The notes beneath the pieces are model-generated. The model did not search any database, was not told where the DNA came from, and saw only the letters and a list, made by a program, of their open reading frames with translations. A stretch of 64,000 nucleotides of DNA, taken from an uncultured Alphaproteobacteria bacterium. GTDB lineage: Bacteria; Pseudomonadota; Alphaproteobacteria; UBA7985. The position numbers and the translations under genes were made by a program. The stretch lies in the NCBI GenBank assembly GCA_905479265.1, contig CAJQLX010000004.1:1-64000 (forward strand), read 5' to 3'. Below, in pieces: positions 1 to 64,000 of the stretch (the first letter of the stretch is position 1; every line of letters starts with the position of its first letter).

Positions 1-134
1 GCTTGCGGCAGTCTGCGGGGATTATGATAAATTACCTCTATGAGCGGACCAAACTGGTGAACAACCACGAAGCCTTTGTCTCAACCGGCATGATCCCAAG
101 TTCCGCTGACATCACACTTTTGACGAGGCCTTAA
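1..134 (+). CDS. C-terminal fragment of an unidentified protein
   Basis: An open frame enters from the left edge and stops at TAA 132-134, giving about 43 residues that end in SADITLLTRP. The reading frame has no internal stop, and the next gene follows on the same strand about 90 bp later. The piece is too short to assign. Its amphipathic segment and short tail would fit the end of a LacI-type or periplasmic-binding fold, but that is a guess. Confidence 0.4.
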   Translation, partial: LRQSAGIMINYLYERTKLVNNHEAFVSTGMIPSSADITLLTRP

Positions 135-221
135 CCCAAAGGCTTAACCCCTCACGGATCGGTGCCGCCTATTGGCCGTCGCGACGAAAAAGAACAGACC
201 TTGCAGCACAAGAACGGAACA

Positions 222-1526
222 ATGACAGTGGCTGACGTTGAAACAGACGTGTTGGTTGTTGGCGGCGGTACCGCAGGGTTTGGGGCTGCGGTAGCCGCAG
301 GGCGTCAGGGCTTGCGGGTCACGCTGCTTGAAGCGACCAGCAAAGTCGGCGGCGTTATGGCCTTTTGCCCCGGTATGCCGTGGGGCGGTGGCTATCCCGT
401 CGATCAAATCGTTGGTGGTTTGATCGAAGAGTTGACCCAGCGCCTTGAGCAGATGGATCCGCCAGCGGCGGAAAAGCGGCCTTGTACGCTGGAAAACTTT
501 GGGCCGGAAATCATTTACGACCACGACATCGCGACCTTGACCATGTTTGAAATGCTCGAAGAAGCGGGCGTGGAAGTAAGGCTGAACGCTACCGCTTTGC
601 AGCCCACAATGACTGAGGATCGCATCACCGCCGTCGAGTGCGTCAACCGGAACGGTCCCTTTACCATCCGTCCTAAAGTGGTGATTGACTGCTCTGGCGA
701 CGGGGATATTTCAGCCAAAGCGGGGGTGCCCTACACTTTGGGTGATGAGAACGGGAACATGATGGGCGTAACGATCTCGTTTCACATGGTTGGTGTGGAC
801 TGGGATGCCGCCTTTGCCGAGCCCGATCCCTATTTCACCAAATACGCAGCAAAAGGTGTCGCAGAAGGCCGGATCCACCCGGATTTGGCGCAGCTGTATC
901 TGATGAAAGCCTTTCACCAAGGCACAGTGTTCTGCAACTCGGTGCATGTGCGCGGCGTCAACGGTATCGACCCCGATGCCGTCTCGAAGGCCACACAGGA
1001 AGGCCGCCGGCGCTGTCACCAATTGGCGAGGTTTCTGCGCGAAGAAGTCCCCGGCTTTGCCAAGGCGCACATGGCCATGCTGTCGCCCACGGTTGGTGTC
1101 CGCGAAACGCGCAAGCTCGAAGGGGTTTACCGGGTCACAGGCGAAGATTTGGCCAAGGCACGGCGTTTCACTGACGGCATTGTCTGCTGTGACAACCCCG
1201 TTGACGATGTCATGCGGGGCTCCTCAGAAATGACCCACGACGCCGCTGTTTCTGCGGGCAGCTACTACACCATTCCGTTCCGCGCGCTGATGCCTGCGAA
1301 CGTGGCAAACCTCATGTTTTGCGGGCGGATCATATCGGCGGACGCGGTCGCCTTTGCCTCGGTGCGCGGGATGCCGCAGTGCATGTCAATGGGACAAGCC
1401 GCGGGAACCGCTGCGGCGATGATGATCGAAAACCACACGGCCGTTCAAGATCTTGACCTACCGGCGCTTGTCGCAAATCTCACCCAGCAGGGGATTCATG
1501 GACTGGGTAACAGCAGCCTCCTATAA
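222..1526 (+). CDS. FAD-dependent oxidoreductase (FAD_oxidored family)
   Basis: 434 aa soluble flavoprotein. The N-terminus carries the dinucleotide-binding motif DVLVVGGGTAGFGAAVAA followed by LLEATSKVGG. A second FAD-contact region (VVIDCSGDGDISAKAG) lies near residue 170, and the C-terminal ATG motif region (LMFCGRIISADAVAFASVRG) closes the FAD domain. I chose ATG 222 because the Rossmann strand starts directly after it; the upstream GTG at 162 would add 20 residues of non-matching sequence. It is a paralogue of the protein at 11032-12393. Members of this family oxidise diverse small molecules and the substrate cannot be read from sequence. A hydrolase gene follows 39 bp downstream on the same strand. 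Confidence 0.85.
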   Translation: MTVADVETDVLVVGGGTAGFGAAVAAGRQGLRVTLLEATSKVGGVMAFCPGMPWGGGYPVDQIVGGLIEELTQRLEQMDPPAAEKRPCTLENFGPEIIYDHDIATLTMFEMLEEAGVEVRLNATALQPTMTEDRITAVECVNRNGPFTIRPKVVIDCSGDGDISAKAGVPYTLGDENGNMMGVTISFHMVGVDWDAAFAEPDPYFTKYAAKGVAEGRIHPDLAQLYLMKAFHQGTVFCNSVHVRGVNGIDPDAVSKATQEGRRRCHQLARFLREEVPGFAKAHMAMLSPTVGVRETRKLEGVYRVTGEDLAKARRFTDGIVCCDNPVDDVMRGSSEMTHDAAVSAGSYYTIPFRALMPANVANLMFCGRIISADAVAFASVRGMPQCMSMGQAAGTAAAMMIENHTAVQDLDLPALVANLTQQGIHGLGNSSLL

Positions 1527-1565
1527 CCCGTCCGACGCATTGTAACATTCAGGTAAGCAAGCACC

Positions 1566-2762
1566 ATGACCCCGACACAGCCGCAGACCCCCGCCGTGAC
1601 CAACCGCATTGACGGCCTGCGCCCCGATGCGCCTGTACGGGCCGCGTGGGGGGCGTTTGGTGTGGGTCGGACAACGCTGAAAATGACCAACGAAGATGTA
1701 CCGCGCATGGTCAATTTGCTGACCGGAGAAGGCCCGGAACGCGCAGATCGCACACTGACGGTAGAGCTGTTTTACCCCGCTCAAAAGCCGGTCCAGCCGA
1801 CCCCGATACAAAGCCTGTTGCGCGACGGACAAACGCCGGTGACGCTGTGGGGCCAATCGGCGCAGGATGCCCCTATTGCCGAGACAGCCGGCGATTTCCC
1901 GTTGGTTGTGATCTCCCACGGCTATCCCGGCAACCGGTTTTTGATGTCCCATCTCGCTGAAAACCTAGCGACCAAAGGCTATGCCGTCGCCAGCATCGAC
2001 CACCCCGACTCAACCTATGACGATCAGAACATCCCCGAAGCCGTCGCTGTTGATCGGCCGCGCGACATTCACTTCGTGCTCAACGCCTTAACGGCGCTGC
2101 GAACCACTGGCGACCATCCAGCCCTTGCCCTGCTCTCGACGGATCGCATCGGGTTGGTGGGCTACTCCATGGGCGGATATGGCGTTCTGATGGCTCAAGG
2201 CGCGCAGTTGGCCCCGCCGTTGCTCACACAAAGCCCCGCCGCCGCGCAACCGCTGGTGCAGGGCTACATCCTGGACACGGACACCCCCGCGCACCACCCT
2301 GACCCTCGTGTTGCGGCTATGATCGCGATTGCGCCCTGGGGCCGTCAGGTGGGGATCCTTGACCCAAAAGGCCTGGCCAAGATCACCACGCCAACGCTCG
2401 TGGTCGGCGGGTCTGACGATGAAATTTCAGGCTATGAAACCGGTATTCGCCAGATTTGGCAGGACACCACCGCCGCCGACCGGGCTTTGCTGACGTTCGA
2501 GAATGCACAGCACAACGCAGCCGCCCCGATCCCCGCGCCACAGGAAAGCTACATCCCGCACCCAGAGCTTGGCATGCTGCCTTTCGAGCATTACGCCGAC
2601 CCGGTTTGGGACAACGTCCGCATGAACAATATTCTACAGCACGCCGCGACCGGCCTGTTTGACCACTATGTCAGGAACGACCAAAGCGCCCCGGATTTAG
2701 CCCAAGCACGCGCTGAACACGACATTCCCGGCACACGGTTTGAGTTCCTTCCTGCTGGCTAA
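1566..2762 (+). CDS. alpha/beta hydrolase, PAF-acetylhydrolase/dienelactone-hydrolase-like
   Basis: 398 aa with no obvious signal peptide. The oxyanion region VVISHGYPGNR lies at about residues 114-124, the nucleophile elbow GYSMGG puts the catalytic serine at 201, and a late Asp (VVGGSDDE) and His (ENAQHNA) complete a plausible triad. Length and the HG...GYSMGG arrangement resemble platelet-activating-factor acetylhydrolase-like or dienelactone-hydrolase-like esterases. It lies 39 bp behind the FAD oxidoreductase on the same strand, so the two may be co-transcribed. Substrate unknown. Confidence 0.8.
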   Translation: MTPTQPQTPAVTNRIDGLRPDAPVRAAWGAFGVGRTTLKMTNEDVPRMVNLLTGEGPERADRTLTVELFYPAQKPVQPTPIQSLLRDGQTPVTLWGQSAQDAPIAETAGDFPLVVISHGYPGNRFLMSHLAENLATKGYAVASIDHPDSTYDDQNIPEAVAVDRPRDIHFVLNALTALRTTGDHPALALLSTDRIGLVGYSMGGYGVLMAQGAQLAPPLLTQSPAAAQPLVQGYILDTDTPAHHPDPRVAAMIAIAPWGRQVGILDPKGLAKITTPTLVVGGSDDEISGYETGIRQIWQDTTAADRALLTFENAQHNAAAPIPAPQESYIPHPELGMLPFEHYADPVWDNVRMNNILQHAATGLFDHYVRNDQSAPDLAQARAEHDIPGTRFEFLPAG

Positions 2763-2861
2763 GCAGGCATTCAGACTGCCATTGGACAGCAGCAGCAGAT
2801 CGTCACCTTGCAAGCTTGGCACCAAGGACCAATATTCGGGCCAAGGGATGACGACTGCACC

Positions 2862-3254
2862 ATGACCCAAACGACAAAAATTGCCACTTGCGGCTACTGC
2901 GGCGCCCGCGCTGCGCTGGTGTTGACCCAGCAAGCGCGGCACGAATTAACCTGCTCAGCCTGCGGGGCTCCTCTGGACGATGTCGAGGTTCTGCAAACAA
3001 CCGTGCGCACAGCGCCCCCGACCGATCAGCCGACGACGTTCAAAGAGGCCAAGTCCCGTGCCGCCGTTATGCCTTGGATGGAAAGTCGGGCGAAGGTCAA
3101 CGCAGATGATGACGACGATGACGATGACGACAAAGATCGGCGCAAGGCGTCTAAGAGGTCCAAAAAATCAAAACGGGGCAAGCGGCGTAAATCTCTTGTT
3201 CAGCGCTTCTTTGACGAAGCCGCAGACGCGATCGAGGACATTTTTGACGATTGA
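2862..3254 (+). CDS. small zinc-ribbon protein with charged tail
   Basis: 130 aa. Two Cys pairs (CGYCG near residue 9 and CSACG near residue 32) form a probable zinc ribbon. After a linker comes a run of nine Asp, then a strongly basic block (Lys/Arg/Ser, about residues 92-110), then an acidic amphipathic end (DEAADAIEDIFDD). ATG 2862 is preceded by an AAGGGA-type ribosome site; an upstream TTG at 2808 lacks one. Function unknown. The alternating acidic and basic tail suggests protein or nucleic-acid contacts (inference). Confidence 0.7.
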   Translation: MTQTTKIATCGYCGARAALVLTQQARHELTCSACGAPLDDVEVLQTTVRTAPPTDQPTTFKEAKSRAAVMPWMESRAKVNADDDDDDDDDKDRRKASKRSKKSKRGKRRKSLVQRFFDEAADAIEDIFDD

Positions 3255-3368
3255 GGGCCGCGAATGAGGCCTGCCAAGGGTTCCGTTTCCTGCAAACAGT
3301 CTACTTAATAAGCAGGCAAATGGGGAGGAGCCAGGTCTTGACTGCGAAACTGAGTACCTTGATCGCTC

Positions 3369-4559
3369 ATGTCTGAGGCAACCGTCCCCACCCCCCAGAC
3401 TGATCTTTCCGATTTCCAGCGCCTGATGATCATCACGGCGCTCTCGATCAGCGTTTTCACCGTTGGCATATCGTTGGGCGGGATCATTCCTTGGATTGCG
3501 CTGAAGCAGGATATGCTGGGCGCGGATGGTTTCACAATCGGCCTGATCGTTGCCGCCCAGCCGTTGGGGATCATGCTGGTGGCCCCGTTGGTATCGCGGA
3601 TCGCCTCTTCGATGGGTTTGGGCATGGCGATGGTGGTGTTCAGCGTCGGCACCCTGCCCGGCGTCGCGCTGCTGCCGCTGACAGACTCCAACGCGCTTTG
3701 GGTTCTGTTTCGCTTGGTTGGCGGATTGGCATCGGCGGTGCCTTGGGTGTTGGGCGAGACGTGGATCAATATGGCGACCAAGCCCAAATGGCGCGCGCGC
3801 ACCATGGGGATATACGGCGGCACTTTGGCCGGTGGCTTTGCGCTTGGCCCGATCATGCTGACCTTTTTCGAAAACCAACTGGACTTGGCGATCATTGGTT
3901 TTACGGTTCTGACCGTTCTGTCGATCCTGCCGCTGCTGCCAATTTTGCGCTATGCACCTACGTTTCCGAAGCAAGAAAACACGGCATTCTTCTCCATTAT
4001 TTTCACCATGCCCGTGGTCTTTTTCGCCGTTGTACTGGCCGCCGTTGCCGACATGTCATTCGCAACCTTTTTGCCGCTGTGGAGTACGGCTCAGGGCGCT
4101 TCGATACAGACATCACTGCTGCTGGTGTCCTGCCTGATGGTTGGAAACGTGGTGCTGCAGTTCCCCATAAGCATTTTGGCGGACAGGATTGGGGTTCGGC
4201 GCACCATGCGGTTTTGCGGCGTTGTCTCGCTGGTCATCCCACTGCTTATCATGGGAGTTGGGACCAACTTGCTGTTGCTGTTTCCGCTGCTCTTCATCTT
4301 TGGCGGCACCGTTTGGACGCTCTATTCGCTCGCGCTGGCTGATCTGGGACATCGTTTGAGCGGATCCGCGCTCGCCATGGCCAATGCTGCTGTGGTGTTC
4401 GTTTACACAGCGTCCAATGTGGTTGGTCCGCCGCTTTCGGGCTTGGGTCTGCGCCTGTGGTCCCCGCACGGGTTTATCTTGGTAACCGTCGTGATTGCGC
4501 TGATCTTTGTGATCCTCGCCTACCTGCGCCCCACCCCAGCAGAGACGGAGTCGTCATAA
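3369..4559 (+). CDS. MFS transporter
   Basis: 396 aa with about twelve hydrophobic segments and a break near the middle, typical of the major facilitator superfamily. The N-terminal half carries the sequence RIASSMGLGMAM between helices 2 and 3, and ETWINMATKPKWRARTMGIYGG between helices 4 and 6, as in YcaD-like sugar and drug transporters. The C-terminal half repeats the loop motif as ILADRIGVRRTMR. Substrate not predictable. No strong ribosome site is visible before ATG 3369. Confidence 0.85.
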   Translation: MSEATVPTPQTDLSDFQRLMIITALSISVFTVGISLGGIIPWIALKQDMLGADGFTIGLIVAAQPLGIMLVAPLVSRIASSMGLGMAMVVFSVGTLPGVALLPLTDSNALWVLFRLVGGLASAVPWVLGETWINMATKPKWRARTMGIYGGTLAGGFALGPIMLTFFENQLDLAIIGFTVLTVLSILPLLPILRYAPTFPKQENTAFFSIIFTMPVVFFAVVLAAVADMSFATFLPLWSTAQGASIQTSLLLVSCLMVGNVVLQFPISILADRIGVRRTMRFCGVVSLVIPLLIMGVGTNLLLLFPLLFIFGGTVWTLYSLALADLGHRLSGSALAMANAAVVFVYTASNVVGPPLSGLGLRLWSPHGFILVTVVIALIFVILAYLRPTPAETESS

Positions 4560-4603
4560 TCCCCGTTCCACCTAATTTGGCCCACGCAAATGTGTCTTAT
4601 CAA

Positions 4604-4638
4604 GTGCATTTGCACTACTTTCTCTCGTTAAGTATGTG
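4604..4638 (+). promoter_or_regulatory. possible promoter with overlapping palindrome
   Basis: TTGCAC (4610-4615), a 17-bp spacer and TATGTG (4633-4638) form a modest sigma70-like promoter upstream of the periplasmic-protein gene at 4679. A palindrome GTGCA-TT-TGCAC (4604-4615) covers the -35 box, and GCAAATG at 4586-4592 is inverted at 4607-4613. The inverted repeat could instead be a weak terminator for the MFS gene. Confidence 0.3.
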
Positions 4639-4678
4639 ATACGCTCTCGAAATAGTGGAATCTATTTTGGAGCTTTCT

Positions 4679-5461
4679 ATGGCGATCTTCAATATTTGGC
4701 CTAAGACGCTCAAGGCCGCTTTGGTCTTGTTGCTCACGGGGTTGAGCCTCTCGTCTCCGGCAACGGCCCAGACCTACGCTGACGACTGGTGGGGCTATGT
4801 TATTCGCAACAATCTGGGAACCTTTACCTTGGGTCAGGATCTGGATTTCTCCTGCTTGGCCGGTCGCGGTGAAGTGCTTGTTGCTGTCGCTATCGAGGCG
4901 GACGCCGCTCAAACCAAAATAGAGCTCCGCCATGGAAAGCATTCCTATCGCGCAAACGCGAAACGAAGGGTAGACGGCGCGTATATCTTCGCCGTCCCCC
5001 AACACCGCACCGCGGCGCTGTATCAACTGCTGACCGAGTTCCCGGAGCTGAACGTTGAAACATCGATAGCCGCGCCCTTTATGGTCAAAACAGGAGCCAA
5101 AGCCGGATCAAAGGCTGGACAAGCGATGGAGCGGTTCTGCTCCCCCGAGCGCAGCACGGCACAAACCGCGACCACCACCAACGCCACAGAAAACCTGCCC
5201 TGCTCTCAGGAAGGTCTCGCTCGGTCTGAGCAAAGCGCAGGCTCCCTCCGGCTGAAGCTCACCAACCGAACCCGCTTGCCTCGGGTGGTTTTCTGGCTGG
5301 ACCAAAGTGGGCAACGGCGCGACGCCACGCGCCTGAACCCCGGCCAATCCATCACCAAACGAACGCAGCCCGATCACGTCTGGCTGGCAGCAGATCGCAA
5401 TGGAACGTGCAAAGAGATGGTGTTGGCGCGGGCCAGCGGTAAATTTGTCATCAACCGCTAG
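4679..5461 (+). CDS. exported protein of unknown function
   Basis: 260 aa. ATG 4679 gives a classical Sec signal: an MAIFNIWPKTLK start, a hydrophobic core (AALVLLLTGLSL) and a cleavage-like SPATAQ near residue 31. The earlier GTG at 4655 would add eight residues before it. The mature protein has few cysteines (one near LDFSCLAG, one in MERFCSPE, one in NLPCSQEG and one in GTCKEM) and no recognisable catalytic motif. It overlaps the 3' end of the convergent EamA transporter gene by 11 bp. Confidence 0.6.
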   Translation: MAIFNIWPKTLKAALVLLLTGLSLSSPATAQTYADDWWGYVIRNNLGTFTLGQDLDFSCLAGRGEVLVAVAIEADAAQTKIELRHGKHSYRANAKRRVDGAYIFAVPQHRTAALYQLLTEFPELNVETSIAAPFMVKTGAKAGSKAGQAMERFCSPERSTAQTATTTNATENLPCSQEGLARSEQSAGSLRLKLTNRTRLPRVVFWLDQSGQRRDATRLNPGQSITKRTQPDHVWLAADRNGTCKEMVLARASGKFVINR

Positions 5462-6335
5462 GGCTGGCGTCGGGGGTTTTGGTTCGGCGCTGTAGGGTGA
5501 TAATCCCAACCCCGGCCAGAATAACCGCGCCACCGAGCAGGCTATTCAGGCTTGGGCGCTCGCCCAGAAACAGCATGCCGCCCAACGAAGCATAGAGCGG
5601 CAGCAGGAGCAGGAACGGCGCCACGCGCCCGACGTCGTGGCGGCGGATCAGCGTATTCCACAGAAAGTAGCCAAAGGCTGTCATGACAATGCCAAGGTAA
5701 GCAACGGCGAGCCAAACGATGGGCTTTGCCTGCTGCACAGCCTGCACCTGCCCCTCTTCGAACAATGCCGACATGACGAACAATTGCGGTGCTGCAAATA
5801 CGGCGGTCCAAGCGGTCACGGTTAAGCCGTCGATATCCTTCATCCGTCGCACCATAATCTGTCCCAAGGCCCAACTCAGCGCCCCGCCGATCACCAAGCC
5901 AACGGCCCACACGTCCCCCTGAAACGTGCCAGGATTGGCGATCAGCCCAACGCCAATAAAGGCGACGACGATCCCAACCCATTTCCGCGCCTCCGGCTTT
6001 TCGCCGAGCAACACAGCACCGAGGATGACGAGAAAAGGCACTTCAAGCTGCACGATCAGCGCCGCGATACCCGCGTCCAAGCCCTTGAGACCTGTAAAAG
6101 TCAGGCTGTATTGAACAGCGCAGGCGACGATGGCTGTGCAGAACAACCAGACGAGGTTTTTCCGCGGGATCGGTACAAACCACACCAGCAAAAAAGCGGT
6201 GAGCGTGAAGCGGAACCCCATCAGCAAAATCGGCGGAAACTGTTCGATGGCACCTTTTGCCAAGACCAGACCCATGCCCCACACCAAGGGAACAGTGAGC
6301 GCCATCAAGACCTCAGTCGCACTCAACTTTCCCAT
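5451..6335 (-). CDS. EamA/DMT-family transporter
   Basis: 294 aa with ten predicted membrane helices in two repeated EamA halves, each ending in a conserved ILGAVLLGEKP or GGMLFLGERP segment. This is the drug/metabolite transporter fold used for metabolite efflux or uptake. ATG 6335 is chosen because GAGGAG lies about 10 nt upstream; the frame stays open 23 codons further but that part is hydrophilic and unlike the family start. Convergent with the periplasmic-protein gene. Confidence 0.85.
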   Translation of the reverse strand: MGKLSATEVLMALTVPLVWGMGLVLAKGAIEQFPPILLMGFRFTLTAFLLVWFVPIPRKNLVWLFCTAIVACAVQYSLTFTGLKGLDAGIAALIVQLEVPFLVILGAVLLGEKPEARKWVGIVVAFIGVGLIANPGTFQGDVWAVGLVIGGALSWALGQIMVRRMKDIDGLTVTAWTAVFAAPQLFVMSALFEEGQVQAVQQAKPIVWLAVAYLGIVMTAFGYFLWNTLIRRHDVGRVAPFLLLLPLYASLGGMLFLGERPSLNSLLGGAVILAGVGIITLQRRTKTPDASPSG

Positions 6336-6451
6336 CAATCGACGCTCCTCGACAAAACTCAACAGGCCACAGGTTTGCCCCTCAGAGCTGCAGCAGCCTG
6401 ACACAAGGTCCGGCGCACGGGAAAGGAATTCTCAACCGGCGCTGTGCTGGC

Positions 6452-7909
6452 TCAGCTGGGGTTAAGGCGTGCGATGATCTCTTGTTGCTTATCGAACCAC
6501 GGTGCCGCCTGCTCGATTTCCGCCGACAGGCTCATCAACGCCTCGTCTTCCCCAAACCGCATGGCGAAGTGAACGCCGATGGGCAGGTCATTGGCCGACC
6601 AATGCAGCGGCAGCGAGACCGCAGGCTGTCCGGTGGCGTTAAACGCCGCTGTGAAGGGCGAATACTCGAAAACGCCGCCCTTGCCGTTGCGGTATTCCCA
6701 AAAGTTATCGTTGTCCGGCTTAAGCTGACCAATGCGCGCCGGAGGCTGGCCGAGCGTTGCGGTGATCAAGACATCGAAGTCCGTCATCAAATGAGCCATT
6801 CGGCGGCCAAAGGCATGCACTTCGTTGACGGAATCCAGGTAATCTTCGCCTGATACGTCGCGCGCGTAGGCCACGGCCCCCCATGTCACCCCGTCCACCT
6901 GCGCCCGGTCTAGCGGCTGACCCGCCAGCGCCTTGCTGACCGACAGCGACGTGCCGCAGGCCACGACCTTTGTCCACGCGTGCATCATGTCCAGAGCCCG
7001 CAGGCTGTCGGGTATCTGGAGTTCTTCGACATGGTGCCCCAAGCGCTCCATCAGCCGTGCCGCACTCAGAACGGCGTCCTGACAGTCTTGGTGGATGGGA
7101 TCGCCAGAAAGCGTCGTGGTCAAAAACCGAACCTTTAACCGCTGGGTTGGGCTTTGCTTTAGGGCGTCTTGAAAGCTGCCGGCCATTGGCGGTGCTGTGT
7201 AGGGCGCGCCGCTATCCATACCGGTGCAGGCGTCTAAAAAGGCGGCAGTATCGCGCAAAGACCGGGTGATAAAGCCGTCAATCGCCATGCCGCCCCATCC
7301 TTCGCCCGCCAACGGTCCGCTGGGCAGGCGCGCTCGGGTCGGCTTGAAACCAACCAAACCGCAAGATGAAGCTGGGATCCGCACAGAACCGCCACCATCC
7401 GAGCCGTGAGCCGCAGGGACGATCCCGGCCGCAACTGATGCTCCCGATCCTCCGGATGAGCCACCCGGCGTGTGGTCGAGGTTCCACGGGTTCCGTGTCG
7501 GTGCGCCGTTAACCTGCCCTTCTGTCACCGGACCAACACCAAATTCCGGCGATGCGGTTCGGCCAAAGGTCACAACGCCCGTATCGCGAACCCGCTCAAA
7601 CATGGCGGAATTCACGGGCCAACGCATATTTTCGCTGAGCTTCGACCCGTTGCTGGTCGGAAAATCGACTGCGGCCATCCCGAGGTCTTTTATCAGGAAC
7701 GGCACGCCGGTGAAGGGACCGCCCGGCAAGCCTTCGTCGATGCTGCGACGGGCCACGTCCTGACCGTCCACAACAATGGCATTGAGCGCGGGGTTGTGGG
7801 TCGCGGCAAGCTCCAGCGCGACGTTCAGCAATTCGCTTGGCGAGGCGTCCTTGCGGGCCACCATCTGGGCAAGGCCCGTTGCATCCTGCTTTAAATACTC
7901 CTGCTTCAT
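6452..7909 (-). CDS. amidase signature family enzyme
   Basis: 485 aa cytoplasmic hydrolase of the amidase-signature family. The Ser-cisSer-Lys triad can be placed: Lys74 in PFLIKDLG, Ser151 in PGGSSGGSG and nucleophile Ser175 in SDGGGSVRIPAS, with the family spacing of 24 between the serines. ATG 7909 follows GGAGGG by a few bases; the upstream start at 7945 is less likely. Family members hydrolyse amides or carbamates, but the substrate cannot be inferred. Divergent from the fatty-acid-hydroxylase-like gene across about 180 bp. Confidence 0.88.
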   Translation of the reverse strand: MKQEYLKQDATGLAQMVARKDASPSELLNVALELAATHNPALNAIVVDGQDVARRSIDEGLPGGPFTGVPFLIKDLGMAAVDFPTSNGSKLSENMRWPVNSAMFERVRDTGVVTFGRTASPEFGVGPVTEGQVNGAPTRNPWNLDHTPGGSSGGSGASVAAGIVPAAHGSDGGGSVRIPASSCGLVGFKPTRARLPSGPLAGEGWGGMAIDGFITRSLRDTAAFLDACTGMDSGAPYTAPPMAGSFQDALKQSPTQRLKVRFLTTTLSGDPIHQDCQDAVLSAARLMERLGHHVEELQIPDSLRALDMMHAWTKVVACGTSLSVSKALAGQPLDRAQVDGVTWGAVAYARDVSGEDYLDSVNEVHAFGRRMAHLMTDFDVLITATLGQPPARIGQLKPDNDNFWEYRNGKGGVFEYSPFTAAFNATGQPAVSLPLHWSANDLPIGVHFAMRFGEDEALMSLSAEIEQAAPWFDKQQEIIARLNPS

Positions 7910-8090
7910 CACACCCTCCACAAAGCACAATCTCCCACCACTCACACACGGAGCGGCCCTTATCGGTTTTCATGTTGAAGGGTTTTTGGGGTCGTTGAAA
8001 AGCCTTGATTTGATCTTGACGTTCGCGCTGCTGCCCGCAGAGTGTCTTGTAGCGGCCATCAAAGCCGCCATGACGAGGGAGAAAAAGCCG

Positions 8091-8789
8091 ATGACCGTGG
8101 TGCTGCGGCATCTGTTGCAGATGCGAAACCTTCAATACCTTATGCCATTCTATGCGCTTGGTTGGGCCGTGCTGGTGCTGAATTTCAGCCCGTGGCTGCT
8201 GCTGGCTGTGGCTTGGGGCTGCTTGCTGCAGTTCATGTTTGAATACGTCCTGCACCGCTTTGCCTATCACGGGACACCGCCGACCGACCAAAGCGCCTTT
8301 TCCAAGCTGTACCGCACCCACATTGCCCATCACGAATATCCGACCGATCCGCGCTTTTTTGCCGGTGACGCGCCTTGGTACGGTGTGCGGGTTTCTGCCT
8401 TGGTCGTTGGCCTGCACACGCTGGCGCTCTGGGCGTTCATGGGCTTTGGCGGCGCGCTGGTGGCCGGGACCACGGCGACCTTTGTCGGCGGGATCAGCGC
8501 GTATCTGTTCTATGAATACTGCCACACGCTGGCTCACCTGCCGGTCCACAAAGGCCGCTTTGGTCGCTGGGTGACGCGCACGCACCTCGCCCACCATTTC
8601 CAAGATCACCACGCGACCTTTCACGTCAGCGCCGGCATGGGATGGATCGATTGGGTGCTGGGGACGGCCTTTGACAAGCAACAGGCCAAGGACCGGTTTG
8701 ACGCGGAAACACACGCCAGTCTGGGCATGGCCAAGGATGACCCTCGGCTGGTCACGGCTCGCCATGAACTGGGGCTGGACCGGTCCTAA
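8091..8789 (+). CDS. fatty acid hydroxylase / sterol desaturase superfamily membrane enzyme
   Basis: 232 aa with several hydrophobic segments and the histidine boxes of the di-iron membrane hydroxylase superfamily: HRFAYHG, HIAHHEYP, HTLAHLPVH and HLAHHFQDHH. These would bind two irons on the cytoplasmic face. ATG 8091 is preceded by GAGGGAG at about 9 nt; ATG 8070 lies seven codons earlier in frame, and a much longer frame reaches back to 7776 across the divergent amidase start, which makes it unlikely. Substrate (fatty acyl, sterol or other lipid) is unknown. Confidence 0.8.
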   Translation: MTVVLRHLLQMRNLQYLMPFYALGWAVLVLNFSPWLLLAVAWGCLLQFMFEYVLHRFAYHGTPPTDQSAFSKLYRTHIAHHEYPTDPRFFAGDAPWYGVRVSALVVGLHTLALWAFMGFGGALVAGTTATFVGGISAYLFYEYCHTLAHLPVHKGRFGRWVTRTHLAHHFQDHHATFHVSAGMGWIDWVLGTAFDKQQAKDRFDAETHASLGMAKDDPRLVTARHELGLDRS

Positions 8790-8793
8790 CCGC

Positions 8794-8820
8794 GGCTTTG
8801 GCTTTGGCTTTGGCTTTGGC
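8794..8820. repeat. hexanucleotide tandem repeat (GGCTTT)4.5
   Basis: Four and a half perfect copies of GGCTTT fill the space between two convergent genes, starting 5 bp after the stop of the hydroxylase gene and ending at the stop codon of the leftward gene at 8821. No other short tandem array of this kind was seen in the window. Confidence 0.95.
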
Positions 8821-9429
8821 TCAGTCCATAACCATGGAAAACTGCGCCAGCAGCTTGGAAATCCCCGCTGCGTCCAAGCCCGGCGGCACTTCGAACAGCG
8901 CCTGACGCGCCGTGACCTGCTTTGGCGCAACCAAAGTTTCAACGATGTGGTAATAGCCCCGTTCGGTATAGTCATCGAACAGAATGCGCGTGCCGGGCGT
9001 GGCGTTGAGCAAGCACGTCAGAAAGCACGCCACCCGAAACCGCCCATCGACCAAAACCAATTGCGGGTCAAAATCCTGTATCCACGGTCCGGCCAAATAG
9101 TCGGGAATGGCATCGCGGCGCTCATAGGACTTGGGAAAGCCCCAGTTGCCCACGGGCCCAAGATCCACGTGCAGCAACGATGTCCGGGACCGCGCTGCCT
9201 CATCCAAGTCAGCCCAAACCCGGTCTCGCCACGCCAGCGAAGTATCCACAGCCTGAATGCGCGCTGACGTGGATTGGGCCACAGCACGGGTTGATTGCCC
9301 CATGCCATACTCCCCATAGCGCTCAACACCGCGCAGCGCGTCGAGGAACAGACCGTCGTGACCGTCAAACAGGGGCTCAGGCGCCGCTGCGAGTGGTGGT
9401 TGGAGCTGTGGTGGTGTGGGGGTCGTCAT
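8821..9429 (-). CDS. class I methyltransferase-like protein
   Basis: 202 aa. The order of elements fits a Rossmann methyltransferase-like fold: a glycine motif YGEYGMGQSTRAVA near residue 40, an acidic post-motif IQAVDTS, a strand PQLVLVDGRFRVA and a late ILFDDYTERGYYH. Related short proteins in marine alphaproteobacteria are generally left unnamed. ATG 9429 is used rather than 9474 because the extra 15 residues are hydrophilic and AGGA lies about 12 nt before 9429. Whether it binds SAM is not shown. Confidence 0.6.
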   Translation of the reverse strand: MTTPTPPQLQPPLAAAPEPLFDGHDGLFLDALRGVERYGEYGMGQSTRAVAQSTSARIQAVDTSLAWRDRVWADLDEAARSRTSLLHVDLGPVGNWGFPKSYERRDAIPDYLAGPWIQDFDPQLVLVDGRFRVACFLTCLLNATPGTRILFDDYTERGYYHIVETLVAPKQVTARQALFEVPPGLDAAGISKLLAQFSMVMD

Positions 9430-9522
9430 TGCTGTGTGGTCCTTTTGGCGCTGACAGGGAGGATGCCCATTCACAGCAGGCTACAGCATTCCATGCTTGC
9501 CGTCCCTCACCACCAAAAGAAA

Positions 9523-9553
9523 AAGCCCGGCCCCCATGATGGGAGCCGGGCTT
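9523..9553 (-). terminator. rho-independent terminator of the proteorhodopsin gene
   Basis: On the minus strand an AGCCCGGC / GCCGGGCT stem, extended past one mismatch by CCCA/TGGG, is followed by a T-rich run (TTTTTCTTTTGG, about 9512-9523). It begins 26 bp after the proteorhodopsin stop codon. Confidence 0.9.
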
Positions 9554-9578
9554 CTATAAGGCGGATAGAAGCGAACGC

Positions 9579-10286
9579 TTAAGCGCGGCTTTCGTCCGAA
9601 GTCGCAGCGGCCCAAATGACGACACCGAATGCGATCTTGTTTACAAAGTCTGCAAGGTTGTAAATCAGGTTCAACGTGCCATCGCCCTCGAGCATGCCCG
9701 CGTAACCCAAAATGTAACCCAGTGGGTAAATCGCCCAACCAACCGTTACAATCCAACGCAGTGCGTTGAATGCGGACTTGGACGCTTGAGTACCCTGAGA
9801 AGCGTTGATCTTGGATGCTTCACCCGCGAAGATTTCGTAGATGATGTAAACCCAAGCCGCTGTACCGACGATGAAACCACCCCACAGCAGGCCACCATTG
9901 GCGATGTTGGTTTCGCCAACGAAACCTGCCAACAGCATGACTACGGATGCGATGAGCAAACGCCAGAACAGAGAAGCGCCAACCACAGCAATCGCCGTCA
10001 AGATCAGGTAGAATTCTACGATCTGCAACGGAACCGTCAGCAACCAATCAACATAGCGGAATACGGTCGGGCTTTCGCCAGTTTCGACCCAAACACCGCG
10101 CATATAGAAATAGTGCAGTGCCGCAATACCCGTAACCATCGCGGCAACGGTGAGTGATGTCTTCCACTTGCCTACAGCGCGATCACGCTCGACAAAGAAG
10201 AAATAGGTCGCCGCAAGCATGGCGGCGGAAATAATCCAAAACGAGACGCCAACTGGATCGCTGGGATCTAAGCCTGTTTTCTCCAT
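9579..10286 (-). CDS. proteorhodopsin (light-driven proton pump, blue type)
   Basis: 235 aa, seven helices, no long signal peptide. All pump residues are present. Asp80 and Thr84 in RYVDWLLTVP and Glu91 in QIVEF correspond to D97, T101 and E108 of the SAR86 protein, so the motif is DTE. His58 matches H75, and Lys217 in FVNKIAFG carries retinal. Gln88 matches position 105, where Gln gives blue and Leu or Met green absorption in this family. My hand alignment puts Phe at the site equivalent to F152, so no carotenoid-antenna fenestration is expected. A textbook AAGGAGGTCC ribosome site precedes the ATG. No crt or carotene-cleavage gene is in the window. Confidence 0.97.
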   Translation of the reverse strand: MEKTGLDPSDPVGVSFWIISAAMLAATYFFFVERDRAVGKWKTSLTVAAMVTGIAALHYFYMRGVWVETGESPTVFRYVDWLLTVPLQIVEFYLILTAIAVVGASLFWRLLIASVVMLLAGFVGETNIANGGLLWGGFIVGTAAWVYIIYEIFAGEASKINASQGTQASKSAFNALRWIVTVGWAIYPLGYILGYAGMLEGDGTLNLIYNLADFVNKIAFGVVIWAAATSDESRA

Positions 10287-10621
10287 TACTGGACCTCCTT
10301 CAAAAAAACATGCGCGTGTGAAACTGAAGTATTCCTACATTTTGGCAATACACCATGACCAACTAATCGCAATTTTTTTGATATTTTCTTATCTTTTTCG
10401 TGTCGATTCTATCATTTCGGTGCTCTTTTATCCTCAAATGACCAACTATCATACATGCTAAGAGGCGAATGTTTTTCAAATATTCATATATGCGCAATTT
10501 GGTATATATCGAGAATATCCATCATTTTATGCGTTTTGGAGCGTAGGAGATGCCCAAAACGGGGTGGGTAAATGCGCCAAATTTTGTGGCGCATTCTTCA
10601 GATTGCATCATTCGATGGGTC
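10287..10621. other. AT-rich intergenic region upstream of proteorhodopsin
   Basis: About 335 bp, markedly richer in A and T than its surroundings. It must contain the leftward promoter of the proteorhodopsin gene, but I could not pick a -35/-10 pair with confidence. The part near 10571-10595 is a terminator hairpin for the next gene. No coding frame worth naming was found. Confidence 0.6.
10571..10595 (-). terminator. hairpin downstream of the small membrane protein gene
   Basis: A perfect 9-bp stem AATGCGCCA / TGGCGCATT with a 7-nt loop lies 26 bp past the stop of the leftward small gene. Only three T follow on the minus strand, so termination may be weak. Confidence 0.55.
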
Positions 10622-10819
10622 TTAGTGGAAGTACAGGACGTAGATCATCCCAATGACGCACATACACAGCACCGTGGTCGCGAAGCCCAAAATGGAGCCA
10701 AGCCGCGAAAAGGCAGTGCGCTCGGGTTCGAGTTCGTAACGCAGGTATGGGTCAGATGATGGCGACTGCCGGGGTACCCGATCGCCGTAGGATGAGTAAG
10801 TCCACTGTGGTTGTGTCAT
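10622..10819 (-). CDS. small single-helix membrane protein
   Basis: 65 aa. The N-terminal 40 residues are polar (Pro, Ser, Tyr-rich), followed by one membrane helix (GSILGFATTVLCMCVIGMIYVLYF) and a terminal His. It has a hairpin terminator downstream and an 8-bp inverted repeat just upstream, which argues for a real gene. It lies upstream of and in the same direction as proteorhodopsin, but about 335 bp of AT-rich DNA and a terminator separate them. No family recognised. Confidence 0.55.
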   Translation of the reverse strand: MTQPQWTYSSYGDRVPRQSPSSDPYLRYELEPERTAFSRLGSILGFATTVLCMCVIGMIYVLYFH

Positions 10820-10832
10820 GGCTCTAAAATTC

Positions 10833-10856
10833 GATAGTTAAAAACGGCTAACTATC
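10833..10856 (-). promoter_or_regulatory. inverted repeat upstream of small membrane protein gene
   Basis: GATAGTTA (10833-10840) and TAACTATC (10849-10856) are perfect 8-bp arms separated by 8 nt, ending 14 bp before the ATG at 10819. It could be a regulator-binding site or a 5'-leader hairpin. Confidence 0.4.
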
Positions 10857-11031
10857 CGCCCCATAACTACTATTTTGCCATTATTCTTCACATTATGGAC
10901 AATATGCGCGCCCATTTTCCCCTTTATGGCGAAGCAACACCTGCAAAACAGATAGGCTCACCCGGACAGCTACGACCTGTGAGCGCTGTCAGAGTCGGTT
11001 TGCTGCAAGGCTGTAAAACGGGACAGCCGCT

Positions 11032-12393
11032 TTACTGCCAGCGCACGTCTTGGCGCGAAAGCTCCTGCTGAATCGCAGGCATATCGGGCGCGTCGAATGA
11101 CCAATTATGCTTAATGGAGAGCGCCGCCGCGATGCCTGCACCCTGCCCTGATACAGCGCAGCACGCCATGTTTCGTGTTGCAGCGTGGGCCACTTTATCG
11201 CCGCCGGTAGAGCGCCCCGCAACCAGCAGATTGTCCACGCCCTTTGGCACCATCGACAAGAAAGGCACATGCATGTAGCGGCCCGTCGTCGGCAGAATCA
11301 GAATGCCGTAACCGTCAATGAACTCGGGATAGATGCCGATGCTGTCTTCGAATCGACCTTCGTGGCGCACATCGTCTTCGGTCATGTTGTAGAGCGCATC
11401 GATTTTGCGCGTGTCGCGGATCCCGATGCTCATGCCAAAGTTTCGCAGGCGCGCGCCCTCGCAGCCCGGCGTGTATCGCTTGAGCGCTTCGATGGCGAGC
11501 ATCGCTTGGCGACGGCCTTCGATTTCCCACTCGGTCAGGCTGTCTGGATCCGTTCCATCCACGCCCGCCAAATGGATGAGGTTCATGTAGGTCATCTCAC
11601 CGCTGTCATGTACGGCGCCCCATGTTCCGGCGATGGTGTTCAAATGCGCAGGGATCAACCCGTCTTTGATGGCTTGCTCAAAGGGTTTGCCGAGATAGGG
11701 CGAAAACATCTCGTCTTCTTTGCCTGACGTTTCAATCTGCCACTCCCCGCTCGACCAACTGCTGTACGTCGAGGGGTTCTCGCGGATCCCCTGCATAAAT
11801 TTCTGCTTGTCCACGCCAGCCATGTGAAACATGACCGAAGCGGCCTGTAGTTCTTCGATCGGCGTCGATTTCATGGGCGCGCCAGCCCTCAAAGCGACAT
11901 CCGCGTCACCGGTGGCGTCAATCACCCGCTTGGCCAAAATCGCTTCCCGCCCGGCTTTGCTTTCCACAATAACGCCCGTAATGGTGCGCCCTTCCATGAT
12001 GGGCGCAACGAACTGGCGGTGCAGCATGGGATGGATCCCGGCTTCGAGCACCAGGTTATCCGCAACGAGCTTGAAGCCCTCAGAGTCCAATTCGTAAGAC
12101 AGAGATTGGCTTTCCGGCACAGCAGCCCCGGCCGCTTTGGCCCGTTCTTCAAATTCCCAACCTATACCGCCCGCTTCGACGGTTTGCTCATGACGGTACC
12201 AGGCGAAGCCTTCGACGCCGACAACGGTGATGTTGCCGCCAAAACAACCAAACCGCTCCAACAAGGTCACGCTCACCCCTGTCCGTGCTGCCGCCAAAGC
12301 CGCAGCCAGTCCGCCGGGGCCAGAGCCGACAACTAAGACGTCCGTTTGATGAACGACAGGCGTTTCGCGCGGGGGCTCTTGAACCGTAATCAT
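11032..12393 (-). CDS. FAD-dependent oxidoreductase (FAD_oxidored family)
   Basis: 453 aa. The N-terminal FAD motif is DVLVVGSGPGGLAAALAAA, followed by LLERFGCFGGN; the middle carries RVIDATGDADVALRAGAP, and the C-terminal FAD element is NLLVAGRSTGGDKVAHAATR. It is clearly related to the protein at 222-1526 (shared SFHM/MFHMAGVD and GIRDTRKI/GVRETRKL segments). It is transcribed away from the peptide-type ABC importer at 12843, so it may act on the imported compound (inference from position). Only a weak AAAGAA ribosome site is visible. Confidence 0.85.
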   Translation of the reverse strand: MITVQEPPRETPVVHQTDVLVVGSGPGGLAAALAAARTGVSVTLLERFGCFGGNITVVGVEGFAWYRHEQTVEAGGIGWEFEERAKAAGAAVPESQSLSYELDSEGFKLVADNLVLEAGIHPMLHRQFVAPIMEGRTITGVIVESKAGREAILAKRVIDATGDADVALRAGAPMKSTPIEELQAASVMFHMAGVDKQKFMQGIRENPSTYSSWSSGEWQIETSGKEDEMFSPYLGKPFEQAIKDGLIPAHLNTIAGTWGAVHDSGEMTYMNLIHLAGVDGTDPDSLTEWEIEGRRQAMLAIEALKRYTPGCEGARLRNFGMSIGIRDTRKIDALYNMTEDDVRHEGRFEDSIGIYPEFIDGYGILILPTTGRYMHVPFLSMVPKGVDNLLVAGRSTGGDKVAHAATRNMACCAVSGQGAGIAAALSIKHNWSFDAPDMPAIQQELSRQDVRWQ

Positions 12394-12842
12394 GGCGGAA
12401 TTCTTTGCACAGGTTGATCAATCAGCAGGGAAAAGAGCACGGATCCGGGCGCAAGAACAGCCCTCGCAGACAGACCGATTTACGCGCGAAAGACACGACG
12501 CTGGTTGCCGTCAAAGACGGGTGAGCGGGATGCTTCTCACCAACCAAGCGCGCCGATGTTGAGAAATCTTCCGAAGCACATATCCAAGTTGCTCCCATAT
12601 CTTAGTATGTTTTCATTGGGCAATTAGCAGCATTGCGTTTAATGTATGGTGGCAAAATGGAATGTCACTGTCGTTTTGGCAGGATTCATCGACCACCGCT
12701 CGCACTGGGTAAGGACCGCAATGGCCAACAGCTGCGTTTGGGGTCGCCTGTCTTGGACATTCTGTTTCGGCAAACAGAAGTGTGATCCGCCAAAGTTGGG
12801 AGACTGGATCGGCTTCTGGAGACAGTAACGAAGGAGGAAACC
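12394..12842. other. divergent intergenic region (449 bp)
   Basis: This spacer separates the leftward FAD oxidoreductase from the rightward ABC operon and should hold promoters for both. A weak rightward candidate is TTGGGC (12616-12621) with TTAATG 17 bp later. Short frames inside it have no ribosome site or family resemblance, and I call no gene. Confidence 0.5.
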
Positions 12843-14450
12843 GTGAAAAAACAACTATATCTTGAGCAACAAGCAAAGATGCTCACTGAGGGTCTGATAG
12901 ACCGCCGTAAGTTCGTCATGGGCGCACTGGCCGCGGGTATCGCACTGCCGACCGCTCTGGGTCTGGCGCAAACGGCTATGGCTGCAACGCCAAAGAAAGG
13001 TGGTCGCCTGCGCTGGGGTAACTCAGCGGCAGATTCTAACGATTCCCTTGATCCTGCGACATGGCTCAGCTCATTCATGATGGCGACGGGTTGGCTCAGC
13101 GCGAACGGTCTTACCGAAGTTGGCCCCGATGGTCAGCTGATCCCCGAATTGGCTGAATCCATTGAATCCGACGACGCGCAGACTTGGATGTTCCGCCTGC
13201 GTCAGGGTGTCGAGTTCCACAATGGCAAGACGTTGACGCCTGAAGATATCATGGCGAACTTCGCCTATCATATGGCTGATGACAGCACATCGGCAGCCAA
13301 AGGCCTGCTGAGCGGGATTGCCGACATTCGTAAAGATGGCGACAACAACGTTGTGTTCGAATTGGCAGGCGCGAACGCTGACTTCCCGTTTGTTCTTTCC
13401 GATTATCACCTCGTGATCCGCCCGTCTGAAGCGGATGGCAGCCTGAACATGGCCAGCGGTCTGGGGACCGGCGGTTATATCCTCCAAGAGTTCGTACCGG
13501 GCGTTCGCACCTTTGCGACCCGGAACCCGAACTACTGGAAAGAAGGCCGCGCGCACTTTGACGAAGTTGAGATGATTGGCCTGAACGACGACGTTGCTCG
13601 TCAGACCGCTCTGATCAACGGTGACATCGATCACATGAACGGCTTGGCACCAACGAACATTCCGCTGATTGACCGCATTCCGAGCTTGGAAGTGGTTGAG
13701 GCCGCAGGCTTCGCCCACACCACCATTCCGATGCGTGTGAACGAAGTACCGTTCGACAACAACGATCTGCGGATGGCACTCAAGCTGTCGATCAACCGTC
13801 AGGAGATCATGGATAAGCTGCTGCTGGGTCACGGCACCCTGGGTAACGACCATCCGATTTCCCCGGCGCACCGTTACCACAATGGCGACTTGCCTCAGCG
13901 CGAGTTTGATCCCGAGCTGGCGGCCTTCCATTACAAGAAGTCCGGGCACAGCGGCACGCTTGAGCTTTCGACCTCTGAGACCCCGGGTCCGGGTTCAACG
14001 GATATGGCAAACCTGTTCGCGGCTTCTGCGGCGCAGGCGGGCATTGATGTTAAGGTGGTTAAAGAGCCTGAGGATGGTTACTGGTCCAACGTTTGGAACA
14101 AGAAGGCATTCTCCGTATCGGCTTGGAGTGGTCGCCCAACGGAAGATTGGATGTTCTCCGCCGCTTACACCGCAGACACCGAGTGGAACGAGACCGCTTG
14201 GACCTCTGGTGACGCAGCGGATCGCTTCAACAACGTGGTTGTTGCAGCCCGTTCTGAGCTGGACGACAACAACCGTCGTGCGATGTACTACGAAGCACAG
14301 CAGATTATTGCTGACGACGGTGGTGCCATTGTTCCGATCTTTACCAACAACATTCACGCTTCTTCCACCGCGTTGGGGCATGAAGAGACCATTGGCGGTA
14401 ACTGGGAAAACGACGGCGCACGCATGGGCGAGCGCTGGTGGTTCGCTTAA
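12843..14450 (+). CDS. ABC transporter substrate-binding protein, peptide/nickel family (SBP_bac_5), Tat-exported
   Basis: 535 aa periplasmic solute-binding protein. The N-terminus carries a twin-arginine signal (DRRKFVMGALAAG, about residues 20-32) ending at AMAA. The mature part has family-5 landmarks: GGRLRWG, the WMFRLRQGVEFHNGKTLTPEDI segment, NPNYWKEGRA and a C-terminal half ending in ERWWFA. The start is GTG with AAGGAGG just upstream. It is the first gene of a complete importer (two permeases, fused ATPase). Family-5 proteins bind di/oligopeptides but also opines, metals and other amphiphilic solutes; the ligand is open. Confidence 0.93.
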   Translation: MKKQLYLEQQAKMLTEGLIDRRKFVMGALAAGIALPTALGLAQTAMAATPKKGGRLRWGNSAADSNDSLDPATWLSSFMMATGWLSANGLTEVGPDGQLIPELAESIESDDAQTWMFRLRQGVEFHNGKTLTPEDIMANFAYHMADDSTSAAKGLLSGIADIRKDGDNNVVFELAGANADFPFVLSDYHLVIRPSEADGSLNMASGLGTGGYILQEFVPGVRTFATRNPNYWKEGRAHFDEVEMIGLNDDVARQTALINGDIDHMNGLAPTNIPLIDRIPSLEVVEAAGFAHTTIPMRVNEVPFDNNDLRMALKLSINRQEIMDKLLLGHGTLGNDHPISPAHRYHNGDLPQREFDPELAAFHYKKSGHSGTLELSTSETPGPGSTDMANLFAASAAQAGIDVKVVKEPEDGYWSNVWNKKAFSVSAWSGRPTEDWMFSAAYTADTEWNETAWTSGDAADRFNNVVVAARSELDDNNRRAMYYEAQQIIADDGGAIVPIFTNNIHASSTALGHEETIGGNWENDGARMGERWWFA

Positions 14451-14482
14451 GAACCTTCTCAATCCGTTACAGGACAACGTGC

Positions 14483-14510
14483 AATGCGGGCCTTTCAAGA
14501 GGCCCGCATT
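14483..14510 (+). ncRNA. intergenic stem-loop after the substrate-binding gene
   Basis: A perfect 11-bp stem AATGCGGGCCT / AGGCCCGCATT with a 6-nt loop lies 33 bp after the stop of the binding-protein gene. No T-run follows, so it more likely stabilises or partially terminates the upstream mRNA than fully ends it. Confidence 0.75.
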
Positions 14511-14562
14511 TCCGCCCCTGACACCAGCTTAATGCTTCTCCTAAGCACAAGGAGCTCCTTCA

Positions 14563-15534
14563 TTGTTACGGCTCGTGGAAGTCATTGGTAAGCGTCTCCT
14601 TTTGGGTTTCGTGACACTGTTTATTGTCTCGCTGCTGATCTTCAGCGCAATTTCCCTGCTGCCCGGCGACTTCGCCCAAGCGGTCCTCGGGCAATCGGCG
14701 ACCGAAGAAACCCTAGCGGCGTTCCGCAGCGGTCTTGGTTTGGATAAGCCCCTCTTCTCCCGCTATTTTGATTGGATAACCGGGGTCATGCGAGGGGACT
14801 TTGGCAGTTCGTTCTCTGGGCGAAACTCCTCGGGTTTTGACCTGTCCCGGCCCGTGCTCGAAATCATGGCACCCAAACTACGGAACACGGTCTTCCTGGC
14901 GCTGGTTACAGCGGCAGTGGCGGTGCCGCTCGCGCTGGTGCTCGGCTTGCTCACAGCGCTGTTCCGCAATTCCATCTTTGATCGTGGCGCGAATGGTTTA
15001 ACGCTGACGACGATCTCAGCGCCGGAGTTCTTCCTCGCCTACATCCTCATCATCGCCTTTGGCGGCTTTTTGCCAACAATCGCGAACGTTAAACCGGACA
15101 TGGGCGTGTTAGAGCGCTTGCGCCTCATCTCACTGCCGACAATCACGCTGACACTGGTGATTGTTGCGCACATGATGCGGATGACGCGCGCGGCGATCAT
15201 CAACTTGCTCGCCAGCCCTTATATCGAAATGGCCCGCCTGTCTGGGGCCAGTCAGACCGAAATCATCTTCCGCCACGCCCTGCCCAACGCCTGGGCCCCC
15301 ATTGCCACCGTCATCGCGTTTAACCTCGCTTATCTGGTTGTCGGTGTGGTGGTGGTTGAGGTGGTCTTTACCTATGAGGGCATTGGCAAGCTGATGGTCG
15401 ATTCCGTCGGCAGCCGGGATATTCCCGTGGTCCAAGCCTGTGCGTTGATTTTCGCAGCCACCTACATCCTGCTGAACCTGCTGGCGGACCTCGTCGGCAT
15501 TCTCACCAACCCAAGACTGTTGCACCCACGATGA
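14563..15534 (+). CDS. ABC transporter permease (DppB-like)
   Basis: 323 aa inner-membrane permease with about six helices. The N-terminus (GKRLLLGFVTLFIVSLLIFSAI) and the sequence LPGD are typical of DppB/OppB, and the coupling-helix segment MARLSGASQTEIIFRHALPNAWAP is present near residue 220. The start is TTG preceded by AAGGAG. The stop overlaps the next permease start by 4 bp (ATGA), showing translational coupling. Confidence 0.92.
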   Translation: MLRLVEVIGKRLLLGFVTLFIVSLLIFSAISLLPGDFAQAVLGQSATEETLAAFRSGLGLDKPLFSRYFDWITGVMRGDFGSSFSGRNSSGFDLSRPVLEIMAPKLRNTVFLALVTAAVAVPLALVLGLLTALFRNSIFDRGANGLTLTTISAPEFFLAYILIIAFGGFLPTIANVKPDMGVLERLRLISLPTITLTLVIVAHMMRMTRAAIINLLASPYIEMARLSGASQTEIIFRHALPNAWAPIATVIAFNLAYLVVGVVVVEVVFTYEGIGKLMVDSVGSRDIPVVQACALIFAATYILLNLLADLVGILTNPRLLHPR

Positions 15535-16469
15535 CAGAGACACAGAACCAAGCAGCACCCTCTGCCTTGAACGAAACCGCCGCGGTGCGTCTGCGCCGCA
15601 GTCGGTTCGAACGCATCCGCATCCTGCTCAGCCGCGCACCGCTCACGGCGTGGTTCGGCATGATCGTTGTCTCCCTGTACGCGATTGCCGCTGTCTTTGC
15701 GCCTTTGCTTGCGCCCTATGGCGAGGCGGAAATCTTCGCCAAAGCTGACGACATCTGGTCCAGCAAGCACTGGCTTGGTACGGATCAGATTGGCCGTGAC
15801 GTGCTCACACGCTTGGTGTACGGCGCGCGAAACACGGTGGGGATCGCCCTTGGAACGACCACGCTATCGTTCTTGATCGGCGGCGGTCTGGGTTTGATTG
15901 CGGCGATTGACCGAGGCTGGATTGATCAGATTTTCAGCCGAGGGATCGACGTGCTCATGGCCATCCCAAGCCTGATCTTCGCGCTGATGCTGCTGGCGAT
16001 TTTTGATTCATCGATCATCGGCCTGATCCTGATCATCGGCGTTCTGGATGCAACCCGTGTCTTTCGTCTGACGCGATCGGTCTCGCTGAACATTGTGGTG
16101 ATGGATTACGTTGAGGCTGCGCGCTTGCGGGGTGAAAACATGGGCTGGATCATGACGCGAGAGATCCTGCCCAACATCCTGCCCCCCCTCATTGCAGAAT
16201 TTGGGCTGCGTTTTATCTTTGTGTTCCTGACCATCGCCGCGCTGAGCTTCCTCGGCATGGGCGTACAGCCGCCGACGGCGGACTGGGGCTCGATGGTGCG
16301 CGAGAATGCGAAATGGATCACCTACGTCCCCTACTTCCCTTTCCCGGATGCCATGTACTACGCGCTTAAGCCCTTACTGCCGGCGGGTTGCATTGCTCTG
16401 TTAACCATCGCAGTGAACTTCATCGTTGATTGGTTCCTGCACGAAACCAGTGGTTTGCGCGATGTCTGA
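15531..16469 (+). CDS. ABC transporter permease (DppC-like)
   Basis: 312 aa. A soluble N-terminal tail precedes the first helix (WFGMIVVSLYAIAAVFAPLLAPYG), then the DppC hallmark HWLGTDQIGRDVLTRLVYGARNT at about residues 80-100. The coupling segment EAARLRGENMGWIMTREILPNILPP lies near residue 200. It forms the heterodimeric channel with the preceding permease and overlaps the ATPase gene by 8 bp. Confidence 0.92.
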   Translation: MTETQNQAAPSALNETAAVRLRRSRFERIRILLSRAPLTAWFGMIVVSLYAIAAVFAPLLAPYGEAEIFAKADDIWSSKHWLGTDQIGRDVLTRLVYGARNTVGIALGTTTLSFLIGGGLGLIAAIDRGWIDQIFSRGIDVLMAIPSLIFALMLLAIFDSSIIGLILIIGVLDATRVFRLTRSVSLNIVVMDYVEAARLRGENMGWIMTREILPNILPPLIAEFGLRFIFVFLTIAALSFLGMGVQPPTADWGSMVRENAKWITYVPYFPFPDAMYYALKPLLPAGCIALLTIAVNFIVDWFLHETSGLRDV

Positions 16470-18108
16470 GGCTCCTAACCAATCCTCGCTGTTGCTCGAT
16501 ATGAAGAATATCAGCATCGAGGGCTTTTCTGACGAACGATGGCACCCGATCATCAACAACGTGGATCTGACGCTGCATCGTGGCGAGGTTCTCGGCCTAA
16601 TCGGGGAAAGCGGCGCAGGCAAGTCAACGCTGGGCAAGGCCGCGATGGGCTACACCCAGCCCGGTTGCCGCTTTACCGGCGGTGACGTGCTGTTTGACGG
16701 CCTAGAACTGAGCCGCATGAACGTGCGAGACCTGCGCTCGATTTGGGGCACGCGGATTTCCTATGTCGCCCAATCTGCTGCGGCGAGCTTTAACCCCGCC
16801 CACCGCCTGCTGGATCAGACCATCCGCGCCTCCAAGCGTCTGGGCGAGCGCTCGGAGCAGGTTTTGAAGAACGACGCGATCGACCTGTTCCGTCGCTTGA
16901 ACCTGCCCGAGCCCGAAACCATCGGCAACCGATACCCGCATCAAGTCTCTGGCGGACAGTTGCAGCGGGTCATGACGGCAATGGCGATGTCGCCGCGTCC
17001 TGACCTGATCATCTTTGACGAGCCAACAACCGCGCTGGACGTGACGACCCAAGTGGAAGTGCTGTCATCCATCCGTGATTTGGTGGCCCAGTTCAACACC
17101 GCCGCCATCTACATCACGCACGATCTGGCCGTGGTCGCACAAATGGCAGACCGGATCAAAGTGCTGCGCTTTGGTGAGGAGGTCGAACAAGCGGAGACCC
17201 GCACCATGCTATCGGCACCCGAAGAAGACTACACCAAGTCCCTGTGGTCGGTTCGCTCGCTGGAAAAGCCGGAACAGGCTGGCGACGACGTGTTGCTGTC
17301 GATCGCTAACATTGATGCCGCCTATGGCTCATCTAAGGTGTTGCACGACGTGTCGATCAATTTGCCTCGGGGCCGGACTGTTGCGGTGGTGGGTGAGTCT
17401 GGCTCGGGCAAATCAACGACCGCGCGGGTCATCACCGGTCTTTTGCCCCAACTGAGCGGCAGCGTGACCTTTGAAGGCGAGCAACTGCCGCCCAAACTGC
17501 GTGATCGCTCCAAGGACCAGCTGCGGCGCATCCAAATGATCTACCAAATGGCCGACACCGCGATGAACCCCCGGCAAACGGTCGGTGACATCATTGGTCG
17601 GCCACTGGAGTTCTATCTGGGTTTGCGCGGCAGGGATCAAGAGCGAAGGGTGATCGAGCTGCTGGAGATGATCGAGCTTGACGCCAGCTTCTATGACCGC
17701 TTGCCCGATGAGCTGTCTGGTGGACAAAAGCAACGGATTTGTATCGCTCGTGCTTTGGCCGCTAAGCCTGACATCATCATTTGCGATGAAGTCACCTCGG
17801 CGCTGGATCAGATTGTGCAAGAAGGCATCCTGAACCTGCTGCAGCGGCTGCAGGACGAATTCGGCATCGCCTATCTGTTCATCACCCACGACATTGCCAC
17901 CGTGCGCGCGATCTCAGATGAGATTGTGGTCATGTGGCAAGGAAAGGTCGTTGAACAGGGCATGAAAAACGAGATCCTCTCGCCCCCGCACCCCGACTAC
18001 TCCGAACTGCTGCTTTCCTCGGTTCCCGAAATGGACCCCGACTGGTTGGACACCCTTTTGGCGCAACGCGCAGCAGAAGGAAGCAAGACGATCAAGGCGC
18101 AGGATTAA
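16462..18108 (+). CDS. ABC transporter ATPase, fused DppD-DppF type
   Basis: 548 aa with two complete nucleotide-binding domains in one chain. Domain 1 has Walker A GESGAGKST, signature SGGQLQR and Walker B LIIFDEPTTALD. Domain 2 has GESGSGKST, SGGQKQR and IIICDEVTSALD. Both are therefore expected to bind ATP. ATG 16462 overlaps the permease gene; the longer frame back to 16426 only reads the end of that gene in another frame. The 3' end overlaps the convergent phnX gene by 4 bp. Confidence 0.93.
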   Translation: MSEAPNQSSLLLDMKNISIEGFSDERWHPIINNVDLTLHRGEVLGLIGESGAGKSTLGKAAMGYTQPGCRFTGGDVLFDGLELSRMNVRDLRSIWGTRISYVAQSAAASFNPAHRLLDQTIRASKRLGERSEQVLKNDAIDLFRRLNLPEPETIGNRYPHQVSGGQLQRVMTAMAMSPRPDLIIFDEPTTALDVTTQVEVLSSIRDLVAQFNTAAIYITHDLAVVAQMADRIKVLRFGEEVEQAETRTMLSAPEEDYTKSLWSVRSLEKPEQAGDDVLLSIANIDAAYGSSKVLHDVSINLPRGRTVAVVGESGSGKSTTARVITGLLPQLSGSVTFEGEQLPPKLRDRSKDQLRRIQMIYQMADTAMNPRQTVGDIIGRPLEFYLGLRGRDQERRVIELLEMIELDASFYDRLPDELSGGQKQRICIARALAAKPDIIICDEVTSALDQIVQEGILNLLQRLQDEFGIAYLFITHDIATVRAISDEIVVMWQGKVVEQGMKNEILSPPHPDYSELLLSSVPEMDPDWLDTLLAQRAAEGSKTIKAQD

Positions 18109-18875
18109 CCGAGCAGCGCGGGTAAATCGGCCACGGTATCGATCACAAAATCAGCCCCCGCGTCTTTCAGCATTTTGGTCGCGGACGCGCGGTAATCCGC
18201 AAGGTCAGCCGCTGACGCCGCAGCGAGTGCTTCGACCGTCAAACCGACGTGGTTGCCACTGAGGGCAATGCCGACCGTCGGGCAGCCAGCGGCCACGCCC
18301 TCAGCGATACCGGGCGCTGTGTCGTCGACCTTGACCACAGCGCTTGCGGGGAAAACGCCCAGATCGACCATCGATTGATACATACCCAGCGGCCCCGGTC
18401 GCCCAATCAGCAAATCATCTGAACAGACACAATTGAGCGGCGCATATCCCTGCGCCGCAGCGACCGGCAGCACGCTTTGCATGATCAGTCGCGTGTAGCC
18501 CGTGGTTGATCCAACTTTGATGCCGCGCTGGTCCAGCGCCGCCAACATATCCAGCGCACCGGGGATAAGGTCGGCATGATCAGCCGCCACGCGCGCATTG
18601 ATCGGCTCAAACCGCGCGAGGATGGCGTCGATGTCAGCATCCTTCGGCGCGGCGCCATGCTGCTGCTGCCAGAGTGTGGCGATGCGCGGCTGGTGGATCA
18701 TGGTTTGGATGTGGACCCGTTTCGGCAGACCCATCGGCCCACGGGCTTCCTCCAACGTTACCTCAACGCCAAAGGCGTCAAAGGCCGCAACAAAGGATTT
18801 CATCGGCGCAAAACTGCCAAAATCCACCATTGTACCGGCCCAATCGAAGACAACGGCTTTCACGCCCGAAATCAT
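18105..18875 (-). CDS. phnX: phosphonoacetaldehyde hydrolase
   Basis: 256 aa HAD-superfamily enzyme that cleaves the C-P bond of phosphonoacetaldehyde to acetaldehyde and phosphate. The diagnostic residues are visible: nucleophile Asp11 in FDWAGTMVD, Schiff-base Lys52 in MGLPKRVHI, the GSTTGYTRLIM motif II, Arg in IGRPGPLGMY and the VDDT metal-binding motif. Length matches the family. It is the last gene of a leftward operon, 5 bp after the acyl-CoA ligase stop. No phnW (2-aminoethylphosphonate transaminase) or phosphonate transporter is seen in the window, so the source of its substrate is unclear. Confidence 0.88.
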   Translation of the reverse strand: MISGVKAVVFDWAGTMVDFGSFAPMKSFVAAFDAFGVEVTLEEARGPMGLPKRVHIQTMIHQPRIATLWQQQHGAAPKDADIDAILARFEPINARVAADHADLIPGALDMLAALDQRGIKVGSTTGYTRLIMQSVLPVAAAQGYAPLNCVCSDDLLIGRPGPLGMYQSMVDLGVFPASAVVKVDDTAPGIAEGVAAGCPTVGIALSGNHVGLTVEALAAASAADLADYRASATKMLKDAGADFVIDTVADLPALLG

Positions 18876-18880
18876 AGGTC

Positions 18881-20554
18881 TCAGCCTTCCGCTGTTGCCC
18901 CAGCCGCCGTTGCAGCCAAGGCTTTGGCCTGCTCACGCAACTGGAATTTCTGGATCTTCCCGGTTGAGGTGCGGGCGATGGAGGTAAACACGAAGCGGGC
19001 GGGAACCTTGAACCCCGCCAAACGCTCCCGGCACCATGCCCGAAGCGCATCATCATCAACGTCGTCCTTGCCTGAGGCCAATTCGATAAAGGCACAGGGC
19101 CGCTCGCCCCACCTGTCATCAGGCATCGCGACGACCGCTGCCGCTTCGATGGATGGATGCTGGTAAAGGGCGTCTTCAACTTCGATGGAGGAGATGTTCT
19201 CACCGCCTGAAATAATGATGTCCTTGGACCGGTCTTTGAGCTGAATGTACCCGTCCGGGTGAACCACGCCCAAATCGCCGGAATGAAACCATCCCCCGGC
19301 AAAGGCTTTGTCTGTGGCTTCTGCGTTCCGGAAATAGCCTTTCATGACCACATTGCCACGGAACATGACCTCACCCATCGTTTCGCCATCACGCGGAACC
19401 GGCTGCATGGTCTCCGGATCCAGAACGTCGAGCTGTTCGAGCGGCAAGTAACGCACCCCTTGGCGAGACTTGAGCGACGCTTGCTCTGCGGCGGGCAGCG
19501 CTGACCAGTGCTGCTGCCAGTCGTTAACAACGGCGGGGCCATAGGTCTCGGTCAGGCCATAAAGGTGCGTCACGTCGAACCCAGCGGCTTTCATACCGGC
19601 GAGCACCGGTTCCGGTGGCGGTGCGGCGGCGGTGAAGAACTGCACGGTTTGGGACAAAGGGCGCCGGACCGCTTCGGGCGCGGAAATCAGCAGCGACATG
19701 ACGATCGGCGCGCCGCACAAGTGCGTGACGTCTTCCTGGGCCAAAGCCGACCAAATCGGCTCCGCCCGAACCTGCCGCAAGCAAACGTGCGTGCCTGCAA
19801 TCGCGCTGAGCGTCCACGGAAAGCACCAGCCGTTGCAGTGGAACATGGGCAAAGTCCACAGGTAGACCGCGTGCTTGGCCATGGATGTCGTCAGGGCATT
19901 GCCCTGCGCCAGCAAATACGCCCCGCGATGATGATAAACCACACCCTTGGGGTCGCCTGTCGTGCCGGATGTGTAATTGATCGAAATCGCGTCCCATTCG
20001 TCTGTGGGCATCAACCAGTCAAAGTTCGCATCACCGCTGGCTATAACCGCTTCATAATCCAGCACATCTGCGGCTACCGCTTCGGTTGGTTCGGTGAACT
20101 CAGGGTCGTCATATTGGATTAAGACGGGCTGCACTTCAGCCAACTGCAAGGCCTGCTGCGCCAATGCCATGCACTCCCGATCAACGATCAGCACTTTGGC
20201 TTGGGCATGATCAAGCTGGAAGGCGATAACTTTGGCATCGAGCCGCGTGTTGATGGAATGCAAAACCCCGCCACACATGGGCACGCCGTAGTGACACTCC
20301 AGCATCGCCGGCGTGTTGAGCAAAATGACGGAGACCGTATCCCCTCGCCCAATCCCAAACCGCGAGGCCAGAGCCGAACCCAACTGCCGCGTCCGTTCAT
20401 AGAACGCAGCGTAACTTCTGCGAAGGGGGCCGTGGATGATGGCGGTGTGGTCGGGAAAGACGGCGGCTGAGCGTTCGAGAAAGGTCAAAGGCGTCAGGGG
20501 CTGGAAGTTGGCCGGGTTGCGATCAAGACCAACATCGAAAAAGTTTTCCGCCAT
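18881..20554 (-). CDS. acyl-CoA synthetase (AMP-forming), DmdB-like
   Basis: 557 aa ANL-superfamily ligase that would adenylate a carboxylic acid and transfer it to CoA. The P-loop YTSGTTGDPKG lies near residue 202, LYGLTETYGP near 330, the FHSGDLGVVHPDGYIQLKDRSKD block near 420, and the catalytic Lys in STGKIQKFQLR at the end. Its start (NPANFQPLTPLTFLERSA) is typical of the clade containing the 3-methylmercaptopropionate-CoA ligases. ATG 20554 is 6 bp below the hydratase stop, with GAAGGA upstream. With its neighbours it suggests CoA-linked degradation of a short acid. Confidence 0.88.
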   Translation of the reverse strand: MAENFFDVGLDRNPANFQPLTPLTFLERSAAVFPDHTAIIHGPLRRSYAAFYERTRQLGSALASRFGIGRGDTVSVILLNTPAMLECHYGVPMCGGVLHSINTRLDAKVIAFQLDHAQAKVLIVDRECMALAQQALQLAEVQPVLIQYDDPEFTEPTEAVAADVLDYEAVIASGDANFDWLMPTDEWDAISINYTSGTTGDPKGVVYHHRGAYLLAQGNALTTSMAKHAVYLWTLPMFHCNGWCFPWTLSAIAGTHVCLRQVRAEPIWSALAQEDVTHLCGAPIVMSLLISAPEAVRRPLSQTVQFFTAAAPPPEPVLAGMKAAGFDVTHLYGLTETYGPAVVNDWQQHWSALPAAEQASLKSRQGVRYLPLEQLDVLDPETMQPVPRDGETMGEVMFRGNVVMKGYFRNAEATDKAFAGGWFHSGDLGVVHPDGYIQLKDRSKDIIISGGENISSIEVEDALYQHPSIEAAAVVAMPDDRWGERPCAFIELASGKDDVDDDALRAWCRERLAGFKVPARFVFTSIARTSTGKIQKFQLREQAKALAATAAGATAEG

Positions 20555-20559
20555 CGGGG

Positions 20560-21360
20560 TTAGGCATCCTTCCATTCGGGCGCGCGCTTTTCCAGCACCG
20601 CGCCAATGCCTTCTTCCGCATCGCGGGCCAGCATATTTTGGACCATAACCTCAGAGGCATAGTCATAAGCATCGGATAAGGACATTTCCGCCTGCGCGTA
20701 AAATGCCCGCTTCCCCGTCGCGACGGTGAGCGTGGATTTTGAGGCGATGAGGGCCGCAAAACGGTCCGTTGTTGCTTGCAAATCTTTTTCCGCAACCACG
20801 CGGTTTACCAGACCCATTTCCTCGGCCCGCGCTGCCGATGTCATCTCACCGGTCAGCAGCATCTCCATGGCATGCTTGTTCGAAACATTGCGAGAAATTG
20901 CGACCATGGGTGTCGAGCAAAACAGGCCAATATTCACGCCCGGCGTCATGAACCCTGACGCCTCGGTCGCGACAGCCAGATCACAGCTTGCCACCAGCTG
21001 ACAGCCCGCAGCGGTCGCAACACCGTTCACTTCGGCGATGACGGGCTTGGGGCAGTTGACGATGGACTGCATCAGCGTCGAGCACATGCCCATCACTTTT
21101 GCGAAGTAGGCGCGGCCTTGGTCCGGCGCATCGCGTCCAGCGGTCATTTCCTTGAGGTCGTGACCAGCGGAGAACACGGGGCCAACAGCGGCGAGGATGA
21201 TCGAGCGCACGGCTGGATTTGCGCCTGCGTCCAAAAACGCCCCATGGAGGGCTTCCAGCATGGCTTCAGACAAGGGGTTGCGCCGCGCCGGGTTGTTCAT
21301 GGTCAGGCGCAATACGCCCCGCTCATCCAAGTCCTGAAGCAGGATGTCGGTGGTTGGCAT
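20560..21360 (-). CDS. enoyl-CoA hydratase/isomerase (crotonase) family
   Basis: 266 aa. Crotonase landmarks are RRNPLSEAM, the oxyanion-hole segment FSAGHDLKEM near residue 64 and VNGVATAAGCQLVASCDLAVA near residue 110. In place of the usual catalytic Glu pair the helix reads FMTPGVNIGLFCSTPM, as in the EchA8-like group. It lies between the DmdA-like gene and the acyl-CoA ligase, the place a methylthioacryloyl-CoA hydratase (DmdD) would occupy, but identity as DmdD is not established. ATG 21360 has GGGGGAGAG upstream. Confidence 0.85.
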   Translation of the reverse strand: MPTTDILLQDLDERGVLRLTMNNPARRNPLSEAMLEALHGAFLDAGANPAVRSIILAAVGPVFSAGHDLKEMTAGRDAPDQGRAYFAKVMGMCSTLMQSIVNCPKPVIAEVNGVATAAGCQLVASCDLAVATEASGFMTPGVNIGLFCSTPMVAISRNVSNKHAMEMLLTGEMTSAARAEEMGLVNRVVAEKDLQATTDRFAALIASKSTLTVATGKRAFYAQAEMSLSDAYDYASEVMVQNMLARDAEEGIGAVLEKRAPEWKDA

Positions 21361-21427
21361 GGTCGTCTCTCCCCCAGAATGGCGCAGCGCCATCCTTTCC
21401 TCGTTCCCGTCGCCCTAGCAGTGGCCC

Positions 21428-22570
21428 TTAGCTTGCTGCGATTTTCTTCTTTGGATCGAAGAAAGGCCGCTCGACCACTTGAGCCTTCACTTTACCCTGC
21501 GGCATCGTAACTTCAAGCTCCGTTCCAACCTCTGCATTTTCAGCAGAAACCATTGCCAGCGCAATATTCTGCTTCAACCGGGGCGAATAGACCGCCGACG
21601 TGACTTTACCAATCGCGTCGCTGCCAGCCGAAATCGGCCAAAATGTTGTGTTTGGTCCTGTTAGCGGGTCGGCTTCAATCACCAAGCCAACCTGCTTCCG
21701 CGCCACACCCTGTTCCCGGATCCGCCGCAGAGCCGCTTTGCCGATAAAATTGGCGTCCATGTCGATGTTCAGCAAGCGGTCCAAACCCAGCTCGAACGGG
21801 TTGGTGTTGATGTCGGCATCGGCGTGATACGACAGCATCCCGCCCTCGATCCGCCGAATGGACGATGTGTGACCGGGTTTGAGGCCAAAGGGCTCGCCCG
21901 CCGCCATGATTGCATCCCACAGCTCACCGCCCCGGCTGCCGTCCTGCAAATACAGCTCATAGCCCAATTCGCTCGACCAACCGGTCCGTGAGACCACCAG
22001 CGGGATACCGTTCAACTCGACATGGCGCAGCCAGTAGTATTTGAGGTCCGCGATGCTGTCACCAAACATTGCTTTCATGATCTCGCCCGACTGCGGACCC
22101 TGCAACTGCAATGGCGAGACGTCTGGTTCGTGGATGGTCACGTCCATGCCAGAGTTCACCGCCACGCCCTGCGCCCACAGCAAGACGTCGCTGTCTGCCA
22201 AAGAGATCCAAAAGCGGTTCTCTTCCAAGCGCAGCAAGACCGGATCGTTCAGAATGCCGCCGTCGGCGTTGGTAATCAGGATGTACTTGCACTGGCCCAC
22301 CGCCAGTTTGGACAGATCGCGCGGCGTCAGCATCTGGGTAAATCGCGCAGCATCCGGCCCGCTGATCTCGACCTGACGCTCGACCGCGACGTCGCACAGA
22401 ATGGCGTCGTTGACGAGGTTCCAGAAGTTCTGCTCTGGATCGCCGAAATCCCGTGGAATGTACATGTGGTTATAAACCGAGAAGCCTTTAGCGCCCCATT
22501 TTACGGTCGCGTCGAAATAGGGGGACTTGCGAATTTGGGTGCCGAAGCCGAAATCTTCTGGTTTGGTCAT
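21428..22570 (-). CDS. DmdA-like GcvT-family methyltransferase/demethylase
   Basis: 380 aa folate-dependent aminomethyltransferase fold. It matches DMSP demethylase in length and in several blocks: VAVERQVEISGPDAARF, LTPRDLSKL, GGILNDPVLLRL, FWISLADSDVLLWA, EPDVSPLQLQGPQS and RIEGGMLSY. However, the family segment that reads SKQGGFEIY in DmdA is SSELGYELY here, as in other GcvT-type proteins. It may therefore be a divergent DmdA or a paralogue for another methylated substrate. First gene of the operon; a GTGCA-N3-TGCAC palindrome lies at 22595-22607 before the ATG at 22570. Confidence 0.75.
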   Translation of the reverse strand: MTKPEDFGFGTQIRKSPYFDATVKWGAKGFSVYNHMYIPRDFGDPEQNFWNLVNDAILCDVAVERQVEISGPDAARFTQMLTPRDLSKLAVGQCKYILITNADGGILNDPVLLRLEENRFWISLADSDVLLWAQGVAVNSGMDVTIHEPDVSPLQLQGPQSGEIMKAMFGDSIADLKYYWLRHVELNGIPLVVSRTGWSSELGYELYLQDGSRGGELWDAIMAAGEPFGLKPGHTSSIRRIEGGMLSYHADADINTNPFELGLDRLLNIDMDANFIGKAALRRIREQGVARKQVGLVIEADPLTGPNTTFWPISAGSDAIGKVTSAVYSPRLKQNIALAMVSAENAEVGTELEVTMPQGKVKAQVVERPFFDPKKKIAAS

Positions 22571-22594
22571 GTCGTTCTCTCTAACGGGCCACAG

Positions 22595-22607
22595 GTGCAG
22601 AATGCAC
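22595..22607 (-). promoter_or_regulatory. possible operator upstream of DmdA-like operon
   Basis: GTGCA and TGCAC are inverted around three bases, 25 bp before the start codon. The same arms occur, with a 2-bp spacer, at 4604-4615. Short palindromes arise by chance, so this is only a candidate. Confidence 0.25.
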
Positions 22608-22727
22608 AAGAACTCGGTCGATTACCTGACAAGTCGAGACGCGCAAGGACATTTTTAGGGGTGTGCGGCGTTGCTTATTTACGGATAAGCGACCCAGGGC
22701 GGTGCAGCCGCCGCGCGCATGACGCAT

Positions 22728-22874
22728 TTAGACGTTTGTTTTCCCCCGTGAGCGACGGCATCGCTCGGAGCAGTAAACCACATCATCCCAATCACGCGCC
22801 CATTTCTTGCGCCAAGCAAAGGGTCGATCGCAGACGGGACAGGTTTTGGTTGGTAGGTCGGATTTCTTGCGCAT
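22728..22874 (-). CDS. DUF2256 zinc-ribbon protein
   Basis: 48 aa. The sequence has the DUF2256 signature: [19 protein letters not shown], then a Trp-rich stretch and VYCSERCRR, giving two CxxC/CxxxC pairs for one zinc. Family members are often encoded beside Fe-S photolyase/cryptochrome genes in proteobacteria; here the photolyase is 7 kb away. ATG 22874 gives the normal family length; a longer frame to 23042 runs through the divergent promoter and is rejected. Confidence 0.85.
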
Positions 22875-22946
22875 GCCCCCAGAACTGGCGCGCTTTGGCC
22901 ATAGTTCCAGCCCAAAGGGGTTCACGGGCCTAAAATTCACCAAAAA

Positions 22947-22990
22947 CGACGTATTTGCTATTTTGCGACGTAAATGGTACAGTGTGTCCC
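22947..22990 (+). promoter_or_regulatory. promoter with overlapping direct-repeat operator; leaderless start
   Basis: TTGCTA (22955-22960), a 17-bp spacer and TACAGT (22978-22983) form a sigma70-type promoter. Transcription would start about 7 bp later, at or next to the ATG at 22991, and no ribosome site exists. Direct repeats CGACGTATTTG (22947-22957) and CGACGTAAATG (22966-22976), period 19 bp, cover the -35 box and spacer. Confidence 0.6.
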
Positions 22991-23230
22991 ATGAGTGATA
23001 CAAGAAAGACGACCTCGCTTGGCGATCGCATCGCCACCGCACGAGAGTGCAACAACCTCACAACCGCACAGCTTTCTCGCCGCCTCGGCGTCCAGACCGG
23101 CACTGTTTCCGGCTGGCAGAGAAATTCTTCCCAGCCTCGCGCCAACCGTTTGGCCATGCTTGCTGGTGTTCTGGGCGTTAGCCCATCTTGGCTGCTCGTT
23201 GGCCGTGGAACGGGTCCACTGCGCTCCTGA
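22991..23230 (+). CDS. XRE-family transcriptional regulator
   Basis: 79 aa, essentially one lambda-repressor-like helix-turn-helix: [38 protein letters not shown], then [18 protein letters not shown]. There is no ligand domain. The promoter predicts a leaderless mRNA starting at ATG 22991, and direct repeats overlapping that promoter suggest autoregulation. It is divergent from DUF2256 and may control that gene too. An upstream in-frame start at 22955 would lie inside the promoter. Confidence 0.88.
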
Positions 23231-23321
23231 TCCTTAGCGGCGTCGTCTTCGGGATAGTCCAAAGCCGACACGTGAGCGCCTAGAACGTGCCCAAAAATTC
23301 TTTGGGTTGAGCCTATTTTTC

Positions 23322-23370
23322 AAAGCCGACTGCGCGCAGAGAAACAGCGCCGGTCGGCTTTTTCGTTTTT
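23322..23370 (+). terminator. rho-independent terminator after XRE gene
   Basis: AAAGCCGAC (23322-23330) pairs with GTCGGCTTT (23353-23361), with an inner GCGC/GCGC pairing, and is followed by a T-rich tract to 23370. It lies about 90 bp past the XRE stop. Confidence 0.8.
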
Positions 23371-23465
23371 AGCGTTCAAAAATTTCAGGGTCACAGCGTA
23401 AACGGTTTGAGCCTTTGGCGGTGTAATTTGATCAACGTCCCCTAAACCGGAGCTTGATCACCCCC

Positions 23466-24500
23466 ATGATTTCATTGGCCACCACACCCGTTGCCCTTGC
23501 TGGCGTCGCAGCAACCGTCCTTGTCGGCATCCATACCCTCCCCACCGCCGCCAACGCTGATGTCTTTGACGCGATGTTTGCCCCGCCCACCGCTGCTGAA
23601 AAACGCTCTGTCATTGCTGACTGGGACAGCCGGAAGCAGTCGGTTCAGGGCTGGCGCGTGGAAGAAAGCAGGCGTGATGACGGGTATCGGCTGCACGTCG
23701 TGAGCCACATTGTCGATGGCAACCGCCACTTCGCCGCTGTTCGCACGCCAGAGGATCACCGCCCCGGACAGTCTGCCCCCATTTTGGTGCTCAATCATGG
23801 CGGTTGGAACGGGACTGACGCTGTTTGGGCGACGGAAGTTGCCGATGACTGCTTGGCCGACTTCTTTGTGCTGGTGCCAAGCTATCGCGGCGAAGAGTTG
23901 CGCACCGGTGAGCGAACCTATCGCAGCACCGGGCAGCAAAGTCTGATTGACCGAGACGTAGACGACACCATGGCCCTGATCAGCGGTGTCTTGCGCAATT
24001 TTCCCGGCGCGCAGGGTGATGATATCAGCACGTGGGGGTATTCGCGTGGCGGCGGTGTTTCGCTCATGCTTGGTATCCGAGATCCGCGCGTGGACCGGGT
24101 GGTCAACGTCTTTGGCCCCACCGACGTCGTCACCCACGATGATATGGCCGACCGCGTACGAGAGACCCATCGCGGCGCAGACAATGGACCGTTTTTTGGC
24201 TTTCCAGCACAATACGTTGACGCGCACATGCGCGGTAAACGCAGCAAAGCGAGCGTGCGCCGCCAGCTGATCGGGGGCTCAGCCCTTCACTTCGCAGATC
24301 GACTGCCCGCCCGCGTGCAAACCCATCACGGCGCACGCGATACCATTGTTCCCGTTGGCAATGCGCGGGCTTTGCATGACGCCCTCGACCAACGCCGCGA
24401 CATGGCCGTAAACGAGTATTTCGAATACCGCTTTGGCGGCCACGGCGAGCTGCGTGGAATGGATCGGCGGGCCGTCAGGATGCTGTGTGAAGACCGGTGA
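23466..24500 (+). CDS. exported alpha/beta hydrolase, prolyl-oligopeptidase-like (S9) fold
   Basis: 344 aa with an N-terminal signal-like segment (TTPVALAGVAATVLVGIHTLPTAANA). The hydrolase core shows VLNHGGWNG (oxyanion), the nucleophile elbow GYSRGG with Ser193, a late Asp in HHGARDTIVP and a terminal His in FGGHGELRG. This arrangement resembles dipeptidyl-peptidase/S9-type hydrolases lacking the propeller. ATG 23466 has GGAG about 12 nt upstream; the TTG at 23454 sits too close to it. It is followed directly by the hydroxyproline genes, but a hairpin separates them. Confidence 0.75.
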   Translation: MISLATTPVALAGVAATVLVGIHTLPTAANADVFDAMFAPPTAAEKRSVIADWDSRKQSVQGWRVEESRRDDGYRLHVVSHIVDGNRHFAAVRTPEDHRPGQSAPILVLNHGGWNGTDAVWATEVADDCLADFFVLVPSYRGEELRTGERTYRSTGQQSLIDRDVDDTMALISGVLRNFPGAQGDDISTWGYSRGGGVSLMLGIRDPRVDRVVNVFGPTDVVTHDDMADRVRETHRGADNGPFFGFPAQYVDAHMRGKRSKASVRRQLIGGSALHFADRLPARVQTHHGARDTIVPVGNARALHDALDQRRDMAVNEYFEYRFGGHGELRGMDRRAVRMLCEDR

Positions 24501-24540
24501 TTTTTCCGTCAAACCAGCATGATCGTTTGCAAGTCTGAAA

Positions 24541-24590
24541 AGCCTTGATAGGCTCCGGCGGATAAAAACAGATCGCTGGAGCCTTTTGCT
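24541..24590 (+). promoter_or_regulatory. hairpin sequestering the ribosome-binding site of the deaminase gene
   Basis: GGCTCCGGCG (24551-24560) pairs with CGCTGGAGCC (24574-24583), 10 bp including one G-T, then TTTT. The 3' arm contains the GGAG (24578-24581) that sits 9 nt before ATG 24591. A shorter upstream hairpin AGCCT / AGGCT (24541-24545 / 24550-24554) uses part of the same 5' arm, so the two structures exclude each other. Confidence 0.65.
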
Positions 24591-25550
24591 ATGTCTGCTG
24601 CTGTGTTCAAGGGCATGATGCCCGCACTGATGACCCCCTGCCTGCCAGATCGCACGCCTGACTTTGACGCGCTGGTGCGCAAAGGTAAGGAGATGATGGA
24701 AGCGGGCATGAGTGCCGTGATTTACGCCGGGTCCATGGGCGATTGGCCCCTGCTGACCGATGCACAGCGGATGGAAGGCGTCGAGCGGCTGGTCGCTGCG
24801 GGGATCCCTGTCATCGTTGGCACCGGTGCGATCAATTCGGCCTCTGCTACCGCCCTTGCCGCCCATGCGCAGAACGTCGGCGCAGCGGGATTGATGGTCA
24901 TTCCCCGCGTGCTGTCTCGTGGTCCTTCCACAAGCGCGCAGTGGCATCACTTCACGTCGATCCTGTCCGCTGCGCCTGATGTCCCTGCGGTGATCTATAA
25001 CAGTCCCTTTTACGGCTTCACGGTGCGTGCAGACTTGTTCTTCGCCTTGCGCGCTGAACACAAGAACCTCGTCGGCTTTAAGGAATTCGGCGGGGCGGAA
25101 GATTTGACCTATGCGGCGGAAAACATCACCTCGCAAGACGACGACGTCGCGCTGATGATTGGCGTTGATACGCAGGTCTACCACGGAATCGTCAATTGCG
25201 GCGCGACCGGCGCAATCACAGGCATTGGTAACGTCTTACCCCGCGAAGTCTTGCTGCTGGAAGCCCTCAGCAAGCGCGCCGCCCGAGGCAGCGCGGAGGC
25301 ACGCGTTCGGGCGCAGGAATTGACAGACGCCATCCACGTCCTTTCCAGCTACGACGAAGGCCCGGATCTGGTGCTTTATTACAAGCATTTGGCTGTGGTG
25401 GCCGGTGATGATGCTTATCGCTTGCAGTTCTATGAGACAGACACGCTTTCCGCCTCGCAGAAGCAATTCTGCGAAGACCAATACCGGCTGTTCAAGGCTT
25501 GGTACGCTGATTGGACCGCACAAGGCGGAGTGATCGCTGAATGCATGTAA
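24591..25550 (+). CDS. DapA-family lyase, probable 1-pyrroline-4-hydroxy-2-carboxylate deaminase
   Basis: 319 aa TIM-barrel class I aldolase of the DHDPS family. Schiff-base Lys164 lies in LVGFKEFGG and the partner Tyr136 in VIYNSPFYG; SMGDWPLL occupies the carboxylate-binding loop. Gene order with a proline-racemase-family epimerase and a D-amino-acid oxidoreductase matches 4-hydroxyproline catabolism, where this enzyme removes ammonia to give 2-oxoglutarate semialdehyde. The semialdehyde dehydrogenase is not in the window. It overlaps the epimerase gene by 10 bp. Confidence 0.82.
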   Translation: MSAAVFKGMMPALMTPCLPDRTPDFDALVRKGKEMMEAGMSAVIYAGSMGDWPLLTDAQRMEGVERLVAAGIPVIVGTGAINSASATALAAHAQNVGAAGLMVIPRVLSRGPSTSAQWHHFTSILSAAPDVPAVIYNSPFYGFTVRADLFFALRAEHKNLVGFKEFGGAEDLTYAAENITSQDDDVALMIGVDTQVYHGIVNCGATGAITGIGNVLPREVLLLEALSKRAARGSAEARVRAQELTDAIHVLSSYDEGPDLVLYYKHLAVVAGDDAYRLQFYETDTLSASQKQFCEDQYRLFKAWYADWTAQGGVIAECM

Positions 25551-26473
25551 TCGACAGTCACACAGGCGGTGAACCGACCCGTGTGATCTTGAGCGGCGGT
25601 CCGGATTTGGGCGCTGGCACGATTGAGGAACAGGCGCAAATTTTGGCCCGAGATCATGGCGATTGGATCAATGCCGTCTTGGCCGAGCCGCGCGGCCAGC
25701 CGGCCATGGTCGCCGCGCTGCTGGTACCGCCGACCTCGCCCGGCAGTGTGACAGGCGTGATTTATTTCGACCCTGCCGCCGTCATCGGCATGTGCGGCCA
25801 CGGCACCATCGGCCTCGCCGTCACGTTGGCGCACATGGGCAAAATCGGCCTTGGGGCGCACACCATTGATACGCGCGCAGGCAGCGTTGGCATCGAGCTG
25901 TTGGCGGGGAACGCTGTGCGCGTGCGCAACATTGAAAGCCGCCTGATTTCACCAGCCTTTCAGATCGATGTGCCCGGCTTTGGTCCTGTGACCGGAGATG
26001 TCGCCTATGGCGGAAACTGGTTCTACATCATCGATCCCAGCCCCATTGCCGTGGAGACAAAGAACATCCGCGCGATGACGGATCTGGCCGTCGCCATTCG
26101 CGAGGCAATCAACGGCCAGCGCGCGCCTGGACCGGGTGAAGCGATGATCGACCACGTGATCTTTCAGCACGCCGTGCCAGACCCCAGCGTTCACAGCCGC
26201 AGTTTCGTGCTTTGCCCTGACGACACCTACGACCGATCCCCCTGCGGCACCGGCAGTTCGGCGCGCTTGGCCTGCTTGGCCGCTGCCGGAACGCTAGAGC
26301 CGGGGAAAATCATCACCCACGAAAGCGTCATCGGCAGCCGGTTCGACGTGTCCTATCAACCCGGCCCCAACGGCGGGGTTCTCCCAACGCTGCAAGGCAA
26401 GGCTCACATCATGTCCGAAGCACAGTTGGTCTTCGACCCTGCTGACCCGTTCCGGACGGGTGTGCCGCTGTGA
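25541..26473 (+). CDS. 4-hydroxyproline 2-epimerase (proline racemase family)
   Basis: 310 aa. Both catalytic cysteines are present, Cys85 in IGMCGHGTIG and Cys235 in SPCGTGSSAR, so it should be an epimerase or racemase rather than the Thr/Cys dehydratase variant. The start MHVIDSHTGGEPTRV is typical of the family. It would convert trans-4-hydroxy-L-proline to cis-4-hydroxy-D-proline for the oxidoreductase encoded next. Starts inside the deaminase gene and overlaps the next start by 4 bp. Confidence 0.87.
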   Translation: MHVIDSHTGGEPTRVILSGGPDLGAGTIEEQAQILARDHGDWINAVLAEPRGQPAMVAALLVPPTSPGSVTGVIYFDPAAVIGMCGHGTIGLAVTLAHMGKIGLGAHTIDTRAGSVGIELLAGNAVRVRNIESRLISPAFQIDVPGFGPVTGDVAYGGNWFYIIDPSPIAVETKNIRAMTDLAVAIREAINGQRAPGPGEAMIDHVIFQHAVPDPSVHSRSFVLCPDDTYDRSPCGTGSSARLACLAAAGTLEPGKIITHESVIGSRFDVSYQPGPNGGVLPTLQGKAHIMSEAQLVFDPADPFRTGVPL

Positions 26474-27726
26474 GCAGCACAAGCAACAGCGTCGCAATCG
26501 TTGGCGCGGGCATCATCGGGATTAACATTGGGTTGGAGCTGCAGCGGCGGGGGTTTGCGGTTTGTCTTTACGACCGCGAACCGCTTGATTCCACCGCACG
26601 CGCCAGCGCCGGTAACGCGGGCGCTTTTGCCTTTACCGATGTCATGCCTCTGGCAACGCCCGGGATCATGCGCAAGGCGCCAAAATGGCTGTTCGACCCG
26701 CTGGGTCCGCTATCCATTCCCCCCCAGTACGCGCCAAAGATCGCGCCTTGGATGCTTCGGTTTTGGCGCGCAAGCTGGCCGGATCGCTTTGCCGCCGGGG
26801 TTACAGCGCAGAGCCGACTGATGGCCCACAGCCGGGATGCACTGGAACGGCTGGTTGAGTCGGTTCAGGGCGAGCATTTGTTGCTGCGCCAAGGCCAAAT
26901 CCAGCTCTACGAAAGCGAGGCGGAATTTCAAGCAACAGCCCCCGAATGGAACTTGCGTCGAGAGCACGGCATCCCGTTTGAGCTGCTGGACAGTCCCGAA
27001 GCGATTGCCGAGCGGCAGCCGGGCCTTTCGCGCCAATTCACACACGCGGGCTATACGCCAACTTGGTTCAACGTGGTCGATCCGCAGACGTGGACGCAGC
27101 ACCTCGCGCAGACGTTCCTCGAACGCGGCGGACGGTTTGAAGCGGTGGCCGTGAACCGGCTGGGCCAAGAGGGTAACGAAGCGGTTTTGCAGACCGACCA
27201 AGGCCCGCGCCGAGCCGAGTTTGCCGTGGTCGCCGCCGGTGCCTATTCCCACCATTTGAGCCAAACGCTGGGCGAGCCGGTCCCGCTGGAGACCGAACGG
27301 GGCTATAACACGACCCTACCCGCCGGCGCGTTTGACTTGCGCCTGCATCTGACCTTCGCCGGTCATGGATTTGTTGTGACCAGCAACAAGGGCGGCGTGC
27401 GCGTTGGTGGTGCGGTTGAGTTGGGCGGACTGCGTCGACCGCCGAACTATCGACGGTCTGACATTTTGTTGGAAAAGGCAGCGCGCTTTATGCCCGGCCT
27501 CGACACCACCAATGGCGAACGCTGGATGGGGTTCCGCCCGTCGCTGCCGGACAGCCTGCCTGTGCTGGATCGATCGGCGAAGGCGCAGCGTATCCTTTAC
27601 GCCTTTGGCCACGGCCACACCGGTCTCACCCAAGCGGCGGGAACCGCTGAGTTGATCGCCGACGTGCTGACGCAGCAGCCACCCTCAATCGACCTCGCGC
27701 CCTTCCGCCTGAACCGCTTTCGGTAA
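26470..27726 (+). CDS. FAD-dependent D-amino-acid (D-hydroxyproline) dehydrogenase
   Basis: 418 aa DadA-like flavoprotein. The FAD motif VAIVGAGIIGINIGLELQRRG begins at residue 8; the C-terminus has WMGFRPSLPDSLPVLDRS and FGHGHTGLTQAAGTAELIAD, typical of D-amino-acid dehydrogenases. Start is GTG overlapping the epimerase stop by 4 bp. With the preceding two genes it would oxidise cis-4-hydroxy-D-proline to 1-pyrroline-4-hydroxy-2-carboxylate. Single-chain form, so it is unlike the multi-subunit LhpB type. Confidence 0.87.
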   Translation: MSSTSNSVAIVGAGIIGINIGLELQRRGFAVCLYDREPLDSTARASAGNAGAFAFTDVMPLATPGIMRKAPKWLFDPLGPLSIPPQYAPKIAPWMLRFWRASWPDRFAAGVTAQSRLMAHSRDALERLVESVQGEHLLLRQGQIQLYESEAEFQATAPEWNLRREHGIPFELLDSPEAIAERQPGLSRQFTHAGYTPTWFNVVDPQTWTQHLAQTFLERGGRFEAVAVNRLGQEGNEAVLQTDQGPRRAEFAVVAAGAYSHHLSQTLGEPVPLETERGYNTTLPAGAFDLRLHLTFAGHGFVVTSNKGGVRVGGAVELGGLRRPPNYRRSDILLEKAARFMPGLDTTNGERWMGFRPSLPDSLPVLDRSAKAQRILYAFGHGHTGLTQAAGTAELIADVLTQQPPSIDLAPFRLNRFR

Positions 27727-27732
27727 AACCCG

Positions 27733-28872
27733 TTACTTCAGGTCGAAACCGAGCGCTTCCATGACCATGGTTTGGAAGTGATGCACCGCGTGCTCGCTCA
27801 GCTCGGTCTTGCCTTTGTCCACGATAAAGCGGCCCTGATTGTACCCCTTGGAGTACAACCCCCGCTGCACGCTTTCACACAAGCCGATGTCTTCGGGCTG
27901 CAGAACGTCTTTCTGATAATCCGCCGCCTCTTTCAGCTGGGACGTGAGCACACCGCCCGGCGTGAACCAGTCTTGATACTCAAGCGTTTTCGCGGGCGCG
28001 GTTGGGTTCATTTGCAGGACCGATAGGTTGGCTTCGCCGGGATAGATCCAAATCGTCATGTTGGGCCAAACAAAGAAGCCAGCATAGCCAAAGTCCACGT
28101 CCCCGGGCTCAAAGCTGAACGCCTTACTGCTCGTGGTGCGCGGCGCGGCAGCGCATTGGGAGGAGTAGCGCTTGTGCGTAATGGTGCGGTAGGAATTCAT
28201 ATCGACCAGATCGACAAAATCCAGATGCGCTGGGGCGCAGTGGTAGCATTCGAGGAAATTATCAACGAGCACTTTCCAGTTGGACTCAACCTCAAACGTA
28301 TCGCGCTGGGCAAAGGCCAGATCGTCAACCGATGGCATATACTGGCGGATTTCGTCCTCCAGGCCGTCGAATTGCTCGGTAAAAGGTGTCGCGTCAGGGT
28401 CGAGGTTGATCATCACCATGCCGCAGAACACTTCCAACCGCACGGGTTTGAGCGAGAACTCGCACCGGTCGAAATTGGCCACGTTCTCTGAATTGCGGGC
28501 AGAAACCAAGTTGCCTTGCAGATCGAACGTCCACGCGTGGTAAGGACAAGTAATCAGGCTCTTGCGCCCATGACCCGCCACCAGCTCATGCCCCCGATGG
28601 GCGCACACGTTGTAAAAGGCGCGCAGTTCGTTATCGCGGCCTCGCGTGATGAACAGGTTTTGCTCGTGGATTTTGGTGGTAAAGAACGCGCCGGGCTCAG
28701 TGACTTGGCTGACGTGACAGGCATAGTGCCATGTCTTGTAGAAAATCGCGTCTTTTTCCAGCTCATAGACTTCGTCGCTGGTGTAAAACCGCGCCGGCAT
28801 GGTGAAGGAATGGGCCGGGTCTGCGAGGAACGGCGCGTCTGTTTCTTCAAAATTTAGAATGCTGGAACTCAT
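27733..28872 (-). CDS. Rieske non-heme iron oxygenase, quaternary-amine demethylase type (CntA/GbcA/Stc2-like)
   Basis: 379 aa alpha-subunit. The Rieske [2Fe-2S] ligands are Cys90, His92, Cys109 and His112 (CAHRG and CPYHAW). The mononuclear iron site lies in DNFLECYHCAPAH, with His211, His216 and a bridging Glu208 as in carnitine oxygenase rather than the aromatic-ring type. Such enzymes demethylate betaines or split carnitine. It converges with the hydroxyproline genes (6 bp apart), so proline- or hydroxyproline-betaine is an attractive substrate (inference). No reductase partner is adjacent. Confidence 0.85.
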   Translation of the reverse strand: MSSSILNFEETDAPFLADPAHSFTMPARFYTSDEVYELEKDAIFYKTWHYACHVSQVTEPGAFFTTKIHEQNLFITRGRDNELRAFYNVCAHRGHELVAGHGRKSLITCPYHAWTFDLQGNLVSARNSENVANFDRCEFSLKPVRLEVFCGMVMINLDPDATPFTEQFDGLEDEIRQYMPSVDDLAFAQRDTFEVESNWKVLVDNFLECYHCAPAHLDFVDLVDMNSYRTITHKRYSSQCAAAPRTTSSKAFSFEPGDVDFGYAGFFVWPNMTIWIYPGEANLSVLQMNPTAPAKTLEYQDWFTPGGVLTSQLKEAADYQKDVLQPEDIGLCESVQRGLYSKGYNQGRFIVDKGKTELSEHAVHHFQTMVMEALGFDLK

Positions 28873-29080
28873 GATCGTCTGGCCCGGTTATTCAAAAAAA
28901 TTCACTGACCGGAAACGTGCATCAATCAATTCCACTCTGCAATCAAGAAAGTCGAAGGTGAACCACCAAAAAATCGTGGCACTTCCTCAAACCACAGCAG
29001 AAACGCACTGCTCCACAAAAAACCCATGTCGCGACACCTTGTCGGGATTGTCCTGACCAAACGCGCCCTACCTCTTGGGC

Positions 29081-29794
29081 ATGAATGCAATCATTTTTGG
29101 GGCCAGCGGCGGCATTGGCGGGGCGCTTTGCCAAGCCGTGATCGCCAGCGGCCAATACACCACTGTTTTCGCCGTCTCTCGGACGCCTGTGACCATCCCG
29201 GGCGCGGTGCCCTTGGTCTATCCACAGTTTGACGACGAAAGCCTCGCTGACATCGCCCAAACCGCAGCGGCGCAAGGCCCGCTGACGCTTTGCCTGTCCG
29301 CGCTCGGCACGCTATCGGACGCCAGCCAAGACCTTTCGCCCGAACGCACCTTGCGCGCGCAAAGTGCGGCAGCGTTTGAGGCTGTTTTCCATATCAACAC
29401 CGTCCTTCCCGCGCTGATCGCCAAGCATATGATCCCCTTGATGCCGCGAAAGGAGCGCGCCGTGTTCGCAGCGCTGTCCGCGCGTGTGGGCTCGATCTCC
29501 GACAACCGATTGGGCGGATGGCACGCCTATCGCGCGTCGAAGGCTGCGCTGAATATGCTGATCAAGAACTACGCGATTGAACAAACACGCCGCGCGCCGG
29601 ATTTTATCGCCGTCGGACTGCATCCGGGAACGGTCGATACCGCCCTTTCTTCGCCGTTTCAGAAAGGCGTGCCCGAGGGGAAATTGTTCTCACCTGCGCA
29701 ATCAGCCGGCTATCTGCTGTCCGTTCTGGGCCAATTGACGCCTGACGACACCGGCAAAGTGTTCGACTGGCAAGGCACGGAGGTTCCAGCGTGA
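29081..29794 (+). CDS. short-chain dehydrogenase, CsgA/C-factor-like
   Basis: 237 aa SDR. The NAD(P) motif IIFGASGGIGGALC starts at residue 4, the catalytic tract is ALSARVGS with HAYRASKAALNM (Tyr-x-x-x-Lys) near residue 150, and LHPGTVDTALSSPF follows. It overlaps the photolyase gene by 4 bp (GTGA), and SDR plus Fe-S photolyase pairs occur in other alphaproteobacteria. Its ribosome site is weak; ATG 29081 is chosen over TTG 29075. Divergent from the Rieske gene across about 208 bp. Confidence 0.82.
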   Translation: MNAIIFGASGGIGGALCQAVIASGQYTTVFAVSRTPVTIPGAVPLVYPQFDDESLADIAQTAAAQGPLTLCLSALGTLSDASQDLSPERTLRAQSAAAFEAVFHINTVLPALIAKHMIPLMPRKERAVFAALSARVGSISDNRLGGWHAYRASKAALNMLIKNYAIEQTRRAPDFIAVGLHPGTVDTALSSPFQKGVPEGKLFSPAQSAGYLLSVLGQLTPDDTGKVFDWQGTEVPA

Positions 29795-31320
29795 GTGACG
29801 CGTCGCGCCTTGTCTTGGTGATGGGGGATCAGTTGTCCCTGAACCTCTCCTCGCTGCAAGCGGCTAACCCGGCACGCGACCGGGTTCTGATGGTCGAGGT
29901 GATGGAGGAAACAACGTACGTTCCCCACCACCAAAAGAAGATCGCCTTTATCCTGTCCAGCATGCGCCACTTTGCCGAACGCTTGCGGGGTGAGGGCTGG
30001 ACCGTCGATTACGTCAAGCTCGACGACCCCGGCAACACGGGCTCTTTCACCGGCGAAGTTGAACGCGCCCTTGCCACCAGCGGCGCGGATGAAGTGTTGG
30101 TCACACACCCCAGCGAATGGCGCGTTTTGGCGGCGGTCAAGGCATGGACAGAAACCCTGTCCCAAGCCATCCACATCCTGCCGGACGATCGTTTCATCTG
30201 TGACGCGGCAACCTTTGAGGCTTGGGCCGACGAGCGCAAGCAGTTGCGGATGGAGTATTTTTATCGGGACATGCGCCGGAAAACCGGCTTGTTGCTCGAC
30301 GGTGATCAACCGGTGGGCGGCAAATGGAACTATGATGCTGAGAACCGCAAACCCGCTGGTGCGGATTTGTTCATGCCGCCGCCACACCGCGTCGAGCCAG
30401 ACGCCATCACTCAAGACGTTTTAACGCTCGTGGAGGCCCGTTTTGGCCACCATTTTGGCGACCTTCACCCCTTTTGGTTTGGCACCACCGCTGAAGACGC
30501 CGAGGCTGCTGTCGATCGTTTCATCGAAGACGCCTTGCCGCTGTTTGGGGATTTTCAAGACGCGATGGTGCGGGGGGAGAAGTTTCTGTACCACTCGCTG
30601 ATCGGTCTGTACCTCAACATTGGCTTGTTGGACCCGCTGGCCGTGTGTCGCCGTGCTGAAAACGCGTACCTCAGCGGTCATGCGCCCCTGAATGCGGTGG
30701 AAGGCTTTATCCGGCAGATCATCGGTTGGCGCGAGTTTGTGCGCGGGATCTATTGGCTGAAAATGCCAGAGTACGTGGACAGCAACTTCTTCGACACCAA
30801 ACGCCCCCTGCCCGAATTCTATTGGACCGGTGAGACCGATATGGCGTGCATGCGCGCAGCAATCACGCAGACCCGCGAAGACGCCTATGCCCATCACATC
30901 CAACGCCTGATGGTGACCGGCAACTTCGCGCTGCTCGCTGGCCTTGACCCCCAAGCCGTGCACCAATGGTATTTGGCCGTGTACGCCGATGCCTTTGAAT
31001 GGGTGGAAGTGCCCAATACCATCGGCATGACCCTTTTTGCCGATGGCGGGGTTCTGGGTTCCAAGCCCTATGCGGCCAGTGGAAACTACATCAACCGCAT
31101 GTCGGATTACTGCAAGTCATGCGCCTATCAGGTGAAGCTCAAGACGGGCAAAGACGCCTGCCCCTTCAACGCTCTGTACTGGCACTTTCTGGACCGTAAC
31201 CGAGACGTGCTGGCCAAGAACCCGCGCATGGCGCAGATGTACCGCACGTGGGCGCGGATGGCCGAAGACCGGCAGAGCGAGACCTTGGCGTCTGCCGAAG
31301 CCTTCCTTGAGACGCTTTAG
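29791..31320 (+). CDS. phrB: Fe-S bacterial cryptochrome/(6-4) photolyase
   Basis: 509 aa DNA photolyase-related flavoprotein. Four cysteines at 353, 441, 444 and 457 (MACMRA, DYCKSCAY, DACPF) have the same 88-3-13 spacing as the [4Fe-4S] ligands of Agrobacterium PhrB. The N-terminus LVLVMGDQLSLNLSSL and the ...GREFVRGIYWL-like block (IIGWREFVRGIYWLKMPEY) fit this class. It would repair (6-4) photoproducts with FAD, a lumazine antenna and the cluster. The start is GTG overlapping the SDR gene; a strong terminator follows. Confidence 0.92.
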   Translation: MSDASRLVLVMGDQLSLNLSSLQAANPARDRVLMVEVMEETTYVPHHQKKIAFILSSMRHFAERLRGEGWTVDYVKLDDPGNTGSFTGEVERALATSGADEVLVTHPSEWRVLAAVKAWTETLSQAIHILPDDRFICDAATFEAWADERKQLRMEYFYRDMRRKTGLLLDGDQPVGGKWNYDAENRKPAGADLFMPPPHRVEPDAITQDVLTLVEARFGHHFGDLHPFWFGTTAEDAEAAVDRFIEDALPLFGDFQDAMVRGEKFLYHSLIGLYLNIGLLDPLAVCRRAENAYLSGHAPLNAVEGFIRQIIGWREFVRGIYWLKMPEYVDSNFFDTKRPLPEFYWTGETDMACMRAAITQTREDAYAHHIQRLMVTGNFALLAGLDPQAVHQWYLAVYADAFEWVEVPNTIGMTLFADGGVLGSKPYAASGNYINRMSDYCKSCAYQVKLKTGKDACPFNALYWHFLDRNRDVLAKNPRMAQMYRTWARMAEDRQSETLASAEAFLETL

Positions 31321-31382
31321 AAGAACCGGCTCCTCAAACGTTTCTATGGACATATTAATGATCGTTGTTATATACGGTGTTG

Positions 31383-31412
31383 GGACGCAAAATGCGGCGT
31401 CCTGCTTTTTTT
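31383..31412 (+). terminator. rho-independent terminator after the photolyase gene
   Basis: GGACGC (31383-31388) pairs with GCGTCC (31397-31402), followed by TGC and seven T (31406-31412). It lies 63 bp after the photolyase stop. Confidence 0.85.
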
Positions 31413-31554
31413 GTCAGAGTTGCAGGTTCTCAAGTCTTTGGCTTAGTCTTGCGCAGTGCAATGAGCTTATCGGACAGCCCTCCGTCCGAATGAATCGAAT
31501 GAAACGGGTTTTACGCCCCCGGGCCGCCCAAGGCCAAGCAAAGGAGATCGCATT

Positions 31555-32439
31555 ATGACCACAGCTCAAACAAACGCTGTCCGCCCCGAGGTCACAGCGT
31601 TCTTTGACAAAGCGTCCAGCACCATCAGCTACGTGGTGAAAGACCCCAACAGCGCCTCTTGCGCGGTGATTGATAGTGTTTTGGATCTGGACTACGCCGC
31701 AGGTCGCATTGGCCATGATAGCGCGGACGCCATTATCGAACACGTGCGCTCGAACAATTTGACGCTGGAATGGATCATCGAGACCCACGTCCACGCCGAC
31801 CATCTTTCTGCTGCGCCCTATATCCAAGAACAGCTCGGTGGCGCGCTAGGGATCGGCGACCAGATTACGGTCATCCAAGACACCTTTGGCAAGATCTTCA
31901 ATGAAGGCACCGAGTTTCAGCGCGATGGCAGTCAGTTTGATCGGCTGTTCAAGGATGGCGATACCTACACCATCGGCAGCATGACCGCGCAGGTCATGCA
32001 CACGCCCGGGCACACCCCGGCGTGCAATGTTCATCTGATCGGTGACGCTGCTTTTGTCGGCGATACGCTGTTCATGCCCGATGGCGGCAGTGCGCGCTGT
32101 GACTTTCCCGGCGGTTCGGCGGAGCAGCTCTATGACTCGATCCAGCGCATCCTCGCCCTGCCGGATGAAACGCGGCTGTACATGTGCCACGACTATGGCC
32201 CCGGTGGTCGGGAGATTTCTTGGGAAACCACCGTCCGCGACGAGCGGACCGAAAATATCCACGTGGGCAACGGAAAAACCAAGGCCGAGTTCGTCGAGTT
32301 CCGTACGGCCCGAGACGCGCAACTGGCCATGCCCAAGCTGATCGTTCCGTCCTTGCAAGTGAACATGAAGGCGGGAAGCCTGCCGCAAGCAGACGACAGT
32401 GGTCCAGCGTACTTTAAGGTGCCGATCAACCAGCTTTGA
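31555..32439 (+). CDS. MBL-fold hydrolase, persulfide-dioxygenase-like
   Basis: 294 aa metallo-beta-lactamase fold. The metal motif THVHADH (His78, His80, Asp82, His83) is followed by HTPGHTPACN, FVGDTLFMPDGGSARCDFPGG and CHDYGPGG. The HVHADH form and the DxGSARCDFPGGS block are those of ETHE1/Blh-type persulfide dioxygenases, which oxidise glutathione persulfide to sulfite. ATG 31555 follows AAGGAG. This is not the carotene-cleaving Blh of rhodopsin clusters. It stands alone between a terminator and a convergent gene. Confidence 0.85.
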   Translation: MTTAQTNAVRPEVTAFFDKASSTISYVVKDPNSASCAVIDSVLDLDYAAGRIGHDSADAIIEHVRSNNLTLEWIIETHVHADHLSAAPYIQEQLGGALGIGDQITVIQDTFGKIFNEGTEFQRDGSQFDRLFKDGDTYTIGSMTAQVMHTPGHTPACNVHLIGDAAFVGDTLFMPDGGSARCDFPGGSAEQLYDSIQRILALPDETRLYMCHDYGPGGREISWETTVRDERTENIHVGNGKTKAEFVEFRTARDAQLAMPKLIVPSLQVNMKAGSLPQADDSGPAYFKVPINQL

Positions 32440-32535
32440 GGCTGGTTTGCTGTAAGCGCGGTTAGGCTCGTCTTTCAACGCGCTGACAAACGGCTCAACC
32501 GCCACGACGACCAGCGGCTGACCCAAAAAGCCAAC

Positions 32536-34071
32536 TCAGCTTTCGGGCGGAGCGCCGCCTTGGGCCGTGCGCCGATCGATGAAGGCCTTGAGCGCTTCCT
32601 CCCTGGCACCGTCCACTGATGGGCCTTGGGCCGAGCTGACGATGTTCTTCCAGACCGCTGTTGCGCGATGATTGGCATCCATACTGCCGCGCTCGGTCCA
32701 CGTGCCGAAGTTGGCGTAGTCATGGACGATGGGTTGATAGAACTCCGTATTGTAGCGCGCCATGGTCTGGGAAGAGGCAAAGAAATGCCCCTGTGGCTCG
32801 ACTTCCTGAATGGCATTGGCATAGCCAATCTCGTCGGTTCCGGCCTGTGCCCCAGCGCACAACTCCGCAATCATGTTCAACACTTCAACGTCCGTTACCA
32901 GTTTCTCGAACGAGACGGTCAAGCCGCCTTCGATCCAGCCTGCAGCGTGAATGACGACGCTCGCCCCGGCCATCAAACACCCCCACAGCCCCATCTGGTT
33001 CTCATTCGCCGCCTGTACGTCGTTCACGTTGGACGCAGAACCCGCCGCCGATCGCCACGGCAAACCAATGTGCCGGGCGAGCTGTCCAGCGGCCAAAGAC
33101 GCCTGAAAATGCGCTGGTGTGCCAAACGCCGGTGCGCCGGATTTGATATCGACGTTGGAGGTAAAGGTGCCGTAGCACACGGGCGCACCGGGGTTGGTGA
33201 GCTGTGTCAGCACAATCGCGGCCAGCGCCTCGGCGTGGCTGAGTGTGATCGATCCCGCCACAGTAATCGGTGCCATCGCCCCCATCAGGGTAAACGGCGT
33301 CACAATCGACATCTGCCCATAGCGGGCAAAGTCGATCAGCCCTTGCGCCATTGGAATATCCAGCGTGCGGGGCGAGTTTGTGTTGATGATGGTGTAGCAG
33401 TGCGGCCCAGCGCGGAAATCGTCATCGCTCAGCCCACGAAAATCGCGGATCATCTCGAAGCAATCCATCACCTGTGGCGTCCCGCGGGAGAAGATGAAGG
33501 GAAATTTGTCCGTATGGGTCATCTGGGCGTGGGTGGTGAAGTAGTGACGAAGGTGATTGTCCACGTCTTGGGGTTCAACCTGCGGCGAGATCATTTGCAG
33601 CACATCAAAGTGATGCGTCAGCTTGAGGTAATCGATGTAATCGGCCGCAGACCCCGCCCGGCGACCACGCTCTAAATCTGTGGCATAGGGCGCGCCTGCG
33701 CCCGCCTGAAACACCAGCGACCCCAATTCCAACACAAAATCGCGCTTTCGATCCCCGGCGCGGCACGGAATCGATTTGGGGGCGGTGGCCAAGGCAGCTT
33801 CGACCATTTCGCGGCCAATGTGGACCATTTGCGCGCCTTCATCGACCTTAGCGCCGCCCGCCGCAAACAGCTTGCGCGCCTCGGGCAGCAGGACTTTCAT
33901 GCCCATCTCTTCCAGCATCCGCAGCGCGGTTTCGTGCATGTTTTGGATCTCGTCAGCGGAGAAGACATCCATGCTGGGAAACGGGTTGCGCAATTGGCGA
34001 TAATTGACATCGCGCGTCACGGGCTGACCAACGGACGAGGCTGGACGCCCGCCGCGACGGCGCCGCGTCAT
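32536..34071 (-). CDS. trimethylamine methyltransferase (MttB) family, non-pyrrolysine
   Basis: 511 aa TIM-barrel methyltransferase of the MttB superfamily, with NPFPSMDVFSADEIQNMH at the start and a GSMDANHRATAVWKNI end. There is no in-frame TAG, so it belongs to the non-pyrrolysine group whose characterised members demethylate glycine betaine or related quaternary amines onto a corrinoid protein. No corrinoid protein or reactivase is nearby. ATG 34071 has AAGGGGG upstream; the longer frame to 34113 is less likely. Confidence 0.85.
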   Translation of the reverse strand: MTRRRRGGRPASSVGQPVTRDVNYRQLRNPFPSMDVFSADEIQNMHETALRMLEEMGMKVLLPEARKLFAAGGAKVDEGAQMVHIGREMVEAALATAPKSIPCRAGDRKRDFVLELGSLVFQAGAGAPYATDLERGRRAGSAADYIDYLKLTHHFDVLQMISPQVEPQDVDNHLRHYFTTHAQMTHTDKFPFIFSRGTPQVMDCFEMIRDFRGLSDDDFRAGPHCYTIINTNSPRTLDIPMAQGLIDFARYGQMSIVTPFTLMGAMAPITVAGSITLSHAEALAAIVLTQLTNPGAPVCYGTFTSNVDIKSGAPAFGTPAHFQASLAAGQLARHIGLPWRSAAGSASNVNDVQAANENQMGLWGCLMAGASVVIHAAGWIEGGLTVSFEKLVTDVEVLNMIAELCAGAQAGTDEIGYANAIQEVEPQGHFFASSQTMARYNTEFYQPIVHDYANFGTWTERGSMDANHRATAVWKNIVSSAQGPSVDGAREEALKAFIDRRTAQGGAPPES

Positions 34072-34385
34072 GCGACCCCCTTGGCGCGCATGGCCTTGCC
34101 GGTGGGATCGCAAGTTGAGGCTGAAATCACGGTTGCGGAGCCTTCCATCGCCCCATTTCGGTTAATCATGGACATGGCCAGCGATTTTCCAGCCGCGAAC
34201 AGAGCAATGCGTTAAACCCAGGTTCACGCCTATCCAGCCCTTTGTCCGTCGGCCGTCGCCCACCGACCAAAATCACCACACGATCATGCGAATTCAACGG
34301 CCGCTCCCCCTTCTAAACCTGTGCGTTCCTTAGCTAGAACAGCGTTGGACACTTCTGTCCATAGATCAATGGAGGCGGAGAGGGT
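34072..34385. other. intergenic region without a recognised gene
   Basis: About 314 bp between the old-yellow-enzyme gene stop and the MttB start, both leftward. It presumably holds the MttB promoter. Frames crossing it are shadows of the neighbours. I see no hairpin or repeat. Confidence 0.5.
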
Positions 34386-35675
34386 TCAGCGCGATCGCCG
34401 CCGCTTGCGCTGGATGGCGCGGTTTCGGCCATCAACGATCATGAAGGCCTTAAAGACCGAAAACGTCTCGTTCGCCGCGCCGCGTGTCCCCAGCAGCCAG
34501 ATTTGTTGATAGAACCAATAGGTGCCGGAAAAGCCATCGATGGTTTTGACCAGATTGGACCGCCGCAACCAGCCCAGCCAAGACGGGATCAAGCCCAACC
34601 CGGTTTCATAGCGCGGCAAGACCTCAGCACCATCGAGCAGCGCGTTCGGCGCGTCGGTCATCAGGCACAGCGGACGCGCCAAGCCGATCGCATCGGTTGC
34701 GCCCATCTGCAAAGCCTGCTCCATCGCATCCCGCCGCCGGAACCCTCCTGTGACCATCAGCGGAATGTTCACATGCGCCTGCATCGCCGTACCAAAATCG
34801 ACGAAGTATGCTTCTCGCGCCGCGGTCGAGGCAGCGACGTTTTGATCGGTCACCGGCTCAATGCCTTCGAGCGTTAAGAAACGCGGCTGCTCATAGGTGC
34901 CGCCGGAGATTTCGATGAGATCAACCGACGCCGCTTCGAGCCATTGGACGACCTGCAAGCTGTCGGAAAACTCAAACCCGCCTTTTTGGAAATCCGCGCT
35001 GTTTAGCTTGACCGAAATCGGAAACGATGGCCCAACCGCCGCTCGCGTCGCAGCGACGATTTCCAGCAGGAACCGCGCCCGGTTCTCTAAACTGCCGCCA
35101 TAGCCGTCTGTGCGCTGATTGATCAGCGGAGAGAGAAACTGGCTGATGAGATAGCCATGCGCCCCGTGGATCTGCACACCCGTAAAACCGGCATCCTGAA
35201 CAGCCTTCGCCGCCGTTGCCCAGCGCTCAACCAAGTCCGTGATCTCCGACAGCTCCAGCGGCGTTGGCCGCGCAAAAAAGCCGCCGGGCACCCGCAACCT
35301 CACGTCCGAGGAAGACTTTGGCCGCCGATTGACGTTGGATTGCGTTTGCCGTCCACCGTGACTGATCTGCGCCCACAAATGGTTCCCATTCCGCGTCCCT
35401 GCGTCCGCCCAACGCTTGAGCCGCGCGGCCATGTCGGGGTCTGGGACACGGTCGATGATCACGTTTCCGGGCCGCTCAAGGTGATCGGCGCACACCATCA
35501 CGTTTCCCGTGATCAGCGCCCCCGCCCCACCATCAGACCACAGGCCATAGAGCCGTTCGAGCTCTGGGGTTGGCCGACCATCCGGTGTGGCCAGTCCTTC
35601 GGTCATCGCGGCCTTTATCATCCGGTTTGGCAGCACTGCCCCGCATGGTAATGCCAGCGAACTTCCCAATGTCAT
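34386..35675 (-). CDS. NADH:flavin oxidoreductase, old yellow enzyme family
   Basis: 429 aa FMN-binding TIM barrel. Landmarks are LPNRMIKAAMTEGLA near the N-terminus, WAQISHGGRQTQ, the paired GVQIHGAHGYLISQFLSPLINQRTDGYGGSLENRARF block (substrate His and FMN contacts) and VTGGFRRRDAMEQAL. It lacks the C-terminal Fe-S/FAD half found in 2,4-dienoyl-CoA reductase-like demethylases, so it acts with NAD(P)H alone. ATG 35675 gives the family start; a longer frame to 35786 is unlikely. Divergent from the FAD monooxygenase. Confidence 0.85.
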   Translation of the reverse strand: MTLGSSLALPCGAVLPNRMIKAAMTEGLATPDGRPTPELERLYGLWSDGGAGALITGNVMVCADHLERPGNVIIDRVPDPDMAARLKRWADAGTRNGNHLWAQISHGGRQTQSNVNRRPKSSSDVRLRVPGGFFARPTPLELSEITDLVERWATAAKAVQDAGFTGVQIHGAHGYLISQFLSPLINQRTDGYGGSLENRARFLLEIVAATRAAVGPSFPISVKLNSADFQKGGFEFSDSLQVVQWLEAASVDLIEISGGTYEQPRFLTLEGIEPVTDQNVAASTAAREAYFVDFGTAMQAHVNIPLMVTGGFRRRDAMEQALQMGATDAIGLARPLCLMTDAPNALLDGAEVLPRYETGLGLIPSWLGWLRRSNLVKTIDGFSGTYWFYQQIWLLGTRGAANETFSVFKAFMIVDGRNRAIQRKRRRSR

Positions 35676-35859
35676 ACTCACGCGCCCGGCTTCCTCTGCG
35701 ACTAGACCCTTGCACCCTATTGGGGCTGACAATAGCAATTTTCCCACCGTTCTATCACCTTCTCTTTCACCGCTACAGCAAAGCACCTTGCGCGTAAGGG
35801 CTGGATGGTGACACTAGGGGGAATGAGCGTGGTCTTGAGCGGAGCAAACAGTATTTCCT

Positions 35860-37146
35860 ATGTCTGACGTTTCTCAATCTGTCCTGATTGTTGGCGGTGG
35901 TATTGCCGGGCTTTCAACGGCCTTGACGCTCCACCAGCTTGGCATCCCTTGCCGCGTGTTTGAATCGGCTGAAGAACCGCGTCCGCTGGGGGTTGGCATT
36001 AACATCCAACCCAACGCCGTGCGTGAGCTGTTGGCGCTTGGCATCACCGAAGCGGAACTGGACGCCATCGGCATTCAATCGCGCGAATGGGCGCTGGTGG
36101 GGCTTAATGGCAATGACATTTACGCGGAACCAAGGGGGTTGCTCGCCGGGTACAAATGGCCGCAATACGCCGCCCATCGTGGTGAGCTGCAAATGCTGCT
36201 GTATCGCAAAGTGCTCGAACGCCTTGGCCCAGATGCGGTTCTGACCGGGCATCAAGGCATAGGCTTTACCCAGAACGACGACGCCACCATCACCGCGCAT
36301 TTCAACACCCGGCCCAGCGGTGAAAGCGCGTCTTATACCGGAAAGCTGCTGATCGGCGCGGACGGCATTCACTCCGCCATTCGCGCGCAAATGCACCCCG
36401 ACCAGCCGCCTATCCATTGGGGCGGCACCATCATGTGGCGCGGGGTGACGCGGGCCAAGGCTGCGCGGACAGGTTCCACATTTTTGGGCTTGGGCACCGA
36501 AGACCGGCGCTTGGTGATCTACCCGATCAGCCAGCCGGACGAAAATGGCCTGTCGCTGATCAACTGGATCGCAGAAATACGGAACGTGTCTGAGGAAGAC
36601 TGGCAGAAAACGGGCTGGTTCAGCGAAGTCGCCATCACCGACTTTTTGCACTATTTTACCGACATGAAATACGACTGGCTGGACGTGCCCGGGCTGATTT
36701 CCCAAGGCACGGTGGCCTATGAAAACCCCATGATCGACCGTGACCCGATCAGCACGTGGGCCAGTGGTTCTGCGCTCGTGCTGGGGGATGCCGCACACCC
36801 CATGTATCCCACGGGCTCCAATGGGGCCTCCCAAGCCATCGTTGACGCCCGCAACATCGGTGCCTGCTTGCTCCAGCACGGCTTGACCCCCGCGGCGCTG
36901 ACGGCGTTTGACGAAGCCTTCAATGGACCGGTCAACGACGTGGTTCTGCGCAATCGCGGCGATGGTCCCTTTGGCCTGCTTGGGTTGGTTGAGGAGCGCT
37001 GTGGCGGTGTATTTGACGATATCAACACCGTGCTTGCAGAAGAAGAGCGCACCGCCTTTATGAAGCGCTACCAAACCGCCGCCGGTTTTGCCCGCGATGC
37101 CCTCAACAGCACCCCGCCCATCATCCCGGCCGATCAGTACAGTTAA
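35860..37146 (+). CDS. FAD-dependent monooxygenase, salicylate/3-hydroxybenzoate hydroxylase type
   Basis: 428 aa class A flavoprotein monooxygenase. The FAD motif SVLIVGGGIAGLSTALTL starts at residue 7, the DG motif LLIGADGIHSAIR lies near residue 165, and the GD motif ALVLGDAAHPMYPTGSNGASQAI near residue 307. These features fit hydroxylation of an aromatic or heteroaromatic ring with NAD(P)H. It is followed 13 bp later by a PLP enzyme and may be co-transcribed with it. Substrate unknown. Confidence 0.88.
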   Translation: MSDVSQSVLIVGGGIAGLSTALTLHQLGIPCRVFESAEEPRPLGVGINIQPNAVRELLALGITEAELDAIGIQSREWALVGLNGNDIYAEPRGLLAGYKWPQYAAHRGELQMLLYRKVLERLGPDAVLTGHQGIGFTQNDDATITAHFNTRPSGESASYTGKLLIGADGIHSAIRAQMHPDQPPIHWGGTIMWRGVTRAKAARTGSTFLGLGTEDRRLVIYPISQPDENGLSLINWIAEIRNVSEEDWQKTGWFSEVAITDFLHYFTDMKYDWLDVPGLISQGTVAYENPMIDRDPISTWASGSALVLGDAAHPMYPTGSNGASQAIVDARNIGACLLQHGLTPAALTAFDEAFNGPVNDVVLRNRGDGPFGLLGLVEERCGGVFDDINTVLAEEERTAFMKRYQTAAGFARDALNSTPPIIPADQYS

Positions 37147-37159
37147 GGAAAAACGCCCC

Positions 37160-38239
37160 ATGTCGGACACGCTAAAAAGCCAGATTGCCGAGCAGTTTGG
37201 AACCCCTTGCATGGTGATCGACATGGACCGGGTTGAGGCCAACATTGCACGCGCCCAAGCGCTCTGCGATGCCGCTGGCGTGGCAAACCGCCCGCATATC
37301 AAAACCCACAAATCCCCCATTTTAGCGCAGATGCAGTTGGACGCTGGCGCCACGGGCATCACCTGTCAAAAGCTCGGTGAGGCCGAAGTCATGGCCGCAG
37401 CAGGGATCACCGATATTCTGATCGCAACCAACGTCATTGGTGCTGCGCGCTCTGGCCGTCTTGCCGCCTTGCAACGCCAGTTGCCGCTCAAGGTTTGTGC
37501 CGATAACCCCGTCAGCTTGGATGCCTACTCCAGCGCCGCCCAAGCCGCCGAGCGCCCCATTGACGTGCTGATTGAGTGCGATACGGGGCTAGAGCGCGCT
37601 GGCGTCGAAACCCCGGCTGTAGTCCTGCAGCTCGCCGCACAGATCAAAAATGATCCGTGGCTAAACTTCGCTGGTTTGCTGTTCTACCCCCCAATCGACG
37701 GCTGGCCCGCGACGCAGGTGTTCTTCAATCGCGTGAACCAGGGTTTGGCCGAACTGGGTCTGCAGCCCACCATCGTCTCGACCGGCGGAACCCCGAACAT
37801 GGTCAATATGGACCAGCTCGTTGGCGCGACCGAGCACCGCGCTGGAACCTGCATCTTTAACGACCGCATGATGATGGCAGCGGGCATGGCGTCGCTCAAC
37901 GACTGCGCCTTGCATGTTTATACTACCGTGGTCAGCCGTGGCGGCGCCGCGCGCGGGATTCTCGATGCTGGATCCAAGACCTTAACCAGCGACGCCGGTG
38001 GGCTGGACGGCTACGGCCTGCTGCTGGAATACCCCAACGCCCGCATCCACAAATTCGCCGAAGAGCACGGTTTTCTCGATCTTTCGGACTGCGATCCCCG
38101 GCCAGCGGTGGGCGAGATTGTTCGCGTCGTACCGAACCACGTGTGCGTGGTGGTGAACATGGTGGATCAACTGGTCATGGTGCGGGGGGACACGATTGTG
38201 GATGTGTTGCCCGTTGCAGCGCGCGGTCTGCTGGTCTGA
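37160..38239 (+). CDS. D-threonine aldolase / D-serine dehydratase-like PLP enzyme
   Basis: 359 aa fold-type III (alanine-racemase-like) enzyme. The PLP lysine lies in RPHIKTHK (Lys48), and the C-terminal metal pair is in VPNHVCVVVNM. This combination defines the D-threonine aldolase/DSD1/D-threo-3-hydroxyaspartate dehydratase family, which acts on D-beta-hydroxy amino acids. ATG 37160 follows AAGGAA. The preceding gene is a FAD monooxygenase, so the pair could hydroxylate then cleave a substrate, but this is speculation. Confidence 0.85.
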   Translation: MSDTLKSQIAEQFGTPCMVIDMDRVEANIARAQALCDAAGVANRPHIKTHKSPILAQMQLDAGATGITCQKLGEAEVMAAAGITDILIATNVIGAARSGRLAALQRQLPLKVCADNPVSLDAYSSAAQAAERPIDVLIECDTGLERAGVETPAVVLQLAAQIKNDPWLNFAGLLFYPPIDGWPATQVFFNRVNQGLAELGLQPTIVSTGGTPNMVNMDQLVGATEHRAGTCIFNDRMMMAAGMASLNDCALHVYTTVVSRGGAARGILDAGSKTLTSDAGGLDGYGLLLEYPNARIHKFAEEHGFLDLSDCDPRPAVGEIVRVVPNHVCVVVNMVDQLVMVRGDTIVDVLPVAARGLLV

Positions 38240-38329
38240 GGCGTCGATTTCATTGGTTGTGGCACTAGCCCTCCCCCTGCGACGATCTAACTCAGTGCTG
38301 AGACATTTGTAAGGTTGAGGATCCCCACC

Positions 38330-39328
38330 ATGAAACGACTTTCGCCGCTTTGGATGACCTTTTGGATTGCGGTGGGCCTGTCGGTTCTTGCGACGCTTTC
38401 AATTCTCTTGCTCAACCCCATCCTGCGGCAGGTCGAGTTGCTGCCCGATCAAGGTGCAGCTTGGTACTACTGGAAACTGCCCGAGCCGAGTTTCTGGACC
38501 CGTGCCACCGCCTGGGGCTTCTATCTGGCGCATCAGGTGTTCTTTTGGGGGTTGATCCGCTGGGCGGTTAAGAACCGGGACACCTTACGGAACCGTGGAA
38601 TCATGCATCCGGTCAACTGGATCGGGTTGGCCGGAACCGGCTTTTTTGTCGCCCTACACTACCTTCAAACCGCCTTTTGGTATGACGGCCTCGCGCAGGA
38701 TACGTCGGTTTTCTCCTCTCAGATTTCTGTGATTTTCCTGCTGGTCATCGTACTGATTATGGAGGCACCGCGCCGGGGTATCGTCTTTGGTGTGGGCGGA
38801 AAATGGCTGGCGCCAGCGCGTCAGTGGCTCATTCGCTACCACGGCTATTACTTCGCGTGGGCCGTGGTCTACACCTACTGGTTTCACCCCATGGAAACCA
38901 CGCCGGGCCATTTGCTCGGGTTCCTTTACACCTTCCTGCTGCTGCTCCAAGGCGCATTTGTGTTCACGCGGGTTCATACAAACAAGTGGTGGACAGCCGT
39001 GCTGGAAGTCTCCGTCCTGATCCACGGCGTTACCGTTGCCTTGGTCGCCGGACAGGAGTTCTGGCCCATGTTCTTCTTTGGCTTCGCCGCCCTGTTCGTT
39101 GTCACGCAAATGCACGGGCTCGGTTTGCCGCGCTGGGTGCATTGGGTGGTCTACACCGCGTTTGTGGGTGGGATTTGGGCTGTCTATTCCGACCGGGGAT
39201 GGGGCAACGTGAATGAAGTCTTCCGCATCCCCATCATCGATTATGGCCTCGTGGTCGTTCTGGGCGGCGCGCTGGTGCTTGTCCTGTGGCTCATTCGCCG
39301 CCGACGCCAGCGCGCGAAGTCGCCCTAA
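38330..39328 (+). CDS. multi-spanning membrane protein of unknown function
   Basis: 332 aa with about nine hydrophobic helices and short charged loops; the C-terminus is a basic tail (RRRRQRAKSP). Conserved-looking histidines and tryptophans lie within or next to helices (ALHYLQTAFWYDG, RYHGYYFAW, YWFHPMETTPGH). No transporter or enzyme family is recognised. ATG 38330 has a TGAGGA-type site upstream. The 3' end overlaps the convergent PhyH gene by 4 bp. Confidence 0.75.
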   Translation: MKRLSPLWMTFWIAVGLSVLATLSILLLNPILRQVELLPDQGAAWYYWKLPEPSFWTRATAWGFYLAHQVFFWGLIRWAVKNRDTLRNRGIMHPVNWIGLAGTGFFVALHYLQTAFWYDGLAQDTSVFSSQISVIFLLVIVLIMEAPRRGIVFGVGGKWLAPARQWLIRYHGYYFAWAVVYTYWFHPMETTPGHLLGFLYTFLLLLQGAFVFTRVHTNKWWTAVLEVSVLIHGVTVALVAGQEFWPMFFFGFAALFVVTQMHGLGLPRWVHWVVYTAFVGGIWAVYSDRGWGNVNEVFRIPIIDYGLVVVLGGALVLVLWLIRRRRQRAKSP

Positions 39329-40200
39329 GCGGCCTCGGTGCCGCTGCCTTCCTGCTGGGCAAAAAATGACGTGCCCTTGGGCACTTCGGGCAATTCCATT
39401 TCGTAACTTGAACAGCGAACGCGCCCTGTTTCCACACCACTGACCAGCTCATGCGTCAGTGTGCTCGGCAGCGCGTTCGGGCTCAGCTCGCGCGCGTCTT
39501 CGGCGTAATATGTGGTGATGTACAGCGTGCGGGAACTGTCGGACAGGTTCGGCGCAGACCCATGCAGCAGGCTCGAATGCATCAGGCAAACCGACCCCGC
39601 CTTTCCCACGCAAGGGACGACCTTGTCGCCATGTTCATCCATCACGCTATCGGCCACAGCCCCCGTAAATCGCCCCCCGTGCCAATGGGTGTAAAGCGGC
39701 CCTTTGTGAGAGCCGGGAACGACCTCCAACGGGCCATTTTCCAGCGTCACGTCATCAATAAACAGCAAGCACGTAATGATGTCGTCGTTGGTCATGGGCT
39801 GGAAGTTAAAATCCTGATGGAACAGCACCTTTGTCGCGGTCCCGGGCAGCTTGGAATTCACTTTGCCGTGGTGAAAACGCAAGTTCGGGCCGATCAAATC
39901 ACCCACCACCTCAACCGTCCGCGCTGACCGCATCACAGAGGCAAAAACCTCCGATACTTCCTCGGGTGATTGCACGCGGCGCAGGCCGGGAGTTGCAGCG
40001 CTGTGACCGGGCTGCAGATCAAAGCGCTTTCGACCGTCCAGCGTCTCGCCATAGTCCTCGTCATGCTGGCGGCTGTCCTCAACCCATTGGTCAAACGTCG
40101 CGCGCAAGGCGGACAGTTGCTGGGGGGTCACGGCGTCTTCGACCACCAGCACCCCATCCCGCCAAAAAGCGTCATACTGTTCCGCAGTGAGCGTCTTCAT
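39325..40200 (-). CDS. phytanoyl-CoA dioxygenase (PhyH) family oxygenase
   Basis: 291 aa Fe(II)/2-oxoglutarate-dependent oxygenase. The iron triad can be placed as His128 and Asp130 in LFHQDFNF and His213 in SLLHGSAPN; the 2-oxoglutarate arginine is likely in SSRTLYITTYY. Family members hydroxylate small molecules such as ectoine, or phosphonates, and the substrate cannot be told. ATG 40200 has GGAG upstream; a TTG three codons earlier is less likely. Confidence 0.85.
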   Translation of the reverse strand: MKTLTAEQYDAFWRDGVLVVEDAVTPQQLSALRATFDQWVEDSRQHDEDYGETLDGRKRFDLQPGHSAATPGLRRVQSPEEVSEVFASVMRSARTVEVVGDLIGPNLRFHHGKVNSKLPGTATKVLFHQDFNFQPMTNDDIITCLLFIDDVTLENGPLEVVPGSHKGPLYTHWHGGRFTGAVADSVMDEHGDKVVPCVGKAGSVCLMHSSLLHGSAPNLSDSSRTLYITTYYAEDARELSPNALPSTLTHELVSGVETGRVRCSSYEMELPEVPKGTSFFAQQEGSGTEAA

Positions 40201-40273
40201 CTGATCCAACTCCAGTCCAACGAGAAAACATCTTCTGGATCAAATTTATGCTGAGAAAACGAGCTGTCTTCGG

Positions 40274-41281
40274 TCAGAGCGACGTCGTTTGATTACGCAA
40301 TAGCACGTCCACGCCCTGTTGCTGCATAAAGTGCAGCATATCGATGAAGATCCAGTTTTCGGCGAGCTTATCATCGCCCCGCCGATACAAATCGATCACC
40401 CGAAATTCGAGGGTCTTTTCACTGCCGGGCAAGCCCATGAAACCGCCCGTGTGCGTTGCGCGAAAGTTTGGCCAGCCGAAAAAGCCGCCATAGGCGCCTT
40501 CAGCCATCCGGCAAACATGGCCCGTGCCAGAGCGGTTGGCAAACGAAGCGCGGAATGGGCCGGAGTGCTGCTTGGCGTAGCGCTCAATCGTATAGGTCGC
40601 CCCAACCCCTGTTGGCCCCCACCACAGCATGTCGTCTTGCCACGTCTGTGCCAGCTCCTCCTCCAACGGCAGCGGGTTGTCCCACTGCCCCAGATCGCTA
40701 ATCATTGCATTGATCGCCGCCAGCGTCGCCACGCCCTCGCTTGGTTCGGCGTCCGCGAACAGCAAGCCGTCGTGTGTCAGGGGGCCGGGTTGAATCAGTT
40801 GCGCGCCGGTTTGCGGCGGGAATGGGTTTTGCCCGGCCTGCGCCATCAGGTGCGGCAAGTCGAAGTAAAAGGCGACTTCCGCAATCTTCCCCTCTTGAAC
40901 CCGCAGGAACTCGGCGTAACGCAACATGCCGATTTTGCCCGTGGGCCGAATGCCCAGCAGCGGTGCATCAAACAAGCCCATCAAATGCCCCATCGATGCG
41001 ACCCAGACCGAGCCGTCGCTCTGGTCGGTCAGGCTGTTTTGGCCGGCAAAGAAGATATCCATGCGCCGCTGCATCCGCGTCAGGCTGGTTTTCAACGGCG
41101 TCCAGACCGTTTCTGCGACGTGCGCCGGATCACCGCGCAACTCACCAAACGGGTGAAAGGCGCGAAACAGAATATCGGGCGACAAGAAGCGTTCCATGAC
41201 CGCAGCGGTCTGCGTGGCTGAAGCGTTATCGAGCGCGTCGTAAAAGTCTAAAACGAGCGTCTTCGCAGGCTGGAAATCCAC
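40274..41281 (-). CDS. two-domain NTF2/SnoaL-like protein
   Basis: 335 aa. Residues about 1-150 and 190-330 are each cone-shaped NTF2-like (SnoaL) domains. The first carries LFRAFHPFGELRG, the second DDMLWWGPTGVGATYTIERYAKQHSGPF and ends in ENWIFIDMLHFMQQQGVD. It aligns by eye with the proteins at 44932 and 52562. SnoaL-type domains act as cyclases, hydratases or isomerases on small oxygenated molecules, but here the reaction is unknown. GTG 41281 with GGGAG upstream is the probable start. Its divergent promoter region carries the shared operator. Confidence 0.78.
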   Translation of the reverse strand: MDFQPAKTLVLDFYDALDNASATQTAAVMERFLSPDILFRAFHPFGELRGDPAHVAETVWTPLKTSLTRMQRRMDIFFAGQNSLTDQSDGSVWVASMGHLMGLFDAPLLGIRPTGKIGMLRYAEFLRVQEGKIAEVAFYFDLPHLMAQAGQNPFPPQTGAQLIQPGPLTHDGLLFADAEPSEGVATLAAINAMISDLGQWDNPLPLEEELAQTWQDDMLWWGPTGVGATYTIERYAKQHSGPFRASFANRSGTGHVCRMAEGAYGGFFGWPNFRATHTGGFMGLPGSEKTLEFRVIDLYRRGDDKLAENWIFIDMLHFMQQQGVDVLLRNQTTSL

Positions 41282-41530
41282 GTCATTCTCCCTTGCGGCT
41301 CTCAATAAGGAACCGCGCTGTGGTCGCGTTTATTGGGCAGTGTCTGCATGCGTATGCAAAATGTCCTTGCCAAAGCCTTGTGTGCTTGTCCAGAACGCAA
41401 ACAGTCTTGCGACACGAAAACCTATCACCGACCGCGCTGCATATCCAAAGTGAATAGCAGGTCAAAGAATAGGAATTTGAACGCTGGCTCGGAAAGCCGG
41501 ACGATCCGGCCACGATGGAGGGTGCCTTTC
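41282..41530. other. divergent regulatory region of the NTF2 cluster
   Basis: About 250 bp separate the leftward gene at 40274-41281 from the rightward gene at 41531. It contains the near-palindrome at 41345-41358 and the conserved block at 41367-41377. No other gene seen. Confidence 0.6.
41345..41377 (+). promoter_or_regulatory. putative LacI-type operator plus conserved block, copy 1
   Basis: The 14-bp near-palindrome TGCATGCGTATGCA (41345-41358) has the central CG usual for LacI-family operators. Eight bases further, TTGCCAAAGCC (41367-41377) may be a -35 element. The same two blocks with the same spacing recur at 46069-46101. Confidence 0.55.
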
Positions 41531-42514
41531 ATGCACGGGTTTGACGAGAAATATCAGGATCTGACCGACTATATTCTGAAATGTACCTATCAGATTTGGG
41601 AAAGTCGGGAGATCTCGGCGATCGATTGGCACTATGCCAAAGACATCAAAATCCGCACGCCCTTGGGCTACAGCGAAGGCAACCGCGCTGGCATCACAAA
41701 CACGATGGAGACGTTGCACGAATTCCCGGATCGCCAACTGTTTGGTGAGGACGTGATTTGGTCCGAGCACTCGGAATACGGCTATCTCTCCTCCCACCGC
41801 ATCATCTCCGAAGCGACACATCTGAACCAAGGCATGTTTGGTCCCGCGAGCGGGAAACGCCTGCGGTTTCGGACGATTGCCGACACCAACTGCATCGCCA
41901 ATGCCGTACACGAAGAATGGCTGGTGCGGGACGTTGGTGCGATGGCGCGGCAGATTGGGCTGCATCCGCGCGAAATGGCGGCACAGATGATTGCCGCAGA
42001 GGGCGGACCTGCCCACGCCAAACGGCCCTTTTCACCCCAAGACGACAAACCGGGCGCTTACAAGTCGCGCGGTAATGACAGTGAATGGGGAAAGCGCGCC
42101 GGGGACATGATGACCCGCCTGATGAAGGCAGAGTTTTCCGCAGTCACCGACAGCTATGATCGCGGCTGTCATTTGGAACATCCCGGCGGGGTTAGCGCAC
42201 ACAGTACGGCGGCGGCTGAAGCCTTTTGGCTGGGCCTGCGCTCGTCGCTTCCCAATGCGGTATTTGGCATCGATCACGCCATCGGTCGCGAAGACCCCAT
42301 GATGCCCCCACGCGCCGCGATCCGCTGGCACCTGACCGGAAAGCACGAAGGCTGGGGCACGCTGGGCGCACCGAGCGGGGCGGAAATCCACGTCATGGCC
42401 ATCAGCCATTTCGAGTTTGGTCCGCGCGGCATCCGCCGGGAATGGACCGTTTATGATGAAGTCGCGGTGTGGAAACAGATCCTGCTGGCTGGAAAGACGG
42501 AAACTGCGCGTTGA
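41531..42514 (+). CDS. two-domain NTF2/SnoaL-like protein
   Basis: 327 aa. It is a close paralogue of the protein at 54655: both start M-GF-KY/F-D--DYI, share IWESR.IS, FPDR.L.GEDVIW, SSHRI, GNDS.WG and end in YDE.A.WKQILL. Two NTF2-like halves can be seen (about 1-150 and 190-320). ATG 41531 follows GGAGGG by 9 nt, whereas the longer frame to 41333 runs through the operator. First gene of a rightward run with an alpha/beta hydrolase and an RraA-like gene, overlapping the next start by 4 bp. Confidence 0.8.
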   Translation: MHGFDEKYQDLTDYILKCTYQIWESREISAIDWHYAKDIKIRTPLGYSEGNRAGITNTMETLHEFPDRQLFGEDVIWSEHSEYGYLSSHRIISEATHLNQGMFGPASGKRLRFRTIADTNCIANAVHEEWLVRDVGAMARQIGLHPREMAAQMIAAEGGPAHAKRPFSPQDDKPGAYKSRGNDSEWGKRAGDMMTRLMKAEFSAVTDSYDRGCHLEHPGGVSAHSTAAAEAFWLGLRSSLPNAVFGIDHAIGREDPMMPPRAAIRWHLTGKHEGWGTLGAPSGAEIHVMAISHFEFGPRGIRREWTVYDEVAVWKQILLAGKTETAR

Positions 42515-43203
42515 ACCCCCTGCTCATGCTGCCCGGCATGATGTGCGACGGGCGGCTTTTTCAGCCCGTGGTCGATGCTTTGGGCCCCCGCCATCACTGC
42601 CTGACAGCCGACCTAAGCCACCATGACAATTGGCAGGCATTGGCCGCTGACGTCCTCACACGGGCACCTGCGCAATTTGACCTGATCGGGGTTTCGATGG
42701 GGGGCGGTTTGGCGTTGGAACTTTGCGCGCTGGCCCCAAGACGGATTGGCCGGGTCGTCATTCTCGACGCGAACCCACATGCCGACACGACCGAGCGAAC
42801 ACAGCGGCGTTTGGCGCTGCTCTCAGCGCTTGATGATGACGGCTTGAGCGCTGTCATGTGGCAGCATTTACTGCCCCTCTACCTCGCCCCGGGCAATCAC
42901 GCGCCGGAGGTTTTGGATTTGTGCTGGGATATGGCTGAAGGGCTGGGCGAAGACGTGTTTCGGCGACAGACCAAAGCGCTGCAAAGCCGCACGAGCCGTT
43001 TGGACCACCTCTCAGCCTTTGAAAATCCTGTGCTCGTCTTGCGCGGCGCAGGCGACCAAATCTGCCCCGCGTCATTCCATACGGATATGGTTGCGGCGCT
43101 CCCGAACGCTCATTATCAAGAAATCGACGCGGCGGGACATTTGCCGACACTGGAAGCGCCGATCAAAACCGCTAAAATCATTGCGAATTGGCTGAAAACA
43201 TGA
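42511..43203 (+). CDS. alpha/beta hydrolase
   Basis: 230 aa. Core motifs are LMLPGMMCDG (oxyanion), the nucleophile elbow GVSMGGGLAL near residue 67, GAGDQICP (Asp) and AAGHLPTLE (His), like BioH or 3-oxoadipate-enol-lactonase-type esterases. A TTG at 42511 overlapping the upstream stop (TTGA) is the likely coupled start; ATG 42526 is an alternative. It sits between an NTF2-like and an RraA-like gene, so it probably hydrolyses an ester or lactone intermediate of the same pathway (inference). Confidence 0.8.
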   Translation: MNPLLMLPGMMCDGRLFQPVVDALGPRHHCLTADLSHHDNWQALAADVLTRAPAQFDLIGVSMGGGLALELCALAPRRIGRVVILDANPHADTTERTQRRLALLSALDDDGLSAVMWQHLLPLYLAPGNHAPEVLDLCWDMAEGLGEDVFRRQTKALQSRTSRLDHLSAFENPVLVLRGAGDQICPASFHTDMVAALPNAHYQEIDAAGHLPTLEAPIKTAKIIANWLKT

Positions 43204-43913
43204 CCGATACCGAGCACCACACGGCCCTGATCGAGAAACTTCGCCAGTACGATACGCCCACAATCTGTAACGCCATTGAAATTGCGCAGGGCGGGCGTGG
43301 GTTCGATGCATTTACCAAGCGCACCATGCACAGTTCTGACCCCGCCGGGCCGCCAATTGTCGGTTTTGCCCGGACGGCACGCTTGCGCAGCAACACCCCG
43401 CCAACCGCACCGCTGGACGCGGTGAAGGCCTTGCGGATGCAGTATTTCGAATACATGGCCGACGAACCGCGCGCGAGCATCGCAGTCGTCGAAGACCTCG
43501 ACGGCGACGCAGCGCAAGGCGCGTGGTGGGGAGAAATTCACACCGCGGTGCACAAAGGGATCGGCCTTTGCGGTGCGCTCACCAATGGCCTGATGCGTGA
43601 CCTTGGTGATTTAGAGCCGGGCTTTCCGGTCATTGCAGGCGGCGTTGGGCCCAGTCACGCGTTCATTCACGTGGTGGATTTCGGTCAGCCGATTGAGGTC
43701 TTTGGGCTGAAGATTGCACCAGGCGATTTGGTGCATGCCGATTTGCACGGCGCGGTGGTGGTTCCACCCGCGCTTTACGCCACACTCCCCGCTGCCATCG
43801 ACAAACTGCTGACGCTGGAAACCTTCATTCTCGGCCCAGCGCGGGAGCCGGGTTTTAGTGTTGAGAAACTCGCCGACGCGTGGGCGAAATACGAGGCGCA
43901 CCGCGCGCAATAG
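43200..43913 (+). CDS. RraA/HMG-aldolase family protein
   Basis: 237 aa. The family pattern is visible: DTPTICNAIE at the start, then AVVEDLDGDAAQGAWWGEIHTAVHKGIGLCGALTNGLMRDL, where the G-x-x-x-x-NG...RD core binds Mg and oxaloacetate-like substrates in 4-hydroxy-4-methyl-2-oxoglutarate aldolases, and later PGDLVHADLHGAVVVP. It may retro-aldol cleave or decarboxylate a pathway product. ATG 43200 overlaps the hydrolase stop by 4 bp. Convergent with the LysR gene 2 bp away. Confidence 0.82.
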   Translation: MTDTEHHTALIEKLRQYDTPTICNAIEIAQGGRGFDAFTKRTMHSSDPAGPPIVGFARTARLRSNTPPTAPLDAVKALRMQYFEYMADEPRASIAVVEDLDGDAAQGAWWGEIHTAVHKGIGLCGALTNGLMRDLGDLEPGFPVIAGGVGPSHAFIHVVDFGQPIEVFGLKIAPGDLVHADLHGAVVVPPALYATLPAAIDKLLTLETFILGPAREPGFSVEKLADAWAKYEAHRAQ

Positions 43914-43915
43914 CC

Positions 43916-44815
43916 TTACCGCCGGAGTTTGGCTTCCAGCCGCTGCAGGCTTTGCAAAATCCCGTCACAGAGTTTTTCGGCAACGCCAGAAAGGCGCGTA
44001 TCTTCTTTGTAAACAATGTTTACGGGAAAGCCGACTTCAGGGTCGAAAGGCAAGAACACCACCCGCTCGCCGGCATAATGTCCGGCAGATATGGGATCAA
44101 CAATACCAATCCCGTTACCCGCCTCGACCAGCGCAATCACGGGTGCCGAGAACGACGCGAAGTTCTGCGCGCTTTCGCGGATGATCCGCCCTGCCTCTGG
44201 ATCCGTTACGTAATCGGCCAAGTTATCGCCCAAAGAGATAAACGATTGCCCCACCAAGTCAGCAGCACGGGCCGTGGCCCGTTCCGCCAAAGGATGACCT
44301 TCGGGCACCGCAAGCATGCACGCCAGATCCACCGATCCGAAAACATGGAAATTGTCGCTGGGCACGATGTCATTACAAATCCCAAAGTCCGCCTTGCCCG
44401 AGGCCACGACCGTCTTGGTCTCGTGATGCTCGGCTTGGACCAAACCAAAACTCAAGTTCTCAATCTCTGCTCGCAGGGCGGCCAGTGCGTCGGGCACCAC
44501 ATGCAGGTTCACCGAGGGAATTGTCACCAAGCGCAGGGTGCTGTTGCCATAATTCCTGATCTGCCAAGCGCGGCGCTCAAGCTCCTCCGTGGTCATCAGA
44601 AACTGCTCAACATCGCGGAAGAACTGCTTGCCTTCGTGGGTCAAAGTCAGCTTGCCGCTTTGGTTGTTGAACAAGGCAAAACCGACCTGATCTCGCAGTT
44701 GAGCCAACAGACGGCTAACGGTCGGTTGGGACGTATTGAGACTGCGGGCCGCTGCCACGGTTGAACCCGTGCGGACAATGGCGGCGAAGGCCTCCACCTG
44801 TCGATGTCGTATCAT
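43916..44815 (-). CDS. LysR-family transcriptional regulator
   Basis: 299 aa with an N-terminal winged helix-turn-helix (FAAIVRTGSTVAAARSLNTSQPTVSRLLAQLRDQVG) and a C-terminal effector-binding domain (from about residue 90). It is transcribed away from the two-domain NTF2 gene at 44932 across 116 bp, the standard layout for a LysR regulator and its target. I could not pick a clear T-N11-A box in that spacer. Confidence 0.92.
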   Translation of the reverse strand: MIRHRQVEAFAAIVRTGSTVAAARSLNTSQPTVSRLLAQLRDQVGFALFNNQSGKLTLTHEGKQFFRDVEQFLMTTEELERRAWQIRNYGNSTLRLVTIPSVNLHVVPDALAALRAEIENLSFGLVQAEHHETKTVVASGKADFGICNDIVPSDNFHVFGSVDLACMLAVPEGHPLAERATARAADLVGQSFISLGDNLADYVTDPEAGRIIRESAQNFASFSAPVIALVEAGNGIGIVDPISAGHYAGERVVFLPFDPEVGFPVNIVYKEDTRLSGVAEKLCDGILQSLQRLEAKLRR

Positions 44816-44931
44816 GGGAATTGGGCCATATCAGTTCTGAATACCTTGCACCATATTCGAGTTGGCTTGGGCGAGCAATTTTGGTGAATGGTCGCATCCT
44901 CTCATCACCAGACCCAAGAGACCCCCTCGCC

Positions 44932-46014
44932 ATGACTCCTGACAGCCTGAAATCCTTTTTCAAGCCCTACAGCAAAGCGCTGGCCGACTTCGAACCCACG
45001 GCGGTAAAGGCCGTGATGGACGATTTATTCGCGCCCGACGCGACGTTTAAGGTGTTCCACCCGTTTGGTGAACTGTCAGGGCCGGACGCGTTCTTTGAGC
45101 AGTGTTTGCTGCCACTGCATGCGGCGATGCCGGACATGGAGCGGCGCGATATGATCGTGCTGGCGGGAACGACGGCGGAGGGGTTGGACTGGATCGGCTG
45201 CATGGGGAACTACCTCGGCACCAACCTTGCGCCATTCTTGAACGTTCCCCCGACCGGTATTCTGACCCACATGCGCTATCATGAGTACTTTCACGTTAAA
45301 GACGGAAAGATTACGGAAGTGCAGGTCATTTGGGATGTGCCTGAACTGATGATGCAGGCCAATGCTTGGCCGCTGGCCCCCCAACTGGGCGCGTTCCTGT
45401 GCACGCCCGGCCCGCTGAGTGGCGACGGCTTGTCTGCTTCGGGCGATGGGCAGGCGGCGATCGACTTTGTGGTGAGCATGGAAACGGACCTGTGCCGTCA
45501 CCCGGATAACCCCGACCCCCGCGTGATGAAGCTGGAGAAATACTGGCACCCGCGCATGAACTGGTACGGTCCTGCGGGGATTGGCACGGGGCGCGGCATT
45601 GCAGGGTTCCGGCATTGGCACCAGATCCCCTTCTTACGCGGCATGCCGAACCGCAAAGTGGACCCCACCGGCGACCGTGAAGCGTCCGAAGAGATGTACG
45701 ATCTGCATTCGCACTACATCGCACAGGGTGATTATGTCTGCGAAACCGGTTGGCCGAACATGCGTCTGACCGTTTCCCATGATGGTTGGCTGGGCATCGC
45801 GCCATCGGGGACGAAAATTGAAATGCGCAGTCTGGATTTCTGGCGGATGGAAGACGGCTTGATTCGCGAGAATTGGGTCTTGATCGACATGTTGGATATT
45901 TACCGCCAACTGGGGGTCGACGTGCTGGCGCGCCTGGCAGAATTCAACAAGGCCCGGAATCTGGGACGCGTGGACCTGAGCGACGGCATGGAAATGGTCG
46001 AAAAACGGACTTAG
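44932..46014 (+). CDS. two-domain NTF2/SnoaL-like protein
   Basis: 360 aa. The N-terminal domain has KVFHPFGELSGPDAFFEQ and DMERRDM. The C-terminal domain has KYWHPRMNWYGPAGIGTGRGIAGFRHWHQIPFL and ends IRENWVLIDMLDIYRQLGVDVL, then FNKARNLGRVDLSDGME. The protein at 52562 shares almost all these blocks, and the one at 40274 shares fewer. The repeated His, Trp and Asp residues inside both cones look catalytic rather than structural. ATG 44932 is used; the frame extends to 44761 but into the divergent LysR gene. Confidence 0.8.
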   Translation: MTPDSLKSFFKPYSKALADFEPTAVKAVMDDLFAPDATFKVFHPFGELSGPDAFFEQCLLPLHAAMPDMERRDMIVLAGTTAEGLDWIGCMGNYLGTNLAPFLNVPPTGILTHMRYHEYFHVKDGKITEVQVIWDVPELMMQANAWPLAPQLGAFLCTPGPLSGDGLSASGDGQAAIDFVVSMETDLCRHPDNPDPRVMKLEKYWHPRMNWYGPAGIGTGRGIAGFRHWHQIPFLRGMPNRKVDPTGDREASEEMYDLHSHYIAQGDYVCETGWPNMRLTVSHDGWLGIAPSGTKIEMRSLDFWRMEDGLIRENWVLIDMLDIYRQLGVDVLARLAEFNKARNLGRVDLSDGMEMVEKRT

Positions 46015-46068
46015 GCGCGACGTCGAAGGCCGGTTTCCCGTCATTACGGGTCGTCCGTTCACAATTTT

Positions 46069-46101
46069 TGCATACGCATTCAAGAATCAGTTGCCAAGGC
46101 T
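46069..46101 (+). promoter_or_regulatory. putative LacI-type operator plus conserved block, copy 2
   Basis: TGCATACGCATTCA (46069-46082) matches copy 1 at 11 of 14 positions, and TTGCCAAGGCT (46091-46101) matches at 9 of 11, with the same 8-bp gap. It lies 59-91 bp before the ABC ATPase start. Confidence 0.55.
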
Positions 46102-46159
46102 CTAAACTCGCGTCTAGGCTTTCAATTCGAACCCAATGCTACGAGGCACAGCGAAAGCT

Positions 46160-47203
46160 ATGGCTGAAATTCAGCTCCGTAATCTAAGCAAACGCTGGGG
46201 CACCTTTGTCGGTGTGAACAGTTTCAACCTGACCATTCCTGATCGGGAATTTCTGGTCCTGCTTGGCCCATCGGGTTGCGGGAAGACGACCACCATGCGG
46301 ATGATCGCGGGTCTGGAAACGCCGACCGATGGCGAGATCATTGTGGACGGCAACCGGATCAATGAGCTTGAGCCCAAAGACCGGGACGTGGCGATGGTGT
46401 TCCAGAACTATGGCCTCTACCCCACCATGACTGTGCGCGAAAACATTCGCTTTCCGTTGAAGGTTCGCGGCGTTCCGCGGGATCAACATGATGCAATGGT
46501 CCACCGGGCCGCAGAAATGGTGGAACTGGGCGATCTGCTCGATCGACTTCCCAAAGAGTTATCAGGCGGTCAGCGTCAGCGCGTAGCGCTGGCACGGGCG
46601 ATTGTGCGCCAGCCGACTGTGTTCCTGATGGACGAGCCCCTGTCGAACCTCGACGCCAAGTTGCGCGTTTCGACGCGTGCGCAGATCAAGAATCTGCAGC
46701 ATGAGCTGGCCGTTACCACAATCTACGTGACGCACGACCAAATCGAAGCCATGACCCTTGCCGATCGGGTTGTCGTGATGAACCAAGGCGAAATCCAGCA
46801 AATTGGAACGCCGACAGACATTTACGACCACCCCGCCAATACCTTCGTCGCAGGGTTCATTGGCTCGCCGGCCATGAACCTTGTAAACGGTTCGGTCAGC
46901 GGTGGAACCTTCACTGGCCCGAACATCAGCGTTGAAGGCTTGAAAGCCAAAGATGGGCCCGTCACGCTGGGTTTCCGTGCTGAGGACATCGAAGTCGTGA
47001 AAACCGGCGGAGATGCCAAAGCCACGGTCTACTCCATGGAACTGCTGGGTGATGCCACACAAATCTCGATCCGTGCCGATGGCGCGATTTTGAGCGGTAA
47101 GGCACCCAAGGATTTCCGCGCTGAGATCGGCGATCCGATTGGCTTCACGATCACACCAGAGGTTTGCCACTTGTTTGACGCAGAAACGGGTGCGCGGCTG
47201 TAA
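46160..47203 (+). CDS. ABC transporter ATPase, MalK/UgpC (CUT1) type
   Basis: 347 aa. Walker A GPSGCGKTT, Q-loop FQNYGLYP, signature LSGGQRQR, Walker B VFLMDEPLSNLDAKLR and switch His in VTHDQ are all intact. A C-terminal TOBE/regulatory domain (about residues 240-347) follows, as in MalK. It energises the importer whose binding protein and permeases follow. ATG 46160 fits the family start; ATG 46136 would add eight residues. A hairpin separates it from the binding-protein gene. Confidence 0.93.
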   Translation: MAEIQLRNLSKRWGTFVGVNSFNLTIPDREFLVLLGPSGCGKTTTMRMIAGLETPTDGEIIVDGNRINELEPKDRDVAMVFQNYGLYPTMTVRENIRFPLKVRGVPRDQHDAMVHRAAEMVELGDLLDRLPKELSGGQRQRVALARAIVRQPTVFLMDEPLSNLDAKLRVSTRAQIKNLQHELAVTTIYVTHDQIEAMTLADRVVVMNQGEIQQIGTPTDIYDHPANTFVAGFIGSPAMNLVNGSVSGGTFTGPNISVEGLKAKDGPVTLGFRAEDIEVVKTGGDAKATVYSMELLGDATQISIRADGAILSGKAPKDFRAEIGDPIGFTITPEVCHLFDAETGARL

Positions 47204-47329
47204 CACAAATTTCCTGCCCGGCGCGCCACACAGTCAAAGACCACAAAACGGCGGCGACAGGCAGATCACAGAATTCAGCCCGGCTTAGGGGGCGGACTGG
47301 ATAGGGCGTCATTAAAGACGTGAGCGGGC

Positions 47330-47357
47330 AAACCAGCACTTTAACGGCGCTGGTTTT
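47330..47357 (+). terminator. hairpin between ATPase and binding-protein genes
   Basis: AAACCAGC (47330-47337) pairs with GCTGGTTT (47349-47356), followed by TTGG. It lies 45 bp before the binding-protein ATG and could be a terminator of the ATPase transcript or an attenuator. Confidence 0.5.
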
Positions 47358-47401
47358 GGTCGATCACGGTTCTGGCGCGCTTCACTAAAGGGAGATTGAA
47401 C

Positions 47402-48595
47402 ATGAAAATGACCCGTATTGCCCTTGCGGCAACCACCGCTGCGCTGTTCAGCGCATCCTACGCCAACGCCTGTGCTGTTGACGGCTCAGGCCTTTCCATC
47501 TTGTCCGCCGCATTCCCTGCGGTTGAGGCTCTGCAAGACGAATCCGCAGCATGTGGTGCTGCAACGGAGCGTGACCAAGAGCACAAAGACAAGATCAACG
47601 CTGCACTCTCAGCAAACCCAGCTGTTTACAACGCTGTATTGGGTGCAAACAGCACCTTTACTTCCGCGAACAGCGAAGGTTTGGTTGCTTCCATCACAAA
47701 CGTCCCTGGCGTTGCTGAACTGCCAACCTCGATGAAGGTTGAGCAGGACGGTGAAGTTGTGGCGATTGCTGTTGGTGCAAACGCTCAGCACCTGATGGTT
47801 CGCGCTGACGTCCTCGAAGCAACTGGCATGGATATGCCAACGTCTTACGAAGAAGTCCTCGAACTCGCTGATGCTGCTAAGGCCGCTGGCCTGATGGACT
47901 ACCCACTGTCCGGCACATACGCTGCTGGTTGGAACCTGGGCGAAGAGTTCGTGAACATGTGGCAGGCTACTGGCGAGCCAATGTTCGTCAACGGCACGGA
48001 AGCAAACATCGAGAACGCTGCGGGTATCGCAACGCTCAACATGATGAAAGAGCTTTCCTCCCGCATGAACCCTGACTTCCTGACCTTCAACTCTGATGCT
48101 GTTCAGGCACAGTTTGAGCAAGGCTCAGCCGGCATCGCTAACCTTTGGGGCACACGTGCTCAAAAGGTGATCGACGGCGCAGCTGCGTTGGGTGTTGAAG
48201 TTGTCATGGGTTCCGCACCAACACTGGGCGGCGGTTCTACACCGGCTTCCACGCTGTGGTGGGACGGCTACTTCTTCGCGGCGAACCAGTCTGAAGAAGA
48301 CCTCGCACGCGCTGTTGCTCTGGCCATTGATTCCGCTGACGCCGACATGCTCGCTAAAGGCGACAACATGTCTTTGTTCGTTTGGATGATGGACAGCTAT
48401 GAGGCGACTCCTGCGGCCGCTGGCGTATTCGCAACCGCTGGTAACGGTGTTCCAGCTTACCCAATGTACTCACACATGGGTAAGATGCACACAGCCCTGG
48501 GCGCTGAACTCCCTGAGTTCCTCAGCGGTCAGGAAAGCGCTGAGCAAGCTCTCGCTGACGTCGTTGCTGCTTACAACGCAGCTTTGGCTGAATAA
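47402..48595 (+). CDS. ABC transporter substrate-binding protein, sugar type (family 1)
   Basis: 397 aa periplasmic binding protein. The Sec signal MKMTRIALAATTAALFSASYANA is cleaved near residue 23. The mature part shows the family-1 hinge features: MPTSYEEVLELADAAKAAG, GSAGIANLWGTRAQ and TLWWDGYFFAANQSEED. ATG 47402 has AAGGGAG 8 nt upstream. Codon use looks smoother than in neighbours, as expected for an abundant protein. Family-1 proteins bind sugars, polyols, glycerol phosphates and related solutes. Confidence 0.93.
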   Translation: MKMTRIALAATTAALFSASYANACAVDGSGLSILSAAFPAVEALQDESAACGAATERDQEHKDKINAALSANPAVYNAVLGANSTFTSANSEGLVASITNVPGVAELPTSMKVEQDGEVVAIAVGANAQHLMVRADVLEATGMDMPTSYEEVLELADAAKAAGLMDYPLSGTYAAGWNLGEEFVNMWQATGEPMFVNGTEANIENAAGIATLNMMKELSSRMNPDFLTFNSDAVQAQFEQGSAGIANLWGTRAQKVIDGAAALGVEVVMGSAPTLGGGSTPASTLWWDGYFFAANQSEEDLARAVALAIDSADADMLAKGDNMSLFVWMMDSYEATPAAAGVFATAGNGVPAYPMYSHMGKMHTALGAELPEFLSGQESAEQALADVVAAYNAALAE

Positions 48596-48622
48596 GCAGA
48601 ACACACTGCTTAGACTTTAGTT

Positions 48623-48644
48623 GGGGAGCGCTTCGGCGTTCCCC
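48623..48644 (+). ncRNA. UUCG-capped stem-loop after the binding-protein gene
   Basis: GGGGAGCGC / GCGTTCCCC, 9 bp with one G-T pair, is closed by a C(TTCG)G tetraloop. No T-run follows. Its place between binding-protein and permease genes suggests mRNA stabilisation or partial termination. Confidence 0.8.
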
Positions 48645-48732
48645 TCCCTTCTACGCCGGATTCAGCAGACAAACAGGCGGAATGCGTCCCGCAAAGCCTC
48701 CGTGCTGCCGAACAATCAGGTAGATCCAAACA

Positions 48733-49770
48733 ATGCCTCATCGCGCGTTCTTCGCCTTTCTGATGCCCAGCCTGCTGGCCATGGTGCTGTTTATCCTGCT
48801 GCCGCTGGTCAGCGTTGGATACCAGTCCCTGTTCTCGCCACCGCGAGACATCGAAGTGATGTCGGAAATCTGCTCGACCAACTTTTTGACGGGCGTGCGC
48901 AGCTGTGAGCAGACCGTCGCGATAGAAAAAGTCGAAGGCCCAAATATCTTTCGGGGTTTGGACTTTTTCTGTGGACGCTCTGTCCTCGCCTGCGATGAGC
49001 TGGCGACGGGGTGGGCGGAAAACACCCAAGGCTTCGGGCATTTTTGGTCCAAAACGGTCCTAAACCTGCCCCTTTATAAAGCGATCGGCTTTACCCTGTT
49101 TTACACCATCATCACGACGCCGTTCATTCTGGTGCTCGGGCTGATCGTGGCGCTGGTTGTCGATAATCTGTGGCGTCCGCTGCGAGGTGTGACGATCTTT
49201 GCCAGCCTACTTCCCTTTATCGTGACACCGCTGGTGGGGTCGCTGGTGCTGTTTTGGATGACGGACAACACGGGCGGTCTGCTGTACGCGATCACCAATG
49301 GTTTGGCCTTTTGGGCCGATGATTTTTCACTGCGAGCCAGTCCGCAAGCAACGTGGGCGGTGATTGCCGTCTATGGCGTGTGGCACGTGACGCCGTTTGC
49401 GTTTGTGGTCTTCTATGCAGGACTTCAGACGGTCAGCCAGGACCAGATTGAGGCGGCCATGATCGATGGCGCCCCCCGGATTGACCGCCTGCGCTATGTC
49501 ATCCTGCCGCATTTGATGCCGCTGATCACCTTTGTGCTGCTGATCCACATCATGGACGCCTTTCGCGTTTTGGAGCCGATCTTTGGCTTCCAAGCCGCTG
49601 CGAATGCGCAGAGCGTATCCTATTTGATTTACGAGCACCTCGTCCTGCAAGCCGACAAGCGCTATGGCTCGGCGGCGGCGACCAGTGTTCTGACCATCCT
49701 GATGGTCTTTATCCTGTTGCTGCCCGTGCTGATCCGCACATGGCGCGACTTCCGCGTTGCAGCACGATAG
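48733..49770 (+). CDS. ABC transporter permease, MalF-like
   Basis: 345 aa membrane protein with about six or seven helices and a long periplasmic loop after the first helix (about residues 38-105, with four cysteines). The EAA coupling motif is EAAMIDGAPRIDRLRYVILPHLMP near residue 235. It pairs with the next permease. The cysteine-containing loop could form disulfides in the periplasm. Confidence 0.92.
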   Translation: MPHRAFFAFLMPSLLAMVLFILLPLVSVGYQSLFSPPRDIEVMSEICSTNFLTGVRSCEQTVAIEKVEGPNIFRGLDFFCGRSVLACDELATGWAENTQGFGHFWSKTVLNLPLYKAIGFTLFYTIITTPFILVLGLIVALVVDNLWRPLRGVTIFASLLPFIVTPLVGSLVLFWMTDNTGGLLYAITNGLAFWADDFSLRASPQATWAVIAVYGVWHVTPFAFVVFYAGLQTVSQDQIEAAMIDGAPRIDRLRYVILPHLMPLITFVLLIHIMDAFRVLEPIFGFQAAANAQSVSYLIYEHLVLQADKRYGSAAATSVLTILMVFILLLPVLIRTWRDFRVAAR

Positions 49771-49786
49771 AGGGGGAGCAGAGACA

Positions 49787-50656
49787 ATGACACGCAAACA
49801 TCCACTCGCCCTTCTCATCCTCATTTACGGCTTTGCGGCCCTATGGGTGGTGGTCGCGGCGTTTCCGTTTATCTGGACGACATGGGGCAGTCTGAAGGTC
49901 GAAACCGACTTCTTTGGCCATTGGACCAAGAACCTCAGCGGTGTCGATACCTTGCGCGAGTTCGGCGCGTACTTCACCTCGCTGGGCTATGATTCAGCGT
50001 TTTCTGAGAAAAAGCAGTTCGGCCAAGCGGTCGGCAACACGATGATCATCACCATCTTTACGGTTGTGATCAGCCTGACGTTTGGCACTTTGGGCGGCTA
50101 CGCGCTGGCTCGATCAACGGCGCGCTATGCGTTTGTGCTGCTGATTATCGCCCTGATCTTCCGCGCGATGCCGCACATCACACTGGTCAGCGGGTATATG
50201 GAGCCGCTGTTCAGTTGGGGTATTTGGGGTGAGACGTGGGTGGCCGTGATTGTGCTGGTCGCCATCAACCAGCCGTTTACCATCTGGATGATGCGCAGCT
50301 TCTTTATGAACGTCCCGCGCGAGCTGGACGAAAGCGCGATGATCGATGGCTGCAACCGCCTGCAAGGGTTTTGGCACGTGATCATGCCGGTGATGTGGCC
50401 GGGGGTAATCACCACGGGCCTGTTCTCTTTCCTGCTTGCCTACAACGATTTCACGGTGACCAGCGCCCTGCTCAGCCAGCAGAATACAACCATGATCCCC
50501 CGGATCGCGGGCTTCCTTGGCTCGGCACAGAACGACGGGGATCAAATGGCGGCGGTGGCGGCGGTTGTGACTGCGACAGCCCCGCTGTTCGTCCTGATTA
50601 TGATTTTCCAACGCCAGTTGGTCAGCGGCCTGACCGCTGGCGCGGTAAAAGGATAA
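49787..50656 (+). CDS. ABC transporter permease, MalG-like
   Basis: 289 aa with six helices. The coupling motif is ELDESAMIDGCNRLQGFWHVIMPVMWPG near residue 185, and the start PLALLILIYGFAALWVVVAAFPFIWT is typical of CUT1 MalG proteins. ATG 49787 follows AGGGGGAG. It completes the importer together with the genes at 46160, 47402 and 48733. Confidence 0.92.
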   Translation: MTRKHPLALLILIYGFAALWVVVAAFPFIWTTWGSLKVETDFFGHWTKNLSGVDTLREFGAYFTSLGYDSAFSEKKQFGQAVGNTMIITIFTVVISLTFGTLGGYALARSTARYAFVLLIIALIFRAMPHITLVSGYMEPLFSWGIWGETWVAVIVLVAINQPFTIWMMRSFFMNVPRELDESAMIDGCNRLQGFWHVIMPVMWPGVITTGLFSFLLAYNDFTVTSALLSQQNTTMIPRIAGFLGSAQNDGDQMAAVAAVVTATAPLFVLIMIFQRQLVSGLTAGAVKG

Positions 50657-50663
50657 GCCGGCC

Positions 50664-51209
50664 ATGAAAGGTTCAAGACCCGAGCAAGCCTATTTGAGCA
50701 AAGACACGGATCTGTCCAAAACCGAAGAAACCCGCGCGGTGATTGAGGGCATGGTTGACGGTCTGAACGACCACCGCATCGACGACATCGGCGAGTTTTT
50801 CTCTCAAGGCTTCCGCTGGATGGGAAACCAAGGATGCGGCACTAAGACTGGCTTGCAGGAGTTCCAAGACAACTGGCAGCGCCCGTTCCAAGCTGCGTTC
50901 AGCGACAAAACCTGCATCGACGAAGCGCGCCTGTTCATGGGTGAATGGGCTGCAGCCTTTGGCCGGCAGGAAGCGACGCACAGCGGGGAATTCCTCGGCA
51001 TCGCCCCCACCGGCAAGCGCGTTGAAATCCGCTACATGGATTTCTGGAAAGTCCAAGACGGCAAAATCGTAGACAATTGGGTCAACGTCGATTTTGCCCA
51101 CGTCGCCGCACAGCTCGGCGTCGATCTGTTCAAAGGGGAAGGCTGGGAAGCCTATGATAGCGGGGACCGAACGGCCCCTCGCCCACAACAAGACGAAGAA
51201 ACACCATGA
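50664..51209 (+). CDS. single-domain SnoaL-like (ester cyclase) protein
   Basis: 181 aa with one NTF2-like domain: [31 protein letters not shown], then [34 protein letters not shown], the strand order and DxW...WVxxD ending of SnoaL polyketide cyclases. It begins 7 bp after the permease stop and overlaps the HisD-like gene by 4 bp, so it is co-translated with the importer and the dehydrogenase. It resembles the C-terminal halves of its two-domain neighbours. Confidence 0.85.
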
Positions 51210-52537
51210 CAGTGAAATATCTCAAACACGGCAAACCCGACGTAGAGCGCGCTGAAGACGACGCCAAAACCCGCCAGATTGTTGAAGCAACACTGGCCGA
51301 CATTCAGGCCCGCGGTGATACGGCTGTTCGCGCGTTGTCCGAGAAGTTCGACGGCTATACGCCCGACGCCTTTCGCCTGACGCAGGCGCAAATTGACGAC
51401 TTGATCGCGCAATTGACCCCGCAGGAGCTGCACGACATCAAATTCGCGCAAGAGCAAGTGCGCACCTTTGCCCAAGCGCAGCGCGCGAGCATGACGGATA
51501 TTGAAGTCGAGACCATGCCCGGCGTTATTCTGGGTCACAAGAACATCCCGGTGCAGTCTGTGGGCTGCTACGTCCCCGGCGGCAAGTTCCCAATGGTCGC
51601 GTCAGCCCACATGTCGGTGGCAACGGCAAGCGTCGCTGGCGTGCCCCGGATCATCGCCTGTACCCCGCCCTTCAATGGCAAGCCAAACCCCGGCGTGATC
51701 GCGGCCATGCACTTAGGCGGCGCGCATGAGATTTACGTTTTGGGCGGCATTCAAGCGGTTGGTGCGATGGCGATTGGAACAGAAACCATTGAGCCGGTGC
51801 ATATGCTGGTTGGCCCCGGCAATGCCTTTGTCGCCGAAGCCAAGCGCCAGTTGTTTGGACGCGTCGGGATCGACCTGTTTGCCGGTCCCACTGAAACAAT
51901 GGTGATCGCGGATGATACGGTTGATGCTGAAATCTGCGCGACCGACCTGCTGGGCCAAGCCGAGCACGGCTATAACTCCCCGGCTGTACTGCTGACCAAC
52001 TCTGAGAAGCTGGCGCGGGAAACACTGGTTGAGATCGACCGCCTGCTTGAAATCCTGCCCACCCGCGACACCGCATCCGTCAGCTGGGCTGACTATGGCG
52101 AGGTCATCGTCTGCGACACCTATGATGAGATGCTGGCGGTGGCCAATGACATTGCCTCCGAGCACGTGCAGGTGATGACGGACCGCGATGACTGGTTCCT
52201 TGAGCACATGACCTGCTATGGCGCCCTGTTCCTTGGCGCGCGCACCAACGTGTCCAATGGTGACAAAATCATCGGTACAAACCACACCCTGCCCACCAAG
52301 AAAGCAGGCCGCTATACCGGCGGTTTGTGGGTTGGCAAGTTCCTGAAAACGCACAGTTACCAGCGCATCCTGACCGACGAAGCAGCCACGCTGATCGGCG
52401 AATACGGCTCGCGGCTGTGCATGCTCGAAGGCTTTGTTGGTCATGCCGAACAGTGCAACGTGCGCGTTCGGCGCTATGGCGGGGTAAACGTCCCCTACGG
52501 CGAAGCCGCGCCCTATCGGAACCGACAGGACCAATAG
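51206..52537 (+). CDS. histidinol dehydrogenase family, HpsN-like alcohol dehydrogenase
   Basis: 443 aa NAD-linked dehydrogenase. HisD-type catalytic and zinc residues are conserved: [33 protein letters not shown] and EGFVGHAEQ. By overall sequence it belongs to the sulfopropanediol-3-dehydrogenase-like branch, not to true HisD, and no his genes are near. In HpsN the reaction is oxidation of a primary alcohol to a carboxylate. It is embedded in the ABC/NTF2 operon, so it probably oxidises an alcohol in the imported solute or an intermediate. Confidence 0.85.
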
Positions 52538-52561
52538 AGAGCCAAAGATAGAAATGCAGTA

Positions 52562-53614
52562 ATGGACCGCCACGCTCACCATAAAGCCTTGCTCGCCCCC
52601 TTGCGAGCGGCGCTCTACGACTTTTCGGAGCATGGCGTCCGTGCGGCACTGGCCGACGTTTGCGCAGACGACGCGGTGTTTCGCTTGGCCCATCCGTTGG
52701 GCGAAATCCACGGCACGGATGCCTTTTTTGAGCAGACTTTTGCGCCCTTGGTGGACGCATGGCCCGATTTGGAGCGGCGGGATCATATCGTTGTTGCCGG
52801 AACCGATGACCACGGCCACGACTGGGTTGGCTGCGGCGGCTATTATCTGGGCGTTGCGTTGGGTCCGTGGCTGGATATTCCACCCACCGGCCACATCACT
52901 CACATGCGCTTCCACGAGTTTTACCGTTTTGTCGATGGCAAGGTGGTAGAGATGCAGTCGCTCTGGGATATTCCAGAGGTGATGATGCAAGCGAACGCTT
53001 GGCCCATGGCGCCGTCGCTGGGCCGTGAATGGCACGTCCCCGGCCCGGCGACCCAGGACGGCATCATCACCGAACCCAGCGACGAAGCCACGGGCGAACA
53101 GACCAAGCGCACCATCATCGAAATGCTCGAAAAGATGAAGCGCCACCCCAGCACGGGCGGACCGGCTGTGATGGAAATGGACCGCTACTGGCATCCAAAA
53201 ATGAGCTGGTATGGCCCAAGCGCGATTGGCTCTGGCCGGGGCATCGCGGGTTTTCGGCACTGGCACCAAATCCCCTTCCTCAACGCGATGCCCGATCGCG
53301 GTAAAGAGCGCGCATCCCTGACCTATCACTTCTTTGGCGAGCAGAATTACGCCGCTGTCACCGGTTGGCCCAACATGATCCAGACCGTCTCAGACGATGG
53401 CTGGATGGGCATTGCGCCGGCGGGGCGAAAGATTACCATGAAGTCGCTCGATTTCTGGCGGATCGAAAACGGCTTGATCCGCGAAAATTGGGTCATGGTG
53501 GACGTGCTTGAAGCCTTTCACCAGTTGGGTGTCGATGTGTTCGCGCGGCTGCGGGAATTCAACAAAGCCCGCAATCTAAGCCGCGTTGACCTGCCTGATG
53601 GTATGGAGGCCTGA
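52562..53614 (+). CDS. two-domain NTF2/SnoaL-like protein
   Basis: 350 aa, a close relative of the protein at 44932. Matching blocks are LAHPLGEIHGTDAFFEQTF, PDLERRDHIVVAG, PPTGHITHMRFHEFY, DRYWHPKMSWYGPSAIGSGRGIAGFRHWHQIPFL and EFNKARNLSRVDLPDGME. Two NTF2-like cones are predicted (about 1-165 and 185-350). It follows the HpsN-like gene by 24 bp and precedes the LacI gene by 4 bp. Confidence 0.82.
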   Translation: MDRHAHHKALLAPLRAALYDFSEHGVRAALADVCADDAVFRLAHPLGEIHGTDAFFEQTFAPLVDAWPDLERRDHIVVAGTDDHGHDWVGCGGYYLGVALGPWLDIPPTGHITHMRFHEFYRFVDGKVVEMQSLWDIPEVMMQANAWPMAPSLGREWHVPGPATQDGIITEPSDEATGEQTKRTIIEMLEKMKRHPSTGGPAVMEMDRYWHPKMSWYGPSAIGSGRGIAGFRHWHQIPFLNAMPDRGKERASLTYHFFGEQNYAAVTGWPNMIQTVSDDGWMGIAPAGRKITMKSLDFWRIENGLIRENWVMVDVLEAFHQLGVDVFARLREFNKARNLSRVDLPDGMEA

Positions 53615-53618
53615 ACCG

Positions 53619-54668
53619 ATGTCGGAAAAGGTCACAGCCCTGCAAGTTGCTCAGCGCGCCGGTGTTTCACAGTCCGCCGTGAGCCGCGTTTTTACGCCCG
53701 GTGCCTCGGTGTCGGAGAAGATGGCGACCAAAGTGCGAGGTGCCGCTGAAGAATTGGGCTACCGCCCCAATATTCTGGCCCGCGCCATGGTCTCTGGCCG
53801 CAGCCGCATCGTGGGCTTTGTGGTCGCCTATCTGGACAACTACTTCTATCCCGAAGCGATTGAAAAGCTCTCGAACGCCATGCAGGCCGAGGGCTATCAC
53901 GTCCTGATGTTCATGGCCTCGCAGACCACGGGCAATATCGACGACGTGGTGGATGAAATTCTCGACTACCAGATCGATGGTTTGATCTTCGCCTCCGTCG
54001 CCATGTCTTCCACCATCGTTGCGCGCTGTCAGGCTGCTGGCGTGCCGATGATCCTGTTTAACCGGCGACAGGATATGGAGGGCGTAAGCTCGATCACGTC
54101 CGACAACTTCGCCGGGGGACGCAAAGTGGGCGAGTACCTCATCACCTGTGGCCACAGGCGCATTGGCTATATTGCGGGCTGGGAAGGCGCATCCACGCAG
54201 CGCGACCGCGAAGCCGGTTTGATGGCCGCTTTGACGACCCATGATATTCCGCTGTTTGCCCGCGAAGTCGGCAATTTCCGCAAAGAAGGCGCTATCGAAG
54301 CCACACGCGCCATGTTCGACGTTCCTGCGAACCAGCGCCCTGATGCCGTCTTTGTCGCCAACGATCACATGGCGTTCTTTGTGCTCGATACGCTGCGGCA
54401 TGAGCTGGGTTTAAAGGTTCCCGACGACGTGGCTGTTGTCGGTTATGATGACGTGCCGCCTGCGGCGTGGCCAGCCTATGACCTAACCACCGTGCGTCAG
54501 CGATCCAACACGATGGTGCAGGAAACCGTGGATACCTTCATTCGGCAGATCGAAGAACCCGAAGACTTTCGCCCGCGTCAAGTGGCGATCGACGGGCCTT
54601 TGATTATACGCGGCTCGTCGCACAGTTTACCATTCAAGGGAAAGGCCCAAACCAATGCAGGGATTTGA
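53619..54668 (+). CDS. LacI-family transcriptional regulator
   Basis: 349 aa. The N-terminal DNA-binding domain (ALQVAQRAGVSQSAVSRVF with the hinge helix NILARAMVSGRSR) is followed by a periplasmic-binding-like effector domain ending in TTVRQRSNTMVQETVDTFI. ATG 53619 has GGAGG 9 nt upstream. Since it lies inside the ABC/NTF2 operon, it is the best candidate to bind the two CG-centred near-palindromes at 41345 and 46069. It overlaps the next NTF2 gene by 14 bp. Confidence 0.93.
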   Translation: MSEKVTALQVAQRAGVSQSAVSRVFTPGASVSEKMATKVRGAAEELGYRPNILARAMVSGRSRIVGFVVAYLDNYFYPEAIEKLSNAMQAEGYHVLMFMASQTTGNIDDVVDEILDYQIDGLIFASVAMSSTIVARCQAAGVPMILFNRRQDMEGVSSITSDNFAGGRKVGEYLITCGHRRIGYIAGWEGASTQRDREAGLMAALTTHDIPLFAREVGNFRKEGAIEATRAMFDVPANQRPDAVFVANDHMAFFVLDTLRHELGLKVPDDVAVVGYDDVPPAAWPAYDLTTVRQRSNTMVQETVDTFIRQIEEPEDFRPRQVAIDGPLIIRGSSHSLPFKGKAQTNAGI

Positions 54669-55623
54669 TTCCAAATTCAAAGATTTCCCCGATTACATCA
54701 TTGGAATCACCAACGAAATTTGGGAAAGCCGAGGCATTTCTACGCTGCACCAGTATTACAGCGATGACATTGTGGTGCGCTCCCCCGGTTCCGTGGTTGT
54801 GGGCAATCAGGGTGTGATTGCCGCGACAATGGCGACGCTGGCTGAGTTCCCTGATCGGCGCTTGTTGGGTGAGGACGTGATCTGGTCCGGTACGCCAGAA
54901 GAAGGCATGCTCAGCTCCCACCGCATTTACTCAACCGCGACCCACGCCCACGACGGGGTGTATGGCGCGGCGACGGGTAAGAAGCTGAAATACCGCATCA
55001 TTGCGGACTGCCACGCCATCAACAATCAGATCAACGATGAATGGTTGATCCGGGACCAGGGCGCCATTGTTCGGCAGATGGCGTGGGATCCAAAGACCTA
55101 CGCCGCTGAGTTGATCGCGCGCGAAGGCGGTCCGGAAGCTGCCGTCCGCCCCCTGACCCCCAAAACCGACAAGCCCGGCCCCTACAAGGGCTGCGGCAAT
55201 GACAGCCCGTGGGGTCAAAAGTACGCTGAGATCATCACACGCATCATGGGCGCAGACCTCGCAGCGGTTCCAGCGGAGTACGATCGCGCGGTCCAAACGG
55301 CTTACCCCGGCGGTGAAACGGGCGTGAGCCATGACGCGGTTGATAGCTTCTGGATGGGCCTTCGTGCCGCCTTTCCTGATGCCGAACTGCGGATCGAGCA
55401 CGTGATTGGCAACGAAGGCCCGATGATGCCCCCGCGCGCGGCGGTGCGGTGGAGCCTGTGGGGTACGCACAGCGGTTGGGGGCACTTTGGCCAGCCAACC
55501 AACGCTGAGGTCTATGTTTTGGGAATCAGTCACGCCGAGTTTGGCCCTTGGGGGCTGCGGCGCGAATTTACGCTTTACGATGAAACTGCAATCTGGAAGC
55601 AGATCCTGCTACAGACTGGGTAA
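54655..55623 (+). CDS. two-domain NTF2/SnoaL-like protein
   Basis: 322 aa, paralogue of the protein at 41531 over its full length. Shared blocks include IWESRGIS, EFPDRRLLGEDVIW, MLSSHRIYS, GNDSPWGQKYAEI and ETAIWKQILLQ. The two copies sit at opposite ends of the cluster, which suggests a local duplication. It starts inside the LacI gene and is followed 21 bp later by the bicupin gene. Confidence 0.82.
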   Translation: MQGFDSKFKDFPDYIIGITNEIWESRGISTLHQYYSDDIVVRSPGSVVVGNQGVIAATMATLAEFPDRRLLGEDVIWSGTPEEGMLSSHRIYSTATHAHDGVYGAATGKKLKYRIIADCHAINNQINDEWLIRDQGAIVRQMAWDPKTYAAELIAREGGPEAAVRPLTPKTDKPGPYKGCGNDSPWGQKYAEIITRIMGADLAAVPAEYDRAVQTAYPGGETGVSHDAVDSFWMGLRAAFPDAELRIEHVIGNEGPMMPPRAAVRWSLWGTHSGWGHFGQPTNAEVYVLGISHAEFGPWGLRREFTLYDETAIWKQILLQTG

Positions 55624-55644
55624 AAAAGGGAAAAGGTTGAGGCA

Positions 55645-56610
55645 ATGAACCGGCAAGAAATGGAAGCGCGGATCGTCCGTTACGCGGACCTTCGCCCGTG
55701 TAAAACCGCCTTTATCGATGCGCATACGCCCGGATCGGATCAGAAGGAAAACTTCACGATCATCGGCGGCGGTGTCTCGGAAAGCCCCGATCAGCATGTC
55801 CACATTCCCCTACCCCACGGCTTTAACATTGGGGCAGCGGGCCAACCGCCGAAATGCCGAAACTCCCTGCATTCCCATCGCACCGCCGAAGTCTTCTTTG
55901 TGCTTTCAGGCCGGTGGCGCTTCTTTTGGGGGCGTTGGGGCACGGCTGGCGAAGTCACGCTCGACCCCGGCGACATCATCAACATTCCAACGGGCATGTT
56001 TCGCGGGTTCGAGAACATTGGAACCGACTATGGGATGATCATGGCCATCCTCGGTGGTGATGACGCTGGCGGCGGCGTGATCTGGGCGCCGCAAGTGATT
56101 GAGGACGCGCGCGATCACGGCCTGATCCTCGCCGCAACCGGCCGGCTCTATGACAGCCATAAGGGCGAGCAGCTGCCCGACGGTGTCGCGCCCATGTCTT
56201 TGCTGACCGAACAGCAGCTTAAATTATTCCCCGAACCAACCACCGCAGAAGTCGTTCCCAACGCCGTTGCCCGCTATCTTGATTTGATGGCGTTTTCCGA
56301 CCGCGCGCCCGCAAAAGTTATTGGTGCCGATGCGCTGTTGGTTGATCGCCCGGGCTTCGAGGTCGACTTCCTCAGCCGCCCTTCTGCGCAAACGCAGGCC
56401 GCAGCCAGCGACAAAGACACGGTCTTGATGCCCGCAACGGGTCATTGGCGGGTGAGTTGGGCTGATGGCTCCGTGACCCTGAACCCCGGTGACACGGCCA
56501 GCATCCCGGCTGGTACTGCCTACACCCTCGAACCTGCGATGACAGGTGAGGCGGGGATCTATCGGGTGGTTGCCACCGATGATCCTGCTGGCCCCACGTG
56601 GCGCCCCTAA
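55645..56610 (+). CDS. bicupin protein
   Basis: 321 aa. The first cupin (about residues 60-140) has the metal-binding pattern SLHSHRTAEVFFVLSG (His76, His78, Glu82) and PGDIINIPTG. The second (about 245-315) has GHWRVSWADG and NPGDTASIPAGTAY but lacks the His-x-His pair, so it is probably structural. The metal-bound first domain could be an oxygenase, isomerase or lyase. Position in the operon links it to the same unknown substrate. Confidence 0.8.
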   Translation: MNRQEMEARIVRYADLRPCKTAFIDAHTPGSDQKENFTIIGGGVSESPDQHVHIPLPHGFNIGAAGQPPKCRNSLHSHRTAEVFFVLSGRWRFFWGRWGTAGEVTLDPGDIINIPTGMFRGFENIGTDYGMIMAILGGDDAGGGVIWAPQVIEDARDHGLILAATGRLYDSHKGEQLPDGVAPMSLLTEQQLKLFPEPTTAEVVPNAVARYLDLMAFSDRAPAKVIGADALLVDRPGFEVDFLSRPSAQTQAAASDKDTVLMPATGHWRVSWADGSVTLNPGDTASIPAGTAYTLEPAMTGEAGIYRVVATDDPAGPTWRP

Positions 56611-56643
56611 ACCCAAATTCAACCTCAATCAGGAGACGGTCAA

Positions 56644-57765
56644 ATGTCTGTTCTGACCACCCACGTTGGTTCCCTGCCCCGTACGCAAGAGATTGTGGAT
56701 TTCATCTTCGCGCGTGAGAAGGAACAGCCCTACGATCAAGCCGCCTTTGATGCGGCGATGACCGCAGCGGTCTCGGCCACGGTTGCGCGGCAGAAAGCGG
56801 CGGGTGTGGACATCGTTTCTGATGGCGAGACCAGCAAGATCTCCTACGCCACCTATGTCAAAGACCGCTACACCGGTTTTGACGGTGACAGCCCCCGGAA
56901 CGCGCCCGCAGACTTGAAGCTGTTCCCCACGTTCCTGCAGCGTCTCGCCGATGACGGCGGCACCCCCACCTACGCTCGCCCCATGTGTGTGGGCGCGGTG
57001 AAATCCAAGGGACAGGACGAGCTGAACAAGGACATTGCCAACCTGACCGCCGCGATGAAGGACAACGGCGTGCAGCGCGGGTTCATGAATGCAGCCTCAC
57101 CGGGCGTCATCTCGCTGTTCCTGCAAAACGATTTCTACGCCACCCGCGAAGACTACTTGCAGGCTTTGGCCGAAGCGATGAAGGAAGAATACGAGACCAT
57201 CGTTGCCTCCGGCCTCGACCTGCAACTCGACTGCCCGGACCTCGCTCTGTCCCGCCACATGCTGTTTAACGATCTCAGTGACGAGGCGTTTCTGAAAATC
57301 GCAGCATCTCACGTCGAAGCCCTCAACTACGCGCTGTCTGACGTACCGGCGGAGAAGGTGCGCGTGCACATCTGTTGGGGCAACTATGAAGGTCCGCACG
57401 TCTGTGACATTCCCATGTCCAAGATGTTCGATACCCTGATGAGCACCAAGGCACGCTACGTGCTGTTCGAGACCTCAAACCCGCGCCACGGGCACGAGTG
57501 GGCGGTGTTTAAAGACCGCAAGAACGATATTCCGGATGATAAGGTTTTGGTGCCGGGCGTGGTGGATTCCACCACCAACTTTGTCGAGCACCCTGATCTG
57601 GTCACGCAGCGGATTGACCGGTTTGTGGATTTGGTTGGCAACGAGCGGGTTATCGCTGGCTCCGATTGCGGTTTTGGCACATTTGCCGGATTTGGTGCCG
57701 TTGATCCGGACATTGCTTACGCCAAGCTCGAAGCGCTAAGCCAAGGGGCAAAAGCGGCCCAGTAA
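56644..57765 (+). CDS. MetE C-terminal-like (cobalamin-independent methionine synthase family II) protein
   Basis: 373 aa TIM barrel resembling the catalytic half of MetE. Zinc-type ligands are His242 and Cys244 in VHICWGNYEGPH and Cys342 in AGSDCGFGTF. There is no N-terminal MetE half. Such stand-alone proteins include methyl transferases and the epoxyalkane:coenzyme-M transferases, where zinc activates a thiol. It is the last gene of the NTF2/ABC run, followed by a hairpin. Confidence 0.82.
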   Translation: MSVLTTHVGSLPRTQEIVDFIFAREKEQPYDQAAFDAAMTAAVSATVARQKAAGVDIVSDGETSKISYATYVKDRYTGFDGDSPRNAPADLKLFPTFLQRLADDGGTPTYARPMCVGAVKSKGQDELNKDIANLTAAMKDNGVQRGFMNAASPGVISLFLQNDFYATREDYLQALAEAMKEEYETIVASGLDLQLDCPDLALSRHMLFNDLSDEAFLKIAASHVEALNYALSDVPAEKVRVHICWGNYEGPHVCDIPMSKMFDTLMSTKARYVLFETSNPRHGHEWAVFKDRKNDIPDDKVLVPGVVDSTTNFVEHPDLVTQRIDRFVDLVGNERVIAGSDCGFGTFAGFGAVDPDIAYAKLEALSQGAKAAQ

Positions 57766-57794
57766 GCGGTTTTGCTGTAGGCTTTTGGTCGCAA

Positions 57795-57820
57795 GGGGTT
57801 AAGGTTCCATCCTTGACCCC
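57795..57820 (+). terminator. hairpin at the end of the NTF2/ABC operon
   Basis: GGGGTTAAGG (57795-57804) pairs with CCTTGACCCC (57811-57820), 10 bp with one T-G pair and a 6-nt loop. No T-run follows, so termination would not be classical. Confidence 0.5.
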
Positions 57821-57858
57821 ACGATGGGCTATCGCCACAGACCGATAGGATTGGCTGC

Positions 57859-59043
57859 ATGCTTCCGCGCAAAGACAAATTCGACCTGCCGGCAGGCGTC
57901 ATATACCTCGACGGAAACTCGCTTGGCCCGCTTCCCAAGGGCGCTTTGGCGCGGGCGGAAACGGTGATTACTGAGCAGTGGGGGCAGCAACTCATTCGCG
58001 CTTGGAACAGCGCCGGGTGGATGGATTTGCCGGTCAAAGTTGGTGACCGCTTGGCCCCGCTGATCGGCGCGCCCAAGGGGTCAGTTGCCACCGGGGACAC
58101 CCTGTCGATCAAGGTGTATCAAGCGCTGGCTGCTGCGCTAAAAATGCGGCCAGAGCGCAAGGTCATCCTCTCAGACAGCGGAAATTTCCCCTCGGATCTC
58201 TATATGGCCCAAGGGCTGATTGAGACCATTGGCGGGGATTTGTCGCTCAAAACACCTGCGCCGGAAGCGGTTCTGGACGCCATCGATGAGACGGTTGCCG
58301 TCGTCATGCTCACGCACGTGGATTACCGCACCGGGCGACTGCACGACATGCACGCCATCACCAAAGCCGCGCACCGCGCCGGGGCCGTGATGGTTTGGGA
58401 CTTGGCGCACAGCGCCGGGGCAATGGCGCTGGATCTGGCAGGGTGCGGCGCTGAGTTTGCCGTGGGCTGTACCTATAAATATCTCAACGGCGGCCCCGGC
58501 GCGCCGGCATTTATCTATGCCCGTCCCGACTTGATCCAAGCTGTCGAGCCAGCACTGGCTGGTTGGATGGGCCACGACGCCCCCTTTGCCATGGACCCCG
58601 ACTACCGCCCTGCGCGCGACGCCGAACGCCTGCGTGTTGGCACCCCGCCGATCGTGCAGCTGTCTATCCTGGATGCCGCATTGGATGTTTGGGAGGGTGT
58701 GGATCTGCAGGCTTTGCGAGCAGCGTCGATGCGGCTTTCCGACCTGTTCATCGCCGAAGTTGAGCGCCGCTGTCCCGCGTTGATCCTCGCCAGCCCCCGA
58801 GACGCGAACCAGCGCGGCTCGCAGGTGTCTTTTGCCTTTGAACACGGCTATGCCGCCGTTCAAGCCTTGATTGACTTGGGCGTCATTGGTGATTTTCGCG
58901 CGCCCAATATCATGCGTTTTGGCTTTACGCCGCTGTTTCTGGATGATGATGATATTCGTCAGGCGGCGGCATTGATCGAGCGTGTTACGCGCGATGAGCT
59001 TTGGCGCGATGCAAAATACCAGACACGGTCCCGCGTCACCTAG
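57859..59043 (+). CDS. kynU: kynureninase
   Basis: 394 aa PLP enzyme that splits kynurenine into anthranilate and alanine. The start YLDGNSLGPLPKG is diagnostic, as is the PLP-Lys segment GCTYKYLNGGPGAPAF (Lys207) with the Asp in MVWDLAHSAG. It is slightly short but covers the whole fold. No kynurenine formamidase or tryptophan dioxygenase is in the window. An agmatinase-family gene follows 32 bp later, probably in the same transcript. Confidence 0.88.
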   Translation: MLPRKDKFDLPAGVIYLDGNSLGPLPKGALARAETVITEQWGQQLIRAWNSAGWMDLPVKVGDRLAPLIGAPKGSVATGDTLSIKVYQALAAALKMRPERKVILSDSGNFPSDLYMAQGLIETIGGDLSLKTPAPEAVLDAIDETVAVVMLTHVDYRTGRLHDMHAITKAAHRAGAVMVWDLAHSAGAMALDLAGCGAEFAVGCTYKYLNGGPGAPAFIYARPDLIQAVEPALAGWMGHDAPFAMDPDYRPARDAERLRVGTPPIVQLSILDAALDVWEGVDLQALRAASMRLSDLFIAEVERRCPALILASPRDANQRGSQVSFAFEHGYAAVQALIDLGVIGDFRAPNIMRFGFTPLFLDDDDIRQAAALIERVTRDELWRDAKYQTRSRVT

Positions 59044-59075
59044 AACGCTAGAACCAATGATGAGGAGACAGGCCG

Positions 59076-60059
59076 ATGGCTGACGAACATTTGGAATCCA
59101 TGATGGAGAACCTCTACTGGTGGGGCATTCCGACCATGTTCCGCTGTCCCAATGAGGGGCCAGAGGGCCAAGATATCGCGCTTGTTGGCGTGCCCCACTC
59201 CGCCGGTAACGGCACAACACAGCGCGATCAGCACTTGGGCCCACGCGCCCTGCGTGATGTGTCAGCCGTCGGGCGACGCATGCATATGGAGTTCGAGCTG
59301 AACCCGTGGAAAGCCGCCAAAATCGCAGATGTGGGCGATGTCCCCTTCCCGCGTGCCAACGATAACGAAGCCTGTATCGAAGAAATCACCCGGTTCTACA
59401 CCAAGATCGACCAGGCCGGCGCGCGCCCCATTTCCGTCGGCGGCGACCATTCGATCACCGGCGGCATCGTGCAGGCGATCGGCTGCGGCAACATCACCGG
59501 CGGTGAGCCCGTGTGCTTCTTGCACCTTGATGCCCATACGGACGTTTTTACCAAAGTTGACCACTTTCTTGGTGCCAAGAAATCCGCCGCACACTGGGGC
59601 GCTTATCTGGCCGATCAGGGCAAAGTTGATCCAACCCATTCCATGCAGATTGGCCTGCGCGGACACGCGCGCACGCTGGATTGGCTCGAACCGTCCTATG
59701 AGTACGGCTACAACGTCGTCACCATGAAGGAATTTCGCAAACGCGGGATTGAAGATGTGGTGGCGCAGATCAAGGACGTGATGCAGGGCCGTCCGGTCTA
59801 CATCACCTTTGACCTCGACTGCCTCGACCCGACAATCGCCCCAGCTGTCTCAAACATTGAAGCGGGGGAAAAGGGCTTTGACATTGATGAAGCGGTTGGC
59901 TTGCTTCATGCCGTGCGCGGGATGAACATTGTGGGCGGCGATATTGTCTGCATGATGCCGACCAAAGACAGCCCCAACCAGATCACCGCACTGACCGCAA
60001 CGTCGATCATGTTTGAAATGATTAGCATGATCGCCGAAAACACAGCCAAAGCGGGCTAA
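59076..60059 (+). CDS. agmatinase/ureohydrolase family protein
   Basis: 327 aa binuclear-manganese hydrolase. Metal ligands are visible: His125 in SVGGDHS, Asp152, His154 and Asp156 in HLDAHTD, and Asp246 and Asp248 in TFDLDCLDP. The family hydrolyses a guanidino group to urea and an amine (agmatine, guanidinobutyrate, guanidinopropionate). The start (ENLYWWGIPTMFRCP) fits the larger agmatinase-type subgroup. Which guanidino compound is used is unknown. Confidence 0.88.
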   Translation: MADEHLESMMENLYWWGIPTMFRCPNEGPEGQDIALVGVPHSAGNGTTQRDQHLGPRALRDVSAVGRRMHMEFELNPWKAAKIADVGDVPFPRANDNEACIEEITRFYTKIDQAGARPISVGGDHSITGGIVQAIGCGNITGGEPVCFLHLDAHTDVFTKVDHFLGAKKSAAHWGAYLADQGKVDPTHSMQIGLRGHARTLDWLEPSYEYGYNVVTMKEFRKRGIEDVVAQIKDVMQGRPVYITFDLDCLDPTIAPAVSNIEAGEKGFDIDEAVGLLHAVRGMNIVGGDIVCMMPTKDSPNQITALTATSIMFEMISMIAENTAKAG

Positions 60060-60072
60060 GACTAAGCGCGCC

Positions 60073-61173
60073 TTAGCTGTATTCAGCGATCGGCGCGCCC
60101 AGCACGTCAAAACGAGGCGTGACGCCCAACCCCGGCGCGTCAGAGGCGGTCATAAAGCCGTCTTTGATAACCGGTCCACCGTCACCAATGATGACGGTTG
60201 CGTACTCGCTAAACGCCGAAGATTGGAAATGCATCTCGCGGGGAATAGAGTGCGCCAAATGCGCAATGGCGGCGTCGGTGAACTCACCGCCCCACGTGTC
60301 TTCGATGGTCAGAATGATCCCCAACGTCGCGCAAACATCGCGGACAACTTTGGTCTTGGTGATCCCACCCATGCGGCTGATTTTGAGGTTGATGGCGTCC
60401 ATAGCGCGGTCTTGATGGCCCTGAATCACTGCTTGCAGCGTGGTCATACACTCGTCCAAAATCATGGGATGGTTCGAGAACGAACGCACCACCCGGCACG
60501 CCTCGTACGTCTCGCACGGCTGTTCGATATAGAGCGGAAGGTCGTTGACGGCGGACACCACACGCACCGCTTCGTGCTGCATCCAGCCACAGTTGGCGTC
60601 AGCGGCGAGTTTGTTGCCCGGTTTGAGCACAGACGTGACCTTCTGAATGCGCTCGATATCGGCATCTGCGCCCGCGCCAACCTTCATCTGAAACTGGTTG
60701 AAGCCCTGCTCCTGATAATCCAGCAGCTTTTGCTGCATGGCATCAGGGTCCGCGCGTGAGACCACTTTGAACAGCCGGACGCTGTCCTGTAACTTGCCGC
60801 CCAACAGGGTATAAAGCGGCTGCCCCGTTGCCTTGCCCAGCAAGTCCCAACAGGCGATATCGATGGCAGATTTCACATAAGGATGCCCCTTGAGCGCGCG
60901 ATCCATCACGGCATTGATGGGGCCGACCTGCCGGGGGTCCAAACCCACCAAATGCTCGGCAAGCAGCATGATTCCCGTTCGCGCACCCTCGGCATAGGCG
61001 GGTAAATAGGCCGGTCCCAGCGGGCAGATCTCACCATATCCGCACTGTCCGGTATCGGTCGTAATCTCAACGATGGTGCTGTCAAAGGCCGAAAAGCTCT
61101 GGTTGGACCACGAATAGGATCCTTCCTTCATCGGCAAACTAACGCCGTAGAGCGCAATGCGTTCGATCTTCAT
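60073..61173 (-). CDS. enolase-superfamily (MLE-type) enzyme, hydroxyproline-dehydratase/betaine-epimerase-like
   Basis: 366 aa. The active site is readable: general bases Lys164 (FQMKVG) and Lys264 (NLKISRMGG) and metal ligands Asp192 (ADANCG), Glu217 (YIEQPC) and Asp240 (LDEC). Lysines on both faces permit 1,1-proton transfer (epimerase) or syn/anti elimination. By resemblance of the N-terminal half (SLPMKEGSYSWSNQSF, GEICPLGPAYLPAYAEG) it may belong to the cis-3-hydroxy-L-proline dehydratase / hydroxyproline-betaine epimerase group. ATG 61173 follows AAAGGCG; a longer frame is rejected. Confidence 0.78.
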   Translation of the reverse strand: MKIERIALYGVSLPMKEGSYSWSNQSFSAFDSTIVEITTDTGQCGYGEICPLGPAYLPAYAEGARTGIMLLAEHLVGLDPRQVGPINAVMDRALKGHPYVKSAIDIACWDLLGKATGQPLYTLLGGKLQDSVRLFKVVSRADPDAMQQKLLDYQEQGFNQFQMKVGAGADADIERIQKVTSVLKPGNKLAADANCGWMQHEAVRVVSAVNDLPLYIEQPCETYEACRVVRSFSNHPMILDECMTTLQAVIQGHQDRAMDAINLKISRMGGITKTKVVRDVCATLGIILTIEDTWGGEFTDAAIAHLAHSIPREMHFQSSAFSEYATVIIGDGGPVIKDGFMTASDAPGLGVTPRFDVLGAPIAEYS

Positions 61174-61300
61174 GATATCGCCTTTCTCAACCACCGCAGA
61201 GTGACAGACCGAGCCCTGTGTTCGCAGTGCGGTCTTGTGCTGAATTACAGAGGACCATAGGCTAATCCCAAACACCATTCCATGCCAAAGGACAAAGCCC

Positions 61301-61594
61301 ATGAAGCCCGCCTATATCGTCGTTGATACCGCCATTCACGATCATGAAGCCTATGAGGCTTACAAAGCCAAAGTCGTGCCCATCGTTCAGTCTTACGGGG
61401 GCGAATATCTGATCCGTGGGGGCGATATGATCATCGATCAAGAAGAGCTTTGGACGCCGACGCGCATGGTGCTGATTAAGTTCCCATCGGTGGAACGGGC
61501 GCAGAGCTTCTTGGACAGCGAAGAATACGCCCCCGTCAAAGCCGTTCGGCTTGGCGCATCAAAGGCAACAGCCGTGATCGTTGAAGGCTTCTAA
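61301..61594 (+). CDS. DUF1330 protein
   Basis: 97 aa dimeric ferredoxin-like alpha/beta barrel protein. AYIVVDTAIHDHEAYEAYKAKVVPIVQSYGGEYLIRGG and FPSVERAQSFLDSEEYAPVK are typical of DUF1330. Function of the family is undefined. It is divergent from the enolase-superfamily gene and convergent, 1 bp apart, with the alcohol dehydrogenase. Confidence 0.9.
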   Translation: MKPAYIVVDTAIHDHEAYEAYKAKVVPIVQSYGGEYLIRGGDMIIDQEELWTPTRMVLIKFPSVERAQSFLDSEEYAPVKAVRLGASKATAVIVEGF

Positions 61595-61595
61595 G

Positions 61596-62588
61596 TCAGG
61601 TCATGAGCACGATTTTGCCCGCGTCCACCCGGCCATCGAGCAAATCAGCAAAGGCCTGAGCCCCGTCGCTCAGGCTGCGCTGCTCGACCCATTTGAAGTC
61701 GCCAAACGCCCCTCGGAAAATCGCATCCGCCGTTTCGCGGAAGTCCTCAGCGGTGTAGGTGTAGGTGCCACAGAAGGTTATTTCCTGCAGCGTCATCCGG
61801 CGAATATCCAAGCCGCCCGTCGCCTGCCCCAAGCCAATGTGCGCGATGATCCCGCCGGGCTTCACGATGGTCGAGGCAATCAGGCGCGTTGGCTCAAAGC
61901 CAACAGCATCGATCACCAAATCTGGTGTCTTCGAACCGGCATCCTCGAACGACGCGTGGAACTCAAACTGCGGCAGGTCTCGGCGCAACCGGTCCAGACG
62001 CACCGGATTGGTCTCCAACACTGTTACAGACCTCACGCCCTGAGCCGCTAAACTCAGCGCGGATCCAATACCGATAGCCCCGCCGCCCAAAACAACGGCG
62101 TGCATGCCCCCCGGCGCGCGGTGGGCCAAGCGCAGCGCAAGTTTAACAGCGTGCCAGCCACAGGCCATCGGCTCGGTCAACGCCGCGTGCCACAGCGGCA
62201 CCGCATCTGGCACCGTTACAAGATTGCTTGTTGGCATCGCCAGACGCTCGGCAAAGCTCCCCTCACGCGGGGGCATGGAGATGATTTGACGGCTGGGGCA
62301 CAGATTATCGCGCCCTTCAACACAGGCCTCACACGTCCCACAGGACACCAGCGGATTGATCGTCACCCGGCGGCCTGCTTCAGGTCCAGACCGAATAACT
62401 CCAGCGGCCTCATGCCCCAAAATCAGCGGCGCTGGACGGCGTTCGTCATGGCCGAGATAAGCGTGCATGTCCGAGCCACAAATGCCGGAGCAATCCAAGT
62501 CGATCAGCGCTTCGCCCGCCTGAGGGTTTGGCTCATTAACGTCCGTGTAGACCAGCTGTTTCGGGCCTTTGTAAACCAGTGCTTTCAT
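61596..62588 (-). CDS. zinc-dependent alcohol dehydrogenase (MDR)
   Basis: 330 aa medium-chain dehydrogenase. The catalytic zinc site shows CSGICGSD and GHEAAG, the structural zinc the four-Cys loop CGTCEACVEGRDNLC, and NAD binds at VVLGGGAIGIGSALSLAAQG. It overlaps the SDR gene by 4 bp. Behind an HpsN-like gene and an SDR, it matches the layout of dihydroxypropanesulfonate catabolism, where extra dehydrogenases interconvert the enantiomers; L-idonate or polyol oxidation is the alternative. Confidence 0.85.
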   Translation of the reverse strand: MKALVYKGPKQLVYTDVNEPNPQAGEALIDLDCSGICGSDMHAYLGHDERRPAPLILGHEAAGVIRSGPEAGRRVTINPLVSCGTCEACVEGRDNLCPSRQIISMPPREGSFAERLAMPTSNLVTVPDAVPLWHAALTEPMACGWHAVKLALRLAHRAPGGMHAVVLGGGAIGIGSALSLAAQGVRSVTVLETNPVRLDRLRRDLPQFEFHASFEDAGSKTPDLVIDAVGFEPTRLIASTIVKPGGIIAHIGLGQATGGLDIRRMTLQEITFCGTYTYTAEDFRETADAIFRGAFGDFKWVEQRSLSDGAQAFADLLDGRVDAGKIVLMT

Positions 62589-63343
62589 TTGGCGGTGAAC
62601 CCTCCGTCTACGAACAGAACTTGCCCTGTGATATAGTCACTCGCTGGCGAGCATAGGAACAGCAATGGCCCGGCTAAGTCTTCCATGGTGCCGTTTCGCC
62701 CGATGCAGGTTTGATCGGCCAGCGCCTGAGCCTTGTCCGGATCCGCAAAAACGGGGCCAGTCAGCTCGGTTGGAAAGAACCCCGGAGCGAGCGCGTTGCT
62801 CAAGACACCACGCGCCGACCATGCTTCCGCCATCGCGCGGGTCATCTGCTCGACACCGCCCTTTGATGCGCCGTAGCTGATGCCGTTGGCAAAGGCTCGG
62901 CGGGACTGGAGCGAGGCGAAGTTGACGATCCGCCCCCAGCCTTTCTCCGCCATGCCTGGCACCATTTGTTGTGCGAGGAAAAACGGGATCGACAAGTTTA
63001 GTTTGATTGTCTGATCCCAATCGGCCTGCTGCACCGCATCAGCGTGGACCCGCATGTTGATGCCCGCTGCGTTGATTAGGATATCGGGCGCACCAAACGG
63101 CTCAGCGAGGGCCTGCGCAAGGTCTGCACAATCGTCCTGCGCCAGCAAATCAGCCGCCACGACCGCTGTATCGCCCGGCGCCGCGGCTGACCAGGCGTCC
63201 AGCTCAGCCTGACGCCGAGCCACGCCCACAACCTGCGCGCCAGCCCGTGCGAGGATGGTCGCCGCTGCTTGTCCCAAACCACTGCTTGCGCCCGTCACAC
63301 AAGCAACCCTGCCGGCGAGCGAGAACAGTGTGTCTTGGGTCAT
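62585..63343 (-). CDS. short-chain dehydrogenase (SDR)
   Basis: 252 aa classical SDR. The cofactor motif is VTGASSGLGQAAA, the active site is Ser-Tyr-Lys in VNFASLQSRRAFANGISYGASKGG, and the C-terminus ends GQVLFVDGGFTAK. Its ATG directly abuts the stop of the HpsN-like gene and its own end overlaps the alcohol dehydrogenase by 4 bp, so the three are one coupled unit. Likely oxidises or reduces a secondary alcohol; sulfopropanediol is a candidate (inference). Confidence 0.87.
   Translation of the reverse strand: MTQDTLFSLAGRVACVTGASSGLGQAAATILARAGAQVVGVARRQAELDAWSAAAPGDTAVVAADLLAQDDCADLAQALAEPFGAPDILINAAGINMRVHADAVQQADWDQTIKLNLSIPFFLAQQMVPGMAEKGWGRIVNFASLQSRRAFANGISYGASKGGVEQMTRAMAEAWSARGVLSNALAPGFFPTELTGPVFADPDKAQALADQTCIGRNGTMEDLAGPLLFLCSPASDYITGQVLFVDGGFTAK

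Positions 63344-64000
<657 letters not shown>

Follow-up and report, generated by a model that had tools for sequence, protein, structure and literature searches.

A probably leaderless, self-limiting Xre regulator gene divergent to a DUF2256 gene in an uncultured alphaproteobacterium

The lambda repressor cI is a helix-turn-helix (HTH) protein translated from a leaderless message, with an operator that overlaps divergent promoters; it is a phage gene whose product carries a C-terminal oligomerisation domain and binds palindromic operators, whereas the Xre gene described here is chromosomal, encodes an HTH domain only and is preceded by direct repeats. P22 C2 is a phage repressor with palindromic operators, and its HTH domain (PDB 2r1j, 1adr) resembles the Xre protein in sequence. 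Leaderless mRNAs have been defined as those with a 5' end no more than 5 nt from the start codon, and the portion of the same study drawn on here counts 119 leaderless cases among 2,675 TSS-gene pairs in the alphaproteobacterium Zymomonas (PMC7566282). Leaderless regulator genes are known and include acuR and, as cited in the acuR paper, lambda cI and tetR (PMC3017554). In the sections of that paper used here, acuR of Rhodobacter sphaeroides resembles the Xre gene as an alphaproteobacterial leaderless regulator gene that lacks a Shine-Dalgarno (SD) sequence, has an operator at its promoter and represses itself (both predicted for the Xre gene), but it belongs to the TetR family, has an inverted-repeat operator, stands first in an operon, is relieved by acrylate and has been demonstrated experimentally (PMC3017554). 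The Caulobacter regulators RtrA and RtrB are likewise chromosomal alphaproteobacterial Xre proteins; the parts of the two reports used here give them a ChIP motif with one strong and one weak half-site, place them downstream of SpdR, acting on an adhesin inhibitor gene, and do not mention autoregulation, a term found once elsewhere in PMC9648850 (PMC9648850, PMC10688885). The closest precedents of the candidate leaderless Xre gene are acuR and lambda cI.

Layout and conservation of the locus

The Xre gene and its divergent neighbour lie in the window, the whole 64-kb stretch of DNA analysed (Table 1). The Xre product passes the curated Pfam cut-off for HTH_3 (32.1 bits vs 23) and falls below those of the DicA subfamily (NCBIfam NF007257, 47 bits vs 101) and the RstR family (NF041951, 28.6 bits vs 80); among solved structures its top sequence match is P22 C2 (E about 2e-6, query residues 7-71). 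The 48-residue neighbour passes the DUF2256 cut-off with 80 bits vs 25.

Table 1. Positions in the window of the genes and sequence elements discussed
Feature	Position	Strand	Remark
DUF2256 gene (PF10013)	22728-22874	-	48 aa; divergent to Xre gene
AATTYACCAAA block	22934-22944	+	conserved; upstream of repeats
Direct repeat copy 1, CGACGTATTTG	22947-22957	+	only CGAC core conserved
-35 element TTGCTA	22955-22960	+	TTGCT invariant in three species
TTTTGCGAC	22961-22969	+	in all three genus orthologues
Direct repeat copy 2, CGACGTAAATG	22966-22976	+	19 bp from copy 1; CGAC core conserved
-10 element TACAGT	22978-22983	+	TAAACT in G003, TATAGT in G002; 7 nt before ATG in all three
Xre/HTH_3 regulator gene	22991-23230	+	79 aa; stops shortly past HTH domain
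Inverted repeat TCGCGACA-CCT-TGTCGGGA	29029-29047	+	before SDR-photolyase operon
DPRP photolyase family gene	29791-31320		in the window

Within a family of six genomes, each a species of one genus, a search at E 1e-6 recovered the Xre gene in three: the window's own species, G003 (72% identity) and G002 (70%). Each of these three carries DUF2256 divergent to the Xre gene, and the same search found no Xre homologue in G004 (94% complete) or G005 (79% complete), both of which carry DUF2256. The pair belongs to a block of neighbouring genes, their kinds read by eye and not scanned, that is common to the window and G003 and extends to G002 as far as the G002 contig reaches. In G003, DUF2256 is separated from the following gene of the block by a 1208-aa frame (L076, 2368-5994) that by eye resembles a hybrid histidine kinase and is absent from the corresponding place in the window.

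Across the order, 7 of 11 genomes gave an Xre match at E 1e-10, and the homologues of groups f2 and f3 are longer than the window protein. In a nine-sequence alignment, from which L029, L030 and most Roseibium loci were omitted, the window and G003 proteins end soon past the HTH domain, the six proteins from outside the genus carry tails, and the G002 protein continues into a tail that by eye is unlike the others.

Promoter and start of the Xre gene

The original prediction had placed transcription at or beside the ATG, from a TTGCTA-17-TACAGT promoter and with no ribosome site. We confirmed the promoter, whose elements are separated by 17 nt and end 7 nt before the ATG at 22991, and by eye the 15 nt upstream of that ATG hold no SD-like core; nor was an SD found by eye before the orthologues of G003 and G002. 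Each element matches its consensus at 4/6 positions, and the combined 8/12 at the leaderless position is reached by 26 of 1000 dinucleotide shuffles, a set separate from that used for the repeats below. The same test gave 7/12 for G003 (89/1000 shuffles) and 8/12 for G002 (13/1000), and a stricter scan of 22650-23450 at 9/12 returned no promoter, as a canonical terminator scan of that interval returned no terminator. Taken from one sequence alone the observation would be weak; the promoter stands above chance because it is conserved across three species. The spacers measure 17, 17 and 16 nt in the window, G003 and G002, and the distance from -10 to ATG is 7 nt in each, even though the bases of that 7-nt stretch differ among them.

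The Xre gene thus has the sequence marks of a leaderless gene, a -10 element placed for a start at the ATG and no SD by eye, conserved in 3/3 species, and the comparison supports the predicted leaderless start. A GTG at 22982 and a TTG at 22955 could in principle serve as in-frame starts, which would count against it; by eye neither is retained in G003 or G002. Among the more distant Roseibium-type homologues, 8 of the 12 listed have GGGAG shortly 5' of the aligned ATG, which may not be the true start, so the leaderless form does not appear general to the wider family.

Candidate operator elements and competing explanations

The intergenic alignment of the three species keeps AATTYACCAAA, CGAC, TTGCT, TTTTGCGAC, a TA-A-T -10 and the ATG. 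In the Xre-proximal 56 bp (22935-22990) 35 of 55 ungapped columns are invariant, compared with 9 of the gene's 37 fourfold sites (Fisher p 0.0003) and 22 of 59 columns of the DUF2256-proximal DNA (p 0.008), where the boundary at 22935 was chosen after the alignment had been seen and columns were taken as independent. We suspect that the AATTYACCAAA block is UP-element-like or part of a binding site.

Eleven-bp direct repeats over the -35 and spacer had been proposed as the operator. The two copies are present, identical at 9/11 positions with a period of 19 and extendable to 14-mers matching at 11/14; however, when the 116 bp from 22875 to 22990 were shuffled 1000 times with dinucleotides preserved, 107 shuffles contained an equal 11-mer pair and 20 an equal 14-mer pair, which rules out the repeat as a statistically strong signal. 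Nor is the full 11-bp unit kept in relatives, where only CGAC is retained, with periods of 19 in the window, 20 in G003 and 19 in G002. What is conserved in all three species are the CGAC and TTTTGCGAC elements, which overlap the -35 and the spacer, and self-repression of the acuR kind through these putative sites is plausible.

With a probability of roughly one half, we favor the explanation that the Xre gene is leaderless, is transcribed from a sigma-70-like promoter, and is limited in its synthesis by its own product acting at the predicted sites CGAC ... TTGCT ... TTTTGCGAC. Transcription would start on the ATG or one or two bases from it and yield a leaderless mRNA of presumably low translation; the Xre protein would bind the conserved sequences at and near the -35 and within the spacer, block RNA polymerase and thereby limit its own synthesis. 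If DUF2256 were affected at all, this would follow incidentally from its sharing the intergenic DNA with the Xre gene, and the comparisons below do not support such an effect. The HTH_3 domain with its likeness to P22 C2, the constant 7-nt distance and lack of an SD in all three genus orthologues, the excess invariance of the Xre-proximal DNA, the recurrence of TTTTGCGAC described below and the precedent of leaderless self-repressing regulator genes such as acuR (PMC3017554, in the portion used here) all argue for this explanation. Against it stand the modest promoter scores, particularly that of G003, the failure of the 9/12 scan, a repeat that is insignificant taken alone and unconserved beyond CGAC, and the genomic motif counts.

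These counts provide little sign of a wider regulon. The original prediction had suggested searching the genome for CGACGTAWWTG pairs, for example near the photolyase operon at 29081, and the search returned just the known pair: its exact form occurs once in genome G000 (96% complete), at the Xre promoter, and the single motif occurs exactly in the 64-kb window at the two known sites only. The photolyase operon of the window has no exact or one-mismatch copy close by; the matches nearest 29081 (28764 and 29582) have two mismatches each. The pair CGAC-N10-12-TTTGCGAC gave 3 matches in G000 vs 12 for a reversed control and 11 vs 24 over the six genus genomes, exceeding the control in G005 only (3 vs 1); the genus thus shows no excess of pairs over the control, as a regulon sharing this operator pair would require.

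The element TTTTGCGAC extends further. We examined 34 regions upstream of Xre homologues, 7 from this order and 27 others, leaving out L005 as the same stretch as L003. It was exact in 6 of the 7 order-level regions, with 8 of 9 bases in the seventh, and in 0 of the 27 others, two of which had 8 of 9 bases. Its genomic frequency, 4 to 57 per genome in the order, was not above that of the reversed control in 10 of 11 genomes with both strands summed (for example 41 vs 59 in G006), and marginally above it in G007 (57 vs 56); the 64-kb window has 24 sites at one mismatch or fewer vs 23.9 expected. At the f2 homologue of G007 the match is on the opposite strand in the apparent N-terminal coding part and may be due to chance. 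Because that match falls in probable coding sequence and the f3 match was noticed by eye before counting, the recurrence is suggestive only. Upstream of the f3 homologues the DNA keeps GTCGCAAA-(A/T)-TTGGGAAAATACG-(A/C)-CGCTCCCCCCTG; read from the opposite strand this gives (A/T)TTTGCGAC, oriented towards ATACGAC, with ACGCC in place of ACGAC in one of the three.

The block GTCGCAAA-TTGGGAAAATACG-CGCTCCCCCCTG, conserved 5' of the Xre homologue in the three f3 genomes (L027-L029), spans about 35 bp, and in these homologues the first ATG follows the end of a CCTANNT by 7 to 8 nt.

A simpler possibility, which we consider the strongest competitor though the less probable, is that the conserved bases constitute a core promoter with AT-rich upstream contacts for RNA polymerase, that the repeat is coincidental and that the Xre protein acts elsewhere. 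The frequency of equal repeats among shuffles, the loss of the repeat beyond CGAC in relatives and the lack of a motif-pair excess in the genus would all follow from such a promoter. It accounts poorly for the invariance of GCGAC within the spacer, which need not be conserved, and of the CGAC upstream of the -35 in the three species, as well as for the recurrence of TTTTGCGAC upstream of f3 homologues in another layout. Alternatively, the conserved sites could belong to a different regulator that controls the Xre gene. We regard this as rather improbable: the Xre promoter DNA has by eye no match to the sites of LexA (GTTC-N7-GTTC) or CtrA (TTAA-N7-TTAA) or to GANTC, and TTTTGCGAC accompanies Xre homologues across the order. 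The conserved CGAC, TTGCT and TTTTGCGAC elements are most likely binding sites of the Xre protein itself. A far more speculative scenario, to which we give very little credence, is that the genus Xre protein lost the helical C-terminal tail present in its longer homologues while its operator shifted from inverted half-sites (GTCGCAAA...AAAATACGAC, as in f3) to direct ones spaced by about two turns of the helix. Copies of the single-domain protein would then bind side by side at the leaderless promoter and would control DUF2256 as well, the small partner of bacterial (6-4)-type photolyases.

DUF2256, the photolyase operon and a shared switch

The description of DUF2256 as a photolyase-associated small protein, offered in the original prediction, is supported by its co-occurrence with DPRP. 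Among 61 relatives each family is found in 20 genomes, 19 of them shared (p 1.3e-13), and among 299 genomes across the phylum each is found in 66, with both in 57, each alone in 9 and neither in 224 (p about 1e-41); the two samples overlap, the p values ignore relatedness, and with no more than 23 DUF2256 candidates scored in any genome the phylum search may have overlooked some carriers. In 29 of the 57 shared genomes the two matches start within 2.5 kb of each other, 24 of these on the same strand, and among 14 named control genomes two carry both families and a third, Haloferax, carries DPRP only. The portions of the literature searched for DUF2256 and COG4338 contained no link to photolyase and no mention of COG4338. 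Genes for RudS, by the part of the report consulted, sit in light-responsive operons with photolyases (PMC11417400).

The photolyase operon has a conserved element of its own. The inverted repeat TCGCGACACCTTGTCGGGA at 29029-29047 matches at 15/16 positions, as it does in G003, and at 14/16 in G002; the 16 bases TCGCGACACCTTGTCG are invariant in all three, with no alignment gap to the first ATG, and G002 has no SDR gene between DPRP and the preceding gene. In G004 and G005 the best match within 1.8 kb upstream of DPRP was 11/16, in a differing gene context. The 600 bp before the DPRP match in L068, L069, L070, L072, L073 and L075 gave best scores of 9 to 11 of 16, where the operon promoter could lie further upstream, and for L074, the window's own, the stretch begins downstream of the motif, which makes its score uninformative. 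Across the six genus genomes GCGACA-N3-TGTCG occurs 12 times vs 20 for the reversed control, with no excess. This element is an inverted CGACA/TGTCG repeat, in contrast to the Xre promoter, where the CGAC copies are direct, and the element may be the operator of another regulator.

By eye, a CCTANNT ends 7 nt before the photolyase-operon ATG in the three species (29067-29083 in the window), and this operon may be leaderless too.

Coupling of the Xre gene to DUF2256 and the photolyase, which the original prediction had proposed, is conjectural. The geometry of shared repeats stood, with the direct repeats lying 73-102 bp upstream of the DUF2256 ATG, but the DUF2256-proximal DNA has no detectable conservation excess over fourfold sites (22/59 vs 9/37, p 0.26), and by eye it offers no nameable promoter element common to the three species. 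A switch in which the Xre protein turns down its own gene together with DUF2256, and thereby photolyase function, is very doubtful: the divergent pair in 3/3 genus genomes with the Xre gene, the co-occurrence of DUF2256 with DPRP, the conserved CGACA/TGTCG halves preceding the photolyase operon in these three species and the lack of a comparable site in G004 and G005 would fit such a switch, yet adjacency is weak evidence because the pair is part of a more extensive block of shared genes, the photolyase motif differs in layout from that of the Xre promoter, and the altered DPRP context in G004 and G005 is a simpler cause of the missing motif. The distributions also separate the genes, in that three f3 genomes have an Xre homologue and neither DUF2256 nor DPRP, and G004 and G005 have DUF2256 and DPRP with no Xre homologue at E 1e-6; the DUF2256-DPRP association therefore does not make the Xre protein the regulator of DUF2256.

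Collectively, these comparisons point to an Xre gene that is leaderless, has a conserved promoter region and probably limits itself, an arrangement of an ordinary kind. If this is true, it would be a further example of a leaderless and probably self-limiting regulator gene, one that a comparison of three related genomes can reveal without RNA data. The more broadly useful outcome is that DUF2256, a small protein without an assigned function, tracks DPRP so closely that it merits testing as a possible partner of photolyase.
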